64,000 nucleotides of DNA, taken from assembly GCF_013344475.1 (NCBI RefSeq), contig NZ_JABUOU010000006.1, forward strand, positions 186,001 through 250,000, in the 5' to 3' direction. Source of the stretch: Martelella limonii (GTDB lineage Bacteria > Pseudomonadota > Alphaproteobacteria > Rhizobiales > Rhizobiaceae). Below the pieces are notes generated by a model. The model was not told where the DNA came from. It searched no databases and saw nothing but the letters and a program-made list of their open reading frames with translations. Both the position numbers and the translations under genes were made by a program. Of this stretch, positions 1-64,000 are shown piece after piece; within the stretch, counting starts at the first letter, position 1, and each line of letters opens with the position of its first letter.

Positions 1-822
1 ACCGGCCAACCGGCCCGGCTTGCCGACGAGCCTGCAATGCAGCCCGATCGACATCATCTTGGGCGCGCCGTTCAGCCCTTCGTCATAGAGCGTATCGAAG
101 GCGTCCTTCAGATAGGTGAAGAACTGTTCGCCGGAGTTGAAGCCCTGCGGGGTGGCAAAGCGCATGTCATTATTGTCGAGCGTGTAGGGTATGAGCAGGA
201 AAGGCTTGCCGTCGGGGGTATGCGTCCAGTAGGGCAGATCGTCGGCATAGGTGTCGGAGGAATAGAGGAAACCGCCCTCTTCCATCACCAGATCGAGCGT
301 GTTGTCGGACGGCTTGCCCTGATAGAGCCCGTAGGGGCGCTCGCCCGCGACTTCTTCATGAAGCCGCACCGCCTCGCGAATATGGGCGCGTTCGGTCTCA
401 ACGTCGAAATCCTTGTATTCGAGCCATCGGAGGCCGTGGCTGGCGATCTCCCAGCCGGCCTCCTTCATCGCGGCAACGGCCTCCGGATTGCGCGCCATCG
501 CCTGCGTGACGCCGTAGACGGTGACCGGGATGTCCATGCGGGTGAAGAGCCGCCACAGCCGCCAGAAGCCCGCACGCGAACCATACTCATAGAGCGATTC
601 CATGTTGCGGTTGCGCTGGCCGGGCCAGGCTTCAGCACCGACGATTTCCGACAACAGCCGTTCGGAGGCCGGGTCGCCATCGAGAATGCAGCTCTCGCCG
701 CCCTCTTCGTAATTGATGACGAACTGCACCGCGATCCGGGCGTCGTTCGGCCATTTCGGATCAGGCGGGTTGCGGCCATAGCCCACAAGGTCGCGCGGGT
801 AATCGCTTGTCTCGGCAGTCAT
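1..822 (-). CDS. puuE: PuuE-type allantoinase (polysaccharide deacetylase family), C-terminus cut by window edge
   Basis: Cofactor-independent PuuE-type allantoinases hydrolyse allantoin to allantoate in purine breakdown. The frame is open from an ATG at 822 to base 1 (274 codons), so the C-terminus lies outside the window; the family is usually about 300 residues. Visible family marks are the N-terminal 'YPRDLVGYGRNPPDPKWP' block, 'FVINYEEGGE', a deacetylase-like 'EAGWEIASHG' segment and 'GLHCRLVGKPGR' near the cut end. It lies downstream of, and in the same direction as, a DUF1045 gene. Substrate is inferred from family; the neighbouring ureide genes that would confirm it are off the left edge. 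Confidence 0.85.
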   Translation of the reverse strand, partial: MTAETSDYPRDLVGYGRNPPDPKWPNDARIAVQFVINYEEGGESCILDGDPASERLLSEIVGAEAWPGQRNRNMESLYEYGSRAGFWRLWRLFTRMDIPVTVYGVTQAMARNPEAVAAMKEAGWEIASHGLRWLEYKDFDVETERAHIREAVRLHEEVAGERPYGLYQGKPSDNTLDLVMEEGGFLYSSDTYADDLPYWTHTPDGKPFLLIPYTLDNNDMRFATPQGFNSGEQFFTYLKDAFDTLYDEGLNGAPKMMSIGLHCRLVGKPGRLAG

Positions 823-957
823 GCTTCCCTCATTTCATGTATCGCCAGACGGTAGACCACCTCTGGTGACGCGAAAAGAGGAAAGGCGGCAACTCACAGG
901 AAACGGTTGACGCGATCGCGGCATGCAAGGCAAAGGCGAGACGCCGGTTTCAGCCCC

Positions 958-1674
958 TCAGGCCGACCTGCGCGCCCGCAGCTCTCCCATCGGATGCAGC
1001 GAATGGACGCAGAAGGGCGCGCCGGGCTCTTCCTCGATGAACAGTGCAATGTGATCGACCTCAACGGGCTCCAGCAGGATCGGCCCGAAGAAGGCGGCGA
1101 GGAAGCGTTCCATGCGCGGCACTTCGCGCGCTGTCAAAGGGCCGGTCAGCGGCATGTGGAAGGAGAAGGCCGACAGCACATCCGGCTCGCCCCAGCGGTG
1201 CAGATTGGCAAACTGCTCCGGCGTCAGGCTGCCGGTATCGCGCCGTTCGATCTCGGCCTCGGACAGGGGCGCGCGCAGATGATCGAATTCGATGACGATG
1301 CTCTCGGCAAGCTGATTGAGCGAGGGCACCGAAACCATGGTGGCAAGCGCCAGCGTATCGCGGCGCTGGACGATCTTCAGCGGCGGCAGGGTGAAGGGCG
1401 CAAACCGCGCGGCAAAGCGCATCAGCTGCTTCAGAAGCAGCGACTCGCTGACACCATCGGCGAGATGGAACGGCGATTTCAGCATGCCGTGAAAGCCGTA
1501 GCGGCGCGGAACGGCGGTGTGAAACGCGATCTCGGAGAGCGGCAGGCCGACGATCGTCGGCGGCTCTACCGGCGCGCCTGAAAATGCATTGCGGCCGATC
1601 CAGTTCGCGCCCACGATCGCAAGCCCGTCATGCGGCGACGGCGTAAAGCAGATGGCATAGCGTTCGGCTGGCAT
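958..1674 (-). CDS. DUF1045 family protein (2H phosphoesterase-like fold)
   Basis: The 238-residue protein starts 'MPAERYAICFTPSPHDG' and belongs to DUF1045, a relative of the 2H phosphoesterase/LigT fold sometimes annotated as a phosphonate-operon protein. Two histidine stretches that fit the 2H pattern are 'YGFHGMLKSPFHL' (about residues 58-70) and 'FSFHMPLTGPL' (about 171-181). No biochemical role is established for the family. There are 135 bases between it and puuE on the same strand, so a shared transcript is plausible and suggests a purine/ureide setting here, not phosphonates. Family call is fairly firm; function unknown. Confidence 0.75.
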   Translation of the reverse strand: MPAERYAICFTPSPHDGLAIVGANWIGRNAFSGAPVEPPTIVGLPLSEIAFHTAVPRRYGFHGMLKSPFHLADGVSESLLLKQLMRFAARFAPFTLPPLKIVQRRDTLALATMVSVPSLNQLAESIVIEFDHLRAPLSEAEIERRDTGSLTPEQFANLHRWGEPDVLSAFSFHMPLTGPLTAREVPRMERFLAAFFGPILLEPVEVDHIALFIEEEPGAPFCVHSLHPMGELRARRSA

Positions 1675-1814
1675 CGGGTGTCACTTATCGCCGTCTATCG
1701 GCGTCCTCGCCCATGCGATATCCGATTCCGATGACACTGGTACGACGCATCCGGAGCGGACCGGATTTAGGCACGCGCGGCGGTCAGCCGGGATCCGGAC
1801 GACATCGCATGTCT

Positions 1815-2987
1815 TCAGCGTGTGCCGCCGTGGGCGCGGCGAATATAAATGCCGAGATCGTAGATCTCCGGAAGCCGTTCGACCGGCTTCGCGGCGGCAA
1901 GGGCGACCGCATGCCGTGCAAGCCGGGCGGCAATGCCAAAACTGGTCTTGAAACCGCCGCCAAGCGCAATGATGGAAGGATGCTGATCCACGACGCCGAT
2001 CATCGGCTCGCGGTGGACGCCGCGGGGCCTGAGGCCCGCCCACCGCTCCACCACCGGTGCATCGGCAAGCGCGGGCACCCGTCTGCGGGCTTCCTCGACC
2101 AGAGCATCGATCTGATGATCGGTCGAGAAGGGATCGTCATAGGCATCTTCGGTGGTGGACCCGATCGCCACCCGTTCGCCTTCATGGGCGACCACGTAGA
2201 GCCCGTTGTCAAAGATCAGCGGCCATGACGGATCGCAATCGGCTGCAAGCAGCGCCGCCTGGCCCTTGACCGGCCGCCCAAGCGGCTTGCCCTCGGGCGC
2301 AAGCAGCGGCTGCAGCAGGGGAAAGGCGCCTGCGCCGGCTGCAACGATGAGCCTGCCAAAACCGAACTTTCCGCCATCGGCGAGCCTGAGAGCGGAGCCC
2401 GCGGCATCGATGGCCGCGACCCCTGCCTCGTGCCTGCGCACATGGCGCGCGCCCTTCAGGAAGGCTTCGAGTGCCGACATGACGCCGCGCGGGAAGACAT
2501 GGGCCGCGAAGGTTTCGTGGACATAGGCAAGCGCTGCGGGATCGGCCGCCGGCCAGTTCTCAAGCGGCGGCCGATCGACCACGCGCCAGTGATAGCGCGT
2601 CGCGCCATCGCGCCAGTTGAGCGCCGCAGCCTCTGCGCGCCGCCGTGCCGTCTCCACCTGCTGTTCGCTTGAAAGCGGCATCACCCTTCCGGAGCGGCGA
2701 TAGCCGGTCGAGATGCCGGTTTCCGCCTCCAGCGTGCCGATCTCGGCTTCAAGGGCCGAAAGCGCCTCGAACTGGAACTGCTTCTTTTCGTCCCACTGGT
2801 CCGGCATATAGGCCATCAGCGCGCCGAGCAGGCCATTGCTGGTGGCAGGCGCGCCGCTGTCGATCAGCACCGTGTCGATGCCGGCCTTTTCCGCATGATA
2901 GGCAGCCCAAAGGCCCATGATGCCGCCGCCGACGATGGCGAGATCGGCATTCATCATTTGACGGAGAGTGGTCGGCGCGTCATTCAT
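1815..2987 (-). CDS. FAD-dependent oxidoreductase (DAO family), possible stand-alone MnmC1 counterpart
   Basis: About 390 residues. The N-terminus has a Rossmann dinucleotide motif 'ADLAIVGGGIMGLWAAYHA' and an acidic strand end ('VLIDSG'), typical of the glycine oxidase/DadA/MnmC1 superfamily. The C-terminus has 'IIALGGGFKTSFGIA', the usual second FAD-contact region. The start is uncertain: ATGs at 2987 and 2957/2954 are all possible, none with a strong Shine-Dalgarno. It is transcribed away from mnmD with only about 30-60 bases between them. In enterobacteria these two activities are fused in MnmC, so this may be the oxidoreductase that removes the carboxymethyl group from cmnm5s2U34. That is inference from position; a general amino-acid oxidase role is the alternative. 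Confidence 0.7.
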   Translation of the reverse strand: MNDAPTTLRQMMNADLAIVGGGIMGLWAAYHAEKAGIDTVLIDSGAPATSNGLLGALMAYMPDQWDEKKQFQFEALSALEAEIGTLEAETGISTGYRRSGRVMPLSSEQQVETARRRAEAAALNWRDGATRYHWRVVDRPPLENWPAADPAALAYVHETFAAHVFPRGVMSALEAFLKGARHVRRHEAGVAAIDAAGSALRLADGGKFGFGRLIVAAGAGAFPLLQPLLAPEGKPLGRPVKGQAALLAADCDPSWPLIFDNGLYVVAHEGERVAIGSTTEDAYDDPFSTDHQIDALVEEARRRVPALADAPVVERWAGLRPRGVHREPMIGVVDQHPSIIALGGGFKTSFGIAARLARHAVALAAAKPVERLPEIYDLGIYIRRAHGGTR

Positions 2988-3016
2988 GCCCGCGATGGAC
3001 CACAAATGGCGGACGC

Positions 3017-3721
3017 ATGCAACAGCCTCTCAACGACGCGATCACCTGGCAGGACGGCGAAAGGCCGTTTTCTGAAGCCTTTCAGGACCATTTCTTCTCG
3101 ATCGCCGACGGCCGCGCCGAATGCGGCCATGTCTTCATCGACGCCAACAGGCTTGCCGAACGCTTTCCGGCTTGCGGGCGCTTCAGCATCGGCGAGCTGG
3201 GCTTCGGCACGGGGCTCAATTTCTGCGAGACGTTCCGGCAATGGAAGACCTGCCGCAAGCGGGATGGGCATCTCAGCTTCACCTCCTTCGAGCTTTATCC
3301 GATGACACGGGACGACATCGTCCGCGCGCTGGCGCACTGGCCGGAAATCGAAGCGGAGCGGCAGGCGCTCGTCGCGGCATGGCCGGACCGCCCGGACGGC
3401 ATCATCACGCTTGCGCTCGACCCGCAGACCAGCCTCACCGTCATCTGCGGCGATGCGCTCGCCTCGCTTGCGGCGCTGCACGATACATTCGACGCCTGGT
3501 ATCTCGACGGTTTCGCGCCGGCGCGCAATCCCGACATGTGGTCGGAAAGCCTGATGCGGGCGGTGTTTGACCACACCGGTCCCGGCGGCACCTTCGGCAC
3601 CTACACGGCCGCCGGCTTCGTGCGCCGCAATCTCCAGGCCGCCGGATTCTTGGTCGAGCGCCGTCCGGGCTTTGCCGGAAAGCGCGAAATGCTCGCCGGT
3701 TACCGACCTGGCGAAAGGTAA
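3017..3721 (+). CDS. mnmD: tRNA (5-methylaminomethyl-2-thiouridine)(34)-methyltransferase MnmD
   Basis: The 234-residue protein matches the methyltransferase half of MnmC, which uses S-adenosylmethionine to make mnm5s2U at the wobble position of tRNAs. Marks are 'FSEAFQDHFFS' near the N-terminus, the SAM-binding 'GELGFGTGLNF' (about residues 60-70), 'DAWYLDGFAPARNPDMW' (about 159-175) and a C-terminal 'YTAAGFVRRNLQAAGF'. It contains no FAD domain, so it is a stand-alone MnmD. The divergent neighbour is a FAD oxidoreductase that could provide the missing half. Confidence 0.88.
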   Translation: MQQPLNDAITWQDGERPFSEAFQDHFFSIADGRAECGHVFIDANRLAERFPACGRFSIGELGFGTGLNFCETFRQWKTCRKRDGHLSFTSFELYPMTRDDIVRALAHWPEIEAERQALVAAWPDRPDGIITLALDPQTSLTVICGDALASLAALHDTFDAWYLDGFAPARNPDMWSESLMRAVFDHTGPGGTFGTYTAAGFVRRNLQAAGFLVERRPGFAGKREMLAGYRPGER

Positions 3722-4000
3722 CGCTTGACTTTTGATGGTTCGCGCATCATGTAGTGCCCAGCTTTCCACCTGTTCGCATGCCGCGTGAGCATGCCTGTCG
3801 CAGATGTCCCGAACTTGGGCGCGGCAAGTCCAGGGCAAGCGCCTGTTGATAAGACCGGGTTTCCCGCCCGGCGCGCGGAAGGCAATTTCCACCGATAAGT
3901 TCCCACTTCACGCGGGGTTCTTGAAACCGAAAACACCGGCATCTGCGATTTGCGCAGAGGCGCGGAGTGCTTTCGGCATGCCTTGAAAGGCGCTTTAGAT

Positions 4001-5359
4001 TTGACCGACTTCAATACACTTGGACTTTCCGAACAGCTCGTTGCCCGCATTGCCAGCGAAGGCTACGAAACCCCGACGCCGATCCAGGCGAAGGCGATCC
4101 CGCTGGTTCTCGAAGGCCGTGACATCATGGGCCTTGCCCAGACCGGCACCGGCAAGACCGCCGCGTTCGGCCTGCCGATCATCGACATGCTGCTTGCCAA
4201 TGGCGGCAAGCCCGCCCCCAAGGCCGTCAAGACGCTGATTCTCGCGCCGACGCGCGAACTGGTGAACCAGATTGCAGAAAACCTGCGCATCTTTGCCCGC
4301 AAGACGCCGCTCAAGGTCAACATCGTCGTCGGCGGCGCTTCCATCAACCGCCAGCAGCATCAGCTTTCCGGGGGCACCGATATTCTCGTCGCCACCCCCG
4401 GCCGTCTGCTGGACCTGCTCGACCGCAAGGCGCTGAACCTTTCGGCCGTGCGCTACCTCGTGCTCGACGAAGCCGACCAGATGCTCGACCTCGGTTTCAT
4501 CCATGACCTGAAGAAGATCGCTTCGATGGTCCCGGACGAGCGTCAGACCATGCTGTTTTCGGCCACCATGCCGAAAACCATCGCCGAGCTTTCCAAGCGC
4601 TTCCTGACCAATCCGGAGCGCGTCGAAGTGAGCCCGCCCGGCAAGACCGCAGACAAGGTCGAACAGGCCGTCCACTTCGTCTCCGGCAAGAACGACAAGG
4701 TCGAGATCCTGCGCCAGGAACTCACCAACAATCCGGAAGGCCGTGCGATCGTATTCCTGCGCACCAAGCACGGCGCCGAGAAGCTGATGAAGCATCTCGA
4801 AAGCCGCGGCTTCGCCACCGCCTCGATCCATGGCAACAAGAGCCAGGGTCAGCGCGAGCGCGCGTTGAAGGCATTCAAGACCGGCGAGATCAACGTTCTG
4901 GTTGCAACCGACGTTGCCGCACGCGGCATCGACGTGCCCGGCGTGACCCATGTCTACAACTACGACCTGCCGGAAGTGGCCGACGCCTATGTGCACCGTA
5001 TCGGCCGTACCGCACGCGCCGGCAAGGAAGGCAAGGCGATTGCATTCTGCACGCCGGAAGAAACCGCGCTGCTGCGTGACATCCAGAAGCTGACGGGCAT
5101 CGAGATTACGATCGCCAGCGGCGAGCCTCATGCCACCATGGAGCGCCCCGCACGCGGCAACAGCCGCGGCCGTGGCCGTCCCGGTGCAAGCGGCAAGCCT
5201 GCACGCCGTGCACGGCCTTCGGCCAATGGCGCGCCGCGTGACAACGGTCAACGCGATGGCCAGCGCGACGGCCAGCCGCGCGATGCGGCAAACCGCAGCC
5301 GTCCGGCCAAGAACCGCCGCCCGCGCAACCGCCAAGGCGACCGTCGCCAGAGCGCGTAA
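4001..5359 (+). CDS. DEAD-box RNA helicase, RhlE-like
   Basis: ATP-dependent RNA helicase of about 452 residues. Motifs in order: Q motif around 'ETPTPIQ', motif I 'AQTGTGKT', Ia 'PTRELVNQ', II 'DEAD', III 'SAT', and VI 'HRIGRTARAG'. The last 80 residues are a basic, low-complexity R/G/N/Q tail, as in RhlE-type enzymes that act in ribosome or RNA remodelling. I chose the TTG at 4001 because 'LTDFNTLGLSEQL' is where the family begins and a GAAAGG Shine-Dalgarno sits at 3984-3989. An ATG at 3950 would add 17 residues with no family match. A strong hairpin terminator follows. Confidence 0.88.
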   Translation: MTDFNTLGLSEQLVARIASEGYETPTPIQAKAIPLVLEGRDIMGLAQTGTGKTAAFGLPIIDMLLANGGKPAPKAVKTLILAPTRELVNQIAENLRIFARKTPLKVNIVVGGASINRQQHQLSGGTDILVATPGRLLDLLDRKALNLSAVRYLVLDEADQMLDLGFIHDLKKIASMVPDERQTMLFSATMPKTIAELSKRFLTNPERVEVSPPGKTADKVEQAVHFVSGKNDKVEILRQELTNNPEGRAIVFLRTKHGAEKLMKHLESRGFATASIHGNKSQGQRERALKAFKTGEINVLVATDVAARGIDVPGVTHVYNYDLPEVADAYVHRIGRTARAGKEGKAIAFCTPEETALLRDIQKLTGIEITIASGEPHATMERPARGNSRGRGRPGASGKPARRARPSANGAPRDNGQRDGQRDGQPRDAANRSRPAKNRRPRNRQGDRRQSA

Positions 5360-5367
5360 CACCCTTT

Positions 5368-5397
5368 GATGACCCGCCGCTTCGGCGGCGGGTCATC
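5368..5397 (+). terminator. Hairpin terminator after the RhlE-like helicase
   Basis: A perfect 13-bp stem (5368-5380 with 5385-5397) closes on a UUCG tetraloop inside a C/G closing pair, an exceptionally stable loop. It begins 8 bases after the helicase stop codon. No long T run follows, so termination may be only partly intrinsic. Confidence 0.75.
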
Positions 5398-5844
5398 TAT
5401 CTGCCGGCCCTTTTCCGGGCTTGCGCCCACTCCCTTCCCGTCCCTGACAAGAACGCGCCCCCCCCCCGAAACGCCTCTGCAAACCGGGGATGGCCCATGC
5501 CGCTGATGATGGCGAAGCATCGCCAGCACAATCGACGAGCAGCCATCTCGAATGCGATCGCGCCGCGCGCTCCTTGTACCGCCGGCCCCGGCCTGCGGCA
5601 TGTTTCCGCACCGATTATGCCGCAACATCGGCTGACCGCGTGCACAAACTCCCGATCGAAAAACCTGAGATTGCACCCCCCACCATCGCAGGCTGCATAT
5701 TAAAGCGGCGCAGTTTCTACGGAACTGCCTGTTTTTCAGCGCGTTCCTCTCATCAAGGACCGTAAAAAACAATATCGTTCGGACAGGCATGCCGCTTGCA
5801 TTACTGTCGATGTTGTATTGATATGAGAGAATAACAATCGGGGG
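5398..5844. other. Non-coding gap with a C10 tract and a promoter region
   Basis: About 450 bases without a convincing gene. It contains a run of ten C at 5458-5467, a GC-rich middle with no recognisable feature, and an AT-rich end (about 5760-5835) carrying the candidate promoter of the ATP-grasp operon. Open frames here have no family resemblance and I do not call them. Confidence 0.6.
5796..5824 (+). promoter_or_regulatory. Candidate promoter of the ATP-grasp/alpha-E/transglutaminase operon
   Basis: TTGCAT at 5796-5801 and TGATAT at 5819-5824 are separated by 17 bases, and the start codon lies 21 bases downstream. The region is markedly AT-rich compared with its surroundings. This is a match by eye to the sigma-70-type consensus only. 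Confidence 0.4.
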
Positions 5845-7266
5845 ATGAACGCTTTGGCATTCGATGAAATGATGAACGCGGGAAACCAACCGCGCGAGCC
5901 CTACAAGGACTATTACGACTGGTACAGCCAGCAAAACCCGGCCTCATTGATCGCCAAATCCAGAGATGCCGAGAACATATTCCGCAAGACCGGCATCACC
6001 TTTGCCGTTTATGGCCATGCGGACTCGTCTGAGAAGCTCATTCCTTTCGACATTGTGCCGCGCATCATCGCCGGCAAGGAATGGCGCAAGCTCGCCGCCG
6101 GCATCGAACAGCGCGTGATTGCGCTGAACGCCTTCCTGAAGGACATCTACCACAAGCAGGAAATCATCAAGGCTGGCCGGCTTCCGCGCCGCCTGATCGA
6201 GGAAAACGACGCCTTCCTGCCGCAGATGATTGGCTTCGAGCCGCCCGGCGGCGTCTACACCCACATCGTCGGCACCGATATCGTGCGCACCGGCGAGGAC
6301 CAGTTCTACGTTCTGGAAGACAATGCCCGCACCCCGTCCGGCGTTTCCTACATGCTGGAAAACCGGGAAACCATGATGCAGATGTTTCCCGAACTGTTTT
6401 ACAAGAACCGCGTGCGCAGGGTGGAAGACTATCCGCAGCTTCTGCGCCAGAGCCTTGCCACGCTTGCCCCTCCCGGCTTTTCCGGCACAAGGCCGCGCGT
6501 GGCGGTGCTCACCCCCGGCATCTACAATTCCGCCTATTACGAGCACTCCTTCCTGGCCGACATGATGGGCGTGGAACTGGTCGAGGGCTCCGACCTGCGC
6601 GTCATCGACGGCAAGGTGAAGATGCGCACCACCCGCGGCTACGAGGCGATCGACGTGATCTATCGCCGCGTCGACGACGACTTCCTCGACCCGCTCACCT
6701 TCCGACCCGACTCCGCGCTCGGCGTCCCGGGCATCATGGACGTCTACCGCGCCGGCAACATCACGATCGCCAACGCGCCCGGCACCGGCATTTCCGACGA
6801 CAAGGCGATCTATTCCTACATGCCGGAAATCGTCGAATTCTACACTGGCCAGAAACCGCTTCTGGAAAACGTGCCGACCTGGCGCTGCTCCGAGCCGGAC
6901 AGCCTTGCCTATGTGCTCGACAACATCGCCGATCTGGTGGTCAAGGAAGTGCACGGCTCCGGCGGCTACGGCATGCTGGTGGGTCCGGCGGCAAGCAAGA
7001 AGGAGCTGGAGGATTTCACGGCCAAGCTGCGCGCGCGGCCTGCCAACTACATCGCCCAGCCGACGCTTTCGCTGTCGACCGTTCCGATCCTCGTCAAGAA
7101 GGGCATTGCGCCCCGCCATGTCGACCTTCGACCCTATGTTCTGGTCTCCGACCGCGTCAGGATCATGCCCGGAGGGCTTACCCGCGTCGCGATCAAGGAG
7201 GGCTCCCTGGTGGTGAATTCCAGCCAGGGCGGCGGAACCAAGGACACCTGGGTGCTGGAGGACTGA
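5845..7266 (+). CDS. Circularly permuted ATP-grasp protein (DUF404/DUF407 type)
   Basis: The 473-residue protein belongs to the circularly permuted ATP-grasp family, predicted to form amide or peptide bonds with ATP. Family blocks are 'GITFAVYGHADSSEKLIPFD', 'MIGFEPPGGVYTHIVGTDIVRT', 'YVLEDNARTPSGVSYMLENR', 'NAPGTGISDDKAIYSYMPE' and 'KEVHGSGGYGMLVGP'. No signal peptide is seen. It heads a three-gene operon: the alpha-E gene starts 2 bases after its stop codon and the transglutaminase follows. The product made by this conserved set is unknown; comparative genomics has linked it to peptide tagging or small-peptide synthesis. Confidence 0.88.
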   Translation: MNALAFDEMMNAGNQPREPYKDYYDWYSQQNPASLIAKSRDAENIFRKTGITFAVYGHADSSEKLIPFDIVPRIIAGKEWRKLAAGIEQRVIALNAFLKDIYHKQEIIKAGRLPRRLIEENDAFLPQMIGFEPPGGVYTHIVGTDIVRTGEDQFYVLEDNARTPSGVSYMLENRETMMQMFPELFYKNRVRRVEDYPQLLRQSLATLAPPGFSGTRPRVAVLTPGIYNSAYYEHSFLADMMGVELVEGSDLRVIDGKVKMRTTRGYEAIDVIYRRVDDDFLDPLTFRPDSALGVPGIMDVYRAGNITIANAPGTGISDDKAIYSYMPEIVEFYTGQKPLLENVPTWRCSEPDSLAYVLDNIADLVVKEVHGSGGYGMLVGPAASKKELEDFTAKLRARPANYIAQPTLSLSTVPILVKKGIAPRHVDLRPYVLVSDRVRIMPGGLTRVAIKEGSLVVNSSQGGGTKDTWVLED

Positions 7267-7268
7267 TC

Positions 7269-8207
7269 ATGCTCGGAAAAACCGCCAATGGCCTGTTCTG
7301 GATGTTCCGCTACATCGAGCGCGCCGAAAACATTGCCCGCCTGATCGATGCCGGCCAGCGCGTGTCGCTGACCCGATCCAAGGGGGCCGACGACTGGGAC
7401 GGCATTCTGCAGAGCGCCGGCGTCCAGGAAGCCTATTTCGAGGTCTACGACAAGCTGACCGCGGAAAACGCGATCGACTTCCTTCTGCGCGATCGCCGCA
7501 ATCCGTCGAGCGTCGTCTCCTGCATCGATGCGGGCCGCAACAATGCCCGCCTGGTGCGCACCGCGCTGACGCGCGAGACATGGGAGGCGACCAATGAGTG
7601 CTGGATCGAGACGCGCGCCCTTCTCGGCGCCAAGGTGAAGCCCGCGGATCTGCCGAAGGCGATCGACGCGATCAAGCTCCGCACCGCGCTGATCCGCGGC
7701 ACCTTCCATGGGTCGATGCTGCGAAACGAGATCTACAATTTCGCCCATATCGGCACCTTCATCGAGCGTGCGGACAATACCAGCCGCATTCTCGACGTGA
7801 AATATTACGTGCTCCTGCCCTCGGTGCATCATGTCGGCACCTCGCTCGACAATCTGCAGTGGGAGTCGATCCTGCGCTCGGTCTCGGCCCATCGCGCCTA
7901 TGGCTGGGTGCACAATGGCGAGTACAAGCCGAGCCAAATTGCCGAATTCCTGATCCTCGATGTGCAGCTGCCCCGCTCGCTTGCCTATTGCTACGAGAAA
8001 GTTGCGCTCAATCTCGACTATCTGGCCGCCGATTACGGCGTGCGGGTGCAGGCACACGAGACCGCCCACGCGATCCGCAACACGCTCAGAAGCCAGAAGA
8101 TCAAAACCATCATGGATAATGGTCTGCACGAGTTCCTAGAGGATTTTGTCACGCGCAACAACACGGTGAGCCAGCAAATCAGCGAGGGGTATCGCTTCTA
8201 CGTCTGA
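7269..8207 (+). CDS. Alpha-E domain protein (DUF403)
   Basis: The 312-residue protein starts 'MLGKTANGLFWMFRYIERAENIARLID', the standard N-terminus of alpha-E proteins. It is predicted all-helical, with conserved 'YNFAHIGTFIERADNTSRILD' in the middle. The domain almost always occurs beside circularly permuted ATP-grasp and transglutaminase genes and has no established activity. The ATG at 7269 lies just after the ATP-grasp stop codon (7264-7266), implying co-translation. Longer upstream extensions of the frame overlap the ATP-grasp gene and are spurious. Confidence 0.88.
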   Translation: MLGKTANGLFWMFRYIERAENIARLIDAGQRVSLTRSKGADDWDGILQSAGVQEAYFEVYDKLTAENAIDFLLRDRRNPSSVVSCIDAGRNNARLVRTALTRETWEATNECWIETRALLGAKVKPADLPKAIDAIKLRTALIRGTFHGSMLRNEIYNFAHIGTFIERADNTSRILDVKYYVLLPSVHHVGTSLDNLQWESILRSVSAHRAYGWVHNGEYKPSQIAEFLILDVQLPRSLAYCYEKVALNLDYLAADYGVRVQAHETAHAIRNTLRSQKIKTIMDNGLHEFLEDFVTRNNTVSQQISEGYRFYV

Positions 8208-8229
8208 AGCGAAGAGAGGACAGAAGACG

Positions 8230-9048
8230 ATGCTTTTGAACATCAATCATGTGACTGAATACAGCTATGACGAGCCGGTTCAGTTTTCGCTGCAGCGGCT
8301 GCGCCTCACGCCCGTGGACTCCAGCGGCCAGACCGTGCGCGACTGGACCGTCTCCATCGAGGGGGCCAAAAGCGAGGTCGCCTATGTGGACCAGTACGAG
8401 AACCATGTGCGGCTGGTCTCGGTCGAGGGCGAACAGAACACGGTGCGCCTGACAGCCACCGGCACGGTGGAAACGCGCGATACCGACGGCATCTTCGGCC
8501 CGGCTTCGCCGGACATTCCGCTCTGGCTATTCCTGCGGCCAACGCCGCTGACGGTTGCCGAGGAGCCGATCAGGGAACTCGTGGAACGGCTCGAGGGCGA
8601 TTCTGAACTTGCGCGCCTGCACGATCTGATGGCGATCATGGACAAGACCATGACCTTCAAGCCGGGCTCCACCTCCGTGGCAACGACTGCAGCCGAAGCG
8701 CTCGAAAACAAGGCGGGCGTGTGCCAGGATTACGCCCACATCGTCATCGCCTGCGCCCGCGCGATGAAGGTGCCGGCACGCTACATCTCGGGCTACCTCT
8801 TCATGGAGGATATGCCGAACCAGACCGCGAGCCACGCCTGGGCCGAATGCTATCTGGAAGGCCTCGGCTGGGTGGGTTTCGACGCCGCCAACAAGGTCTG
8901 CCCCGACGAACGCTATGTCCGCGTGGCATCCGGCCTCGACTACAAGGACGCCGCTCCCGTCTCAGGCATGACGATCGGCGGCGGTCGCGAGACGCTGGAA
9001 GTCAGGTTGAAGGTCGCCGGCCAGAGCCAGTCGCAGAGCCAGAGCTGA
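8230..9048 (+). CDS. Transglutaminase-like cysteine protease family protein
   Basis: The 272-residue protein has an N-terminal beta-rich domain ('MLLNINHVTEYSYDEPVQFS') and a transglutaminase core. The triad is visible as Cys in 'KAGVCQDYAHI' (about residue 164), His in 'ASHAWAECYL' (about 203) and Asp in 'GWVGFDAANK' (about 218). Such proteins act as peptidases or amidases in the ATP-grasp/alpha-E cluster. It is the third gene of the operon, 22 bases after alpha-E. The C-terminus ends in a short Gln-Ser repeat ('QSQSQSQS'). The Anbu protease gene that often completes this cluster is not adjacent. Confidence 0.86.
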   Translation: MLLNINHVTEYSYDEPVQFSLQRLRLTPVDSSGQTVRDWTVSIEGAKSEVAYVDQYENHVRLVSVEGEQNTVRLTATGTVETRDTDGIFGPASPDIPLWLFLRPTPLTVAEEPIRELVERLEGDSELARLHDLMAIMDKTMTFKPGSTSVATTAAEALENKAGVCQDYAHIVIACARAMKVPARYISGYLFMEDMPNQTASHAWAECYLEGLGWVGFDAANKVCPDERYVRVASGLDYKDAAPVSGMTIGGGRETLEVRLKVAGQSQSQSQS

Positions 9049-9053
9049 GGGCC

Positions 9054-9371
9054 TTATGCCGCATCGTCATGCGGCATCACCGACTTGACCGAGAGGTGCA
9101 GGCCGAGCGCCTTGAGAACCCCAAGCAATGTCGAAAGCTTGGGGTCGCCCTTCTCGCTCAATGCCTTGTAGAGCGCTTCGCGCGTCACCCCGGCCTCGCG
9201 CGCAACCGCCGTCATGCCCTTGGAACGCGCCACATCCCCCAGCGCCACAGCAATGAGCGCGGCGTCCCCCTCCTCCAGAACGGCATCAAGGTAGAGCGCA
9301 ATGTCTTCCGGCGTTTCGAGGTAGTCCGCAGCATCAAACGGCATGAGTGCGCCGGTCTTTTCAGTTTCCAT
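9054..9371 (-). CDS. XRE-family antitoxin of a HigBA-like addiction module
   Basis: About 105 residues from 'METEKTGALMPFDAADYLETP'. The C-terminal half is a helix-turn-helix ('GMTAVAREAGVTREALYKAL') followed by 'NPKL/GDPKLSTLLGVLKALG'-type sequence, typical of addiction-module antidotes paired with RelE/HigB-like toxins. The start codon shares one base (A, 9371) with the toxin stop in a TAATG arrangement, so translation is coupled. Such antitoxins bind their toxin and repress the shared promoter; a perfect palindrome in front of the toxin gene is the likely operator. Confidence 0.85.
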   Translation of the reverse strand: METEKTGALMPFDAADYLETPEDIALYLDAVLEEGDAALIAVALGDVARSKGMTAVAREAGVTREALYKALSEKGDPKLSTLLGVLKALGLHLSVKSVMPHDDAA

Positions 9372-9664
9372 TACGCCAATCCCTTCATCAACGCGCGCGC
9401 CTTGCCGATATCTCTCTGCTGCGTGGATTTGTCGCCGCCGCACAAGAGGATAACGATGGTTTCGCCATCGCGCGAAAAATAAATGCGATAACCGGGTCCA
9501 TGGTGAATGCGGATTTCCGAAAGCCCCTGACCGAGATGTTTCACGTCACCCAGGTTGTCCTGCTCGATACGGCGGATGCGTGCGATAATCCTTGCGCGCG
9601 CCGGTCGGTCCCGGAGCTGCGACAGCCATTCGGAGAATGTTTCCGTTTGCAGCACGTTCGCCAT
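9371..9664 (-). CDS. RelE/ParE-superfamily toxin, HigB-like
   Basis: 97 residues from an ATG at 9664 ('MANVLQTETFSEWLSQLRDR'). The core 'RIIARIRRIEQDNLGDVKHLGQGLSEIRIHHGPGYRIYF' pattern (shown in part) is typical of the 'addiction module killer protein' branch of RelE-like toxins, with the basic residues and the Tyr-Arg pair before the last strand. It probably interferes with translation. The toxin-first order matches higBA. A GTG at 9682 is in frame but lies inside the operator palindrome. The predicted promoter places the transcript start on or next to the ATG, suggesting a leaderless message. Confidence 0.85.
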   Translation of the reverse strand: MANVLQTETFSEWLSQLRDRPARARIIARIRRIEQDNLGDVKHLGQGLSEIRIHHGPGYRIYFSRDGETIVILLCGGDKSTQQRDIGKARALMKGLA

Positions 9665-9665
9665 A

Positions 9666-9683
9666 TGTGAACTATAGTTCACA
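9666..9683 (-). promoter_or_regulatory. Perfect 18-bp palindrome, probable toxin-antitoxin operator
   Basis: TGTGAACTATAGTTCACA is a perfect palindrome with 9-base arms, ending 1 base before the toxin ATG triplet. It overlaps the candidate -10 box, so a bound antitoxin would block RNA polymerase. Assignment to the XRE antitoxin is inferred from family behaviour. Confidence 0.75.
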
Positions 9684-9698
9684 GTCCTGTCTGGTCAA
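9671..9698 (-). promoter_or_regulatory. Promoter of the toxin-antitoxin pair
   Basis: On the minus strand, TTGACC (9698-9693) and TATAGT (9676-9671) are 16 bases apart. The toxin ATG begins 6 bases after the -10 box, about where transcription should start. The -10 box is inside the operator palindrome. Confidence 0.6.
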
Positions 9699-9770
9699 GA
9701 TGCAGCTTTGCCCAAAAGCAAATCGGCGGGATTTCCATCCCGCCGATCCGACTTTCCTACCGCAATAAAA

Positions 9771-12442
<2,672 letters not shown>

Positions 12443-12632
12443 GATCGTCCTCTCTTCAAACAAACACCTGACCTTGGGCAGATTCGGGACGTTTCAAGCG
12501 CATCGGCTCGATTTCACGCCGTCACGGGTCTCACTTTTACGTGAGGCCCTGGGGAGAATGACCATTGGCAATTGCAGCCAAGGGGTTTAAGAAACATGCC
12601 TTTCGCACATGATTTCGAGAAAAGCGCATTCC

Positions 12633-14018
12633 ATGAATCCCGTCGTACCGCTCATCATGGCCGTAGCCCTGTTCATGGAGAACATGGATTCGACGGTGAT
12701 CTCCACCGCCCTTCCCGCCATTGCGAAAGACCTAGATGTCGGACCGATCACGCTGAAGCTGGCGCTGACGACCTACATGGTGGCACTTGCGATCTTCATT
12801 CCGGTCTCGGGCTGGATGGCGGACCGTTTCGGGGCGGCACGGGTATTCCGCTCGGCGATCGTGGTCTTCCTTGCAGGCTCGATCTGCTGCGCGATCTCCG
12901 GCAACCTGCTGGAATTCGTGGGCGCCCGCTTCCTGCAGGGCATGGGCGGGGCGATGATGACGCCCGTCGGCCGCCTCGTGATCCTGCGCACGACCGACCG
13001 GTCCCAGCTTGTGCGGGCAATGGCGCTTCTGACGATCCCCGCTCTGGTCGGGCCGATGGCGGGGCCGCCCGTCGGCGGCTTCATCACCACCTATTTCTCC
13101 TGGCACTGGATCTTCCTGATCAATGTGCCGATCGGCATTCTCGGGCTGATCATGTCCGCCATCTTCCTGCCGGTGATCAAGGACGAGCCGCCCTCCAACC
13201 TCGACTGGATGGGCTTCTTCCTGGTGGCGACGGCGGCCGCCGGGCTGGTCTTCGGCCTGTCGGTGATCTCGCTTCCGGCGCTGCCGCCGGCGACCGGCCT
13301 CATCACCACGCTGATCGGTGTCGCTGCCGCCATCACCTATCTTTTTCACGCGCGCCGCAAGCAGAACCCGCTCCTGAACCTCAACCTGTTCCGGACGGCA
13401 AGCTACCGCGCGGGCGTCAGCGCCTCCGCCTTCTTCCGCATGGCAACCGGCGCGTTCCCGTTTCTGATGCCGCTGATGCTGCAGCTCGGCTTCGGCCTCA
13501 ACCCGTTCCAGTCCGGCATGATCACCTTTGTGGGGGCCGCAGGCGCCTTGATGATGAAGTTCATCGCGCCGCGCGTCTTTGCCGCCTACGGTTTTCGCAA
13601 CGTGCTCATCACGGCCGCGATCGGCACCTCGGTGCTCACCGTGAGCTTTGCGTTTTTCGAGGCGACCACGCCACGCGTGATCATTCTTCTGATCCTGTTC
13701 GGCACCGGCCTTTGCCGATCCTTCTTCTTCACCGGCGTCAATGCGCTCGGCTATGCCGATATCGAGCCTGCCCAGGCAAGCCAGGCCACCGCCTCGACCT
13801 CGATGTACCAGCAGGTGAGCCTTGCCCTTGGCGTCGCCTTTGCCGCCACCATCCTGGAAGTGACCGGCTGGATCAGCGGCGAACAGCTGACCGTCCAGCA
13901 CTTCCACATCGCCTTTGTGGTCGTGTCCTTCGTCTCGCTCGCCGCCGTCCTGCCGTTGCTGCGGCTCAGCGCAGACAGCGGCGCAGCGGTCTCCGGGCAC
14001 AAGCAGCCAGCGGAATAG
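12633..14018 (+). CDS. MFS transporter, DHA2 (drug:H+ antiporter) type
   Basis: 461 residues with 12-14 predicted membrane helices. The N-terminus 'MENMDSTVISTALPAIAKDL' is the motif that marks the DHA2 multidrug exporter group, and 'GWMADRFGAARVFRSA' is MFS motif A after helix 2. 'PALVGPMAGPPVGGFI' corresponds to antiporter motif C. It resembles MdtD-like exporters. The ATG at 12633 starts at the first hydrophobic helix. The substrate is unknown. It lies divergent from the MBL-fold hydrolase and upstream of glpD. Confidence 0.85.
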   Translation: MNPVVPLIMAVALFMENMDSTVISTALPAIAKDLDVGPITLKLALTTYMVALAIFIPVSGWMADRFGAARVFRSAIVVFLAGSICCAISGNLLEFVGARFLQGMGGAMMTPVGRLVILRTTDRSQLVRAMALLTIPALVGPMAGPPVGGFITTYFSWHWIFLINVPIGILGLIMSAIFLPVIKDEPPSNLDWMGFFLVATAAAGLVFGLSVISLPALPPATGLITTLIGVAAAITYLFHARRKQNPLLNLNLFRTASYRAGVSASAFFRMATGAFPFLMPLMLQLGFGLNPFQSGMITFVGAAGALMMKFIAPRVFAAYGFRNVLITAAIGTSVLTVSFAFFEATTPRVIILLILFGTGLCRSFFFTGVNALGYADIEPAQASQATASTSMYQQVSLALGVAFAATILEVTGWISGEQLTVQHFHIAFVVVSFVSLAAVLPLLRLSADSGAAVSGHKQPAE

Positions 14019-14026
14019 CAAAAACT

Positions 14027-14067
14027 CAAAACGAATAATTACGAACATTACCTTTGACAAAACGAAA
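14027..14067 (+). promoter_or_regulatory. Pair of CAAAACGAA direct repeats upstream of glpD
   Basis: CAAAACGAA occurs at 14027-14035 and again at 14058-14066, 31 bases apart (about three helical turns). The second copy overlaps the candidate -35 box. On the other strand they read TTCGTTTTG, similar to operators of DeoR-family sugar regulators such as GlpR. No such regulator gene is in the window. Confidence 0.4.
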
Positions 14068-14082
14068 ATGAAGGCGCAGGAT
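14054..14082 (+). promoter_or_regulatory. Candidate glpD promoter
   Basis: A consensus -35 TTGACA (14054-14059) is followed after 17 bases by CAGGAT (14077-14082), a weak -10. The glpD ATG is 28 bases beyond. A weak -10 would fit a regulated promoter. Confidence 0.4.
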
Positions 14083-14109
14083 CACGCTTTACAAAAGCGG
14101 GAGACTTGC

Positions 14110-15612
14110 ATGTCAGAACCTGTCGACATTTTCGTCATCGGCGGTGGCGTCAACGGTGTTGGCGTCGCCAGAGATGCTGCCGGGCGCGGGCTGTCGGTGG
14201 CACTTGCCGAGATGCACGATCTGGCATCGGCAACCTCTTCCGCCTCCACCAAGCTCTATCACGGCGGCTTGCGTTATCTGGAATATTACGAGTTCCGGCT
14301 GGTGCGCGAAGCGTTGATCGAGCGTGAGGTGCTGTTGAAGGCGATGCCGCACATCTCCTGGCCGATGCGCTTCGTGCTCCCGCACCACAAGGGCCTGCGT
14401 CCCTGGTGGCTGCTCCGGCTCGGCCTGTTTCTCTACGATCATCTCGGCGGCCGCAAGATCCTGCCGGCGACCAGCACGCTCGACCTTGCGCGCGAAAACG
14501 CCGGAAAACCGCTCAAAAGCGAATATCGCCGCGCCTTCGAATATTCGGACTGCTGGATCCAGGATGCCCGTCTGGTCTCGCTGATGGCCCGCGATGCGGC
14601 CTCCCGCGGCGCGACGATCATGACGCGCACCCGCGTGACCGGCGCCGAACAGGTGAAGGGCGAAGATGGCAAGACGCTGTGGAAGGTCGCGCTCGAGGGC
14701 GCTTCCGGTCCGCTTCCGCCGGTCCACGCCCGGGCGCTGGTGAATGCCGGTGGTCCCTGGGTTGCCGATCTGCTGAAGGGCCAGCTCGACGTCAACACCA
14801 AGGAAAAGGTGCGGCTGGTGCGCGGCAGCCATATCGTCACCCGCAAGCTCTACGACCACGACCGCTGCTATTTTTTCCAGGGCTCGGACGGGCGGATCAT
14901 CTTCACCATTCCCTACGAGCAGGATTTCACGCTGATCGGCACCACCGATCAGGATCATCACGGGCCTGCAAGCGAAGCAAAGTGCACGCCGGAGGAGGCA
15001 GACTATCTCTGCCGCTTCGCCTCGGAATATTTCGAGACGCCGGTGACGGCCGACGATATCGTCTGGACCTATTCGGGCGTGCGCCCGCTCTATGATGACG
15101 GCGCCTCTTCCGCCACCGCCGCCACGCGCGACTACGTGCTTTCGCTGCGCGATGACGGCGCGCCGCTGCTCAGCGTCTTCGGCGGCAAGATCACCACCCA
15201 CCGCAAACTGGCGGAAGCCGTTATCCACAAGTTGTCCCGCTATTTTCCACAGGCTGGCGGCGACTGGACCGCTACCTCAACGCTTCCGGGCGGCGACTTT
15301 GCCGTTTCGCAAACGTCTGCCATGCCGGGAAAGCTTGCGGCCGACTACCCCTTCCTCGATCACGCTGCCGCGCTGCGCCTGATCCGCACCTATGGCAGCG
15401 AGTGCTGGGCGCTTCTGGGCGATGCCCGGACCGCAGCCGATCTCGGCCGCGATTTCGGCGCAGGCCTTTATGAAGCAGAAGTGCGCTGGTTGATGGAGAA
15501 GGAATTTGCGCAGACGGCCGAGGATATCGTCTTCCGCCGCACCAAGCGCGGCCTTAGGATGAGCGCCGAAGAAATTGCAGCGCTTGATGCCTTCATGCGG
15601 GGCGAAGGCTGA
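14110..15612 (+). CDS. glpD: Aerobic glycerol-3-phosphate dehydrogenase
   Basis: 500 residues. GlpD is a membrane-associated FAD enzyme that oxidises glycerol-3-phosphate to dihydroxyacetone phosphate and passes electrons to quinone. Visible are the FAD motif '[20 protein letters not shown]', the family signature '[17 protein letters not shown]', '[10 protein letters not shown]', 'GTTDQDH' and '[15 protein letters not shown]'. Start ATG at 14110 gives the standard N-terminus; longer versions overlap the MFS gene. glpK follows 28 bases later and supplies its substrate, so the two form a glycerol catabolism operon. Confidence 0.96.
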
Positions 15613-15640
15613 CAAGACAATAAAAGCGGGAGGAAAAAGC

Positions 15641-17131
15641 ATGGGCCATATTCTGGCAATCGATCAGGGCACGACGTCGAGCCGCGCCATCGTCTTCGAC
15701 GATCAGATGCGGATCGTCGCGTCCGCTCAGGAGGAATTTCCGCAGCATTACCCGGCCTCCGGCCATGTCGAGCACGATCCGGCCGATATCTGGTCGACGG
15801 TGGCGGCGACCTGCCGCGAGGCGATCGAGCGCGCGGAGATCGCCGCCAGCTCGATTGCCGCCATCGGCATCGCCAACCAGCGCGAAACCGTGATCGTCTG
15901 GGATCGCGACACCGGCCGGCCGATCCACAACGCCATCGTCTGGCAGGACCGGCGCACCGCAGACCACTGCGCGAGGCTCCGCGAGGAGGGCCATGAGGGC
16001 TTCATCACCGAGGCCACCGGCCTGCTGCTGGACCCCTATTTCTCCGCCACAAAGCTTTCCTGGCTGCTCGACAATGTCGAGGGCGCGCGCGAAAAGGCCG
16101 AGGACGGCAAGCTCGCCTTCGGCACGGTCGATACCTATCTGATCTGGCGGCTTACCGGCGGAAGGTCGCATGTGACCGACGCCACCAATGCCGCGCGCAC
16201 CATGCTCTACAATATCGCGCGCGGCGAATGGGATCAGGACATCTGCAAGCTTTTGAAGATTCCGCAGGCGATCCTGCCGGAGGTGAAGGACTGCGCGGCC
16301 GATTTCGGCATGACCCGCGCGGACCTGTTCGGCAAGGAGCTTCCGATCTTTGGCGTTGCCGGCGACCAGCAGGCGGCCACCATCGGTCAGGCCTGTTTCG
16401 AACCCGGCATGCTGAAATCAACCTATGGCACGGGCTGTTTCGCGCTGCTCAACACCGGCGACAAGATGGTGAAGAGCCGCAACCGGATGCTGACCACGAT
16501 CGCCTATCAGTTCGATGGCACGCCCACCTATGCGCTGGAAGGTTCGATCTTCATCGCCGGCGCCGTGGTGCAATGGCTGCGGGACGGCCTCAAGGTGATC
16601 CGCCACGCCCGCGAGACCGATGCGCTGGCAAAATCCGCCGACACGAAGCAGACGCTCTACATGGTTCCCGCCTTCACCGGCCTTGGCGCGCCCTACTGGG
16701 ATGCGGAAAGCCGCGGCGCGATCTACGGCCTCACCCGCAATTCTGGCCCGGCGGAATTTGCCCGCGCGGCTCTCCAAAGCGTCGGCTACCAGACCCGCGA
16801 CCTGCTGGAAGCCATGCATGACGACTGGGGCGGATCGGACAGCGCCAATATCCTGCGTGTCGATGGCGGCATGAGCGCCAATGACTGGACCATGCAGTTC
16901 CTTTCCGACATCCTGGGCGTGAAGGTCGACCGTCCCGAAGTGGTTGAAACCACCACGCTCGGCGTCGCATGGCTTGCCGGAAGCCGCGCCGGGCTCTATC
17001 CGGATCGCGCCGAATTCGCCCGCACCTGGGCGCTTGAGCGCCAATTCACGCCGGCAATGGACGCAGACACCCGCGAACGGCTCTACAAGGGCTGGAAAAA
17101 CGCCGTGAACCGGACGCTCGGCGCAATCTGA
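15641..17131 (+). CDS. glpK: Glycerol kinase
   Basis: 496 residues, standard length. It phosphorylates glycerol with ATP in the cytoplasm. FGGY-kinase marks are '[18 protein letters not shown]' at the N-terminus, '[18 protein letters not shown]', '[11 protein letters not shown]', '[13 protein letters not shown]' and '[11 protein letters not shown]'. A GGGAGGA Shine-Dalgarno precedes the ATG at 15641. It is second in an operon with glpD. No glycerol transporter or GlpR gene is next to it. Confidence 0.96.
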
Positions 17132-17156
17132 GGTCAGTCATCGGGCTTCGCCAGAA

Positions 17157-17198
17157 CCGGAAGCCGGAAGCCGGAAGCCGGAAGCCGGAAGCCGGATG
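17157..17198. repeat. Heptanucleotide tandem repeat (CCGGAAG)
   Basis: Five perfect copies and one imperfect copy of CCGGAAG run head to tail in the 3' flank of glpK. The unit is not a multiple of three and lies outside any gene. Such tracts vary in copy number by slippage. Confidence 0.9.
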
Positions 17199-17236
17199 AG
17201 AACCCAGTTTTCATCAAAGAACCAGCCCATATTATG

Positions 17237-17386
17237 GGTCATCCTCGGGCTTGACCCGAGGGTCCAGGCCGCCCGGCAAGGCCGTTCCGGATCAACCATC
17301 CTGCATCGCCGATACGCCCGGGCCTGGCCGACAGCACGACGCCTACCGCCCGGTGCTGCGGGACCGGCAACACGCTCGGAATGACC
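17237..17386. repeat. Dispersed intergenic repeat, full-length copy with inverted ends
   Basis: A roughly 150-base element begins GGTCATCCTCGGGCTTGACC and ends in the inverted match GGAATGACC. Its first part is a hairpin (CCTCGGGCTTGACCCGAGG). Related head segments recur at 56180-56211 and 58156-58181. Similar intergenic palindromic elements are common in alphaproteobacteria. No transposase is present. Confidence 0.7.
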
Positions 17387-17398
17387 GAGCCAAAACCC

Positions 17399-17911
17399 TC
17401 AGCCGGCCGCGCCAGTCTTTTCCGCAAACCGGTACTGCATCGTCACCAGATCCAGCCAGCGGCCGAACTTGGTGCCGACTTCGGGATAGCGGCCCGTATG
17501 GAAGAAACCAAGTTTTTCGTGCAGCGCGATCGAGCCTGTATTGCCAGCCTCGATCGCGGCGATCATCGCATGAACGCCCGCCTCTTGCGCCCTGGCGAGC
17601 AGCGCTTGCATCAGCGCCCGGCCGATGCCGCCGCCACGCACGTCGCTCCTGACATAGACCGAATGCTCCACCGTGTGACGATAGCCATCAAAGGCGCGCC
17701 AGTCGCCATAGCTTGCGTAGCCGAGAACGGCGCCGTCGCGCTCGGCCACCAGCACCGGAAAGCCCTTGTCCCGGCGCGCGGCAAGCCATGCCTTGCGGTT
17801 GTCCAAATCGACGACGATCTCGTTCCAGATCGCCGTCGAATGGATCACGGCGTCGTTGTAGATCTCGAGCACGGCCGGAAGATCGGCCTCAACGGCATCG
17901 CGTATCATCAT
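17399..17911 (-). CDS. GNAT acetyltransferase, phosphinothricin/methionine-sulfone type
   Basis: About 170 residues. The start 'MMIRDAVEADLPAVLEIYND', the 'VEHSVYVRSDVRGGGIGRAL' acetyl-CoA loop (R/Q-x-x-G-x-G/A pattern) and the C-terminal 'GTKFGRWLDLVTMQYRF' are typical of the Pat/Bar/MddA subfamily, which N-acetylates phosphinothricin, methionine sulfone or methionine sulfoximine. An ATG at 17911 has an AGG-type Shine-Dalgarno at suitable spacing; an in-frame GTG at 17917 is an alternative. A second paralogue lies at 44709-45242. Actual substrate is inferred. Confidence 0.82.
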   Translation of the reverse strand: MMIRDAVEADLPAVLEIYNDAVIHSTAIWNEIVVDLDNRKAWLAARRDKGFPVLVAERDGAVLGYASYGDWRAFDGYRHTVEHSVYVRSDVRGGGIGRALMQALLARAQEAGVHAMIAAIEAGNTGSIALHEKLGFFHTGRYPEVGTKFGRWLDLVTMQYRFAEKTGAAG

Positions 17912-17993
17912 GGGCACACCTGTCTTTCAAAAATGCCGCAATCGCACGCAGCACGGCAGGCGAGCCATTACAATGCCGCAACCGGATCGTCCA

Positions 17994-18515
17994 TCAGTTT
18001 CCAAGCGGCTCCCAGGCATGCGTCAGATAGATGAACTGCTCGGCCGTCATGTCGAGTTGGCAATGGGAGGCGAGCGTCGAGGCGATCGTGCCGCCCATGC
18101 CGAGCGAATACTGGAAGGTGCAGGTGGCATCGCGATAGGGGATCCAGGCGCGCTGCATGGCGCGCAGGCTGTCGGCGATCTTTTCGACAATGCGTGGATC
18201 ATCCGCATTCATCTTGTCGAACTTTTCGGCGCGCGCCATCAGATCTTTATAGGTCGCATTCAGCTTGCCATCCCAGAAGGCCGTTTCCTTCTCGGCGCAT
18301 TGCATCATGCCGATGGTCGTCGAGCCGTAATCCGAGGCATCGACGCATTTCGCCGTCGCAAGCCCGATGCAGGCGCGCATTGCCTCCGCCGTCTCCGCGC
18401 CGGCAAGACAGTCTGCCGTCGGCGCGTCGGAATACTGGACCTGCTCATCCTCAGCCAACACCGGCCCGGCCATCATCAGCGCCGCAGCCAAACCCAGACC
18501 CAATAGTCTCACCAT
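17994..18515 (-). CDS. Exported LprI-like protein (DUF1311)
   Basis: 173 residues with a signal peptide 'MVRLLGLGLAAALMMAGPVLA' and then 'EDEQVQYSDAPTADCL'. The mature part has six cysteines and the pattern 'CAEKETAFWDGKLNATYKDL...RAMQRAWIPYRDATC', typical of the LprI N-terminal domain family (DUF1311), some members of which inhibit lysozyme. It is therefore probably periplasmic. A GAGGAGG Shine-Dalgarno precedes the ATG. Lysozyme inhibition is a family suggestion, not shown here. Confidence 0.8.
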   Translation of the reverse strand: MVRLLGLGLAAALMMAGPVLAEDEQVQYSDAPTADCLAGAETAEAMRACIGLATAKCVDASDYGSTTIGMMQCAEKETAFWDGKLNATYKDLMARAEKFDKMNADDPRIVEKIADSLRAMQRAWIPYRDATCTFQYSLGMGGTIASTLASHCQLDMTAEQFIYLTHAWEPLGN

Positions 18516-18728
18516 AAAATCCTCCTCGGTTTTCTAGTCGCACCATAGTGGGCGAGCGCCAGGCGCGTGTCAAAGCGGGTTTCGCAGGGAACCGGCTTTG
18601 AGCGGCATGACTTCGGCGACGAGCGCCCGTTCCCGCTTGGAAAGTATTCCTGAGAGTATGACCTGCTGCCGGCAACGCGGCCTGGACCGTTCGGTGGTCC
18701 AGGGCAGCGTACAGCCGATCCGCCCGGA

Positions 18729-20546
18729 TCAGGCGGGACGCTTCGGTTTGCGGCTCTTGTTCTTCGGCGGCTTGCCGCGATCGGCAGAAGGGGCCTTGTG
18801 TTTGCGGTTGGGCTTGCCGTCCTGCTTGAATTTCGGCTTCGCCTGACCCGGCTTCGCTTGTCTCGGCTTCTCGCGCATTTCGCCGGAAGGCGCAATCATG
18901 ATGCCTTTCTCAAGGCTGCCGGGCTGCCTGATCTGCTTTGCAAAGGCACTGGCCTTTTCGGCCGAAATCTCGAAACGGGTTTCGGTATCATCGATCCTGA
19001 TTGCACCGACATCGCGTTTGGTCACGCCGCCGGCATTGCAGATCATCGGCAGCAGGAATTTCGGATCGGCGCGCTGCTTGCGCCCGAGCGAGATGGTGAA
19101 CCATACGCCGTCCGGCATGTCCGTGGGGCGCGGCTCGCGAACCGACGCGTTTCGGTCTGCGGAGCGGCGGTCACGCCCGGATGTCCGGTTTTCAAGCGCA
19201 TCGGCGCGAAGCGGCACGAGCTCCTCGGGGACCGGGTTTGCAGCCACTTGCTGGCGCAGGAACGCTGCGGCGATGCGCTCGGGCCCCACCCGCTCCAGCA
19301 GCTCGGCCACGAATTGCGCCTCCGCGTCTTCCGGGGGTGCTGCAGAAGCTGCGGCATCGATGATCCGCCGGCGATAGCGCGCCTCGATATCGGCAATGCC
19401 GGGCGCGGCACGAACGGTCGCCGTCAGCTTCGCCAATGCCAGCACACGCTGGGCAGCGCCTCGCCGGTTTTCCGGCACGATCAGCACGCAGACGCCCTTT
19501 CGACCGGCACGGCCGGTTCGGCCGGAGCGATGCAGCAGGGTCTCCGGGTTGCTCGGCACATCGGCATGGACCACGAGGTCGAGGTTCGGAAGGTCGATGC
19601 CGCGCGCTGCGACATCGGTCGCCACGCAGACCCGCGCGCGTCCGTCGCGCATCGATTGCAGCGCATTCGAGCGCTCCGATTGCGCCATCTCGCCCGAAAG
19701 CGAAACCACCGCGAAGCCGCGATTGGCGAGCCGGGCCGTCAGATGACGAACCGCTTCGCGCGTGTGGCAGAACACCAGCGCGCTCGCGCTGTCAGTATCG
19801 AGAAGCGTATTGATGATGGCATGTTCGCGCTCGTCGCGCCGCACCAGCATCAGCTGGTATTCGATGTCGGCATGCTGGGCGGTCGGCGCCGTCGTCTCGA
19901 TGCGCACCGCGTTCTTCTGCACGGTCCTCGCAAGCTCGGCGATGCCGCGCCGTACGGTCGCCGAAAACAGCAATGTGCGGCGTTCCTGCGGCGCGGCGCC
20001 GAGGATGAATTCCAGGTCGTCGCGAAAGCCGAGATCCAGCATCTCGTCGGCTTCGTCGAGAACAACGGCGCGGATGGCGCCAAGGTCCAGCGCGCCGCGC
20101 ATGATGTGATCGCGCAGCCGCCCGGGCGTGCCGACGACGAGATGGGCGCCGCGCTCAAGCGCCCGGCGTTCGTTGCGCATGTCCATGCCGCCGACGCAGG
20201 TTGCGATCCTGACATCCGCGCCTGCGTAGAGCCACTCGAGTTCCTTCTGGACCTGGACGGCAAGTTCGCGCGTGGGCGCGATGACAAGACCGAGCGGCGC
20301 GGCAGCGGCGTCGAAACGCGCGCCGTTTCCAAGCAGCGTCGGCGCGATGGCGATGCCGAAGGCAACCGTCTTTCCCGATCCCGTCTGCGCCGAGACCAGC
20401 AGGTCGGCGTCGGCGTGATCTTCATCCGTCATCGCCATTTGCACCGGCGTAAGCGTGCTGTAGCCTTTCGCCGCGAGGGCGGAGGCGAGCGCCGGATGTA
20501 TGGCGGCGATCGCGGATTGGGCATTGAATTCGGTATTCGGCGTCAT
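18729..20546 (-). CDS. DEAD-box RNA helicase with DbpA-type RNA-binding domain
   Basis: 605 residues. Helicase motifs: I 'AQTGSGKT', Ia 'PTRELAVQ', II 'DEAD', III 'SAT', VI 'HRSGRTGRAG'. After the core, about residues 475-540 ('GVWFTISLGRKQRADPKF...GGVTKRDVGAIRI') match the DbpA RNA-binding domain, which in E. coli DbpA and DeaD recognises structured RNA. A basic Lys/Pro/Arg tail closes the protein. The likely role is ribosome assembly or cold adaptation. Start chosen at 20546 ('MTPNTEF'); ATG 20555 adds three residues. It is the second DEAD-box gene in the window. Confidence 0.88.
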   Translation of the reverse strand: MTPNTEFNAQSAIAAIHPALASALAAKGYSTLTPVQMAMTDEDHADADLLVSAQTGSGKTVAFGIAIAPTLLGNGARFDAAAAPLGLVIAPTRELAVQVQKELEWLYAGADVRIATCVGGMDMRNERRALERGAHLVVGTPGRLRDHIMRGALDLGAIRAVVLDEADEMLDLGFRDDLEFILGAAPQERRTLLFSATVRRGIAELARTVQKNAVRIETTAPTAQHADIEYQLMLVRRDEREHAIINTLLDTDSASALVFCHTREAVRHLTARLANRGFAVVSLSGEMAQSERSNALQSMRDGRARVCVATDVAARGIDLPNLDLVVHADVPSNPETLLHRSGRTGRAGRKGVCVLIVPENRRGAAQRVLALAKLTATVRAAPGIADIEARYRRRIIDAAASAAPPEDAEAQFVAELLERVGPERIAAAFLRQQVAANPVPEELVPLRADALENRTSGRDRRSADRNASVREPRPTDMPDGVWFTISLGRKQRADPKFLLPMICNAGGVTKRDVGAIRIDDTETRFEISAEKASAFAKQIRQPGSLEKGIMIAPSGEMREKPRQAKPGQAKPKFKQDGKPNRKHKAPSADRGKPPKNKSRKPKRPA

Positions 20547-20870
20547 GGTTACCACCTTTGCTGGTCGCCGAATATCATCATGTGTGCGCTCTGGATAGCG
20601 ATAGTTTGCCCGGATCGACGCCCCCGAAATGCTTGGCTGACACCGGGGTCCGGCGAAACTGAAGGGATGCGGCGCAGGCGCGCGCCCGGGCAGCGGCCGG
20701 ATATACCGGCCATAAAAGGCGGCGAACGGATTGATGGGACAATCATCGCGCCATCCGCCACCCCGGACATGAACGCCCAGACCGGCCTTTCCGCTGCTGG
20801 CCGCTCAGTCGCCCTGCGCGCGCTTTCCGCCGGCTGAGGAGCCCTCGAAAGCGCCCGCGATCAGCCTTCG
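20547..20870. other. Gap without recognised features
   Basis: About 320 bases between the helicase start and the TraR/DksA stop codon. The helicase promoter should lie in the first 100 bases, but I see no clear boxes. Short open frames here have no family resemblance. Confidence 0.5.
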
Positions 20871-21191
20871 TCAATGTGCCGTAGCACATGCCTTGCAGAA
20901 CGGCGTCTGCGGCACGGCCTCAAGCCGCTCCTTCGAGATCTGCGCGCCGCAGCTGACGCAGATGCCGTAGGTGCCGTCCTCGATGCGCTTGAGCGCAGCG
21001 GTGATCGCCTTCATTTCATCGGAGCCGACATGGCCGAATTCTTCGAGAACCTCGTCGTTTTCCGATTCGGTTGCCCGTTCCGCGCTGTCGGGATTGCGGG
21101 CGCGACCGAGGTCGCCGTCGATCCGGCGGAGCCGGTCCATGATCTCGGCCTCGCGGCCTTCAAGCATTGTCTTGTAACGGTTGACGTCCAT
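20871..21191 (-). CDS. TraR/DksA-family C4 zinc-finger protein
   Basis: 106 residues. The helical hairpin region 'YKTMLEGREAEIMDRLRRID' is followed by a C4 zinc finger, 'CVSCG' and 'CKAC' separated by 'RLEAVPQTPF'. Such short DksA-like proteins bind RNA polymerase through the secondary channel or are uncharacterised stress proteins. I chose ATG 21191 because GGAGGA sits 5 bases upstream (21201-21196); upstream in-frame starts lack this. It lies 31 bases downstream of the UspF-like gene on the same strand, so both are probably co-transcribed. Confidence 0.83.
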   Translation of the reverse strand: MDVNRYKTMLEGREAEIMDRLRRIDGDLGRARNPDSAERATESENDEVLEEFGHVGSDEMKAITAALKRIEDGTYGICVSCGAQISKERLEAVPQTPFCKACATAH

Positions 21192-21222
21192 TTCATCCTC
21201 CATAAGCTTCAGTTGGCAGCGC

Positions 21223-21633
21223 TTATCTGCGGACCAGGACCGAGCATTTGGCATGGCGCACGACGCGATCGGCCGTAGAGCCGATCAGATAATTCGAGAA
21301 ATCAGGCCGATGCGAGGCGATGATGATGAGGTCTGCGCCCTGCTCCTCGGCGCAGGCAAGGATTTCGCGCGCAGGCGGGCCGATCCGAAGTTCGATCGTC
21401 GCGTCGATGCCGGTGCGGGCACGCAGCTCTGTCAGCCGGTCCTGCGCCTCGTTCGCGGCGTTTTCGATCATGTCGACAGGAATGTCGATCGCGAGATATG
21501 TGGGCACTTCCTCGACCACGTGAAGCAGCACGATCTGGCCGCCCTCATCCATGAGACTTGCGGCCTTGGTGAAAATGTCGAGGCCTTTTTCGGGCGTTGC
21601 GATATCGACCGGCACGATGATCTTCTTGAACAT
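21223..21633 (-). CDS. Universal stress protein, UspF/UspG type
   Basis: 136 residues, a single Usp domain starting 'MFKKIIVPVDIATPEKGLD'. The C-terminal nucleotide-site segment 'ASHRPDFSNYLIGSTADRVV' and 'HAKCSVLVRR' closely resemble UspF/UspG and not the classical G-x2-G-x9-G pattern. Probably cytoplasmic and induced under stress. It is the first gene of a two-gene unit with the TraR/DksA-like protein. A GGAGGA-type Shine-Dalgarno precedes the ATG. Confidence 0.87.
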   Translation of the reverse strand: MFKKIIVPVDIATPEKGLDIFTKAASLMDEGGQIVLLHVVEEVPTYLAIDIPVDMIENAANEAQDRLTELRARTGIDATIELRIGPPAREILACAEEQGADLIIIASHRPDFSNYLIGSTADRVVRHAKCSVLVRR

Positions 21634-21705
21634 CTGTTGTTCCTCCTGTGTGCAGGATTGATGGGGTCAGTCTGCGCTTTTCGGATCAGCGCGCATTGAC
21701 CATGA

Positions 21706-22722
21706 TCAAGTCTGCTTGCGAAGAGGGACCCCGCTTTGGGGAAATGCCTCCGGATCGAGCGCCACCTGCCGCTCGATCAGCGCCAGCACCCGTTTGACCG
21801 GCGGCGGCTGCACGGCGGTCACCCGCTGGATGATCGAATAGGCGCTGACCTCGATACGCTCACGCACCGGAAGCTGGCAGATGGCGGCGCCGAGCTTGCC
21901 GTCCTTGTGGAAGAAATCGGCGACCGGCTGTGCGACAGGCGTCACCGCATCGGTCTCGGCGATGATGGCAAGCGACAGAAGCGGCGATGTCGTCACGAAA
22001 ACGTGGCGGGGAAGCTGGAAGCCATGGGCCATCAGATAGGCTTCGACCGAGCGGCGCATCAGCGCGCCCACGGGCTGGAGCACCCAGTCGTAATCGAGGC
22101 AGTCGCCGATCGAGACCGTCTCCCTGCCGGCAAGCGGGTGGTTCAGGCCCGCAATCATGGTGACCGGTTCGACGCCAAGCGGGCGCATGGTCACGGATTT
22201 GGCATCCATATCCTCGGGCAGACGGCCGATGTAGAAGTCAATGTCATGCGAGAACAGGGCCTCGGCAAGCTTGTCGGATGTATCGACCAGCACCGAGACC
22301 TCGATCTCCGGATAATGCTCGCGCAACTGCCGGATGACAGGCATCATCAGCTGCAGCGACGGCCCGGTCACCGCGCCCATGCGCACCAGACCGCGCGCGC
22401 CCTCGACGATCTGGGCGATTTCCCGGTGGGCATTGTCGAGCTGGTTGAGGATCAGCAGCGCCTGCTCCGCCATCGCCTGGCCGGCTTCCGTCAGTTCCAC
22501 GCCGCGGCCATGGCGCTCGTAGAGCTTGGCGCCGACGGTATGCTCCAGTTCCGACAGCAGGCGCGAGGCCGCCGACTGGGTCATGCCGAGCTGGGCGGCG
22601 GCCGAAGAAATCTGGCCCTTGCGGTCGAGAAGCGCGATCAGGCGCATCTGCGAAAACCGCAGTCCTCGCCGGATGAATTCGTCCTGTCCGCTATACCGCT
22701 CGCCGCTGCGCATCATATCCAT
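21706..22722 (-). CDS. LysR-type regulator, GbpR-like
   Basis: 338 residues. The N-terminal helix-turn-helix is 'KGQISSAAAQLGMTQSAASR' and the C-terminal periplasmic-binding-like domain follows. The extended N-terminus ('RRGLRFSQMRLIALLDRKG') is typical of the Agrobacterium GbpR group, which controls sugar-binding protein genes from a divergent position. Here it is divergent from the ytfQ-ara operon, so pentose/galactose-responsive control of that operon is likely. An inverted repeat immediately upstream of its start may be its own operator. The regulator's ligand is inferred. Confidence 0.8.
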   Translation of the reverse strand: MDMMRSGERYSGQDEFIRRGLRFSQMRLIALLDRKGQISSAAAQLGMTQSAASRLLSELEHTVGAKLYERHGRGVELTEAGQAMAEQALLILNQLDNAHREIAQIVEGARGLVRMGAVTGPSLQLMMPVIRQLREHYPEIEVSVLVDTSDKLAEALFSHDIDFYIGRLPEDMDAKSVTMRPLGVEPVTMIAGLNHPLAGRETVSIGDCLDYDWVLQPVGALMRRSVEAYLMAHGFQLPRHVFVTTSPLLSLAIIAETDAVTPVAQPVADFFHKDGKLGAAICQLPVRERIEVSAYSIIQRVTAVQPPPVKRVLALIERQVALDPEAFPQSGVPLRKQT

Positions 22723-22726
22723 ACCA

Positions 22727-22744
22727 TTTCTGCTATATCAGAAA
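22727..22744. promoter_or_regulatory. Inverted repeat in the gbpR-like/ytfQ control region
   Basis: TTTCTG and CAGAAA (6-base arms, 6-base spacer) lie 4 bases upstream of the LysR start codon in the 260-base divergent region. The position suits autorepression of the regulator. LysR boxes are degenerate, so this is only a candidate. Confidence 0.4.
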
Positions 22745-22983
22745 CACGATTATTCATTTGTCTCTATCACGGTAAATTGCAACACTCTCCCAATCGCAAG
22801 GATAAATTTGCTGGCAACCAAAACGGGAAACCCTGAGGCGGCCTTCAAAACCAAACAGCCGTGGCGGGAGGACATGCCCCCGGCTCGATGGTTCATCTCG
22901 GCGATTTTCCGGGCGGCGCGATCACGCGCCATCCGTGCATGCGGCTGCCTTGCCGCAATGATGTAAACGGGAGGACATAATAC

Positions 22984-23934
22984 ATGAAAAAGCTACTTCT
23001 TACGACTGTGGCCGCACTCACGATGACGGCTGCTGCCGCTTCGGCCCAGACCGTCGGCTTCTCGCAGATCGGCTCGGAATCGGGCTGGCGCGCGGCTGAA
23101 ACCACGCTCACCAAGCAGCAGGCTGAAGAGCGCGGCATCGACCTGAAATTCTCCGATGCCCAGCAGAAGCAGGAAAACCAGATCGCCGCCATCCGCGCCT
23201 TCGTGGCCCAGGGCGTCGACGCCATTCTTCTGGCACCGGTCGTCGCAACCGGCTGGGACAGCGCTCTGGAAGAAGCCAAGGACGCCGACATTCCGGTGAT
23301 CCTGCTCGACCGTTCGGTCGACAGCTCCGACGACCTTTATCTGACGGCAGTCGGCTCCAACCTCGTGCATGAAGGCGAAGTGGCTGGCGGCTGGCTGGTC
23401 GATACGGTCGGCGACAAGCCGTGCCGCGTCGTCGAGCTGCAGGGCACCACCGGTTCGTCGCCTGCGATCGACCGCGCCACCGGCTTCCGCAACGCGATCG
23501 ATGGCCATTCCAACATCGAGATCGTCCGCAGCCAGACGGGTGACTTCACCCGCTCGCAGGGCAAGGAAGTCATGGAGAGCTTCCTCCAGGCTGAAAACGG
23601 CGGTGCAGACATCTGCGCACTCTATGCCCACAATGACGACATGGCCGTCGGCGCCATCCAGGCGATCAAGGAAGCAGGCCTGAAGCCCGGCACGGACATC
23701 CTGATCGTCGCGATCGACGCGGTTCCGGACTACTTCCAGGCCATGGCTGCCGGCGAGGCAAATGCCACGGTGGAACTGACGCCGAACATGGCAGGCCCGG
23801 CCTTTGATGCGCTCGAAGCCTACATGAAGGACGGCACGATGCCGCCGAAGTTCATCCAGACGGAATCGAAGCTTTATACCCAGGCTGACGATCCGCAGGG
23901 TGAGGCAGAGCGCCGCAAGAGCCTCGGCTACTAA
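22984..23934 (+). CDS. ytfQ: Sugar ABC transporter, periplasmic binding protein (YtfQ/AraU type)
   Basis: 316 residues with signal peptide 'MKKLLLTTVAALTMTAAAASA'. The mature protein 'QTVGFSQIGSESGWRAAETT' is a close match to YtfQ, which binds galactofuranose in E. coli; related systems import arabinose. It captures the sugar in the periplasm for the YtfR-YtfT-YjfF complex. A GGGAGG Shine-Dalgarno precedes the start. It heads the operon and is followed by a strong hairpin, a common way to stabilise binding-protein mRNA. The neighbouring araBAD genes suggest L-arabinose as cargo. Confidence 0.9.
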   Translation: MKKLLLTTVAALTMTAAAASAQTVGFSQIGSESGWRAAETTLTKQQAEERGIDLKFSDAQQKQENQIAAIRAFVAQGVDAILLAPVVATGWDSALEEAKDADIPVILLDRSVDSSDDLYLTAVGSNLVHEGEVAGGWLVDTVGDKPCRVVELQGTTGSSPAIDRATGFRNAIDGHSNIEIVRSQTGDFTRSQGKEVMESFLQAENGGADICALYAHNDDMAVGAIQAIKEAGLKPGTDILIVAIDAVPDYFQAMAAGEANATVELTPNMAGPAFDALEAYMKDGTMPPKFIQTESKLYTQADDPQGEAERRKSLGY

Positions 23935-23949
23935 GCCTTCCTCCCGGGT

Positions 23950-23978
23950 GCGGTCGGGGTCATCGGGGCTCCGGCCGC
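23950..23978 (+). terminator. Intercistronic hairpin after ytfQ
   Basis: A 10-bp stem (23950-23959 with 23969-23978, including two G-U pairs) starts 15 bases after the ytfQ stop codon and has no T run. It probably acts as a partial terminator or 3' stabiliser that raises the binding-protein level over the transporter genes. Confidence 0.5.
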
Positions 23979-24078
23979 CTCGGCATGCCTAGCGCATATC
24001 GCAATCGGGCACGCGCCCGGTTCCGCGATGATGCGCGTTGACAACAGGCGCCGCGCGTTCGTTCCAAGGTGCTCGATA

Positions 24079-25587
24079 ATGCTTCTGACAATTCAAAATC
24101 TCACCAAGAGCTTCATCGGCATGAAGGCGCTCGACAATGTCGATTTCGAGCTCGCAGCCGGCGAAGTCCACGCCCTTCTCGGCGAAAACGGCGCAGGAAA
24201 ATCCACGCTGATCAAATGCCTGACCGGCGCCTACAACCGCGACGACGGCATCATCAGGCTGGATGGCGAAACCATTTCTCCCCAATCGACGCTGGAGGCC
24301 CAGGATCTGGGCATCGGCACCGTCTATCAGGAAGTGAACCTGCTTTCGAACCTGACGGTCGCCCAGAACCTGACCTTCGGGCGCGAACCGCGCCGGTTCG
24401 GGATCATCAACGGCGCGGCCATGCGGCGCGAGGCCGAGGCGATGATTGCAGGCTACGGCCTCGATATCGACGTCTCGCGCGATCTCGGCAGCTATTCCGT
24501 CGCCGTCCAGCAGATCGTCGCCATCGCCCGCGCAGTTGCCCTTTCCGGCAAGGTGCTGATCCTGGACGAGCCGACCGCAAGCCTTGATGCGCGTGAAGTC
24601 GAAATGCTGTTCGACGTCGTGCGCAAGCTGCGCGACCAAGGTCTCGGGATCATCTTCGTCTCCCACTTCCTCGATCAGGTATTCTCGCTGACGGACCGCG
24701 TTACCGTGCTCCGCAATGGCTGCAAGATCACCACCGAGAAGACCGCCGAACTCGACCGGGTGCGGCTGATTTCCCATATGCTGGGCCGCGAACTTGACGA
24801 GGCCGAAACCGATGGCGAACGGCGCGGCACCGAAGGCCGGGTCAGTGCCGAACCGGTGCTGACGGTACGCGGTCTCGGCAAGCGCAATGTCGTCGAACCC
24901 TTCGATCTTGATATCCGCAGCGGCGAGGTCATCGGCCTTGCCGGTCTTCTCGGCTCGGGCCGCACAGAAACTGCCGAACTGATGTTCGGCGTGCGCAGCG
25001 CCAGCAGCGGCTCTGTTTCGGACAAGAATGGCAAGGTCAGCCTTTCAAGCCCGCGCGATGCGATTGCGGCAGGCTTCGGCTTTGCCCCGGAAGACCGCAA
25101 GACCGACGGCATCATCGCCGATCTCTCCGTGCGCGAGAACATTGCGCTTGCGCTTCAGGCGCGGCGCGGCTGGGCGCGGCCGATCAGCCGGACGGAACAG
25201 GACCGGCTCGCAGCCGAATACATCAAGAAACTCGATATCCGGACCTCGAGCGCGGAAAAGCCGATCGGCGAACTGTCCGGCGGCAACCAGCAGAAAGTCG
25301 TGCTTGCCCGCTGGCTCGCCATGAACCCGCGCTTCCTGATCCTCGACGAACCGACGCGCGGCATCGATGTCGGCGCGCACGCCGAAATTCTGAACCTGAT
25401 CCAGGACATCACCAAGGAGGGCATGGCGATCCTCATCATCTCATCCGAACTTGACGAGCTGATTGCAGCGTCGGACCGCGTGATCGTGGTGCGCGACCGC
25501 CGTCATGTCGCAGAACTGACCGGAGCCCAGATCGCCACCGAAAACATCGTCAAGGCGATCGCCTCCGACGAGCGGGAGGCCGTGTAA
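24079..25587 (+). CDS. ytfR: Sugar ABC transporter ATPase, two-domain (YtfR/AraV type)
   Basis: 502 residues with two ABC domains. The first has Walker A 'GENGAGKST' and Walker B 'LILDEPTAS', and lacks a standard LSGGQ ('YSVAVQQIVAIARA'). The second has the signature 'LSGGNQQKVVLARWL' and Walker B 'LILDEPTRGID'. This asymmetry is normal for CUT2-class sugar importers. The start is taken at ATG 24079 ('MLLTIQNLTKSFIGMKALDN'). The stop overlaps the ytfT start by one base (TAATG). Confidence 0.92.
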   Translation: MLLTIQNLTKSFIGMKALDNVDFELAAGEVHALLGENGAGKSTLIKCLTGAYNRDDGIIRLDGETISPQSTLEAQDLGIGTVYQEVNLLSNLTVAQNLTFGREPRRFGIINGAAMRREAEAMIAGYGLDIDVSRDLGSYSVAVQQIVAIARAVALSGKVLILDEPTASLDAREVEMLFDVVRKLRDQGLGIIFVSHFLDQVFSLTDRVTVLRNGCKITTEKTAELDRVRLISHMLGRELDEAETDGERRGTEGRVSAEPVLTVRGLGKRNVVEPFDLDIRSGEVIGLAGLLGSGRTETAELMFGVRSASSGSVSDKNGKVSLSSPRDAIAAGFGFAPEDRKTDGIIADLSVRENIALALQARRGWARPISRTEQDRLAAEYIKKLDIRTSSAEKPIGELSGGNQQKVVLARWLAMNPRFLILDEPTRGIDVGAHAEILNLIQDITKEGMAILIISSELDELIAASDRVIVVRDRRHVAELTGAQIATENIVKAIASDEREAV

Positions 25588-26600
25588 TGCCTAAGGGTCT
25601 GAAACGCGTCATTCCCCAGCTGATCACGCTGGCGGTGCTGGTCGCTCTGGTCAGCCTGTTCTTTCCGAGCTTCCTGCAGATCGACTATTCCGGCGGCCGC
25701 TTCGTCGGCCCGGTGATCGACGTCTTGAAACGCGGCGCGCCGGTCGCACTTCTGGCGATCGGCATGACGCTGGTGGTTGCCACGCGCGGCATCGACCTTT
25801 CGGTCGGCACCGTGATCGCGATTGCGGGCGCCATGGCGGCGGCCACGATCGGCGCCGGCTACGGCCTTGCGGCAGCGATTGCCATGGCCATCATCGTCGG
25901 TCTTATCGCAGGCCTCTTCAATGGCGTGCTCGTTGCCTTCATCGGCATCCAGCCGATCGTGGCAACGCTGATCCTGATGATCTCCGGCCGCGGCATCGCG
26001 CAGTTGATCACCGAAGGCCGCATCCTCACCTTCAACCTGCCGAGCTTTGCCTATCTCGGCTCCGGTTCGCTTCTCGGCATTCCGGTTCCGGTCTGGATCT
26101 GGGTCCTGGCCGCAGCGCTCGTCATCCTGCTGGTGCGACGCACTGCACTCGGCCTGCTGATCGAGGCGATCGGCGTCAACCGCAAGGCATCGGCGCTGGC
26201 CGGTATCAACGCGCACGTGCTCTTGATCGCCGTCTACATGGCGTCCGGCTTCTGCGCGGCGCTTGCCGGCATCATCATTACCGCCGATATTCGCGGCGCC
26301 GACGCCAACAATGCCGGGCTCTGGCTCGAGCTTGATGCCGTGCTCGCCACCGTCATCGGCGGCAACTCGCTGATGGGCGGACGGTTCTCGATCTCGGCGG
26401 CCGTGATTGGTGCGATGATCATCCAGACCATCGATACCGGCATCCTGCTGGCGGGCTTCCCCTCCGAATACAATCTCGTGATCAAGGCTGTTCTGGTGGT
26501 CTTCATTCTGGTTCTGCAATCGCCGAACATCACCGGCGATCTGAAATACATGCGGCGCAATCTGTTTGGCGGCAAGCAGGCAGGGGAGGCAGGCAAGTGA
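25587..26600 (+). CDS. ytfT: Sugar ABC transporter permease (YtfT/AraW type)
   Basis: 337 residues, about 8-10 membrane helices, CUT2 permease family. 'LLAIGMTLVVATRGIDLSVG' is the conserved motif of these permeases. It pairs with YjfF to form the channel. The ATG shares a base with the ytfR stop codon and is preceded by GGGAGG. It overlaps yjfF by four bases (GTGA). Confidence 0.92.
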   Translation: MPKGLKRVIPQLITLAVLVALVSLFFPSFLQIDYSGGRFVGPVIDVLKRGAPVALLAIGMTLVVATRGIDLSVGTVIAIAGAMAAATIGAGYGLAAAIAMAIIVGLIAGLFNGVLVAFIGIQPIVATLILMISGRGIAQLITEGRILTFNLPSFAYLGSGSLLGIPVPVWIWVLAAALVILLVRRTALGLLIEAIGVNRKASALAGINAHVLLIAVYMASGFCAALAGIIITADIRGADANNAGLWLELDAVLATVIGGNSLMGGRFSISAAVIGAMIIQTIDTGILLAGFPSEYNLVIKAVLVVFILVLQSPNITGDLKYMRRNLFGGKQAGEAGK

Positions 26601-27568
26601 AAAATCCGCGCCTCTACCCGCTCTATGCCACGATCGCGATCTTCATCGTCGCCTATGCGATATGCTACATCCAGTTCCCGTTCATGCTGTCGACACGGGT
26701 TGCCGGTAACCTTCTGACGGACAATGCCTATCTCGGCATCGTGGCCGTCGGCATGACGGTGGTGATCCTGTCGGGCGGCATCGACCTGTCGGTCGGTTCG
26801 GTGATCGCCTTTGCGGGCGTGTTCATCTCCGTGCTGCTGCGCGATACCGGGCTTCACCCGCTTGTGGTCTTCGTGCTGCTGCTGGTCATTACAACCGTCT
26901 TCGGCGCAGCCATGGGCTGGCTGATCCACACGCTCGGCATGCCTGCCTTCATCGTGACGCTCGCCGGCATGTTCCTGGCGCGCGGCGTCGCCTACATGAT
27001 GACCATCGATTCCGTGCCGATCAACAACGACTTCTTTGCCATGCTGCAGAAGACCTATTGGGTTCTGCCCGGCAAGGGTCGTCTGACGCTGATCGGCGTG
27101 GTGATGCTTCTCTGCTTCGTCGCCGGCCACTTCGTCGCGCACAAGACCCGCTTCGGCACCAATGTCTTCGCGCTTGGCGGCGGCGAGCAGACGGCGCGCC
27201 TGATGGGATCGCGGATCGGACGCACCACGGTATCGATCTACGCCTTTTCGGGCTTGATGGCGGGGCTTTCCGGGATCGTGTTCGCGATCTATACCGGATC
27301 CGGTTATCCACTCGCGACCGTCGGGACGGAGCTTACGGCCATCGCCACCGTCGTCATCGGGGGCACGCTTTTGACCGGTGGCGCAGGCTATGTGTTTGGA
27401 ACGCTGTTCGGTGTGCTGACAATGGGCCTGATCCAGACCTATATCGTGTTCGATGGCACACTTTCGAGTTGGTGGACCAAGATTGCAATCGGTGTTCTGC
27501 TGCTCCTGTTCATCGTGCTGCAGAAGGGACTTCTGCGATTGACCATGGACCGTGCCACGGCGCATTGA
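26597..27568 (+). CDS. yjfF: Sugar ABC transporter permease (YjfF/AraZ type)
   Basis: 323 residues, second CUT2 permease, with 'AVGMTVVILSGGIDLSVGSV' and 'GGEQTARLMGSRIGRTTVSI'. It starts at GTG 26597 inside the ytfT stop region (GTGA overlap), so translation is coupled. With YtfQ, YtfR and YtfT it completes a four-part importer. A perfect hairpin lies between it and araB. Confidence 0.92.
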   Translation: MKNPRLYPLYATIAIFIVAYAICYIQFPFMLSTRVAGNLLTDNAYLGIVAVGMTVVILSGGIDLSVGSVIAFAGVFISVLLRDTGLHPLVVFVLLLVITTVFGAAMGWLIHTLGMPAFIVTLAGMFLARGVAYMMTIDSVPINNDFFAMLQKTYWVLPGKGRLTLIGVVMLLCFVAGHFVAHKTRFGTNVFALGGGEQTARLMGSRIGRTTVSIYAFSGLMAGLSGIVFAIYTGSGYPLATVGTELTAIATVVIGGTLLTGGAGYVFGTLFGVLTMGLIQTYIVFDGTLSSWWTKIAIGVLLLLFIVLQKGLLRLTMDRATAH

Positions 27569-27578
27569 AAAACATAAA

Positions 27579-27603
27579 GGTTGCCGGTCGAACGCCGGCA
27601 ACC
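27579..27603 (+). terminator. Intercistronic hairpin between yjfF and araB
   Basis: A perfect 9-bp stem (27579-27587 with 27595-27603) with a 7-base loop, 10 bases after the yjfF stop codon. No T run follows, so read-through into araB is expected, perhaps with mRNA processing. Confidence 0.5.
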
Positions 27604-27633
27604 CAATACGAATTGGAATAGGGCGAAGCACTC

Positions 27634-29295
27634 ATGTTCTCCATCGGAATCGATTACGGCACAAACACCGTCCGCGCGCTCGTCGTCGGCTGCGATGACG
27701 GCTTTGAATACGGCACCCATGTCTTCGCCTATCCGAGCGGCGAAGATGGCGTTCTTCTGGATTCCGGCGACCCGTTGCTTGCCCGCCAGAGCCCGGCCGA
27801 TTATCTCAAGGGTCTTGAAGCCAGCATCCGCGGCGCGCTGGAACAGGCCGCCCGCCACGAGAAATTCGATGTTTCGAAGGTCATCGGGATCGGCGTCGAT
27901 ACCACCGGCTCGAGCCCCCTTCCCGTCAATACCCAGAACGGCGCCCTTTCCATGGACGCAGGCTTCGAGGACAATCTGAACGCCTATTGCTGGCTCTGGA
28001 AGGACCATACCAGCTGGCGCGAGGCGGAGAAGATCACCGCGCTCGGCAAGGCCGAACGCCCGCATTACCTCGCCATGGTCGGCGATACCTACTCGTCGGA
28101 ATGGTGGTGGTCGAAGATCTGGCACTGCCTCAATGTCGACCGCAAGGTCTTCGATGCCGCCCATTCCTGGGTCGAACTTGCCGACTGGATTCCCTCCGTT
28201 CTTGCCGGCGTGAAATCGCCCGCCGACATCAAGCGCGGCGTCTGCGCTGCCGGCCACAAGGGGCTTTACAATCCGAAATGGGGCGGCCTGCCGGACAAGG
28301 AGTTCCTCTCAAGCCTCGATCCGGCGCTCGCCGATCTGCGCGACCGGCTTTATGACACCGCCCAGGACATCTCCGTTCCCGCCGGCAAGCTTTGCCCCGA
28401 ATGGGCCGAAAGGCTCGGCCTGCCGGAAGGCATCGCGATTGCCACCGGCGCCTTCGACAACCACCTGGGCTCGATCGGCTGCGGCATCGAGGAGGGCATG
28501 CTGGTCAAGGTCATCGGCACCTCCACATGCGATTGCGCGATCGTCGATCTTTCGAAGTCCGACACCATTCCCGGCGTCTGCGGCATCGTCGAAGGCTCGA
28601 TCCTGCCCGGCTATTACGGCATCGAGGCCGGCCAGTCGGCGGTCGGCGACATCTTCAAATGGTGGGTTGAACGCGTCTGCCAGGGCGGCGCGGCGCTCCA
28701 TGAGGAACTGACGCGCGAAGCGACCACGATGAAACCCGGCCAGAGCGGCCTTTTGGCGCTCGACTGGAACAACGGCAACCGCACCATTCTGGTCGACCAG
28801 CGCCTGACCGGGCTGATCCTCGGCCAGACGCTCTATTCCAGCCGCGCCGAGATCTATCGCGCACTGGTGGAGGCGACCGCCTTCGGCGCGCGCGCCATCG
28901 TCGAGCGCATGACCGATTACGGCGTGCCGATCGACAAGGTGGTCTGCGCCGGCGGCATTGCCGAGAAGAACCCGATGCTGATGCAGGTCTATGCCGACGT
29001 GATGAACCGCACCATGCTGGTGACCCGTTCGGCCCAGACCTGCGCGCTCGGCGCGGCGGTGGCTGCAGCCGCCGTCGGCGGCGCCCATGCCGATATCAAG
29101 ACCACGACCCGCGCCATGACCGGGCTCAAAGACATCCGCTATGACCCCATCCCGGAAAACGTCGCGGTCTACGAGGAACTCTATGGTCTCTATCTGACGC
29201 TCCATGACGGCTTTGGCGGCATCACCCGCGATGCCGACCTGTCGCGCGTCATGAAAGACCTGATCGACATCCGCGACAAGGTTCGCGGCGCATAA
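27634..29295 (+). CDS. araB: Ribulokinase
   Basis: 553 residues, the normal AraB length. It phosphorylates L-ribulose with ATP. The N-terminus '[21 protein letters not shown]' and '[14 protein letters not shown]', '[17 protein letters not shown]', '[10 protein letters not shown]' and '[16 protein letters not shown]' are characteristic of AraB within the FGGY kinases. It lies between the transporter genes and araA, so uptake and breakdown are encoded together. Confidence 0.95.
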
Positions 29296-29332
29296 CAGAC
29301 GGCGCAACGTCGCCACTCCCAGGAGGATACAC

Positions 29333-30841
29333 ATGATCGGCCTCAAGCCCCTCAAGATCTGGTTCGTCTGCGGCTCGCAGCATCTTTATGGTCCGGAAAC
29401 GCTCGCCCAGGTGGATGCGCAGTTCAGCGAAATCACCGCTGCACTTTCCAAGGATGGCAAGCTGCCGCTTGAAATCGTGCAGCAGCCGGTGGTGAAGAGC
29501 CCGGCAGAAGCCACCGAGCTCGCGGTCCGCGCCAATTCCGACCCTGAATGCGGCGGCCTGATCCTGTGGATGCACACATTCTCGCCGTCGAAAATGTGGA
29601 TCCGTGGCCTGTCGCAGCTCAACAAGCCGTTCCTGCATCTCCACACCCAGTATGCCCGCGAATTGCCGTGGGATACGATCGACATGGATTACATGAACCT
29701 CAACCAGGCCGCCCATGGCGACCGCGAGGCAGGCTTCATCCACACCCGCATGCGCCTTGGCCGCAAGGTCGTGGCCGGCCACTGGTCGGACCCGGAAGTC
29801 CACGCCCGCATCGACGCCTGGATGCGCGCTGCCCGCGCCTGGGACGACTGGCAGGGCGCCCGCTTCTGCCGCTTCGGCGACAATATGCGTGAAGTGGCCG
29901 TCACCGACGGCGACAAGGTGGCCGCCGAAATGAAGCTCGGCTTCTCGGTCAACGGCTACGGCATCATGGATCTCGTCGATGTCATGGAAACGCTCGCAGA
30001 CAGCGACGTCGCCGATCTCGCCGCAAGCTACGAGAACGAATACAATGTCGTCGACGCGCTGAAAAAGGGCGGGGACCGCCATGACAGCCTGCTGAATGCG
30101 GCGCGCCAGGAACTCGGCCTCAAGACCTTCCTCGAGGCCGGCGGCTTCAAGGGCTTTACCGACACCTTCGAGGATCTGCACGGCATGGAGACCCTGCCGG
30201 GCATGGCGACCCAGCGGATGATGGCCGCCGGCTACGGCTTTGCCGGTGAAGGCGACTGGAAGACGGTGGCGCTGGTGCGCGCGCTCAAGGTGATGGGCCA
30301 CGGCATGAGCGGGGCGACCTCGTTCATGGAGGACTATACCTATCACATGGCGCCCGGCCAGGAGCAGGTGCTGGGCTCCCACATGCTGGAAATCTGCCCG
30401 ACGATCGCAGACGGCAAGCCGAACATTGAGATCCATCCCCTCGGCATCGGCGGCAAGGCCGATCCGGTGCGCATGGTCTTCAACGCGAAGCTTGGCCCGG
30501 CGCTGAATGCCAGCCTGATGGATATGGGCAACCGCTTCCGCCTGCTCGTCAACGAAGTCACGTCCGTCGAACATCCCGACCTGCCGAAGCTTCCTGTTGC
30601 CCGCGCCGTCTGGGAATGCAAGCCGGACTTCAAGACCGCGCTTTCGGCCTGGATTCTGGCGGGCGGCGCCCACCACACCGCCTATTCCAACGATGTGACG
30701 ACCGAGATGCTGGAAGATTTCGCCACCATGGCCGGGATCGAACTTGCCGTCATCAATGACGACACCAGGCTCGACCGCTTCAAGCAGGATCTCAGGACCA
30801 ACGAGATCTACTGGCATCTGGCGCTTGGAGTGAAGGCGTGA
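29333..30841 (+). CDS. araA: L-arabinose isomerase
   Basis: 502 residues, standard length. It converts L-arabinose to L-ribulose using Mn2+. '[20 protein letters not shown]' at the N-terminus, '[14 protein letters not shown]', the metal-site region '[13 protein letters not shown]' and '[10 protein letters not shown]' identify it. An AGGAGG Shine-Dalgarno precedes the ATG. The stop codon overlaps the araD GTG start by four bases. Confidence 0.97.
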
Positions 30842-31539
30842 GCGGACTTTACGACGACATCCGCCGCCAGGCTTACGAGGCCAATATCGCGCTGCCGAAA
30901 CAGGGGCTGATCAACCTCACCTTCGGCAATGCAAGCGCGGTCGACCGCGACCGGGCCGTGTTCGCGATCAAGCCGAGCGGCGTCGATTATGGCGACCTGT
31001 CGCCCGAAAACATGGTGATCGTGGATTTCGAGGGCAAGATCGTGGAGGGCAATCTGCGCCCCTCCTCCGATACCCCCACCCACCGCCGCCTGTTCCTCGC
31101 CTTCGAGGAGATCGGCGGCGTGGTCCACACCCATTCGACCCGCGCGACTTCCTTCGCACAGGCCGGCCGTGCGATCCCGAATTTCGGCACCACCCATGCG
31201 GACTATTTCTACGGCGAAATCCCCGTAACCCGGAAGATGACGCCGGAGGAGATCGCATCCGCCTATGAATGGGAAACCGGCAATGTCATCGTCGAGCGCT
31301 TCAAGGATCTGAACCCGCTCGATTTTCCGGCCGTGCTGGTCAACCGCCACGCGCCGTTTACCTGGGGCAAGACGGTTGCGAAGGCGGTCGAAGTCGCCGT
31401 TGCCGTCGAATGCATCGCCGACATGGCGCTGATGTCGCTGCAGCTGGAGCCGGGACTGAAGCCGATCGAACAGGAGCTGCTCGACAAGCACTTTCTGCGC
31501 AAGCATGGCGCCGGCGCCTATTACGGCCAGCCCGAATAG
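30838..31539 (+). CDS. araD: L-ribulose-5-phosphate 4-epimerase
   Basis: 233 residues, class II aldolase/epimerase family. It converts L-ribulose-5-phosphate to D-xylulose-5-phosphate for the pentose phosphate pathway. Zinc-ligand histidines fit '[17 protein letters not shown]' (about residues 94-110) and '[10 protein letters not shown]' (about 168-177). It starts at GTG 30838 overlapping the araA stop codon, so it is translationally coupled. It is the last gene of the operon; a hairpin follows. Confidence 0.95.
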
Positions 31540-31553
31540 GAAAATCGTCCTCT

Positions 31554-31581
31554 CTCCCGGCCATCTTGCTCTGGCCGGGAG
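31554..31581 (+). terminator. Hairpin at the end of the ara operon
   Basis: A perfect 10-bp GC-rich stem (31554-31563 with 31572-31581) with an 8-base loop begins 14 bases after the araD stop codon. There is no T run. Likely 3' end of the ytfQ-araD transcript. Confidence 0.6.
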
Positions 31582-31801
31582 CCGCCTTCCCGCCAGCGCT
31601 TGCGCGCAACAGGCTGCCCGCCCTTCGGTCGTGGGGAAGATGTCAAGGGAGCACGCCAAGGGAACCAGCGGTCCGTCCCTTGCGTTTGCGTGTGGCCACA
31701 AACTGCTTTAGCTTCGCCCGAACCATCACGCTGCCTGCTCCCGCGCGATGCTGGAGCCATGAACCACGCAGGCGCAGAGCGCCCTGGCATTGGAGCCGCC
31801 G

Positions 31802-32596
31802 ATGAGATCTTTGCGAAGCCTTTTTACCAGCCCCAAACCGGAAGCGCGGGACGAGGAAGCGCCAGCTCCGTTTCGCGGTGGCCTGCCGGCACCAGAGCAA
31901 GGCTTCGTGGCGATCGGCGACATCCACGGCTGTTCCGAAGCCCTTGCCCTGATGTGGGAAAAGATCGCTGCCGCCGCTCCCGGCCTCACCATCGTGCATG
32001 TCGGCGACTATATCGACCGTGGCCCCGATTCGGCCGGCGTGTTGCGGATGCTTTCCGAACGCCAGGCGAAAGCCGGCGATATCGTCTGCCTCAAGGGCAA
32101 CCATGAGGACATGTTTCTCGACTTTCTTGAGGCGCCGGAAGAAAAGGGCGAACGCTTCCTGCGGTATGGCGGACTGCAGACGCTTGAAAGCTTCAAGGGA
32201 ATGGCGCTTTCGGGCGTTCGCGGCCCGGAGGAACTGCGCAAGACGCGCGACGCGGTGGTCGAACAGATCGGCCCCGAAACCCGCCAGATGCTGGGCGCGA
32301 TGCAGACGCTCTGGAAAAGCGGCAATGTTGCCGTGGTCCATGCCGGCGCCGATCCGCGCAAGCCCATCGAAGGCCAGCGCGCCAGCAATCTCACCTGGGG
32401 CCATCCGGCCTTCGGAAAGCTCGCCCGCGCGGATGGCATCTGGATCGTCCACGGCCACACCATCGTGGACCGGCCGACCATGGCCAACGGCATGATCTCG
32501 ATCGATACCGGCGCCTATGCCAATGGCAGGCTCACCGCCGCCATCATCCGCCCCGACCAGGAGGTCGAGTTCCTGCAGGTTGCAGCCGGCAAATGA
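31802..32596 (+). CDS. Metallophosphoesterase, serine/threonine phosphatase (PPP) family
   Basis: 264 residues. The three metal-binding blocks of the PPP/Ap4A-hydrolase family are present: 'AIGDIHGCSEAL', 'VGDYIDRGPDSAGVL' and 'LKGNHEDMF', followed by 'WIVHGHTIVDRP'. It could act on phosphoproteins or dinucleoside polyphosphates. No signal peptide; cytoplasmic. I chose ATG 31802; a TTG at 31790 is in frame. It stands between the ara operon and a convergent Slam-like gene. Confidence 0.82.
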   Translation: MRSLRSLFTSPKPEARDEEAPAPFRGGLPAPEQGFVAIGDIHGCSEALALMWEKIAAAAPGLTIVHVGDYIDRGPDSAGVLRMLSERQAKAGDIVCLKGNHEDMFLDFLEAPEEKGERFLRYGGLQTLESFKGMALSGVRGPEELRKTRDAVVEQIGPETRQMLGAMQTLWKSGNVAVVHAGADPRKPIEGQRASNLTWGHPAFGKLARADGIWIVHGHTIVDRPTMANGMISIDTGAYANGRLTAAIIRPDQEVEFLQVAAGK

Positions 32597-32601
32597 TATC
32601 C

Positions 32602-32617
32602 GGACGCACTTGCGTCC
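32602..32617. terminator. Short hairpin between convergent genes
   Basis: GGACGC and GCGTCC (6 bp) flank a 4-base loop in the 30-base gap between the phosphatase and the Slam-like gene. It could mark the 3' end of both. Confidence 0.35.
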
Positions 32618-32626
32618 ACCACGCCG

Positions 32627-33955
32627 TCAGAACTCCTTGGTGATGAACAGCGAAATCGTGCTCTTGTTGTACTCGTAGAGCTCGACATTCGAGAAGTTCT
32701 GCGAATAGGCATATTCGAGCCGCGGCGCGAAACCCTTGGCCGCGAGCGTGCGGAAGGTGGCGCCGACCTCGACATCGATCCGCCGGTCGAGACGCGGCTT
32801 GGTCATCAGCGGAAAATCGCCGACATAATCGCGCAGCGTGCCCGACACGGCGATATCCGTGAGAATTCCGCCCGACCATTCCCGGGCATATTTGGCATTC
32901 ACATTGTAGCCGTCATAGGAGTTGATGTCGTTTTCGGCATGGACATGATTGTAGCCGCCGCCGAAACGGATGCTGCTGGCTGCCGTCAGCGCATAGCGGT
33001 GATTGAGGCTGAAGCCCGCCTCATAGCCGTCAAAGGCGTCGATCTCGTCATAATCGAGCAGCTGATAGGACACGCTTGCCGAGGTGACGCCGAACGGGCC
33101 GAAGGAACGGCGCACGGAAAACACCGGGCCATAGCCGGTGCGGTAGGGCTCGTTGCCGATGAGCACGCGCTCGGCGGCAATGCCGCCGCTGAAGATCCAC
33201 GGATCCATGCGCCAGGACAATTGGGAGAAACCGCCGAACTGGGTCTGGTTGTACTGGGTTTCCCTGTAGGCAAGACCGGTTACCGAGCCGCCGAAGGTCA
33301 GCGACAGGTCGTCGACGAGTTCAAATGTGTAGGTACCGTTCGCGCCGTAATTCAGACCGACGCCGCTTTCGGCCTTTTCGCCGGGCGCAAGCGCCACGCC
33401 GCCGACATGAACCAGATCCTCGTCGGTCGCATCGGAAATGTTCGAGCTCGGCGCAATCGCCACATAGCCGCCCAGCGTCCAGGGCCGGTCGAGGTTCACC
33501 CGGTCGATGAAATCCTCATAGAAGGAGCGGAGCGATTCGCTTGGCGCGGTGTCGGCCAGAAGCGAGAAATGATAGATCGCCGCCTTTTTCTCTCCCATGA
33601 GCGACAGCGTGTGGGCAAGTTCCTGGCGCACGCGCGTCAGATCGGGCTTCTGGGTGAGGATTTCACGCATGATGGCGGCCGCCTGCGTCAGCTTCCCCTG
33701 GCGCTTCAGGATCAGCGCATAGGTAAACTGCTGCGAGATCACCGACATCTCGGGATCGCTGGTGAGATGGGCCGAGAGCGCCATCGCCTTGTCGTATTGT
33801 CCCGATTCGATCAGCATCTTGATCTCGGGAAAGGGATTGGCCGCATGCGCCTGACCAGCGCCAAGCCCAGCACAAATCACAGCGTAAAACACAGCGAAAA
33901 AAGCGACGTCAGCCGCCAGTTTCGACCAACAGGAGAACAAACGCGCGATCTGCAT
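32627..33955 (-). CDS. Slam-like outer-membrane protein (surface lipoprotein assembly modifier)
   Basis: 442 residues. A signal peptide ('MQIARLFSCWSKLAADVAFF...GAGQAHA') is followed by a TPR-like helical region (about residues 30-150: 'IESGQYDKAMALSAHL', 'ALILKRQGKLTQAAAIMREI', 'LAHTLSLMGEKKAAIYHFSL'). The rest is beta-strand rich with alternating aromatic residues and ends 'SLFITKEF', the terminal Phe of outer-membrane barrels. TPR plus a C-terminal barrel is the Slam architecture, which moves lipoproteins or hemophores across the outer membrane. The gene just upstream encodes a TbpB-like lipoprotein, the expected client. Start ATG 33955 chosen over 33970 for the signal peptide. Confidence 0.85.
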   Translation of the reverse strand: MQIARLFSCWSKLAADVAFFAVFYAVICAGLGAGQAHAANPFPEIKMLIESGQYDKAMALSAHLTSDPEMSVISQQFTYALILKRQGKLTQAAAIMREILTQKPDLTRVRQELAHTLSLMGEKKAAIYHFSLLADTAPSESLRSFYEDFIDRVNLDRPWTLGGYVAIAPSSNISDATDEDLVHVGGVALAPGEKAESGVGLNYGANGTYTFELVDDLSLTFGGSVTGLAYRETQYNQTQFGGFSQLSWRMDPWIFSGGIAAERVLIGNEPYRTGYGPVFSVRRSFGPFGVTSASVSYQLLDYDEIDAFDGYEAGFSLNHRYALTAASSIRFGGGYNHVHAENDINSYDGYNVNAKYAREWSGGILTDIAVSGTLRDYVGDFPLMTKPRLDRRIDVEVGATFRTLAAKGFAPRLEYAYSQNFSNVELYEYNKSTISLFITKEF

Positions 33956-34045
33956 GCGATTACCAGTCACTCATTACATTTTCGGCCGGGCAGCACCCGG
34001 CATTGGCAATCACGGGCCGGCGGCCGGCCCGTGATAACGCGTTCT

Positions 34046-34858
34046 TCATCGGTCGGCAATGAATGTACCAACGGCGCCGGATCCTGTCAGATCGCCTGCA
34101 CCATTCAGCAGATAGGTACCCGCCATGCCGGCCGCCGCCGGGCCGTAAAACCCGCCTTCAACCCCGGAAGCACCCTGATTGATCAAACCATAATCATTGG
34201 CGATCGCAATCGAATTGGGGTTGGAGTTGAATTCCGAGCCCTGGATCGTGGCATCGAAGGTAATGTCGCCCATATCGCTCTGCATCGCGCCGGCGAGCTG
34301 GCCGGTCCCGAAGTTCACGTTCGCCTGGAAGCCGCCCTCGATATAGTCGAGCGTGGATGGCGGGAAGGGCAGCGAATAGTCGGTGACCGCTGCGCCGCCG
34401 AGATGGTTGCCGCGATAAACGGCCGTGCCGGTCAAGGGCATCTGGGAAGCGGGCGTCATGCCGTTGGTCGAGCGCACCGCCGTGAAGGTCAGGTCATCCC
34501 CACCCGGCTCCACCTCGATCAGCGCGACAACGGGCCCTTCCTTGATCGCCGGATTGTTGAAATAGCCAAGCTGCAGATAGGCGTCGGCGTCGTCGCTGAC
34601 AAAGCCGCCGGAGCCATCGGCATAGAAATTCGCCGATTGGCCGGCATCCGGCCCTTCCGTCATCACGACGGTAACCGTATCATCGCCATTGACGCTGATA
34701 TTGGCGGCGGCGCCGCCAGAGCCGGTGACCTGCGCCGTGCGCATGTTGACGTCCCCAAAATAGCCAACGGCATTGGTCGAAATCACATCATTGCTGTCAC
34801 TGCCACAGCCGGCAACGACTGCGGCCGCGCCAAGCACGGCCACGCTCAAATACTTCAT
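34046..34858 (-). CDS. TbpB-like beta-barrel lipoprotein, probable Slam client
   Basis: 270 residues. The N-terminus 'MKYLSVAVLGAAAVVAGCGS' is a lipoprotein signal peptide with lipobox VAGC. The C-terminal third resembles the small barrel of transferrin-binding protein B and factor-H-binding protein: 'VNFGTGQLAGAM', 'ITFDATIQGSEF', then 'GVEGGFYGPAAAGMAGTY' and the final 'GSGAVGTFIADR'. Residues 25-160 are another beta-rich region of unknown ligand. It precedes the Slam-like gene by 90 bases on the same strand, so it is probably exposed at the cell surface by that protein. No TonB-dependent receptor is adjacent. Confidence 0.78.
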   Translation of the reverse strand: MKYLSVAVLGAAAVVAGCGSDSNDVISTNAVGYFGDVNMRTAQVTGSGGAAANISVNGDDTVTVVMTEGPDAGQSANFYADGSGGFVSDDADAYLQLGYFNNPAIKEGPVVALIEVEPGGDDLTFTAVRSTNGMTPASQMPLTGTAVYRGNHLGGAAVTDYSLPFPPSTLDYIEGGFQANVNFGTGQLAGAMQSDMGDITFDATIQGSEFNSNPNSIAIANDYGLINQGASGVEGGFYGPAAAGMAGTYLLNGAGDLTGSGAVGTFIADR

Positions 34859-34940
34859 CGTCCCCACTCCCCCTTGCCGAAAAATTAACAAGTAGTTAAC
34901 TGTTGCAACGGCAGCGGATCGTGTCAACGGGATCGAAAGT

Positions 34941-34955
34941 ATATTAGCTTAATAT
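34941..34955. promoter_or_regulatory. AT-rich palindrome between the TbpB-like and SapC genes
   Basis: ATATTA-GCT-TAATAT (6-base arms) lies in the 178-base divergent region, 83 bases from one start and 82 from the other. Its central position and low GC against a GC-rich background suggest an operator or overlapping promoters. I cannot match it to a known metalloregulator box. Confidence 0.4.
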
Positions 34956-35036
34956 TTCAAGAGATTGCCAAACCCCTGCAACCGATCGGGCAGGGCGAGC
35001 GTTTTAGGTCACAGTGCCTTTAGGAGACCGGAATAT

Positions 35037-35789
35037 ATGACGACCCAGACTCAATTGCCGCTTTTTTACAAGAAACCCGAGGTCCTGCGATTTGAAGACC
35101 ACAAGGGAATGGGGCTTGCGAAAGAGCGCGACTTTTCGTTCACGGCCGAGGCGACCGCCATTCCCCTTTCCGTCAGCGAATTCATGCCGGCCATCCGTCA
35201 CTATCCGATCGTGTTTGTCGGCGAAAAGGATCCGTCCCCGGTCGCGATCGTCGGCTTGAAGCAGGGGCACAATCTCATGCTTGAAGAGAACGGCGGCTGG
35301 GCGGCGCAGACCTATGTGCCGGCCTATATTCGCCGTTATCCCTTCATTCTGGTGCAGTCGCAGGACCAGGACACGCGCTATCTGGCCTATGACAGCGGCA
35401 GCGACATGGTAAAACCGCTCGAAGAGGCCCCCGATGCCGCGCCGATCTTCAACGAGGACGGGACCGCGAGCAAGGTGGTCGAGCCGATGCTCAATCTCTG
35501 CGAGGCCTATCACCAGCACCGGGCGCAGGACACGGCGTTCCTGAAGGCCGTTGCCGAAGCAGACCTGCTGGTCGCCCGCCATGTCGACATGGATTTCCCC
35601 GACAAGTCGCGCTACCGCCTGGATGGCTTCCGCGTGATCGACATCGAGCGCTATCGCGCGCTGTCGGCCAAGACGCTGAAGCACTGGACGGAAAAGGGCT
35701 GGGCAGACGCGATTGCGCTCCACCTTGCCTCCGCCCAGAACTGGGGTCTGCTGATGGAGCGCAACCAGCGCTTTCTCAAAAGCGCCTGA
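35037..35789 (+). CDS. SapC family protein
   Basis: 250 residues from ATG 35037, with a TAGGAGA Shine-Dalgarno at 35021-35027. The pattern 'FMPAIRHYPIVFVGEKDPSPVAIVGL', 'GWAAQTYVPAYIRRYPFIL' (in part) and 'FRVIDIERYRALS' is that of the SapC family, named after an S-layer locus gene of Campylobacter. No signal peptide or membrane helix is visible. In proteobacteria SapC genes often sit near surface or TonB-related genes; the molecular role is not known. It is divergent from the TbpB-like/Slam pair. Confidence 0.82.
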   Translation: MTTQTQLPLFYKKPEVLRFEDHKGMGLAKERDFSFTAEATAIPLSVSEFMPAIRHYPIVFVGEKDPSPVAIVGLKQGHNLMLEENGGWAAQTYVPAYIRRYPFILVQSQDQDTRYLAYDSGSDMVKPLEEAPDAAPIFNEDGTASKVVEPMLNLCEAYHQHRAQDTAFLKAVAEADLLVARHVDMDFPDKSRYRLDGFRVIDIERYRALSAKTLKHWTEKGWADAIALHLASAQNWGLLMERNQRFLKSA

Positions 35790-35797
35790 TCGCGGCC

Positions 35798-36562
35798 TTA
35801 CGGCATATATTGCCCGCCATTGATATCGATGACCTGTCCGGTGATGTAGCCGGACATGGTCGGCGAGGCGAGAAACGCAAAACTCCAGGCGCAATCCTGA
35901 GCCGTTCCGAGCCTGCCGAGCGGGATCGTGTTGAGGGCGGCATTCATGGCTGCATGCGGGGTTTCATCGTGGAACGGCGTTTCGATCACGCCGGGCGCCA
36001 GCGCATTGACCCGGATCCCGTCACCGGCAAGTTCCTTCGCGAGCGAACGGGTCAGCGAATGCGCCGCCGATTTCGCCGCTGCGTAAATGCCTGATCCCAT
36101 CGCGCCGCCATTGCGTGCCGCGATCGAACCGACATTGATGACGGAGGCCCGGTCGCTCGCCTTCAGGGCGGGCAGCGCCTGGCGCACAAGCCTCAGGATC
36201 GAACGGGTGTTGAGATCGAACACCTGTTCGTAGACGGCCTCGTCGAATGCGCCAACGCTGGTGCGGCCGATCGCGCCGGCATTGTTGATCAGACAGTCGA
36301 GACCGCCCATGATCGCGACCGCCTCGTCCACGATGCGCTGCGCCTCGTCGGCCTTTGCGACATCGCCGCCCACTACATGCGCCTTTCCGCCTGCCCTCTT
36401 CAGCCGGTCGGCAAGCGCTGCCGCCGCCTCCTTGCCGCTGTAATAATGCACGCACACCTCGGCACCACAGCGCGAGAGCGCCTCGGCAGCCGCGGCACCG
36501 ATACCGGAGCTTGCCCCGGTCACGAGAACCTTCATTCCAACGAGATCATCTACGGGGATCAT
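35798..36562 (-). CDS. Short-chain dehydrogenase/reductase (SDR)
   Basis: 254 residues. Classical SDR motifs: 'GASSGIGAAAAEAL' (NAD(P) binding, about 16-29), 'CLINNAGAIG' (about 91-100), catalytic Ser in 'VINVGSIAARNG', Tyr/Lys in 'GIYAAAKSAAHSLT', and C-terminal 'YITGQVIDINGGQYMP'. The FabG-like fold does not reveal the substrate. It starts at ATG 36562 ('MIPVDDLVGMKVLVTG'). It converges on sapC with 8 bases between the stop codons. Confidence 0.85.
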   Translation of the reverse strand: MIPVDDLVGMKVLVTGASSGIGAAAAEALSRCGAEVCVHYYSGKEAAAALADRLKRAGGKAHVVGGDVAKADEAQRIVDEAVAIMGGLDCLINNAGAIGRTSVGAFDEAVYEQVFDLNTRSILRLVRQALPALKASDRASVINVGSIAARNGGAMGSGIYAAAKSAAHSLTRSLAKELAGDGIRVNALAPGVIETPFHDETPHAAMNAALNTIPLGRLGTAQDCAWSFAFLASPTMSGYITGQVIDINGGQYMP

Positions 36563-36626
36563 GGACCTGCCCTCTTTGTTTCTGGCCGTGTTTTCATACA
36601 CAGCTTGTCTTCACCGCGCACGCGAA

Positions 36627-36648
36627 AAACCCGGCCGGAGCCGGGTTT
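36627..36648 (-). terminator. Rho-independent terminator of the IalB-family gene
   Basis: Read on the minus strand, a 9-bp stem AAACCCGGC/GCCGGGTTT with a 4-base loop runs straight into T residues, 24 bases after the ialB stop codon. A textbook intrinsic terminator. Confidence 0.85.
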
Positions 36649-36672
36649 GGAAACTTGGAACCTGACTGAGGT

Positions 36673-37176
36673 TTACTTGCAGGTGCTGATCTTGTTCAGC
36701 GCCGCAGTAACGCCGATCAGCGAATAAGTATGGCTGGTGACCGTACCGCGCGCCGAGGTTGCCTTGACTTCCATGGTGCGACCCGCCTTCAGAGCTGCAA
36801 CCAGCGTCGGCTCCTGGGCCGCATTTTCAAGCCAGCCGCCCTTGCCCTTGTGATACATCGCGAAGCTCTTGCCGTCGACGATCACGTTGATGGTCGAGCC
36901 TTCCTTCAGCGTGAAACCCATCATCGCCTGCGGCTCGAGCGAAACGCTCTGGCCCGGATATTTCGTGACCACGAAGAAGTTGTCGCCGTGATCCACATTG
37001 GCCGGCTCCTTCTTTGCCGGCACGGAAAGGGCGTAGCACACCTTGCCTGCATCCGACTGGTAGGAATAGGCGACCCATGCATCGAATTTCTGGATGGGTG
37101 TCGGCGTCTGCGCGGAAGCGATCGAGGCGCCGGTGAATAGAAGTACCAGTACGAGGACGATTCTTTTTGCAAACAT
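36673..37176 (-). CDS. Invasion-associated locus B (IalB) family protein
   Basis: 167 residues with signal peptide 'MFAKRIVLVLVLLFTGASIASA'. The mature protein 'KFDAWVAYSYQSDAGKVCYAL', 'MMGFTLKEGSTINVIVDGKSF' and 'TSHTYSLIGVTAALNKIS' is typical of IalB-family periplasmic proteins, common in Hyphomicrobiales. Two cysteines (one early, one near the C-terminus) could form a disulfide. The name comes from Bartonella; no invasion role is implied here. Confidence 0.84.
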   Translation of the reverse strand: MFAKRIVLVLVLLFTGASIASAQTPTPIQKFDAWVAYSYQSDAGKVCYALSVPAKKEPANVDHGDNFFVVTKYPGQSVSLEPQAMMGFTLKEGSTINVIVDGKSFAMYHKGKGGWLENAAQEPTLVAALKAGRTMEVKATSARGTVTSHTYSLIGVTAALNKISTCK

Positions 37177-37399
37177 GTGATCCTGCCGATTTTCTCTGCT
37201 TGGTGCCGGGCGCGCGACCTTGCCTCGGCGCGTCCCGCTACTTTGAGATTGAGCCAATTACATACGCAATCGAGGTTACCAAAATCTCAACGTTGGAACG
37301 GTTAAGGCCCGGCCGCCCATTTCAGTGGCTCATTGATTATGAGACAGACAAATGCCGCCAATCACGGCGAGAATGCGGCAAGAGCGTCCGAAAACCAAA

Positions 37400-37777
37400 T
37401 CAGCCCTTCCGGATCGCCGTCAGCGCCGCATCTGCGCGATCATAATGGTCGTCGCTGACATTGCGCCGGATCATCGTCAGCGCGGCAGTGAGCACCGCCA
37501 GGTCGTCGGTAAAGCCAACGAACAGGAAGATGTCGGGGATCAGATCTGCCGGCATGATGAAATAGGCAAGCGCCGAATAGAGCACGACCTTTGCGCCGAG
37601 CGGCGTATCCCTGTCGGTCGCGCAGTAATAGGCTGCCACCGCATCGCGGGCGAACGGAATGCGCGCGGCCGTCTTGGTCAGCTTGTGCCAGAAGCCAGCG
37701 CGCACGATCCGTTCATTTTCAGCCCGGGTCTCGTCGTCTTCGGGCTCCAGAATGTCACCATATTTGATGTCGCTCAT
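37400..37777 (-). CDS. YkvA family membrane protein (DUF1232)
   Basis: 125 residues. The DUF1232 core is 'LGAKVVLYSALAYFIMPADLIPDIFLFVGFTDDLAVL' (quoted here only as its ends, 'LGAKVVLYSALAYF' and 'PDIFLFVGFTDDLAVL'), with two hydrophobic stretches. Function is unknown. It has an AGGGAG-type Shine-Dalgarno. It shares direction with phhB upstream, 40 bases apart, and could be co-transcribed. Confidence 0.83.
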   Translation of the reverse strand: MSDIKYGDILEPEDDETRAENERIVRAGFWHKLTKTAARIPFARDAVAAYYCATDRDTPLGAKVVLYSALAYFIMPADLIPDIFLFVGFTDDLAVLTAALTMIRRNVSDDHYDRADAALTAIRKG

Positions 37778-37817
37778 GAAAAACTCCCTGTTACCCCGCG
37801 ATATAGGGCGTCAGCAC

Positions 37818-38123
37818 TCAAATACCATAGCGGCCGGCTGCCTTGTCCATGATCTCGCCGAGTGCGAGATCGCGGGCGCTGACGCCTCCGGACGAATGGG
37901 TGGTTAGCGACACGCCGACCCGGTTATAGACATTGTTCCAGACCGGATGATGATCGAGCCGCTCGGCTGCCAGCGCGCATTCGCTCATGAAGGCGAAGGC
38001 CTCGCGAAAATCGGCAAACCTGAAATCGCGGGTGATCGCCGTGCCGTCTTCGGCAAGCGACCAGCCGGCGCGCTCGCCAAGCGCCCGGTCGAGCGCTTCG
38101 GGTTCCAGTCGGGCGTCATCCAT
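37818..38123 (-). CDS. phhB: 4a-hydroxytetrahydrobiopterin dehydratase (PCD/DCoH)
   Basis: 101 residues. The family motif '[20 protein letters not shown]' with the double His is complete. The enzyme recycles pterin after phenylalanine hydroxylase and can act in molybdopterin contexts. ATG 38123 gives the usual length and has GGGAGGA at good spacing; longer in-frame versions run antisense into the phosphatase gene. It is divergent from the tyrosine phosphatase gene with 46 bases between starts. Confidence 0.9.
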
Positions 38124-38169
38124 GGCATCCTCCCTCGCACTCATACCGTCAGAAAATTGCGAATACATC

Positions 38170-38640
38170 ATGGCACAACCCGAAAAACCCGCAATCCTGT
38201 TCGTCTGCAGCGGCAATATCTGCCGTTCGCCGCTGGCCGAAGGGGTGTTTGCGCACCTTGCCGGCGAGGCCGGCCGCGGCGATGACTTCCTCCTTGATTC
38301 AGCGGGCATCGGCAACTGGCACGCGGGAGAACGCGCAGACCCGCGCTCAAGGGCGACAGCGAAACGCCACGGCTTCGACATCGACCACCAGCGCGCCCGT
38401 CAGATCAGGCCGGCGGATTTCGACCGGTTTTCCCTGATCCTGGGCATGGATTTCAACAATGTCACGGCGCTCAAACGCCTCGGAGGTCACAGCCCGAAAG
38501 CTGAAATCGCCCTGTTTTCAGACTACACGCTCGGCCGGCACGAAGAGGTGCCCGATCCCTATTATGACGAGGATGACGGGTTCGAGACCGTCTACCACAT
38601 GCTGTTGGCGGGCTGCCAGTCGCTGCTGTCGAAGCTGTAG
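38170..38640 (+). CDS. Low-molecular-weight protein-tyrosine phosphatase
   Basis: 156 residues. The P-loop '[17 protein letters not shown]' carries C-x5-R-S, and the general acid is in '[14 protein letters not shown]' (DPYY). Length and layout fit eukaryote-like LMW-PTPs. Start ATG 38170 ('[10 protein letters not shown]'). The 3' end overlaps the convergent thpR gene by 49 bases. No tyrosine kinase or polysaccharide genes are nearby, so the substrate is open. Confidence 0.9.
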
Positions 38641-39185
38641 GCGTCCATCGGATCGTAAAGGTCGAACGCCTCTTCGACCTTGTAGGGTCCGCCGCCAACG
38701 GAATCGCGCGATGACAGCAGAACGAAGCGGCCCGCCGTAAATGGCAGCGTCTGGAAATTTCCGCGTGCGGAAAGATAATCCACCACATCCGGCACCTTGG
38801 TGCCGCGCAGCCGCGCGAGCGTGACATGCGGCATGAACTTGCGTGGATCGGCGCGCAGCCCGAGCCGCTGGCACATGCGGTCGATATCGCCCTGCAGCGC
38901 GAAAAGATCGGGCGCGGGCGAAACGCCGGCCCAGATCGCATGGGGTTTCTTGGAGCCGAAATGACCGGTTCCGGACAGCGAGAGCTGGAAGGCGGGACGA
39001 TCGATCCGGTCGAGCCATTGCACGACTTCGTCGGCTGTGCGGAAGTCGACATCGCCGATGAACCGCAAGGTGATGTGGTAGTTCTCCACATCGATCCAGC
39101 GGGCCCCGGGCAGGCCGCCGCGCAGAAGCGAAAGACTTAACGCCTGTTCGCGCGGGATTTCGAGGGCGGTGAAAATTCTCGGCAT
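38592..39185 (-). CDS. thpR: RNA 2',3'-cyclic phosphodiesterase (2H family)
   Basis: 197 residues. Both HxT motifs of LigT/ThpR are present: 'YHITLRFIGD' (about residues 38-47) and 'PHVTLARLRG' (about 126-135). It opens 2',3'-cyclic phosphates on RNA and was first seen as a tRNA-half ligase in vitro. 'PRIFTALEIP' is the standard N-terminus. It overlaps the end of the tyrosine phosphatase gene by 49 bases on the opposite strand. Confidence 0.9.
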   Translation of the reverse strand: MPRIFTALEIPREQALSLSLLRGGLPGARWIDVENYHITLRFIGDVDFRTADEVVQWLDRIDRPAFQLSLSGTGHFGSKKPHAIWAGVSPAPDLFALQGDIDRMCQRLGLRADPRKFMPHVTLARLRGTKVPDVVDYLSARGNFQTLPFTAGRFVLLSSRDSVGGGPYKVEEAFDLYDPMDAYSFDSSDWQPANSMW

Positions 39186-39250
39186 GGCGAGCTCCCCGAA
39201 TCTGCTTGTCGTACCCTCAGCGAATCACTTAACCCGGTTTCTGGCAAGCG

Positions 39251-39892
39251 TTATTTTGTTTCTCCCCTGATGGATTGGAGGAAGGCCTCCACGCTCGGGA
39301 GCGTTTTCTCCACCATCACCTCAACGCCCCTGGCATTGGGATGCATGCCGTCGGCAAGCTGCAGATCGGCGTGTGTGGCAACGCCGTCGAGAAAGAACGG
39401 ATAGAGCTCCAGCCCGTATTCGCTCGCAAGTTCCGGATAGATCGGATTGAACTCGGCACCATAGGATGCCCCCATGTTCGGCGGCGCCATCATGCCCATC
39501 AGCATCACCGGGATCTCGCGATCCTCCAGACGCTCGATGATGGTCGAAAGGTTTTTAGCCGCCTCTTGCGGTGCAATACCGCGCAACGCATCATTGGCGC
39601 CGAGTTCCAGAATCACGCCATTGGTGCCATCCGGCACCGACCAGTCGAGCCGTGCAAGCCCGCCGCTGGTGGTGTCGCCCGACACGCCGGCATTGGCGAT
39701 CTTCACATCGTAGCCGGCTTCGGTCAGTGCAGCCTGCAGCTTTGACGGATAATCCTCGCCCGGTCCGAGCTCGTAGCCAGCCACCAGGCTGTCGCCGAGC
39801 ACGACGATCTCGAGCGGCGTTTCCGCCCGGACGGCCCCGCCTGCCAACATGGAAATTGCAAAAACAATCGGCAGTGTCGCTTTCAATCGCAT
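39251..39892 (-). CDS. tesA: Periplasmic SGNH hydrolase, TesA-like arylesterase/lysophospholipase
   Basis: 213 residues with signal peptide 'MRLKATLPIVFAISMLAGGAVRA'. SGNH blocks: I 'VLGDSLVAGY' (Ser), II 'NAGVSGDTTSGG' (Gly), III 'ELGANDALRG' (Asn), V 'DGMHPNARG' (Asp/His). TesA-type enzymes hydrolyse esters, thioesters and lysophospholipids in the periplasm. It is divergent from ybbA-ybbP, the same gene neighbourhood as in E. coli. Confidence 0.9.
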   Translation of the reverse strand: MRLKATLPIVFAISMLAGGAVRAETPLEIVVLGDSLVAGYELGPGEDYPSKLQAALTEAGYDVKIANAGVSGDTTSGGLARLDWSVPDGTNGVILELGANDALRGIAPQEAAKNLSTIIERLEDREIPVMLMGMMAPPNMGASYGAEFNPIYPELASEYGLELYPFFLDGVATHADLQLADGMHPNARGVEVMVEKTLPSVEAFLQSIRGETK

Positions 39893-40003
39893 GGTCGAAC
39901 TCCTAAATCGGGTTTTCTGCCGCAAGATCGGTCCACTGGTGCGGAAACGGCGTAGTCCCTTATGTGTTGCGCCGACCTCATGATTTCAAAGCGGGAAACA
40001 AAT

Positions 40004-40696
40004 TTGTCTGAAAACCTGATTGCACTTGAAGACGCCCATCTGACGCTCGGACGCGGCTCTGCCGCCGTACATGTGCTGAAGGGCATGTCGCTTGAAATCG
40101 GCCGCGCGGAATCCGTCGGCATTCTCGGCCCCTCCGGCTCCGGCAAGTCCACGCTGCTGATGGTGATCGCAGGGCTTGAACGGCTCGACAGCGGCGAGAT
40201 CACGATCAACGGCACCGCGCTTTCAAAACTCACGGAAGATGCGCTTGCGGCGTTCCGCGGCGAAAATGTCGGGATCGTTTTCCAGTCGTTCCACCTGATC
40301 GCGAACATGACCGCGCTCGAAAATGCCGCGATCCCGTTGGAGCTTGCCGGCCGCGCCGATGCCTTCGAGCGTGCCCGTGCGGCGCTGGAAAGCGTCGGCC
40401 TCGGCCACCGCCTCACCCATTATCCGGGTCAGCTTTCCGGCGGCGAACAGCAGCGCGTGGCGATTGCCCGCGCACTTGCCCCCGAGCCCTCGGTTCTGAT
40501 CGCGGACGAGCCGACCGGCAATCTCGATGGCGAAACCGGCAGCCAGATCGCCGACCTGCTGTTTGCCCGTCAGCGCGAAATGGGCACGACGCTGGTGCTC
40601 GTCACCCATGATCCGGCGCTTGCCGCGCGCTGCGACCGGCAGGTGCATGTGCGCTCCGGTGAGATCGTCGCGCCTTCGGAAACGCCTGTCCGATGA
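40004..40696 (+). CDS. ybbA: ABC transporter ATPase (YbbA/LolD type)
   Basis: About 230 residues. Walker A '[11 protein letters not shown]', signature '[15 protein letters not shown]', Walker B '[12 protein letters not shown]'. It belongs to the LolD/MacB group that powers mechanotransmission permeases. I chose TTG 40004 because it gives the length of E. coli YbbA and has a GCGGGA Shine-Dalgarno (39990-39995); ATG 39980 lacks one. The stop overlaps the ybbP start by four bases (ATGA). Confidence 0.88.
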
Positions 40697-43242
40697 AAGC
40701 AAACCGTCTCAACCTTCCCCTCGCGCTGAAATTTGCGCTGCGCGAAATGCGCGGCGGGCTTTCCGGCTTCTACATCTTTCTCGCCTGCATCGCGCTTGGC
40801 GTTGCCGCGATCGCCGCCGTCAACTCGGTCTCCACCGCCGTCAATGACGGCATTGCAGAGCGCGGCCGCGAAATCTTGGCCGGCGATATCCGCTTCGAAC
40901 GTGATAACCAGCCGCTTGACGGCGCGGCGCTTGCCTATATCGAAACCCTGGGGCCGATGTCGCAATCGGTGACGATGCGCTCCATGACGCGGCTTCCAGA
41001 TGGCTCCGACCAGGCACTTGCCGAGGTGAAGGCCGTTGACGACGCCTATCCGCTCTACGGCACGGTGATCTCCGATCCGGCCATGCCCGTCGACATGGCG
41101 ATCGCCGAAAAGGACGGCCGATATGGCGTGCTGCTGGCGCCGCTGCTGGCGGAACGGCTGAAGCTTTCGCCCGGCGACACGCTGCTCCTCGGCAATACCG
41201 AACTCGTGGTATCCGGCACGCTGGTTCAGGAGCCGGATGCGCTCTCGGAAGGCTTTGCCTTCGCGCCCCGCATCATGATCAGCCGCGCCGCCCTCGATGC
41301 TTCCGGCCTTGTCCAGACCGGAAGCCTCACCGAATACGGCTATCGCATCCGGCTTGCAGATCCGGCGGCCAGCCCGGACGCGGTGAAAACCGAGGCGGAA
41401 ACGAAATTCCCCGATACAGGCTGGCAGATCCGCACCAGCGACCGCGCCGCGCCATCGCTGTCTGAAAATGTCGACCGGCTTTCGGAATTCCTGACGCTTG
41501 TGGGGCTTGCAACGCTGATTACCGGCGGCGTCGGCATCGCCAACGCCGTCAGCGCCTATCTCGAAAGCCGCCGCCGGGCGATCGCCGCCTTCAAATGCAT
41601 GGGCGCGCCTGCCGATATGGTGGTCGCGATCTACTTCCTGCAGATCATGCTGGTTGCCCTGATCGGGATTGCGATCGGCGTGGTCTTCGGCGCGATCATT
41701 CCGCTGATCGCGCTGCCTTTGCTCTCCTCGCTGCTGGATATCGCGATCCCCGCCGGCATCTTTCCACTGGCGCTTGCGCTTGCGGCCCTTTTCGGCCTCC
41801 TGACCGCGCTCGCCTTTGCAATCCTGCCGCTTGCCTCCGCCCGCAATGTTCCGGCGACAGCACTGCTGCGCGAGCATGGCTTTGACGAGGGCCGCCGGCC
41901 GTCCTGGCCGTTTCTGGCGGCAACCGCAGCGACCCTCGCCATTCTGTCTGCGCTGGCGATCGTCACCGCGGAGGAAAAATTCGTGGCGGGCGTGTTCCTC
42001 GCCGCGGTCGCCGGCGCCTTCGTGGTTCTCAGGCTCGTGGCGGTAGCAATCAAATGGGCGGCGGCAAGGGCGCCGCATCCGCGCGCGCCATCGCTGCGGC
42101 TTGCTCTCGGCAACATCCACAGGCCCGGCGCGCTGACCGGCTCGGTCGTGCTCTCGCTCGGTCTTGGCCTCACGCTTCTGGTCGGCCTTGCCCTCATCGA
42201 CGGCAATCTCAATCGCGAGCTTTCGCGCTCCCTGCCGGAGCGTGCCCCCGACTTCTTCTTCATCGATATCCAGGGCAATGAGGTCAATGACTTCAAGGCG
42301 CTGATCGGCGAGCAGGCGCCGGATGGCGAACTGACGCTGGTGCCGATGCTGCGCGGCAGGATACTGGCGCTCAACGACATCCGGACCAGCGAGTGGAAGG
42401 CGCCCACCGAGGACGCCAAATGGGTGCTGCGCGGCGACCGCGGCATCACCTATGACGCGACGTTGCCAGAAAACGCCAAGCTTGCGGAAGGCGAATGGTG
42501 GCCTGAGAATTACAGCGGCAAGCCCCTGGTCTCGTTTTCCGCCGATGAGGGCCGCGAACTCGGCCTGAAGCTTGGCGATACGGTGACCATCAGCGTGCTC
42601 GGCCGCGACATCACCGCGACCATCGCCAATTTCAGGACGGTGGAATGGGATTCGCTGGCGATCAACTTCGTGATGGTATTTTCGCCCAACACCTTTGCCG
42701 GGGCGCCGCATAGCTGGCTCGCCACGCTTTCCGACCCCGGCTCCGACAACGCCAGGAATGCCGGGATCCTCGGCGCCGTGACCCGCACCTTCCCGACCGT
42801 CACGACGATCGAGGTCAAGGCGGCGCTGGAGGTTGCGGGCGATCTTGTCAGCCAGCTTGCGACCGCGATCCGGGCGGCCGCCGCAATCGCGCTCATCGCC
42901 TCGGTCCTGGTGCTTTCCGGTGCGCTTGCCGCAGGCAACCGCAGGCGCGGCCATGATGCGGTGATCATGAAGACGCTCGGCGCGACGCGCCCGGCGCTGA
43001 TCCGGGCCTTCGTCTACGAATATCTTCTCTTGGGCTTTGCCACCGGCGTGTTCGCGCTTGCGGCTGGCTCGGCGGCGTCATGGTATGCGTTGACAAAGAT
43101 CATGATGCTGCCCTTCGCGCTGCTGCCAACCGTGGCGATCGGGACGATCTGCGGCGCCGTGATCGTGACGGTTGCGATCGGCCTTGCAGGAACCTGGCAT
43201 CTGCTTGGCCAGAAGCCCGCGCTTTATCTGCGCGAGCTGTAA
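40693..43242 (+). CDS. ybbP: FtsX-like permease (YbbP type)
   Basis: 849 residues. Four hydrophobic helices frame each of two FtsX/MacB regions, with a helix near the N-terminus ('GFYIFLACIALGVAAIAAVN'), a group around residues 260-400 and the last group around 730-840. Large periplasmic domains lie between. 'LREHGF' and the final 'GQKPALYLREL' are family marks. With YbbA it forms a complex whose substrate is unproven, probably lipids or esters given the neighbouring TesA. Confidence 0.9.
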   Translation: MKANRLNLPLALKFALREMRGGLSGFYIFLACIALGVAAIAAVNSVSTAVNDGIAERGREILAGDIRFERDNQPLDGAALAYIETLGPMSQSVTMRSMTRLPDGSDQALAEVKAVDDAYPLYGTVISDPAMPVDMAIAEKDGRYGVLLAPLLAERLKLSPGDTLLLGNTELVVSGTLVQEPDALSEGFAFAPRIMISRAALDASGLVQTGSLTEYGYRIRLADPAASPDAVKTEAETKFPDTGWQIRTSDRAAPSLSENVDRLSEFLTLVGLATLITGGVGIANAVSAYLESRRRAIAAFKCMGAPADMVVAIYFLQIMLVALIGIAIGVVFGAIIPLIALPLLSSLLDIAIPAGIFPLALALAALFGLLTALAFAILPLASARNVPATALLREHGFDEGRRPSWPFLAATAATLAILSALAIVTAEEKFVAGVFLAAVAGAFVVLRLVAVAIKWAAARAPHPRAPSLRLALGNIHRPGALTGSVVLSLGLGLTLLVGLALIDGNLNRELSRSLPERAPDFFFIDIQGNEVNDFKALIGEQAPDGELTLVPMLRGRILALNDIRTSEWKAPTEDAKWVLRGDRGITYDATLPENAKLAEGEWWPENYSGKPLVSFSADEGRELGLKLGDTVTISVLGRDITATIANFRTVEWDSLAINFVMVFSPNTFAGAPHSWLATLSDPGSDNARNAGILGAVTRTFPTVTTIEVKAALEVAGDLVSQLATAIRAAAAIALIASVLVLSGALAAGNRRRGHDAVIMKTLGATRPALIRAFVYEYLLLGFATGVFALAAGSAASWYALTKIMMLPFALLPTVAIGTICGAVIVTVAIGLAGTWHLLGQKPALYLREL

Positions 43243-43295
43243 AGCAATTCGAGGCGAACCGGTTTTCCGTCTGGAACCGCGAAACAAATAGCTTT

Positions 43296-43326
43296 GGAGC
43301 GGCGCGTTGAAAAACGGAGCCGCTCC
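43296..43326. terminator. Hairpin between convergent ybbP and a small membrane protein gene
   Basis: An 8-bp stem GGAGCGGC/GCCGCTCC (43296-43303 with 43319-43326) around a 15-base loop lies in the 95-base gap between stop codons. A weak bidirectional terminator is likely. Confidence 0.45.
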
Positions 43327-43337
43327 GGGAGCCACCA

Positions 43338-43541
43338 TCACTTGTCGCGGCGAAGCGCGTCCATCAACTCGTTGTTGCGGCGATCGGCCCAATAGTTCTG
43401 GACCGCAAAAAGCGCCCAGAGCGCCGCGATCGGCCAGCCGATAAGGGTAATCTGCAGGATCAGGCAGAGGACGCCGGAAAAGGGTTTGCCGATGGTGAAA
43501 AACGACAGCCACGGCAAGATGACGGCAATGAAATAGCGCAT
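43338..43541 (-). CDS. Small membrane protein, YqaE/Pmp3-like
   Basis: 67 residues with two hydrophobic helices: 'MRYFIAVILPWLSFFTIGKP' and 'VLCLILQITLIGWPIAALWA', then a charged tail. The composition and 'GKPFSGVLCLILQITLIGWPIA'-like layout resemble the YqaE/Pmp3 family, whose members affect membrane potential under salt or cold stress. ATG 43541 chosen over an upstream in-frame start because the hydrophobic helix begins there. Family call is tentative. Confidence 0.68.
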   Translation of the reverse strand: MRYFIAVILPWLSFFTIGKPFSGVLCLILQITLIGWPIAALWALFAVQNYWADRRNNELMDALRRDK

Positions 43542-43808
43542 GAGTATCCTCGCTGCTTGCGACCGCATCTGCGGCCTCCTGGCAATAAAGATGGTGAAGC
43601 GCTTGATGGTTTTGCAGGTCAGGGCATGCGATTCTTACGAAAATTTGAGCAATAGGTGACGGATTTCAACCGGATATGCCTTGTATCGCCTGTCCGTTCC
43701 CATCATATTGAAGGCAGGCTTGCTGGAGCCCCCCAGCGGCGCCTGGATGTCCGCCCCATGGCGATTTCCGACACCGTGAACCACGAGGGGCTTTTTTAGA
43801 GGAACTCA

Positions 43809-44564
43809 ATGGCTGATCTTCGCAATTATCAGAATCGCGCGCATGCAGGAGCGCAAGCGAGTGCTGAAATCGATCAGGGCCTGCGCGCTTACATGCTGCG
43901 CGTTTACAATCTGATGGCTCTTGGCCTCGTGATTACCGGCATCGCGGCCTATGGAATCTTTACCCTGTCGGTTGCCGGCGACGCCAGCGGCCAGGTGCAG
44001 CTGACCGAATTCGGTCAGGTCATGTATGCCTCGCCGCTGAAATGGCTGGTGATGTTTGCCCCGCTGATCGCCTTCTTCTTCCTGGCGTTCCGCATCAACA
44101 AGATGTCCGTTGCCGCAGCCCAGACCGCTTTCTGGGTGTATGCCGCACTGACGGGCATTTCGCTCTCGACCATCTTCCTGGTCTATACCGGTCAGAGCGT
44201 CGTCCAGACCTTCTTCATCACCGCGGCGTCCTTCGGTGCGCTGTCGCTCTACGGCTACACCACCAAGCGTGACCTGTCGGCGATGGGTTCGTTCATGGTC
44301 ATCGGCCTGTTCGGCGTCATCATCGCCATGGTCGTCAACATCTTCCTGCAGTCGAGCGCGCTCGGCTTCGCGATCTCGGTCCTCGGCGTGCTGATCTTCG
44401 CTGGCCTGACCGCCTGGGATACCCAGAAGATCAAGGAAATGTACTATGAGGGCGATGGCCATGAAGTGGCTGGCCGCAAGGCCGTCATGGGTGCGCTGAC
44501 GCTGTACCTCGACTTCATCAACATGTTCCTGTTCATGCTGCGTCTGCTCGGCAACCGGAACTGA
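43809..44564 (+). CDS. Bax inhibitor-1/YccA family membrane protein
   Basis: 251 residues with seven predicted membrane helices after a soluble N-terminus ('MADLRNYQNRAHAGAQASAE'). 'GLRAYMLRVYNLMALGLVIT', 'GLTAWDTQKIKEMYYEG' and 'ALTLYLDFINMFLFMLRLLG' are characteristic. Bacterial members act as pH-sensitive calcium leak channels or bind FtsH. A single gene with its own terminator. Confidence 0.9.
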   Translation: MADLRNYQNRAHAGAQASAEIDQGLRAYMLRVYNLMALGLVITGIAAYGIFTLSVAGDASGQVQLTEFGQVMYASPLKWLVMFAPLIAFFFLAFRINKMSVAAAQTAFWVYAALTGISLSTIFLVYTGQSVVQTFFITAASFGALSLYGYTTKRDLSAMGSFMVIGLFGVIIAMVVNIFLQSSALGFAISVLGVLIFAGLTAWDTQKIKEMYYEGDGHEVAGRKAVMGALTLYLDFINMFLFMLRLLGNRN

Positions 44565-44587
44565 TTCCTTCGTGGATGAACGTGCTC

Positions 44588-44614
44588 AAGGCGGCCTTCG
44601 GGCCGCCTTTTTTT
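44588..44614 (+). terminator. Rho-independent terminator of the Bax inhibitor-1 gene
   Basis: A 9-bp GC-rich stem (AAGGCGGCC with GGCCGCCTT) closes on a TTCG loop and is followed by Ts to 44614. It begins 24 bases after the stop codon. Confidence 0.9.
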
Positions 44615-44708
44615 GTGAGGATGGGCTTCGAAACAAGGCCCTTGCCTTTTTGGGGAAAAGCGCGCTTCGATTGCGGTGTTCCAGAGCCTGACGAAGCACC
44701 ACCCGACG

Positions 44709-45242
44709 ATGACCATCACCCTCAGACCTGCCACCCCCGGCGATATCGCCGCCATTACCGAGATCTATGCCGAAAGCGTGCTGAATGGCGTTGCAAGCTA
44801 TGAGCTTGACCCGCCGGACCGGGCCGAAATGGAAAGGCGCATGGAGACGATCACCGCTGGCGGCTATCCCTATCTTGCGGCAATCGAGGATGGCGCGCTG
44901 GTCGGCTATGCCTATGCCAGTGCCTTCCGCACCCGCCCGGCCTACCGCTTCCTCGTCGAAAACTCCGTCTATCTGTCGCCGCTCGCGCGCGGCAGGGGTG
45001 TCGGAAAGCTGCTGCTTGCAGCGCTTGTTCGCGAATGTGAACAGCGCGGCTTCCGCCAGATGGTCGCCGTCATCGGCGGCGCAAGCCCCGCCTCGGTCGC
45101 GCTGCACAAGGCCATCGGCTTCTCGGAGGCGGGGCGATTGACAGGCACCGGCTTCAAGCATGGCCGCTGGCTCGATACCGTGTTCATGCAACTGAGCCTC
45201 GGCGAGGGCAACACCAGCGATCCGCTGCCGCTTTCGGTGTGA
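44709..45242 (+). CDS. GNAT acetyltransferase, phosphinothricin/methionine-sulfone type (second copy)
   Basis: 177 residues. 'MTITLRPATPGDIAAITEIY', 'VENSVYLSPLARGRGVGKLL' (acetyl-CoA loop) and 'GTGFKHGRWLDTVFMQLSLG' place it in the same Pat/MddA group as the gene at 17399-17911; the two are clearly paralogous but not near-identical. In this subfamily acetylation of methionine sulfoximine or phosphinothricin is usual. Start ATG 44709. Confidence 0.83.
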   Translation: MTITLRPATPGDIAAITEIYAESVLNGVASYELDPPDRAEMERRMETITAGGYPYLAAIEDGALVGYAYASAFRTRPAYRFLVENSVYLSPLARGRGVGKLLLAALVRECEQRGFRQMVAVIGGASPASVALHKAIGFSEAGRLTGTGFKHGRWLDTVFMQLSLGEGNTSDPLPLSV

Positions 45243-45331
45243 TTGCACGAGAAAGGCTACAGAGTTGGCCCGAGAATGACATTCGTGGACAAGGCCAGAG
45301 GATCCCCAAAGCTTTGATACCCAGCAGCAGC

Positions 45332-45359
45332 AAAAAGGCGCCGGGTTGCCCCGACGCCT
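45332..45359 (-). terminator. Rho-independent terminator of the dnaK-dnaJ operon
   Basis: On the minus strand a 10-bp stem (45359-45350 with 45345-45336, one G-U pair) with a 4-base loop is followed by five T-equivalents. It starts 26 bases after the dnaJ stop codon. Confidence 0.88.
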
Positions 45360-45385
45360 CTTGGATAGCCTGCGATTTTCAAACC

Positions 45386-46531
45386 TCATTCCGTCCCGAA
45401 GAAATCCTTCATCTTCGAGAAGAACCCGTTCGATTCCGGATTGTTCTCGTTCGATGACAGCTCTTCGAATTCCTGCAGCAGCTCGCGCTGGCGCTTGGTG
45501 AGCTTCTGCGGGGTTTCGACCCGGACCTGGATATAAAGGTCGCCGCGATGGGAGGAACGCAGCACCGGCATGCCCTTGCCCTTCAGACGGAACTGCTTGC
45601 CGGTCTGGGTGCCTTCCGGCACCGATACCCGCGATTTCGCGCCTTCAAGCGTGGTCACTTCGAACTTGCCGCCGAGCGAGGCCTGCGTCATCGAGATCGG
45701 AACGGAACAATGCAGGTCCGCGCCGTCACGCTGGAAGAACGGATGCGGCTTTACCGACAGGAAAATATAAAGATCGCCCGAAGGCCCGCCGCGCAGACCC
45801 GCCTCGCCTTCGCCCTGAAGACGGATTCGGGTGCCATCCTCGATGCCGGCGGGAATGTTGACCGACAGCGACCGCTCCTCGATGACGCGACCTTCGCCGC
45901 GGCATTTCGGGCACGGGTCGGAGATGGTCTCGCCGCGACCGTGACAGGTCGGGCAGGTGCGCTCCACCGAGAAGAAACCCTGGGCCGCACGCACGCGGCC
46001 GGCGCCGTGACAGGTCGCACAGGTCGTCGGCGAAGAGCCGGGTTTCGCACCCGAGCCCGTGCATTCGTCACAAACGACGGAGCTAGGCACGCGGATCTGG
46101 GCGGTCTTGCCATGGAACGCCTCTTCCAGCGTGATTTCCATGTTGTAGCGCAGATCGGCGCCGCGTTCGCGACCGTTCGGCTGACGCCGCCCACGGGCGC
46201 CGCCCATCATCTCGCCAAAGATGTCCTCGAAGATGTCGGAGAAACCACCGGCGCCGCCGAAACCTTGGGCACCACCGCCGAAGCCGCCGGCACCCGGCCC
46301 GCCATTCTCGAACGCGGCATGGCCGAAACGGTCATAGGCCGCGCGCTTCTGGGGATCCTTCAGCGTCTCATAGGCTTCGTTGATTTCCTTGAACTTCTTC
46401 TCGGCGTCGGCATTATCCGGATTGCGGTCCGGGTGATACTTCATCGCAAGCTTGCGGAAGGCGCTTTTCAGCTCCTTTTCGTCAGCCGAGCGACCGACGC
46501 CGAGTGTCTCGTAATAATCCGCTTTTGCCAT
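45386..46531 (-). CDS. dnaJ: Chaperone DnaJ (Hsp40)
   Basis: 381 residues. The J domain has '[20 protein letters not shown]' and HPD in '[14 protein letters not shown]'. A Gly/Phe region follows ('[20 protein letters not shown]'). Four zinc-finger repeats, [24 protein letters not shown] and CPKCRGEG, are complete, then the substrate-binding C-terminal domains. It delivers clients to DnaK and stimulates its ATPase. Start ATG 46531 ('[11 protein letters not shown]'). It lies 87 bases after dnaK with a hairpin between. Confidence 0.98.
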
Positions 46532-46562
46532 GGAGTTGCCAAACCTCTTCAAAAAGAGTGGT

Positions 46563-46584
46563 CCGGCCGCCAGGAGACGGCCGG
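46563..46584 (-). terminator. Hairpin between dnaK and dnaJ
   Basis: A 7-bp GC stem (46563-46569 with 46578-46584) and an 8-base loop lie in the dnaK-dnaJ spacer with no T run. It could lower dnaJ relative to dnaK by partial termination or RNA processing. Confidence 0.5.
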
Positions 46585-46618
46585 AATCGTGTCAGTTCAG
46601 GGATGCTCGATCGTCAGA

Positions 46619-48547
<1,929 letters not shown>

Positions 48548-48660
48548 TTTACTTCTCTCCTTTTAAGCAGGCCATCAGAACCCTTCAGGCATTCCTTGAC
48601 GGCCCCTTGAGCATGGTCTTGATTTGATTTCCGAACCGGCGATAACGCCGTTGTGATCGG

Positions 48661-48689
48661 TATATAATAAGCACCAAAACGCTCTGCAA
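48661..48689 (-). promoter_or_regulatory. Candidate dnaK promoter
   Basis: On the minus strand, TTGCAG (48689-48684, within CCTTGCAG) and TATATA (48666-48661) are 17 bases apart, 114 bases upstream of the start codon. The -35 overlaps CTTGNA seen in both vegetative and RpoH promoters. Which sigma factor uses it cannot be told by eye. Confidence 0.4.
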
Positions 48690-48840
48690 GGCGCTGTTTC
48701 ACCCTTATCTGAGCATTTTGGAGCCAATTTTCGGGCTTTTTGCCGGGTGGTTTACGATTTCCACCCCGGCCTTCCCGCGCATGCCCAAGACGCCGGCACT
48801 GCGGGGCACCGGCGCTGATATAAGCGCGATCGCGAAGCGA

Positions 48841-50043
48841 TCAATCGGGCGTCGAATATTCGGTATAGAGCTTTTCAAGAACCGCTCCGCCCGCTTCCTG
48901 CGCGGCCTGACCCGGACGGTTGAGGAGAACCGCGATCGCGAGGTCCTGCTCGGGATCGATGATGATCCGCGCAAGGTTCATCGAATTGGAGCCGTTATGG
49001 GTCACCAGCGGCTCAGGCGCGAAGTCAAACGGAACCACGCCCCAGCCAAGCGCATAGGCACCGGTGGTGGGCGTTCCGGGCGGCGCGTTTTCCAGAACCG
49101 GCGTTTCGACCTGCGGCTGATGCAGGAATTTCAGCGTCTCGGCCGAAACCAGCGCAGGCCCGCGCTTTCCCTCGCCGGCATTCCAGCCCGCCCATTGGGC
49201 ATAGTCGCCGATCGACATATGCGCATTGCCGGCGGGTCCGATTACCGGCGGCACATCTGAGGCAGGCCCCCAGTAGATCGGCTTCAGCGATCCGTCCTCT
49301 CGAAGACGGTGGCTGACCGGCGCGTCGATGACGCCAAAGGTCGCCTGTGGACCGAGGCCCGCCGTCTCAAGGCCGAGCGGCGCGAAGATCCGCTCGTTGA
49401 TCATGGTTTCCCAATGCGCGCCGGAGACCTTTTCCACCATCATCGCGGCGATGACGTAACCGAAGTTCGAATACTGGAAGGGCGAGCCTTCCGGCACAGT
49501 GATCTCATGCGCCTTCCAGGTGTCGAGCAGGTTATGGCGGCGTTCCCACGGATTGTAATCAAAGGTTTCTGCCGAGAAATAGAGGTCGACCAGTTCGGCA
49601 TCGTCAGAGGGAATGCCGCTTGAATGCGACAGCAATTCGACAAGGGTCGCGTTGCGGAGGCTTTCGCTCATGCCCGGAAAGTCTTCGCCGAGCACGTCGC
49701 CGACGGTGACATCCCAGTCGAGCTTGCCCTCTTCCACCATCATCGCCGCAAGCGTCGCGGTCATCGCCTTGGTGTTTGAGCCGAGATGAAAGCGGTCATC
49801 GATTGCGACCGGAATATCCTCGCCCGCGACCCGTGTGCCGACAGCGGCAATGGCGACGGTCTCGCCATTCTTGACGACCGCAGCCGCAATGGCGGGGACA
49901 TCATAGTCCGCCCGGATGGTCTGGAGGTATGCCGGAAGATCGAAGGCTGCGGCAGGCATTGCTGCAAGCGCGAGCGGCAGGCCCGCAAGCATGGCTCTGC
50001 CATTGCGCCCCAGAAGGCGTGCGAAAAATCCGTTCAGCATCAT
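48841..50043 (-). CDS. Serine hydrolase, class C beta-lactamase/esterase family
   Basis: 400 residues. An N-terminal signal peptide ('RAMLAGLPLALAAMPAAA', cleavage near residue 45) suggests periplasmic location. The S-x-x-K motif is 'LGSNTKAMTATLAAMM' and the Y-x-N motif is 'FQYSNFGYVIAAMM'. 'LLSHSSGIPSDDAELV' is typical of the penicillin-binding-protein/class C esterase family (Beta-lactamase domain). Probably a peptidase or esterase, not a true beta-lactamase. Start at ATG 50043 (or 50040), with AGGGGA upstream. Confidence 0.84.
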   Translation of the reverse strand: MMLNGFFARLLGRNGRAMLAGLPLALAAMPAAAFDLPAYLQTIRADYDVPAIAAAVVKNGETVAIAAVGTRVAGEDIPVAIDDRFHLGSNTKAMTATLAAMMVEEGKLDWDVTVGDVLGEDFPGMSESLRNATLVELLSHSSGIPSDDAELVDLYFSAETFDYNPWERRHNLLDTWKAHEITVPEGSPFQYSNFGYVIAAMMVEKVSGAHWETMINERIFAPLGLETAGLGPQATFGVIDAPVSHRLREDGSLKPIYWGPASDVPPVIGPAGNAHMSIGDYAQWAGWNAGEGKRGPALVSAETLKFLHQPQVETPVLENAPPGTPTTGAYALGWGVVPFDFAPEPLVTHNGSNSMNLARIIIDPEQDLAIAVLLNRPGQAAQEAGGAVLEKLYTEYSTPD

Positions 50044-50116
50044 GTTTCCCCTGTTTCCGGCCAGGCCGGGTTTCATCTGCCGCCCGCAGACGGCATGAGG
50101 TCCGGATACGCGCCGA

Positions 50117-51220
50117 TCAGGCGCAGGCGCGTTCCCAGACAGAACGCGGCAGAAGATGCACACCGGACGCGGCGTCTTCTCCCGCCCCGACAATGTGGCC
50201 GATCCCCTCGGCCATCACCGCAAGCGTCATGTCGAATGCGTTCAGACTGTCGCCCTCGCCGCCCACCAGATTGGCCATGGCGCCATTCACGAACAGATGG
50301 ATGCTGTTGCCGGAGACAAGCCTGTAGGTCGTGACGGCCGGCAGTGCATCGACCTTTTCAAGCCCCGCAAGCGGCGACAGCTCGATCTCGTCGATCCGAT
50401 GCCCGGCATTCAGCAGGAAACAGCCATCCTTCAGGTCTTCGATTACCGAATACGGCACGACATGATGTGCGCCGGTACCGGTCACGATCACATCCGCAAG
50501 CGGCGCGACGTCCGGCACCGACCCTGCAAGGAAACCATCATAGCGCGCCTGCAGAAGCCGCGCAGGATCAACTTCGGCCACCATCACCGTGCCGCCGAAG
50601 GCCCGCGCGCTTGCCGCAAGGCCCTGGCCCACAGAGCCGTAGCCGACCACAAGCACGTTCTTTTCATGGAGGCTCAGCAGCGTGCGGGTGAAGAAGGCGT
50701 TCCAGGTGGTCAGGCCCACCATGTGGCGGTTGTGGAGCCCTTCCTTCACCGGCAGGTCGTCCCAGTTGAAGATCGGCCAGGGCGGCAGCGCGCCCTTGAG
50801 GCGGTTGATCCCCGATCCGGTTGCCTCAAGCCCAGCCCTGATCGGCGGCATGTCCATGCCTTCCGACAGCAGCATATGGGTGAAGTCCGAGCCCATCTCG
50901 CAAAGATGCGTCGGCTGCCAGTCGAGGCCGGTGCGGATCGCCGTCATCCAGTCGTCTTCCGGCATGTTCTTGTAGGCATCGACCCGGGCGCCGGCGGCGC
51001 GCATCGCATCGACGACCTCGTTGCGCACGGTTGCAGGATTGCAGGTGGTCACGAAAAGCTCCGCGCCCCGGCCTGCAAGCCCTTTCACCAGCGGCAGCAT
51101 CTTCATGTCGAGATGCATGCTCATGGCGAGCCTTACGCCCGTCATGTCCGGCAGTGCGGCCACCGCGCGCGCGGTGCGCGGCATGTGGGCCGCGGCCCAG
51201 TTCGCTGTAATCTCGGTCAT
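50117..51220 (-). CDS. Short adenosylhomocysteinase-like NAD-binding protein
   Basis: 367 residues, about 70-100 shorter than true adenosylhomocysteinase. The homology is clear: 'LAMSMHLDMKMLPLVKGL' matches the active-site His region, 'FVTTCNPATVRNEVVDAMRA' the next helix, and 'NVLVVGYGSVGQGLAASARA' the NAD-binding loop. Near the catalytic Lys ('LPVKEGLHNRHMVGL') the Asp that normally follows appears replaced by His. The C-terminal tail that closes the neighbouring NAD site is missing. So it is a paralogue with uncertain activity. It lies 22 bases after a small membrane protein gene in the same direction. Confidence 0.75.
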   Translation of the reverse strand: MTEITANWAAAHMPRTARAVAALPDMTGVRLAMSMHLDMKMLPLVKGLAGRGAELFVTTCNPATVRNEVVDAMRAAGARVDAYKNMPEDDWMTAIRTGLDWQPTHLCEMGSDFTHMLLSEGMDMPPIRAGLEATGSGINRLKGALPPWPIFNWDDLPVKEGLHNRHMVGLTTWNAFFTRTLLSLHEKNVLVVGYGSVGQGLAASARAFGGTVMVAEVDPARLLQARYDGFLAGSVPDVAPLADVIVTGTGAHHVVPYSVIEDLKDGCFLLNAGHRIDEIELSPLAGLEKVDALPAVTTYRLVSGNSIHLFVNGAMANLVGGEGDSLNAFDMTLAVMAEGIGHIVGAGEDAASGVHLLPRSVWERACA

Positions 51221-51242
51221 CGCCTCGCCTTTTCTGAGCCCT

Positions 51243-51449
51243 TTATCCGTGGCGCTTCTGGTAGCGGGCGCGCAGCCAGAATATCATGAAGACCGCAAGC
51301 ACGAACAGAACGCCGACGCCGATGGCAAGCCACACTGAAAACTGTGAGAGATAGAGCACCGCATCGGGCAGGAAATAGCCCCCGATCAGGAGGCCGAGAA
51401 AGATCACCGCTGCGGCTATGATCGCGGAGCGGTTGTTCGATTCAGCCAT
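51243..51449 (-). CDS. Small two-helix membrane protein
   Basis: 68 residues, starting 'MAESNNRSAIIAAAVIFLGL'. Two hydrophobic segments are visible, roughly residues 9-25 and 34-58, and the end is basic ('RARYQKRHG'). I do not recognise the family. The start codon overlaps the end of the upstream GNAT gene by eight bases (ATGGCTGA), so it is translationally coupled, which supports it as real. It is followed by the adenosylhomocysteinase-like gene. Confidence 0.7.
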   Translation of the reverse strand: MAESNNRSAIIAAAVIFLGLLIGGYFLPDAVLYLSQFSVWLAIGVGVLFVLAVFMIFWLRARYQKRHG

Positions 51450-52134
51450 GGACGGCTCCCTCCCGGATCGCTGCAAGCGAACGGATCTGGCCGCCACCCG
51501 CATCGAAATTCGCCGGTGACAGAAAGGCCTCGAATGCCGCCTTCAGCCCCGGCCAGTCGCTGTCGATCATTGCATACCATGCCGTGTCGCGGTTCTTGCC
51601 CTTGGCCACCATATGCTGGCGGAACACGCCTTCATAGGCAAAGCCGAGCCGCTTCGCGCTCGCATGGCTTTTTGCGTTGTCGTTGTTGAGCTTCCACTCA
51701 TAGCGCCGGTAGCCGAGATCGTCGAAGACGTGGCGCGCCATCAGGTAATGGACTTCGGTGGACATGGTCGAGCGCTGCATCGCCGGGCCGTGGGCAACCG
51801 CGCCGACCTCGATCACCCCGTTCTTCTCGTCGAGCCGCATATAGCTCGCCATGCCAACGAGCTTGCCGCTGTCCACGGAACGGAAGACGCGGGTCACGTA
51901 GCTGCCGGACGCGTTTTCGCGGTCGAGCCAGGCGCGGAAATCCGAGACCCCCTCGAACGGCCCGTTCGGAAAATAAAGCAGGAGCGCATTGATCGCATCC
52001 GCCGTACCACCAAGCCCCTCGAAGAGCTCTTCCCCGTGGCGGGCCCCGTCATAAGGCTCCACGGCAACGCTTGCGCCGTTCTGGACGATCGGCTGCGGAC
52101 GCGCGCGCGGCGGAAAATCGGACAGATCCTGCAT
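51442..52134 (-). CDS. GNAT acetyltransferase, RimJ/RimL-like
   Basis: 230 residues. The pattern 'GKLVGMASYMRLDEKNGVIEVG', 'EVHYLMARHVFDDLGYRRYEWKLNNDNAKSHASAKRLGF' (only fragments quoted; the ends match 'EVHYLMARH' and 'SHASAKRLGFAYEG') is that of the Acetyltransf_3/RimJ group, which N-acetylates proteins or small molecules. 'YEGVFRQHMVAKGKNRDTAW' is the usual C-terminal block. First of three coupled genes with the small membrane protein and the adenosylhomocysteinase-like gene. Confidence 0.8.
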   Translation of the reverse strand: MQDLSDFPPRARPQPIVQNGASVAVEPYDGARHGEELFEGLGGTADAINALLLYFPNGPFEGVSDFRAWLDRENASGSYVTRVFRSVDSGKLVGMASYMRLDEKNGVIEVGAVAHGPAMQRSTMSTEVHYLMARHVFDDLGYRRYEWKLNNDNAKSHASAKRLGFAYEGVFRQHMVAKGKNRDTAWYAMIDSDWPGLKAAFEAFLSPANFDAGGGQIRSLAAIREGAVHG

Positions 52135-52193
52135 TGCATCCCCTTATGCAAGGGCCCCGACCGCAAGGCCGGGGCCGGAAAAAGCCGGTGGCC

Positions 52194-52835
52194 TCAGACC
52201 TTCAGCTTGGCGCAGGCCTCTTCGGCGAGCCTGCGGATCCCGTCCCAGTCACCACGCGCGACCATGTCCTTCGGCGCAACCCAAGAGCCGCCGACGCAGA
52301 CGACGTTCGGAAGCTTCAGGTAATCCGCCGCATTCTCGAGCGATACGCCGCCGGTGGGGCAGAACTTGATATCGGGCAGAGGCGAAGCAAGCGCCTTCAG
52401 ATAGGGCGCGCCGCCGGCCTGTTCGGCGGGGAAGAACTTCATCACCCGGTAGCCTTCCTCGCGCAGCGACAGCACTTCGCTTGCCGTTGCCGTGCCGGGC
52501 AAGAGCGGCACTTCGCTGTCGTCTGCGGCGTCGAGGATATCGCCGTTGATGCCGGGCGAGACGATGAACTGTGCACCGGCCTTTTCGGCTGCGGCATAAT
52601 CGCGCGCAGACAGGATGGTGCCGGCGCCGATAACCGCGCCTTCGATCTCGTCCGTCATGGCCCTGATGGCATCAAGGGCCGCATCGGTGCGCAGGGTAAT
52701 CTCGAGGGTCTTCAAGCCGCCTTCGACCAGTGCGCGCGCCAGCGGCACGGCATGTTCGATCGATTCGACGATCATGACCGGGATCACGGGCTGCGCCGTC
52801 AGCGCCTTGAGGAGGGTTTGTGTTTTCGCTTCCAT
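52194..52835 (-). CDS. eda: 2-keto-3-deoxy-6-phosphogluconate (KDPG) aldolase
   Basis: 213 residues. KDPG aldolase cleaves KDPG to pyruvate and glyceraldehyde-3-phosphate, the last step of the Entner-Doudoroff pathway, and can also act on 4-hydroxy-2-oxoglutarate. The catalytic Glu lies in 'GLKTLEITLRT', the Schiff-base Lys in 'GYRVMKFFPAEQAGG', and 'IKFCPTGGVSLENAADYL' is the phosphate-binding block. Start ATG 52835 gives the standard N-terminus. edd and zwf are not in the window. Confidence 0.93.
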   Translation of the reverse strand: MEAKTQTLLKALTAQPVIPVMIVESIEHAVPLARALVEGGLKTLEITLRTDAALDAIRAMTDEIEGAVIGAGTILSARDYAAAEKAGAQFIVSPGINGDILDAADDSEVPLLPGTATASEVLSLREEGYRVMKFFPAEQAGGAPYLKALASPLPDIKFCPTGGVSLENAADYLKLPNVVCVGGSWVAPKDMVARGDWDGIRRLAEEACAKLKV

Positions 52836-53017
52836 CTTCCAACCGGTGCCTTCATTGATAGTGTGTCTGGGATACCGCGCCGACGGCTGCAAGTCGAGCC
52901 CCGAAGCGGGCATAATCGAAGCGGGCCATTGCCTGCGGACGAAGACATCTCCATAACGTGTGTTCATGTGCGCAGAATGACTGCTGCGCGCCGTCTCGAC
53001 AGATGCGGAAAGGGACG

Positions 53018-53494
53018 ATGGCCAAGGAAATCGAACGCAAGTTTCTGGTCGATGGAGATGGCTGGAAACACCATGCGACAAAAGGCGCAAGGCTGACCCA
53101 GGCCTATCTGATGAGCGGCCCGGAACGCTCTGCGCGCGTGCGCATCACCGATGGCGCGACCGCGCGGCTGACGATGAAGTTCGGCGGCGCCGGCCTTTCC
53201 CGCGACGAATACGAATACGACATTCCCCTTGCGGATGCGAAGGAACTCGCCTCCCATGCGCTCGGCGCTGTCATAGACAAGACCCGCTACCGCGTCCCGG
53301 ACGGCGATTTCGTCTGGGAAATCGATGTTTATCATGGCGCTCATGCCGGCCTTGTGGTGGCCGAGGTGGAACTGCCGGACGAAGCGGCGATCCCCGCCCT
53401 GCCGGAATGGCTCGGCCGCGAGGTGACCGGCGATCCGCGCTATCTCAACCAGACGCTCTCGCAGACCGGCACGCTACCGACGGAGACAGACTGA
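53018..53494 (+). CDS. CYTH domain phosphatase (triphosphate tunnel metalloenzyme)
   Basis: 158 residues, a stand-alone CYTH domain starting 'MAKEIERKFLVDGDGW', whose ExExK motif (EIERK) is diagnostic. Such enzymes hydrolyse tripolyphosphate or nucleoside triphosphates inside a beta-tunnel. It is followed after one base by a CHAD-domain gene; the two are often fused or adjacent and linked to polyphosphate. It is divergent from eda. Start ATG 53018 preceded by AAGGGA. Confidence 0.88.
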   Translation: MAKEIERKFLVDGDGWKHHATKGARLTQAYLMSGPERSARVRITDGATARLTMKFGGAGLSRDEYEYDIPLADAKELASHALGAVIDKTRYRVPDGDFVWEIDVYHGAHAGLVVAEVELPDEAAIPALPEWLGREVTGDPRYLNQTLSQTGTLPTETD

Positions 53495-53495
53495 C

Positions 53496-54410
53496 ATGGC
53501 CTTCACGCTCGACCCCGACCGTCCTTTCGACGAAGCCGTCAGGAAGGTGGCGATCTCCCAGCTCGAAGATGCCATGCGGGCGCTGAAGAAGCAGCCGGAC
53601 GGCATCCATGAGGCGATCCACGACGCGCGCAAGAAATTCAAGCGGGTCCGCGGCCTCTACCGCCTGATACGCCCTGCCGCCAAGGCGTTTGCGCGCGAGG
53701 AGAATGCCCGCATCCGCGAACTTGCACGAACCCTGTCCGCCGACCGCGATGCCGCCGCCATGATCGAATGCCTGCATTATCTGAGGCAGAAGGCGGCCGA
53801 TGGCGATACCGACATGGCGCTGGCCCGCCTTGAGGCAGCGCTTGCAGCACGCCGCGACCGGATGGCATCGGGCGACGATGCGCTTCAGAAGAAGGCGAAG
53901 GATGCGATCACCGTCTGCCGCGATGCGATCGCGGCGGTGGAGAGGCAGGATTTCGATGACGTGAAACCGCAAAAGGCGCTCGCAAAGGCCTGGGAGAAGC
54001 AGCTTGACGCCGCCCATGTCGCCGTGATGGCGGTGCGCGCGGAAGAAAGCGACGAGCACTTCCACGAGTTGCGCAAGGAGGCCCAGACCTACTGGATGTT
54101 CTGCGCGCTGGTTTCGCCGCTCTGGCCGTCCGCGCTGAAGGCGAAGCGCGCCGATGCCAAGGCGCTTGCCGATCTCGTCGGCCACGAGCACGACCTCAGC
54201 GGATTGATCGCGCTGCTTGAAAGCCAGGATGCACCCGACATGCCGCTTGACGTTCTCGGCCTATGCCGCAAGGCAGCCCTTGCCGAACGGGCTCTGCTGC
54301 GCCGCCGTGCGGTAAAATCCGCCCGCAAGGTGTTCGACGATGATGCCGACATGGAGGCAGCGGTGATCCGCACGCTCTGGAAGAAGCACCAGGCGCGGGA
54401 CGAGGCCTGA
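53496..54410 (+). CDS. CHAD domain protein
   Basis: 304 residues, all-helical, with the conserved histidines of CHAD in 'IHEAIHDARKKFKRVRGLYR' and 'ESDEHFHELRKEAQTYWMF' (both binding polyphosphate in this family), and 'DLVGHEHDLSGLIAL'. CHAD proteins bind polyphosphate granules. Starts one base after the CYTH stop codon, so they are co-translated. A split CYTH/CHAD pair. Confidence 0.9.
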   Translation: MAFTLDPDRPFDEAVRKVAISQLEDAMRALKKQPDGIHEAIHDARKKFKRVRGLYRLIRPAAKAFAREENARIRELARTLSADRDAAAMIECLHYLRQKAADGDTDMALARLEAALAARRDRMASGDDALQKKAKDAITVCRDAIAAVERQDFDDVKPQKALAKAWEKQLDAAHVAVMAVRAEESDEHFHELRKEAQTYWMFCALVSPLWPSALKAKRADAKALADLVGHEHDLSGLIALLESQDAPDMPLDVLGLCRKAALAERALLRRRAVKSARKVFDDDADMEAAVIRTLWKKHQARDEA

Positions 54411-54491
54411 GAATTGCAAAGCCCTGCCAATGGGTGTATTGGGCGGGCCACCAATTTACCTGATAGACCGAACGAACCGCGGAGGCAGACC

Positions 54492-55397
54492 ATGTCATAT
54501 CTGGTCGCAGCGCTTTATCATTTCGCCCGTTTTCCCGATTTCGCATCGTTTCGCGCGCCGCTGCAGGCTGTCGCCGACGAAAACGGCGTGAAGGGCACGC
54601 TGCTGCTTGCCCATGAAGGCATCAACGGCACGATCGCCGGCACGCCGGAAGGCATTGCCAATGTGCTCGCCTTCATCCGCGCGCGGCCTGAGCTTGCCGG
54701 TACCGAGCACAAGGAAAGCACCGCTTCGAAAATGCCTTTCATCCGCATGAAGGTGCGGCTGAAGAAGGAAATCGTCACCATGGGCGTGGAGACGGTCGAT
54801 CCGCTGCAATCGGTCGGCACCTATGTCGAGGCGAAGGACTGGAACGCGCTGATCTCCGATCCGGATACGATCGTGATCGACACCCGCAATGATTACGAAA
54901 CTGCGATCGGCACCTTCCGCGGCGCCGTCGACCCCAAGACCAGGACCTTTCGCGAGTTTCCGGCCTGGGTCGCGGAAAACCAGGGCCTGCACAACAAGCC
55001 GAAGATCGCGATGTACTGCACCGGCGGCATTCGCTGCGAAAAGGCAACCGCCTTCATGAAGCAGCAGGGCTTCGATGAGGTCTACCACCTGAAGGGCGGC
55101 ATCCTGAAATATCTCGAAGAGGTTCCGGAAGAAAACAGCCTCTGGGACGGCGCCTGCTTCGTGTTCGACGAGCGCGTTTCCGTGACCCACGGGCTCAAGG
55201 AAGGCGAGCATGAGCTCTGCCACGCCTGCCGCCATCCGGTGACGCCGGAAGACAAGCTTTCGGCCGATTACGAGGCAGGGGTTTCCTGCCCGCATTGCGC
55301 CGAGACCTACTCGGAAACCGACCGCGCCCGCTTCCGCGAACGCCAGCACCAGATTGCGCTGGCAAAGGCCCGCGGCGAACGGCATCTCGGCGCCTGA
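54492..55397 (+). CDS. trhO: tRNA uridine(34) hydroxylase TrhO (YceA-type rhodanese)
   Basis: 301 residues. The N-terminal ferredoxin-like domain '[20 protein letters not shown]' precedes a rhodanese domain with the active cysteine in '[18 protein letters not shown]'. Two Cys pairs near the end ('CHACRHP' and 'CPHCAE') resemble a small zinc site. It hydroxylates uridine 34 of tRNA with O2. Start ATG 54492 with GGAGGCAGA upstream. Monocistronic between CHAD and a lipoprotein gene. Confidence 0.9.
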
Positions 55398-55513
55398 AGG
55401 CGGATTGTCGCGCCTGGATTGAAAGCGTCTGTACGCGACACCGATTTTACCCGGCATTAATCCTGCTCGGGTAAGTTCGCCGTCACCGAACTTCAAGCAG
55501 GACGACCGGCCTC

Positions 55514-56086
55514 ATGCGTTTTCTGGCAACTTCCCTGGTAATTTCCGCAGCAGCGCTGCTTTCGGCCTGTTCGACCTTTTCGTTCATGCCCGGTGGCAGC
55601 GATCCGATCCCCACACCGATCGCCGCCAATCCGGCATCGCTCCGGATTGCGGTGCTCGCGCCGGAGGAATTCAGCCTCCCGAAAAACCAGATCGAGCTCA
55701 CCGTCTATCAGCGGGGTGCAGGCGGCGATATCAGCCAGAACTACATGCTGGTCGACGCAGCGCCTGAAAATGCCTCGAGCGCCGTTGCCGAGTTCCGCAA
55801 GCCCGGCCAGGTCGTGACGCTCCTGCGCCTTGCGCCGGCCGATGCGTTGCGCCTGCGCGATCAGCAGGAGCTGATGGCGGCCGCGCGCGACGCCGGCAGC
55901 GCCAAGCCGGGCTTCGAAGTCGACCTCGATGCCGCCTGCTGGAAGGGTGCCATGGTGGCGCCGGTGGTTCCGCTCGAAGTGCTGATCCGGGCGGATTCCG
56001 AGCAGGACTTCCACCCGCTCCTTTCCGACATCGACATCTTCACCCTGATGAACCGCCCGGAAGGCTCGCGCCTGAAGGCGTGCTGA
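55514..56086 (+). CDS. Putative lipoprotein of unknown function
   Basis: 190 residues. 'MRFLATSLVISAAALLSACS' is a lipoprotein signal peptide with lipobox LSAC. The remainder is mostly beta-strand ('LRIAVLAPEEFSLPKNQIEL', 'VPLEVLIRADSEQDFHPLL') with two further cysteines near residues 152 and the C-terminus. I recognise no family. A GACG-rich upstream region lacks a clear Shine-Dalgarno. Probably periplasm-facing or inner/outer-membrane anchored. Confidence 0.75.
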   Translation: MRFLATSLVISAAALLSACSTFSFMPGGSDPIPTPIAANPASLRIAVLAPEEFSLPKNQIELTVYQRGAGGDISQNYMLVDAAPENASSAVAEFRKPGQVVTLLRLAPADALRLRDQQELMAAARDAGSAKPGFEVDLDAACWKGAMVAPVVPLEVLIRADSEQDFHPLLSDIDIFTLMNRPEGSRLKAC

Positions 56087-56179
56087 CGAGACGGCCAGCC
56101 TCTCCGGTCCCCATCCGGATGTCACGCCGGCCTACAGCCGGCGTCTCCGCTTGTTGACAGGACGCTTCGCCCAAACTCT

Positions 56180-56211
56180 GGTCATCCTCGGGCTTGGCCC
56201 GAGGATCCAGG
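56180..56211. repeat. Dispersed repeat, short copy
   Basis: This 32-base hairpin segment matches the head of the element at 17237-17386 at all but two positions (GGCC for GACC and GGAT for GGGT). Only the head is preserved, 94 bases after the lipoprotein stop codon. Confidence 0.75.
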
Positions 56212-56287
56212 CAGATCGGCACTGCCAAAGAAAAGCGATTCACATAATCAAAAAACGCGATCGGAAAGCGCGCACCGCCCGGGAAAT

Positions 56288-57439
56288 CTACCCGCGATGG
56301 TCGCGCGCAAGGGCGTCGAGCGCGCGTTCCATGCCGGGGCGGATCGCGACCATCAGCGTCGCATAGCCTTCATCGACCGGCCAGAAACGTTCGGCGAGAT
56401 AGGGCCCGGCGCCGGGCGCCGTGCGGGTGATTGCGATATTGGCATCGCGGCCGTTCCATTCCGTCAGCCGCATGATCAGCTGCTCGTCGACGGCGTCCTG
56501 CGCCATGTCGGGCCGCACGAAGACCTGCCAGATCCAGGCCTCGCCATTGGTGAGCGGCTGGACAGCAGCCGCGATCATGTCGCCGTCGAGATAGAGCGCA
56601 TGGATCCGGAGCTGATCGTTCAGCGCGAGCTTTCGCGCCGTTGGCAACAAGGCTCTAAACCGGGCGCGGTCCTCGTCGACGACTTCGGTCAGCGCCGAAA
56701 GGTCCTCGAGCATTCCGGCCGCTTCCGAGGGATTGCGGGCAATCCGGTAGCCGACCTTTCCGCGCCTGTTGAGCGCTTCCCACTTTTGGAGATGCTCCTG
56801 CCACAACGCGCGCTCCGATGCGGAAAGCCCGGCATTGGGCTGAAGCGTTCCGGAAAGCGCACGGCGGCGGCGGGCATGGGTCACGCGAAAGGCAAGGCCG
56901 CGGGCGGCAGCGACCGCTCGGGCAAACCGCATGAAGGCGCCATCGGCAAGCAGATGCGGGAACACCGCTATGCCCGGCAGGTTGACGAGCGAGCCGGCCA
57001 GCGCCTCGAACAGCTGGTCGAGCGTTGCCATCGGCCGATGCCGGGAGATCAGCGGCGCGTGATAGCCGATATCGCCAATGGCATGAGCAAGCAGGTGCGA
57101 GCCGTTGCCGCGCACCGAAAACGTCATCAGCGCGGTCAGGCTGTCATCGCTGTCGCTGCCATCTTCCATCAGCGCGACGCGCAGCAGCGAATGGCTTTCG
57201 CCAAGGGCGGGCAGCAGAAAGGCGGGCGTCTGGAAGATGTTGCGCTCGATGGCGGTCTCGGCGAGACGATCCATCGCCGCTTCCATATGATCGGGCGCCT
57301 GCGAATAGAGCGAGAACTCACCACCGCTTCTGACCTCCAGACGGATATCGGGAACGGCCTTGCCGGGCTGGACGACGGAGAGCTTGGATTTGAGGCGGGC
57401 GGGCGGGCGTTGACCGAGGTCCTTGCGAATGATGCTCAT
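56288..57439 (-). CDS. GNAT family (BioF2/CelD-like) protein
   Basis: 383 residues. The C-terminal half has the acetyltransferase layout of the BioF2-like/CelD group: 'LRIHALYLDGDMIAAAVQPL' and 'AWIWQVFVRPDMAQDAVDEQ' followed by a partner-binding strand. The N-terminal half resembles the same family's first half ('NIFQTPAFLLPAL'). Related proteins occur in polysaccharide or cell-wall loci. Start ATG 57439. The substrate is unknown. Confidence 0.72.
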   Translation of the reverse strand: MSIIRKDLGQRPPARLKSKLSVVQPGKAVPDIRLEVRSGGEFSLYSQAPDHMEAAMDRLAETAIERNIFQTPAFLLPALGESHSLLRVALMEDGSDSDDSLTALMTFSVRGNGSHLLAHAIGDIGYHAPLISRHRPMATLDQLFEALAGSLVNLPGIAVFPHLLADGAFMRFARAVAAARGLAFRVTHARRRRALSGTLQPNAGLSASERALWQEHLQKWEALNRRGKVGYRIARNPSEAAGMLEDLSALTEVVDEDRARFRALLPTARKLALNDQLRIHALYLDGDMIAAAVQPLTNGEAWIWQVFVRPDMAQDAVDEQLIMRLTEWNGRDANIAITRTAPGAGPYLAERFWPVDEGYATLMVAIRPGMERALDALARDHRG

Positions 57440-57689
57440 CGCCACCCCGCTCTCAAAAGCGCGAGATTGTACGCCGCCGTTACCCAAGGCTTTGCCGGCA
57501 TGCCGGAAACGGACGGCTTTGAGGGACCATGACGCATGGATACTGAACTCTTACAAACGCACTTAACAAGGGATAACCCGTTTCAGTTAACAAAGCGTTG
57601 GCCGGACCATGCCGCGAAACCGGTCTTGCAATTTTACCTGATAAGGGCAGACTGTCTTTCAACTGTCATGTTTGCGAAGCGGAGACGCT

Positions 57690-58079
57690 ATGGCCGAGAA
57701 GCCGGAAACGCAACGCGGTCGGGGCGATGCCAACATCGTGGATATCACCCAGTATCGCGCGGGTCAGAAGAACGAAACCCTGCCGATCACATTCCATCGA
57801 CGCGAACTCGATGCAATCCTCTGGATCTACGGACGTATGGTCGGCGAAGGCGAGTGGCGCGATTACGCCCTCGATCACATGAAGGACAAGGCCGTATTCT
57901 CGGTGTTCAAGCGCGCCGGCGAACTGCCGCTTTACCGGATCGAGAAGAACCCGAAACTTGCCGCCAAGCAGGGCGCATTTTGCGTGACCAACACCGCCGG
58001 CATGGTGCTGAAACGCGGCCATGACCTTCGACAGGTGCTGAAGGTCTTCGACCGGAACCTGAAACTGGTCGAGAAATAG
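57690..58079 (+). CDS. DUF2794 family protein
   Basis: 129 residues starting 'MAEKPETQRGRGDANIVDIT'. 'ITFHRRELDAILWIYGRMVGEGEWRDYALD' (quoted as its ends 'ITFHRRELDAILWIYG' and 'EGEWRDYALD') is the DUF2794 core, found throughout alphaproteobacteria with no known role. Start ATG 57690; an in-frame ATG at 57672 would add six residues. Nothing nearby suggests a pathway. Confidence 0.85.
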   Translation: MAEKPETQRGRGDANIVDITQYRAGQKNETLPITFHRRELDAILWIYGRMVGEGEWRDYALDHMKDKAVFSVFKRAGELPLYRIEKNPKLAAKQGAFCVTNTAGMVLKRGHDLRQVLKVFDRNLKLVEK

Positions 58080-58384
58080 CGCACGTTTTCCAAGGCCGCC
58101 AGACTGCTGACATCCTGTTGAATGAGCAGGACGATTTCGCTGACACGCTCACAGGGGTCATGCTCGGACCGAGCATCCAGGCGGCCAAGGCTGTTGAATT
58201 TCAGAAAGCGCATTGCAAACCCTTGCCGCGCTGCAGTTTTTTCAACGAACTGACGGCTTTCGAAAACGACCCGCCCTGCTCCCGGCTGATGCCACTGGCT
58301 TCGGAAAGCAATGCCCGACAGGCTTTCGCCGTCGTGTCTTTTGGCCCATAAGGGGCGGACCGATGATTTGAGCCGAACCGCATC
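58080..58384. other. Gap upstream of recF with a degenerate repeat
   Basis: About 305 bases. It holds the third, shortened copy of the dispersed repeat at 58156-58181. I see no gene or clear promoter. The recF promoter should lie here. Confidence 0.5.
58156..58181. repeat. Dispersed repeat, degenerate copy
   Basis: GGTCATGCTCGG and CCGAGCATCCAGG surround a single central base, keeping the ends of the repeat head at 17237-17268 but losing the loop. The two arms stay complementary, which suggests selection or conversion on the hairpin. Confidence 0.55.
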
Positions 58385-59518
58385 ATGCTGCCCCTGATCT
58401 TCCTGACATCGCTGAAGCTGACCGACTTCCGCAATTACGCGCATGCAGCGCTCTCCTTCGACGGGCGGCATGTGGTGCTGACGGGCGACAACGGTTCGGG
58501 CAAGACCAATCTTCTGGAAGCCGTCTCCTTCCTGTCGCCCGGCAGGGGGCTGAGGCGCGCGGCCTATGGACAGGTGGTCCGCAAGGAGGCTTCAGCCGGT
58601 TTCACCGTCTTTACCGAGCTCGAAGGCATGGAAGGCGGCGTCGCGATTGGCACCGGGACCGATGGCGCGGAAGGGGCGGCCCGCAAGGTACGCATCAACG
58701 GCACCCAGGCGGCAAGCGGCGACGAACTGCTCGACCACGCCCGCGTGATCTGGCTGACGCCTGCGATGGACGGGCTCTTTACCGGTTCGGCCTCCGACCG
58801 GCGCCGCTTCGTCGATCGCATGGTGTTGTCGATCGACCCCGCCCACGGACGCCGCGTCGCCGATTTCGAACGCGCCATGCGCTCGCGCAACCGGCTCCTG
58901 TCGGAGCGGCGAATGGAACCCGCCTGGCTTTCCGGGCTCGAAGCGCAGATGGCAAGCCTCGGCGTGGCGATGGCGCTGGCGCGGCGCGAACTGGTATCGC
59001 TTCTCGCCGCGCTGATTGCCGAGACCGCCGGCGGCTCGCCCTTCCCGATCCCCGAAATCAATCTTTCCGGCTTCTTCGCCGATCACGCCGAAGCCCCTTC
59101 GATCGATCTCGAGGACCGCTACCGCGCGCTTCTGGAGGAAGAACGCTACCGCGATGCAGGCGCCGGGCGCACGCTCGACGGCCCGCACAGGAGCGACCTC
59201 GACGTGCGCCATGCGGCAAAACAGATGGAGGCGGCGCTCTGTTCGACCGGAGAGCAGAAGGCGCTACTGATCGGGCTGGTGCTGGCGCATGCGGAGTTGA
59301 CGCGCCGGATCAGCGGATATCCGCCGATCATGCTGTTTGACGAGGTGGCGGCCCATCTCGATGCCGGCAGGCGCAAGGCGCTGTTCGAGCGGATCGACGA
59401 TATCGGCGGACAGGCCTTCATGACCGGCACGGACCGTGCGCTGTTCGACGCGCTCGGCGATCGCGGCCAGTTCTTCAACGTGACCGCGGGCAGCATAGTG
59501 GGCGAAGCCGATCAGTAA
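58385..59518 (+). CDS. recF: DNA replication and repair protein RecF
   Basis: 377 residues, standard length. RecF is an SMC-like ATPase that helps load RecA at gaps. Walker A is 'LTGDNGSGKTNLLEAV' (about 31-46), the signature region 'STGEQKALLIGLVLAHAEL' and Walker B 'MLFDEVAAHLDAGRRKALF'. 'LKLTDFRNYAHAALSFD' is the family N-terminus. dnaA and dnaN are not adjacent, which is usual in Hyphomicrobiales. Its 3' end overlaps slyX by 7 bases. Confidence 0.95.
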   Translation: MLPLIFLTSLKLTDFRNYAHAALSFDGRHVVLTGDNGSGKTNLLEAVSFLSPGRGLRRAAYGQVVRKEASAGFTVFTELEGMEGGVAIGTGTDGAEGAARKVRINGTQAASGDELLDHARVIWLTPAMDGLFTGSASDRRRFVDRMVLSIDPAHGRRVADFERAMRSRNRLLSERRMEPAWLSGLEAQMASLGVAMALARRELVSLLAALIAETAGGSPFPIPEINLSGFFADHAEAPSIDLEDRYRALLEEERYRDAGAGRTLDGPHRSDLDVRHAAKQMEAALCSTGEQKALLIGLVLAHAELTRRISGYPPIMLFDEVAAHLDAGRRKALFERIDDIGGQAFMTGTDRALFDALGDRGQFFNVTAGSIVGEADQ

Positions 59519-59715
59519 TGCGGCGGCTTGGTGATCGCCGGGCGTTCGCCGGCGGTTTCTTCCAACGTCAGGAACCGGTCGGTCAGAACCTCGAACTGCT
59601 TCTTGAGCCGGTCGATCTCCTTCCACTGAAGGGTCAGTTGCTCGGACAGTTCGTCTATGGTCTTCGCCTGATAGGCGAGGGTTTCTTCCAGCTCTACGAT
59701 GCGCGCGTCACTCAT
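59512..59715 (-). CDS. slyX: SlyX family protein
   Basis: 67 residues, a short helical coiled-coil with heptad spacing of Leu/Ile: 'LAYQAKTIDELSEQLTLQWK' and 'EIDRLKKQFEVL', ending in 'KPPHY', the typical SlyX tail. Its function is unknown. ATG 59715 ('MSDARI') is preferred; a GTG at 59730 is in frame. It converges on recF. Confidence 0.85.
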   Translation of the reverse strand: MSDARIVELEETLAYQAKTIDELSEQLTLQWKEIDRLKKQFEVLTDRFLTLEETAGERPAITKPPHY

Positions 59716-59781
59716 GGAATTTTCCGCCACCTTTTAAAAAACGGGCATGTCCGCCCCGATTGCCCCTGCTATAGTCCGCAG

Positions 59782-60552
59782 ATGATCGACAGTGAACCCC
59801 TCTCCTCCGAGGAAATCGAACGCTACGCCCGCCACATCGTGCTGCCCGAAATCGGCGGCGCGGGCCAGCAGGCGCTGAAGCGGGCCCGCGTGCTGGTGAT
59901 CGGGGCCGGCGGGCTCGGAAGCCCGGTGCTGGCCTATCTCGCCGCCGCCGGGGTCGGCACGCTCGGCATTGCCGATGATGACGGCGTCAGCCTGTCAAAC
60001 CTGCAGCGCCAGGTGATCCACGACAGCGGCACGATCGGCGCGGCAAAGACCGAAAGCGCGGCCCGGGCGATTGCCCGGATCAACCCGCATGTGATCGTGA
60101 AGCGGCATGACGCCCGGCTCGACGATGGCAATATCGATGCCATGCTCAAGGGCTATGACATCCTGATGGACGGCTCGGATAATTTCGACACCCGTTACCT
60201 TGCGGCAGATGCCGCCGAGCGGGCGGAAATCCCGCTGGTCACAGGCGCGGTCGGCCGCTTCGACGGCTCGCTCACCGTGCTCTGCCCGCATCGGCACGAT
60301 GCGGACGGCAAGCCCAATCCGCGCTACCGCGACCTCTATCCGAAGCAGCCGCCCGCAGGGCTCGTGCCGTCCTGCGCGGAAGCCGGCGTCATCGGCCCGG
60401 TTACGGGCGTGATCGGCACGCTGATGGCGATGGAGGCGATCAAGCTGATCACCGGCGCGGGCGAACCGCTGATCGGCAGGCTCCTGCTCTATGACGGGCT
60501 TGGCGCCCGGTTCGAGACGATCCGCTATAAGCGAAAGTCACGCCCGGTTTGA
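59782..60552 (+). CDS. moeB: Molybdopterin-synthase adenylyltransferase MoeB / ThiF-family E1-like enzyme
   Basis: 256 residues. The nucleotide loop is 'VLVIGAGGLGSPVLAYLAAAG', followed by 'NLQRQVIHDSGTIGAAKTES' and the catalytic Cys region 'LVPSCAEAGVIGPVTGVIGT'. It adenylates the C-terminus of a sulfur carrier (MoaD or ThiS). There is no rhodanese domain. The zinc-binding cysteine pairs of E. coli MoeB are not evident. MoeB and ThiF cannot be separated by sequence alone. The 3' end overlaps the convergent GH13 gene by 15 bases. Confidence 0.88.
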   Translation: MIDSEPLSSEEIERYARHIVLPEIGGAGQQALKRARVLVIGAGGLGSPVLAYLAAAGVGTLGIADDDGVSLSNLQRQVIHDSGTIGAAKTESAARAIARINPHVIVKRHDARLDDGNIDAMLKGYDILMDGSDNFDTRYLAADAAERAEIPLVTGAVGRFDGSLTVLCPHRHDADGKPNPRYRDLYPKQPPAGLVPSCAEAGVIGPVTGVIGTLMAMEAIKLITGAGEPLIGRLLLYDGLGARFETIRYKRKSRPV

Positions 60553-62313
60553 AATCCACCGGCACTGGTAGGGCGCAAAGCTGATCTTGTTGCCGCCGCC
60601 CGTAATCGGCTCTCCGGAAATCAGGTCGGTCCAGTTCTCGCCGCCGATCAGGTTGAGCGACATGGCCGGAATTTCCAGCGTTTCGTCCGTTACGTTGCCG
60701 ATCGCGAAGATGCTCTGCGAGCGATCGACGCTCTGGCGCCAGAAGCCGAACAGCTTTTCGCCGAGATGGAGCGTGAACTGGGTGGCGTTCGGGTGGAAGG
60801 CCTGCTGCTGGGTGCGGATGCCGATCAGCCGGCACATTTCGTTGAAGACCTGCGCATGCTGCGTGGTTTCATCGGCAAGCGCTTCCTGCAGCCTGTCGTA
60901 ATTCCAGCGATGGCGATTGATGGCGCGGTTGTGGCCCGATTTTTCCACGCCCTCCTGATCATTGCCGGTCGCCAGCAGCGAGTGGATGTAGAAGGCCGGA
61001 ATCCCTTCCAGCGCCATGGCGATCGTCTGGCTGCAGAGGAAGCGCGGGATGTTGTATTCATCCTCGCCCTTGACGGTGCCCTTCAGCGCATCGAACAGCG
61101 ACACATTCATCTCGTAGGGCCGCATCGTGCCATCGGAGAGCTGGCGCATCGACACCCGGCCGCCGAATTGCTGGATGGTATCGACCATGCCGGTGATCGC
61201 CTCTTCCGACAAAAGGCTCTCGGCAGGGCGGAGTCCGATGCCGTCATGAGAGGCGGTGAAGTTGAAATAGGCGCACCCCATCTGGGCCGGCGGCATCGCC
61301 ATCTGCCAGGCATTGAGATAGTGCGACGTGCCGTTCAAGAGCGCGTGCAGCATCAGGGGCGGCAGCGAGAAATTGTAGATCATGTGCGCTTCGTTGCGAT
61401 TGCCGAAATAGGAAAGGTTTTCGACATTCGGAACATTGGTCTCGGTAATGAGAACCACGCTTTCCTCGCTGAAGTCGGCCAGCACCCGCATCAGCCGGAT
61501 GATTTCATGGGTCTCTGGCAGATGGATGCAGGAGGTGCCGACCTCCTTCCACATGAAGGCGCAGGCATCGAGCCGGATGGTGCGCACGCCGCGATTGATA
61601 TGGAAACGCATGATCCGGAGGAATTCGAGCAGGACTTCCGGATTGGAGAAATCGAAATCCACCTGATCATGGCTGAAGGTGCACCAGACATGGCGTTCGC
61701 CATCGGCGGTCTCGACAGTGCGCAACAGCGGATGGGCGCGCGGGCGCACCACCTGCGACAGGTCGTCGTCGAGTGAGGCGGTGAAGAAGAAGTCCTTGTA
61801 GGGCTCGTGGCCCATGCGGAATTCGTTGAACCAGTGGCTCTGGCTCGAACAATGGTTGAGCACGAGATCCGACATCAGGCGGAACTCGCGGCTGATCCGT
61901 TCGATATCCTCCCAGCCGCCAAGCCCGGAATCGACCACGCGGTAATCGGTGATCGAGAAGCCGTCATCGGATGTGTAGGGGAAATAGGGCAGGATATGCA
62001 CGCCCTTGATCACGCCCTTCAGGTTTTCGGTGAGAAAATCCTGTAGCAGCGAAAGCGGCTTGTGCTCGCCGTCGATGATCGAATTGCCATAGGTGATGAC
62101 ATAGGTGTTGTCGGCACTCCACATGGCGTTGCCGGCGGTACGGCCGCGCTTTCGCGGCACCACGCCATCGCTCCAGAAGGCTTCGAGAACCTGCCGCGTC
62201 AGCGCGCGCGAGTCCTTTTCGGGATAGATGTTTTCCAGATGGAGCCTGATGCTTTCCCGCAACCGGCGGGTGATGACCATGGGCTTTTGCGGCGTCTCGG
62301 CAACTGTCGTCAT
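60538..62313 (-). CDS. GH13 sugar phosphorylase (sucrose or glucosylglycerate phosphorylase type)
   Basis: 591 residues. GH13 marks: 'VLNHCSSQSHWFNEF', nucleophile Asp in 'RTIRLDACAFMWKEVG', acid/base Glu in 'VVLITETNVPNVENL', and 'FTASHDGIGLRPAESL'. Length and these blocks fit the GH13_18 phosphorylases that split sucrose, glucosylglycerol or glucosylglycerate with phosphate. The exact sugar cannot be decided from sequence. ATG 62313 is used; 'MVITRRLRES' a few codons later is a possible start. A single gene. Confidence 0.85.
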   Translation of the reverse strand: MTTVAETPQKPMVITRRLRESIRLHLENIYPEKDSRALTRQVLEAFWSDGVVPRKRGRTAGNAMWSADNTYVITYGNSIIDGEHKPLSLLQDFLTENLKGVIKGVHILPYFPYTSDDGFSITDYRVVDSGLGGWEDIERISREFRLMSDLVLNHCSSQSHWFNEFRMGHEPYKDFFFTASLDDDLSQVVRPRAHPLLRTVETADGERHVWCTFSHDQVDFDFSNPEVLLEFLRIMRFHINRGVRTIRLDACAFMWKEVGTSCIHLPETHEIIRLMRVLADFSEESVVLITETNVPNVENLSYFGNRNEAHMIYNFSLPPLMLHALLNGTSHYLNAWQMAMPPAQMGCAYFNFTASHDGIGLRPAESLLSEEAITGMVDTIQQFGGRVSMRQLSDGTMRPYEMNVSLFDALKGTVKGEDEYNIPRFLCSQTIAMALEGIPAFYIHSLLATGNDQEGVEKSGHNRAINRHRWNYDRLQEALADETTQHAQVFNEMCRLIGIRTQQQAFHPNATQFTLHLGEKLFGFWRQSVDRSQSIFAIGNVTDETLEIPAMSLNLIGGENWTDLISGEPITGGGNKISFAPYQCRWISNRA

Positions 62314-62836
62314 TCTTACCTGCTTTCCCTATTTGACAAGGTTAGCACGTCGGAACCGATTGGCAATTGTGAATTGCACTGCAATATGAACCGGCGACCT
62401 TCTGTTGCGCTGCCGCATGCGCTTGTCGAGCCGCGACAAGGGGCGCCAGGCTTCGCCCGAGCGCCGGCATCTCCCATCCCGACCGGCTACAGACGGGACT
62501 TCGAAGGATATTCAGTCAGGATCGCATCGACAGACGTACCTTGCCGGCATGCAGCCACAAGCCCTCTCCTGCAATGCGTCCCGGCCTGCAACATTGATGA
62601 AAGTCTTCACCCGGCTAACTGACCCGATGACCGGAGAGTTAAGCGTCAGCAAAAGATGGCCGCCCTCATGCCGGACCATCAATCCGCCACGATCTCAATA
62701 CAGAAAAGTCCGAACTAACGTTGAAAAACATTCGACAAAGCCACTCCGAAAAAATAAAGATGCCTGAAAATCAGACTATAAAAGTAAAACTAATGACTAA
62801 ATTAGATTTTACTACAATTAAAAACGGGTCAAGATC
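62314..62836. other. Gap with an AT-rich control region
   Basis: About 520 bases. The first 370 are ordinary GC-rich sequence with no gene I can support. From about 62690 the sequence is AT-rich and contains the ArsR-type operator candidate and promoter of the next gene. Confidence 0.5.
62783..62818 (+). promoter_or_regulatory. Inverted repeat operator and -10 box upstream of the ArsR-like gene
   Basis: AGTAAAACTAAT (62783-62794) pairs with ATTAGATTTTACT (62801-62813) with one bulged base. TACAAT (62813-62818), a good -10, adjoins the repeat, 18 bases before the start codon. The layout suits autoregulation by the ArsR-like product. Confidence 0.55.
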
Positions 62837-63169
62837 ATGAACATTACTGGAGACGTCGTCCACTTCCCGACGGCAAGCGAGCCCGATGCTCGACTGATGT
62901 GGGCTGCGGAAATTCTGTCGCTGCTTGCCGCCGATCACCGCCTGAAGATCGCGCGCGCACTGCAGACCGGGTCTCGCACCCTGAGCGAACTCAGCCAAGC
63001 GACAGGCCTTGCATTCAAGCCCTTGGTCACATCGATATCGACCCTCCTCCACGAACGGCTCGTGGCCGTGCGGCGGCGTGGTGACGACGTCGTCTACGAG
63101 CTCGGAAATGCAAGGATCGGGGCCGTGATTCTGCTTGCAGACGCGTTCGTCACGGACCATTCGTCCTGA
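62837..63169 (+). CDS. ArsR-like winged-helix regulator
   Basis: 110 residues. 'ILSLLAADHRLKIARALQTG' and 'LSELSQATGLAFKPLVTSISTLLHERLV' (helix-turn-helix region; ends quoted) followed by a beta wing 'AVRRRGDDVVYELGN' is the ArsR fold. It has no cysteine pair for metal sensing (no Cys at all), so it probably senses something else or is a non-metal regulator. It acts alone between a sugar phosphorylase and tRNA-Phe; an inverted repeat upstream is its likely site. Confidence 0.78.
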   Translation: MNITGDVVHFPTASEPDARLMWAAEILSLLAADHRLKIARALQTGSRTLSELSQATGLAFKPLVTSISTLLHERLVAVRRRGDDVVYELGNARIGAVILLADAFVTDHSS

Positions 63170-63236
63170 GGCACGGGCTGTCCCGCAGCCAGCGCTGGCC
63201 CGACTGAATTTTTCTTCAAATTTCCGCAAATCGGCG

Positions 63237-63265
63237 CTGGACTTGAAAAAACAAGATGCTATAAA
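63237..63265 (+). promoter_or_regulatory. Candidate tRNA-Phe promoter
   Basis: CTGGAC (63237-63242) resembles the rhizobial -35 CTTGAC and is 17 bases from TATAAA (63260-63265). The tRNA starts 45 bases later. Confidence 0.5.
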
Positions 63266-63310
63266 CGCGCTCACCCAAGGGCGCTTGCCCGACCCGCCCT
63301 CGCGGCGGAA

Positions 63311-63386
63311 GCCCAGATAGCTCAGTTGGTAGAGCAGCGGATTGAAAATCCGCGTGTCCGTGGTTCGAATCCGCGTCTGGGCACCA
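63311..63386 (+). tRNA. tRNA-Phe (anticodon GAA)
   Basis: A complete 76-base cloverleaf. The acceptor stem pairs GCCCAGA with TCTGGGC, the anticodon loop is TTGAAAA with GAA at 63344-63346, and the T arm contains GGTTCGAATCC. The terminal CCA is encoded. D and anticodon arms (GCTC/GAGC and GCGGA/TCCGC) pair perfectly. Confidence 0.97.
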
Positions 63387-63553
63387 CTTCCCCTATATCG
63401 TTTTCAAGGCGTGCCGAGCGGTTGGTTGTGCGCATTGCCAGTGATGTGTTTCGACCGTGTCGTCGTGGCGCATTCGAACGTGCTCAGCACTTTGTCGCTC
63501 AAGGCGCCGCTTGCGACCCAATCAACGCCGTCTTTCACTTCGAACCTGGACTG

Positions 63554-64000
63554 TCACCCCGCAGGCGCGAGCCCGAGAGGCAGAGCTTGTTCCACCATGG
63601 AGAGAATGTCCGCCCTCTGCATACCGGCAGGAATTTCGACGAGTGGGATGCCCGCGCGCTCCAGCGCCAGTCGCTTGACCTCCATACGCGCCGAGGCATC
63701 ATCTGAGAGATCGTGCCCAGAGCCGTGGTATTCGACGACCAGCCGGGGGGCGCCCTTCTTATCAATCAGAAGAAAATCCACCCGCTTGCTATTATAGGAA
63801 CTGAAAGCGGCCTTTTGCATCTCATCCTTCTGATCAAAGGCGGTCTTGATAAAGGCCCCCATCGAAACCTCGAAGGCGACGCGCCAGCCGGAACCGCTTG
63901 CCCTAATCCAATTTTCAAGCGCATAGAGGACCATCACCGCCTCCTTGTTGACCGGCGCTACCGCCCGCAACCTGGCCTGACGGATGAACTTCACCTGGTT
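63554..64000 (-). CDS. DUF2726 family protein, N-terminus cut by window edge
   Basis: The frame is open from base 64000 to the stop at 63554 (148 codons visible), so the N-terminus lies outside the window. The core 'VDFLLIDKKGAPRLVVEYHG' and 'DASARMEVKRLALERAGIPLVEIPAG' pattern is that of DUF2726, a PD-(D/E)XK nuclease-like fold: D in 'VDFLLID', E in 'VVEYHG'. The family is often membrane-anchored or fused; the visible part has no membrane helix. Activity unknown. Confidence 0.78.
   Translation of the reverse strand, partial: NQVKFIRQARLRAVAPVNKEAVMVLYALENWIRASGSGWRVAFEVSMGAFIKTAFDQKDEMQKAAFSSYNSKRVDFLLIDKKGAPRLVVEYHGSGHDLSDDASARMEVKRLALERAGIPLVEIPAGMQRADILSMVEQALPLGLAPAG

Follow-up and report, generated by a model that had tools for sequence, protein, structure and literature searches.

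Layout of the locus

The window analysed here is a 64,000-nucleotide stretch of the Martelella limonii genome (contig NZ_JABUOU010000006.1, positions 186,001 to 250,000), and it holds, on its minus strand, a two-gene pair in which the gene for a lipoprotein stands 5' of the gene for an outer-membrane protein of the Slam type, with 90 bp between the two (Table 1). The initial annotation had placed a Slam-like protein directly downstream of a lipoprotein with a TbpB-type barrel, at the same positions and on the same strand, and both genes are indeed found there in that order. A GTG at 33970 is a possible alternative start of the Slam gene. The eight window neighbours that were scanned include arabinose genes, a metallophosphatase, a SapC-family gene and a short-chain dehydrogenase. 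In the corresponding pair of Martelella mediterranea strain IOP_24, the lipoprotein is 68% and the Slam protein 86% identical to that of the window.

Table 1. Features of the gene pair and its immediate surroundings, in window coordinates
Feature	Position	Strand	Basis
Surface-lipoprotein (putative T11SS cargo) gene, 270 aa, first of the pair	34046..34858	-	PF01298, slam_lipo NF041636, lipobox
Signal peptide ending in lipobox V-A-G-C (Cys18)	34805..34858	-	Read from translation
N-terminal region, residues 19-139, acidic, no His; handle- or pedestal-like	34442..34804	-	Whole-protein profile, composition
C-terminal TbpB_B_D barrel, residues 140-260, GGFYG...AGTY...GTF end	34079..34441	-	PF01298, alignment
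Slam / T11SS outer-membrane protein gene, 442 aa, second of the pair	32627..33955	-	PF04575, C-terminal Phe
Predicted periplasmic TPR stretch, residues 75-128	33572..33733	-	TPR_Slam, TPR_19
Predicted Slam beta-barrel, residues 159-442	32630..33481	-	PF04575
Likely -35 box TTGACA of the pair's promoter	34922..34927	-	GTTGACA in upstream alignment
Conserved block ending in GTTAACTACTTGTTAA, probable -10/operator region	34885..34909	-	Upstream alignment of 8 loci
Hairpin between cargo and Slam genes	34010..34034	-	Centroid fold of 33950-34050
Terminator-like stem-loop just 3' of Slam, 7 pairs, 5 of them G-C	32601..32618	-	Scan
Divergent SapC-family gene	35037..35789	+	PF07277 (194.6 bits), synteny

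The Slam protein and its candidate cargo

The downstream protein scores 99 bits with the SlipAM family (PF04575; cut-off 22, E 4.6e-28), from residue 159 to residue 442 and along the whole profile (positions 1-288 of 288). Nearer the N terminus, TPR_Slam (PF24575) reaches 29.9 bits at residues 75-128, below its cut-off of 35.2, and TPR_19 reaches 26.8 bits at residues 85-137, above its cut-off of 25; it is through TPR_19 that the N-terminal periplasmic TPR region by which a Slam is recognized is found. The upstream protein matches TbpB_B_D (PF01298) with 49.4 bits (cut-off 26) over residues 140-260, covering positions 1-121 of the 126 in the profile, and scores 16 bits with FHBP_C (below the cut-off of 28.1) and 68.2 bits with the NCBIfam model slam_lipo (NF041636; below the curated cut-off of 80). 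Neither PF04575 nor PF01298 has a match in any of 14 control genomes. The two profiles named for this pair by the initial annotation, Slam and the TbpB barrel, are thus both matched above cut-off.

The lipobox of the cargo, VVAGC with Cys18, was identified by eye in the translation, and its Cys is aligned in the 19 Martelella rows of a 28-sequence alignment. The mature protein has a computed pI of 4.05, a single His (in the barrel), no Trp, and no Cys other than that of the lipobox. AlphaFold models made from two-sequence alignments have mean pLDDT values of 34.7 for the cargo and 36.5 for Slam. A phage search with the cargo gave no match.

A cargo profile was built iteratively, starting from the window and M. 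mediterranea proteins. It gave 38 matches, of which the 28 that start near the first position of the profile were aligned and the 10 partial ones left out. These 28 sequences can be aligned along their length, the N-terminal region included, and at E <= 0.01, with the window cargo counted, 23 of them match TbpB_B_D and 27 match slam_lipo. Against the PDB, the profile finds 61 distinct sequences at E <= 1 (best E 1.5e-20); the 60 matches shown are LbpB, TbpB, GNA2132, haemophilin or haemophore, fHbp and similar lipoproteins, the exception being a nitrophorin (E 0.11). Most of these matches cover the barrel, and several reach into the region before it: the TbpB chain 3ve1_A is covered at profile positions 23-260 and fHbp chains at 69-249. 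A separate profile of the N-terminal region, from 23 of the 28 aligned sequences, gives nitrophorin-4 at a marginal E of 0.0027 and then intimin at 0.074, neither of them convincing. Thus, the earlier remark that the first 135 residues match nothing recognizable stands for that region taken alone; it does not stand for the family, in which the region is alignable and is covered by the whole-protein profile in some TbpB and fHbp chains. Since the whole protein finds matches ahead of the barrel and the N terminus alone finds marginal ones, we consider a handle or pedestal likely, though short of proven.

Candidate transcription signals

Upstream of the cargo gene, the 9 orthologous pairs except L056 were compared; all 8 share an aligned GTTGACA, and the block that follows it reads GTTAACTACTTGTTAA in 4 loci and GTTTACAAGTTCTTAA in the other 4. 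A scan for consensus promoters did not list the TTGACA promoter of the pair. Between the two genes, the fold of 33950-34050 (101 bases) has a z of -2.5, equalled by 2 of 200 shuffles, and the hairpin in it may possibly stabilize the mRNA. The terminator-like stem-loop is found 9-26 bp past the stop codon of Slam. Shuffled versions of the scanned region contain 2.6 such sites (sd 1.8) and the real one 6, so that any one of them may be there by chance. We infer that the pair would use this promoter and this terminator.

Linkage and co-occurrence in the genus and the family

Ten of the 13 Martelella genomes contain PF04575 genes, 14 in all, of which 9 are orthologues of the window gene and 5 belong to a second type that is 43-44% identical to it. 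A cargo homologue lies directly upstream in all 14 of these loci, one of them partial (L015). The second type (L004 and L012-L015) occurs in 5 of the 13 genomes, 4 of which also hold the window type. In L015, the open frame at 377-979 covers only the barrel part of the cargo and the gene may be broken; transposase-like ORFs, judged by eye, lie downstream of its Slam gene.

The same arrangement extends to the family. Among 41 fetched loci from genus and family, 32 have cargo directly upstream of Slam, and of the 17 wider family loci 16 have cargo. One of these 17 (L078) has cargo and gives no tblastn match with the window Slam, while PF04575 does match there. The 9 loci without cargo by profile comprise three that lie near contig ends (L027, L033 and L034), four that have weaker SlipAM matches and other neighbours (L036, L038, L040 and L042), and two in which an upstream ORF is present and outside the reach of the profile (L032 and L039). 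In L036, L038 and L040, the SlipAM proteins adjoin a FecR-like gene (by eye), and these proteins perhaps belong to a different TPR-barrel system.

In a sample of 297 genomes of the family, PF04575 is present in 41 and TbpB_B_D above its cut-off in 21. Every one of these 21 is among the 41 that have a Slam (Fisher 3e-21, a value that ignores the relatedness of the genomes). Two genomes with TbpB_B_D matches below the cut-off and no Slam match (G046 and G109) are excluded from this count; with them included, the figure is 21 of 23 (Fisher 7e-19). Conversely, a TbpB_B_D protein over the cut-off is lacking from 20 of the 41 genomes with a Slam. In sum, profile matches, conserved linkage and co-occurrence across genomes uphold the original reading of a Slam-like outer-membrane protein paired with a TbpB-barrel lipoprotein, and they support the view that the pair is a two-gene Slam, or type 11 secretion system (T11SS), module with putative surface display.

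A second candidate cargo at a separate site

The genome of the window (G000) has one Slam and two TbpB_B_D proteins. The second of these, an orphan, is encoded elsewhere in the genome (L043:7868-8845, contig C3) between a sugar-kinase gene and ahcY, both named from their translations; it has 325 aa, a TbpB_B_D score of 51.8 bits, a lipobox recognized by eye and no His, and it is 29% identical to the linked cargo. The kinase is present in 13/13 Martelella genomes, with ahcY next to it or next but one in 9; the orphan cargo lies between them in 6 of these 9 and is absent from 3. All 6 genomes that have it also have a Slam, and the syntenic genomes without it are two that have a Slam (G012 and G004) and one that does not (G005). 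A dependence of the orphan cargo on Slam at the level of the genus is not significant (6/10 versus 0/3, Fisher 0.19). In the family sample, G036, G136, G258, G234 and G247 contain unlinked TbpB_B_D genes as well; all of these genomes have a Slam and some are drafts. In L056 (G007), the Slam pair itself is about 2 kb away from the sugar kinase next to which other species have the orphan cargo, which hints at a possible historical link between the two sites.

How fast do these genes change? Between the window and eight relatives, dN is 0.20-0.43 for the linked cargo and 0.09-0.18 for Slam; against three of these relatives, it is 0.03 for araA and 0.23 for the neighbouring phosphatase, with the cargo at 0.20-0.23. 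The linked cargo is therefore not the only fast-changing gene at this locus. Furthermore, four close pairs give the linked cargo a dN/dS of 0.08-0.11, which indicates constraint, and with a value of 0.26 for the orphan cargo in its closest pair, positive selection on either cargo is unsupported. At the orphan site, 7 of 8 pairs differ at 71-85% of synonymous sites in the cargo (a figure inflated by alignment error at 40-50% identity), at 35-66% in the kinase and at 21-42% in ahcY, whereas the eighth pair (L045-L046) is reversed, with 3% in the cargo against 13% and 15% in the flanks. This pattern suggests an exchange of alleles at the orphan slot between fixed flanks.

A single Slam may serve both the linked and the orphan cargo. 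We speculate further, and tentatively, that this is an environmental use of a T11SS for antigen-like or adhesin swapping, in which one constant translocon handles cargo in cis and in trans, alleles of the trans cargo are exchanged between species at the kinase-ahcY slot, and the surface protein changes, all without Skp or an iron partner.

SapC and Skp as possible partners

The SapC-family gene adjoins 8 of the 9 orthologous Slam pairs in the genus and was found in none of the 17 wider family loci, within flanks of a few kb. SapC is unlikely to be a functional partner: G005 keeps SapC and the dehydrogenase with neither Slam nor cargo (L097), and in G002 and G007 the SapC gene (71% and 62% identical) lies away from the Slam pair. 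On these grounds, SapC is probably a positional neighbour only. For the SapC homologues in the Slam-less genomes G001 and G011, identity falls to about 50%; these could be the paralogue and were therefore not counted against a partnership.

For Skp, there is no PF03938 match at E <= 0.001 in the genome of the window, and 6 of 14 controls do match, Caulobacter included. In the same genome, lpxD follows bamA directly, with no gene between (L112, contig C1; bamA called from POTRA matches, lpxD from reading the translation). Based on this adjacency and on the lack of an OmpH/Skp match, the genome may lack Skp, and a divergent Skp is a possibility.

Alternative explanations

The alternative that survives best, although we judge it improbable, is a module of the haemophore or metal-acquisition type, which would hand haem or a metal to a distant TonB receptor, as proposed for haemophilin/HrpC. 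Besides adhesins, the proven cargo of T11SS cluster 1 includes haemophores and metal-binding proteins (PMC12282271, PMC8406197). Consistent with such a role, the cargo profile matches haemophilin chains (for example, 8gm3_A at E 5.3e-10), and TonB receptors are present in 13/13 Martelella genomes. It is their distance that speaks against a handover. The initial annotation had noted no TonB receptor nearby, and as far as could be seen it was right: none was seen near Slam in the 10 Slam-bearing Martelella genomes, the nearest receptor being at least 199 kb away or on another contig. In the five genomes with both on one contig (G002, G004, G006, G010 and G012), the closest approach is 199 kb (G012); in the other five (G000, G003, G007, G008 and G009), the receptors are on other contigs and the distance from Slam to a contig end is 21 kb or more, so that in these drafts a receptor could lie past the end, at 21 kb in the closest case. 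For the genome of the window, three TonB receptors were found, all on contigs other than that of Slam; about 32 kb separate Slam from the closer end of its own contig.

Composition argues in the same direction, with the one His of the mature cargo in the barrel, none in the N-terminal region and none in the second cargo. The N-terminal match to nitrophorin-4, a haem lipocalin, might be held to favour haem binding; however, it is a marginal match to one protein family, probably by chance, and the N-terminal region of the window protein has no His, so we rejected it as a sign of haem binding. Taken together, the remote TonB receptors and this composition of the mature cargo, which also lacks Trp and any Cys beyond that of the lipobox, disfavour a role in haem or iron uptake.

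It is far less probable that the lipoprotein stays in the periplasm and that the DUF560 protein moves some other cargo or none, as has been suggested for some marine T11SS proteins of cluster 3. In that cluster, the genes seldom adjoin barrel cargo and often adjoin DUF1194 genes (PMC12282271); here, barrel cargo lies upstream of Slam in 14/14 Martelella loci and in 16/17 wider family loci, and a search of the genome of the window for DUF1194 (PF06707) gave no match.

PgaA and BcsC also consist of a TPR region and a barrel. The idea that the DUF560 protein is a PgaA-type exporter of polysaccharide can nonetheless be set aside almost entirely, since against this shared architecture and a BcsC match in the TPR region at a weak E of 0.061 stand the SlipAM match over 288/288 positions at 99 bits, the linked Slam-type cargo, and the lack of a polysaccharide synthase among the eight window neighbours scanned.

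Proposed mechanism

Our preferred interpretation, to which we assign a probability of roughly 85%, is a two-gene type 11 (Slam) module whose putatively surface-bound cargo most likely acts as an adhesin or other ligand-binding protein rather than as a co-receptor for haem or transferrin. In this model, the cargo gene and then the Slam gene would be transcribed as one mRNA, from the TTGACA promoter near 34925 to the stem-loop near 32610. The cargo would be lipidated at Cys18 and pass to the outer membrane by the Lol route, which delivers lipoproteins to that membrane. Kept unfolded, it would be threaded through the Slam barrel, with its own C-terminal 8-strand barrel serving as the address that Slam recognizes. 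Outside the cell, the acidic handle or pedestal region and the barrel would fold and bind a ligand. The data show the identities of the two genes, their domain boundaries, their linkage and co-occurrence, and no TonB receptor seen close by; from these we infer surface display, recognition through the barrel and an adhesive role, the last by elimination only. Several findings count against this reading: the slam_lipo and TPR_Slam scores under their cut-offs, the undetected Skp, the 9 of 41 loci in which the profile gave no cargo, and the 20 Slam-bearing family genomes without TbpB_B_D above its threshold.

A compact pair with two candidate cargo proteins and no iron partner seen, in a genus that has cultured strains, would make the ligands of environmental Slam cargo testable. 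By the same token, the undetected Skp would make the requirement of Slam translocation for Skp testable.

Comparison with known systems

Modules of this kind are already known from the reports of Hooda and Grossman, from the Slam1 study, and from the annotation of plasmids. Hooda 2017 reported Slams from every clade of Proteobacteria, also in free-living species, with predicted cargo that has an 8-strand barrel (PMC5449769); a Slam pair beyond Neisseria is not unusual. Public plasmid records already carry the name "surface lipoprotein assembly modifier" for such genes (for example, NZ_CP025810.1), in Sulfitobacter, Sagittula, Ponticoccus, Shinella, Novosphingobium and others; the best 25 of 51 plasmid matches are 21-26% identical to the window Slam, and the best among those listed, at 26%, is from Sulfitobacter. 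The window Slam also matches 25 Klebsiella plasmid records. In the literature, no paper was found that joins Martelella with a surface lipoprotein, and the main texts of PMC12282271, PMC8406197 and PMC5449769 contain neither "Martelella" nor "Rhizobi"/"Rhizob", though their supplements may name such genomes. The pair is mostly ordinary; its points of interest are the fast-diverging second cargo slot, the undetected Skp and the fact that no iron partner was seen close by.

T11SS proteins have been sorted into network clusters by Grossman in 2021 (PMC8406197) and in 2025 (PMC12282271). Like Martelella, the members of marine cluster 3 (Rhodobacteraceae/Roseobacteraceae) are Alphaproteobacteria, and some of their loci hold a lipoprotein of 282-375 aa with a C-terminal barrel (PMC12282271); linkage to cargo is rare there and the rule here, and the DUF1194 genes of that cluster are absent from the genome of the window. 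The experimentally verified T11SS proteins all belong to cluster 1 (PMC12282271). Its cargo (haemophilin/HrpC, NilC and Pls; Grossman 2021, 2022 and 2025) shares with ours a C-terminal 8-strand barrel, a variable N terminus and a gene near that of the outer-membrane protein. In contrast to the Martelella pair, cluster 1 is mostly animal associated, and TonB, metal and haem genes are found together with it (PMC8406197, PMC12282271).

The comparison with Neisseria has both sides. Slam1 moves unfolded TbpB into proteoliposomes in vitro and is thus a translocon, and Skp is a holdase required for functional display of TbpB in Neisseria (PMC9090332, eLife 2022). The Martelella pair differs in its single barrel, in having no TonB receptor seen near it and no Skp detected, and in the position of its cargo gene directly upstream of Slam. 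It nevertheless has in common with Slam1 and Slam2 (cargo TbpB, LbpB, fHbp and HpuA) an outer-membrane protein made of TPR and SlipAM parts and a cargo with a lipobox and TbpB_B_D, and the Martelella cargo profile matches chains of TbpB, LbpB and fHbp themselves.
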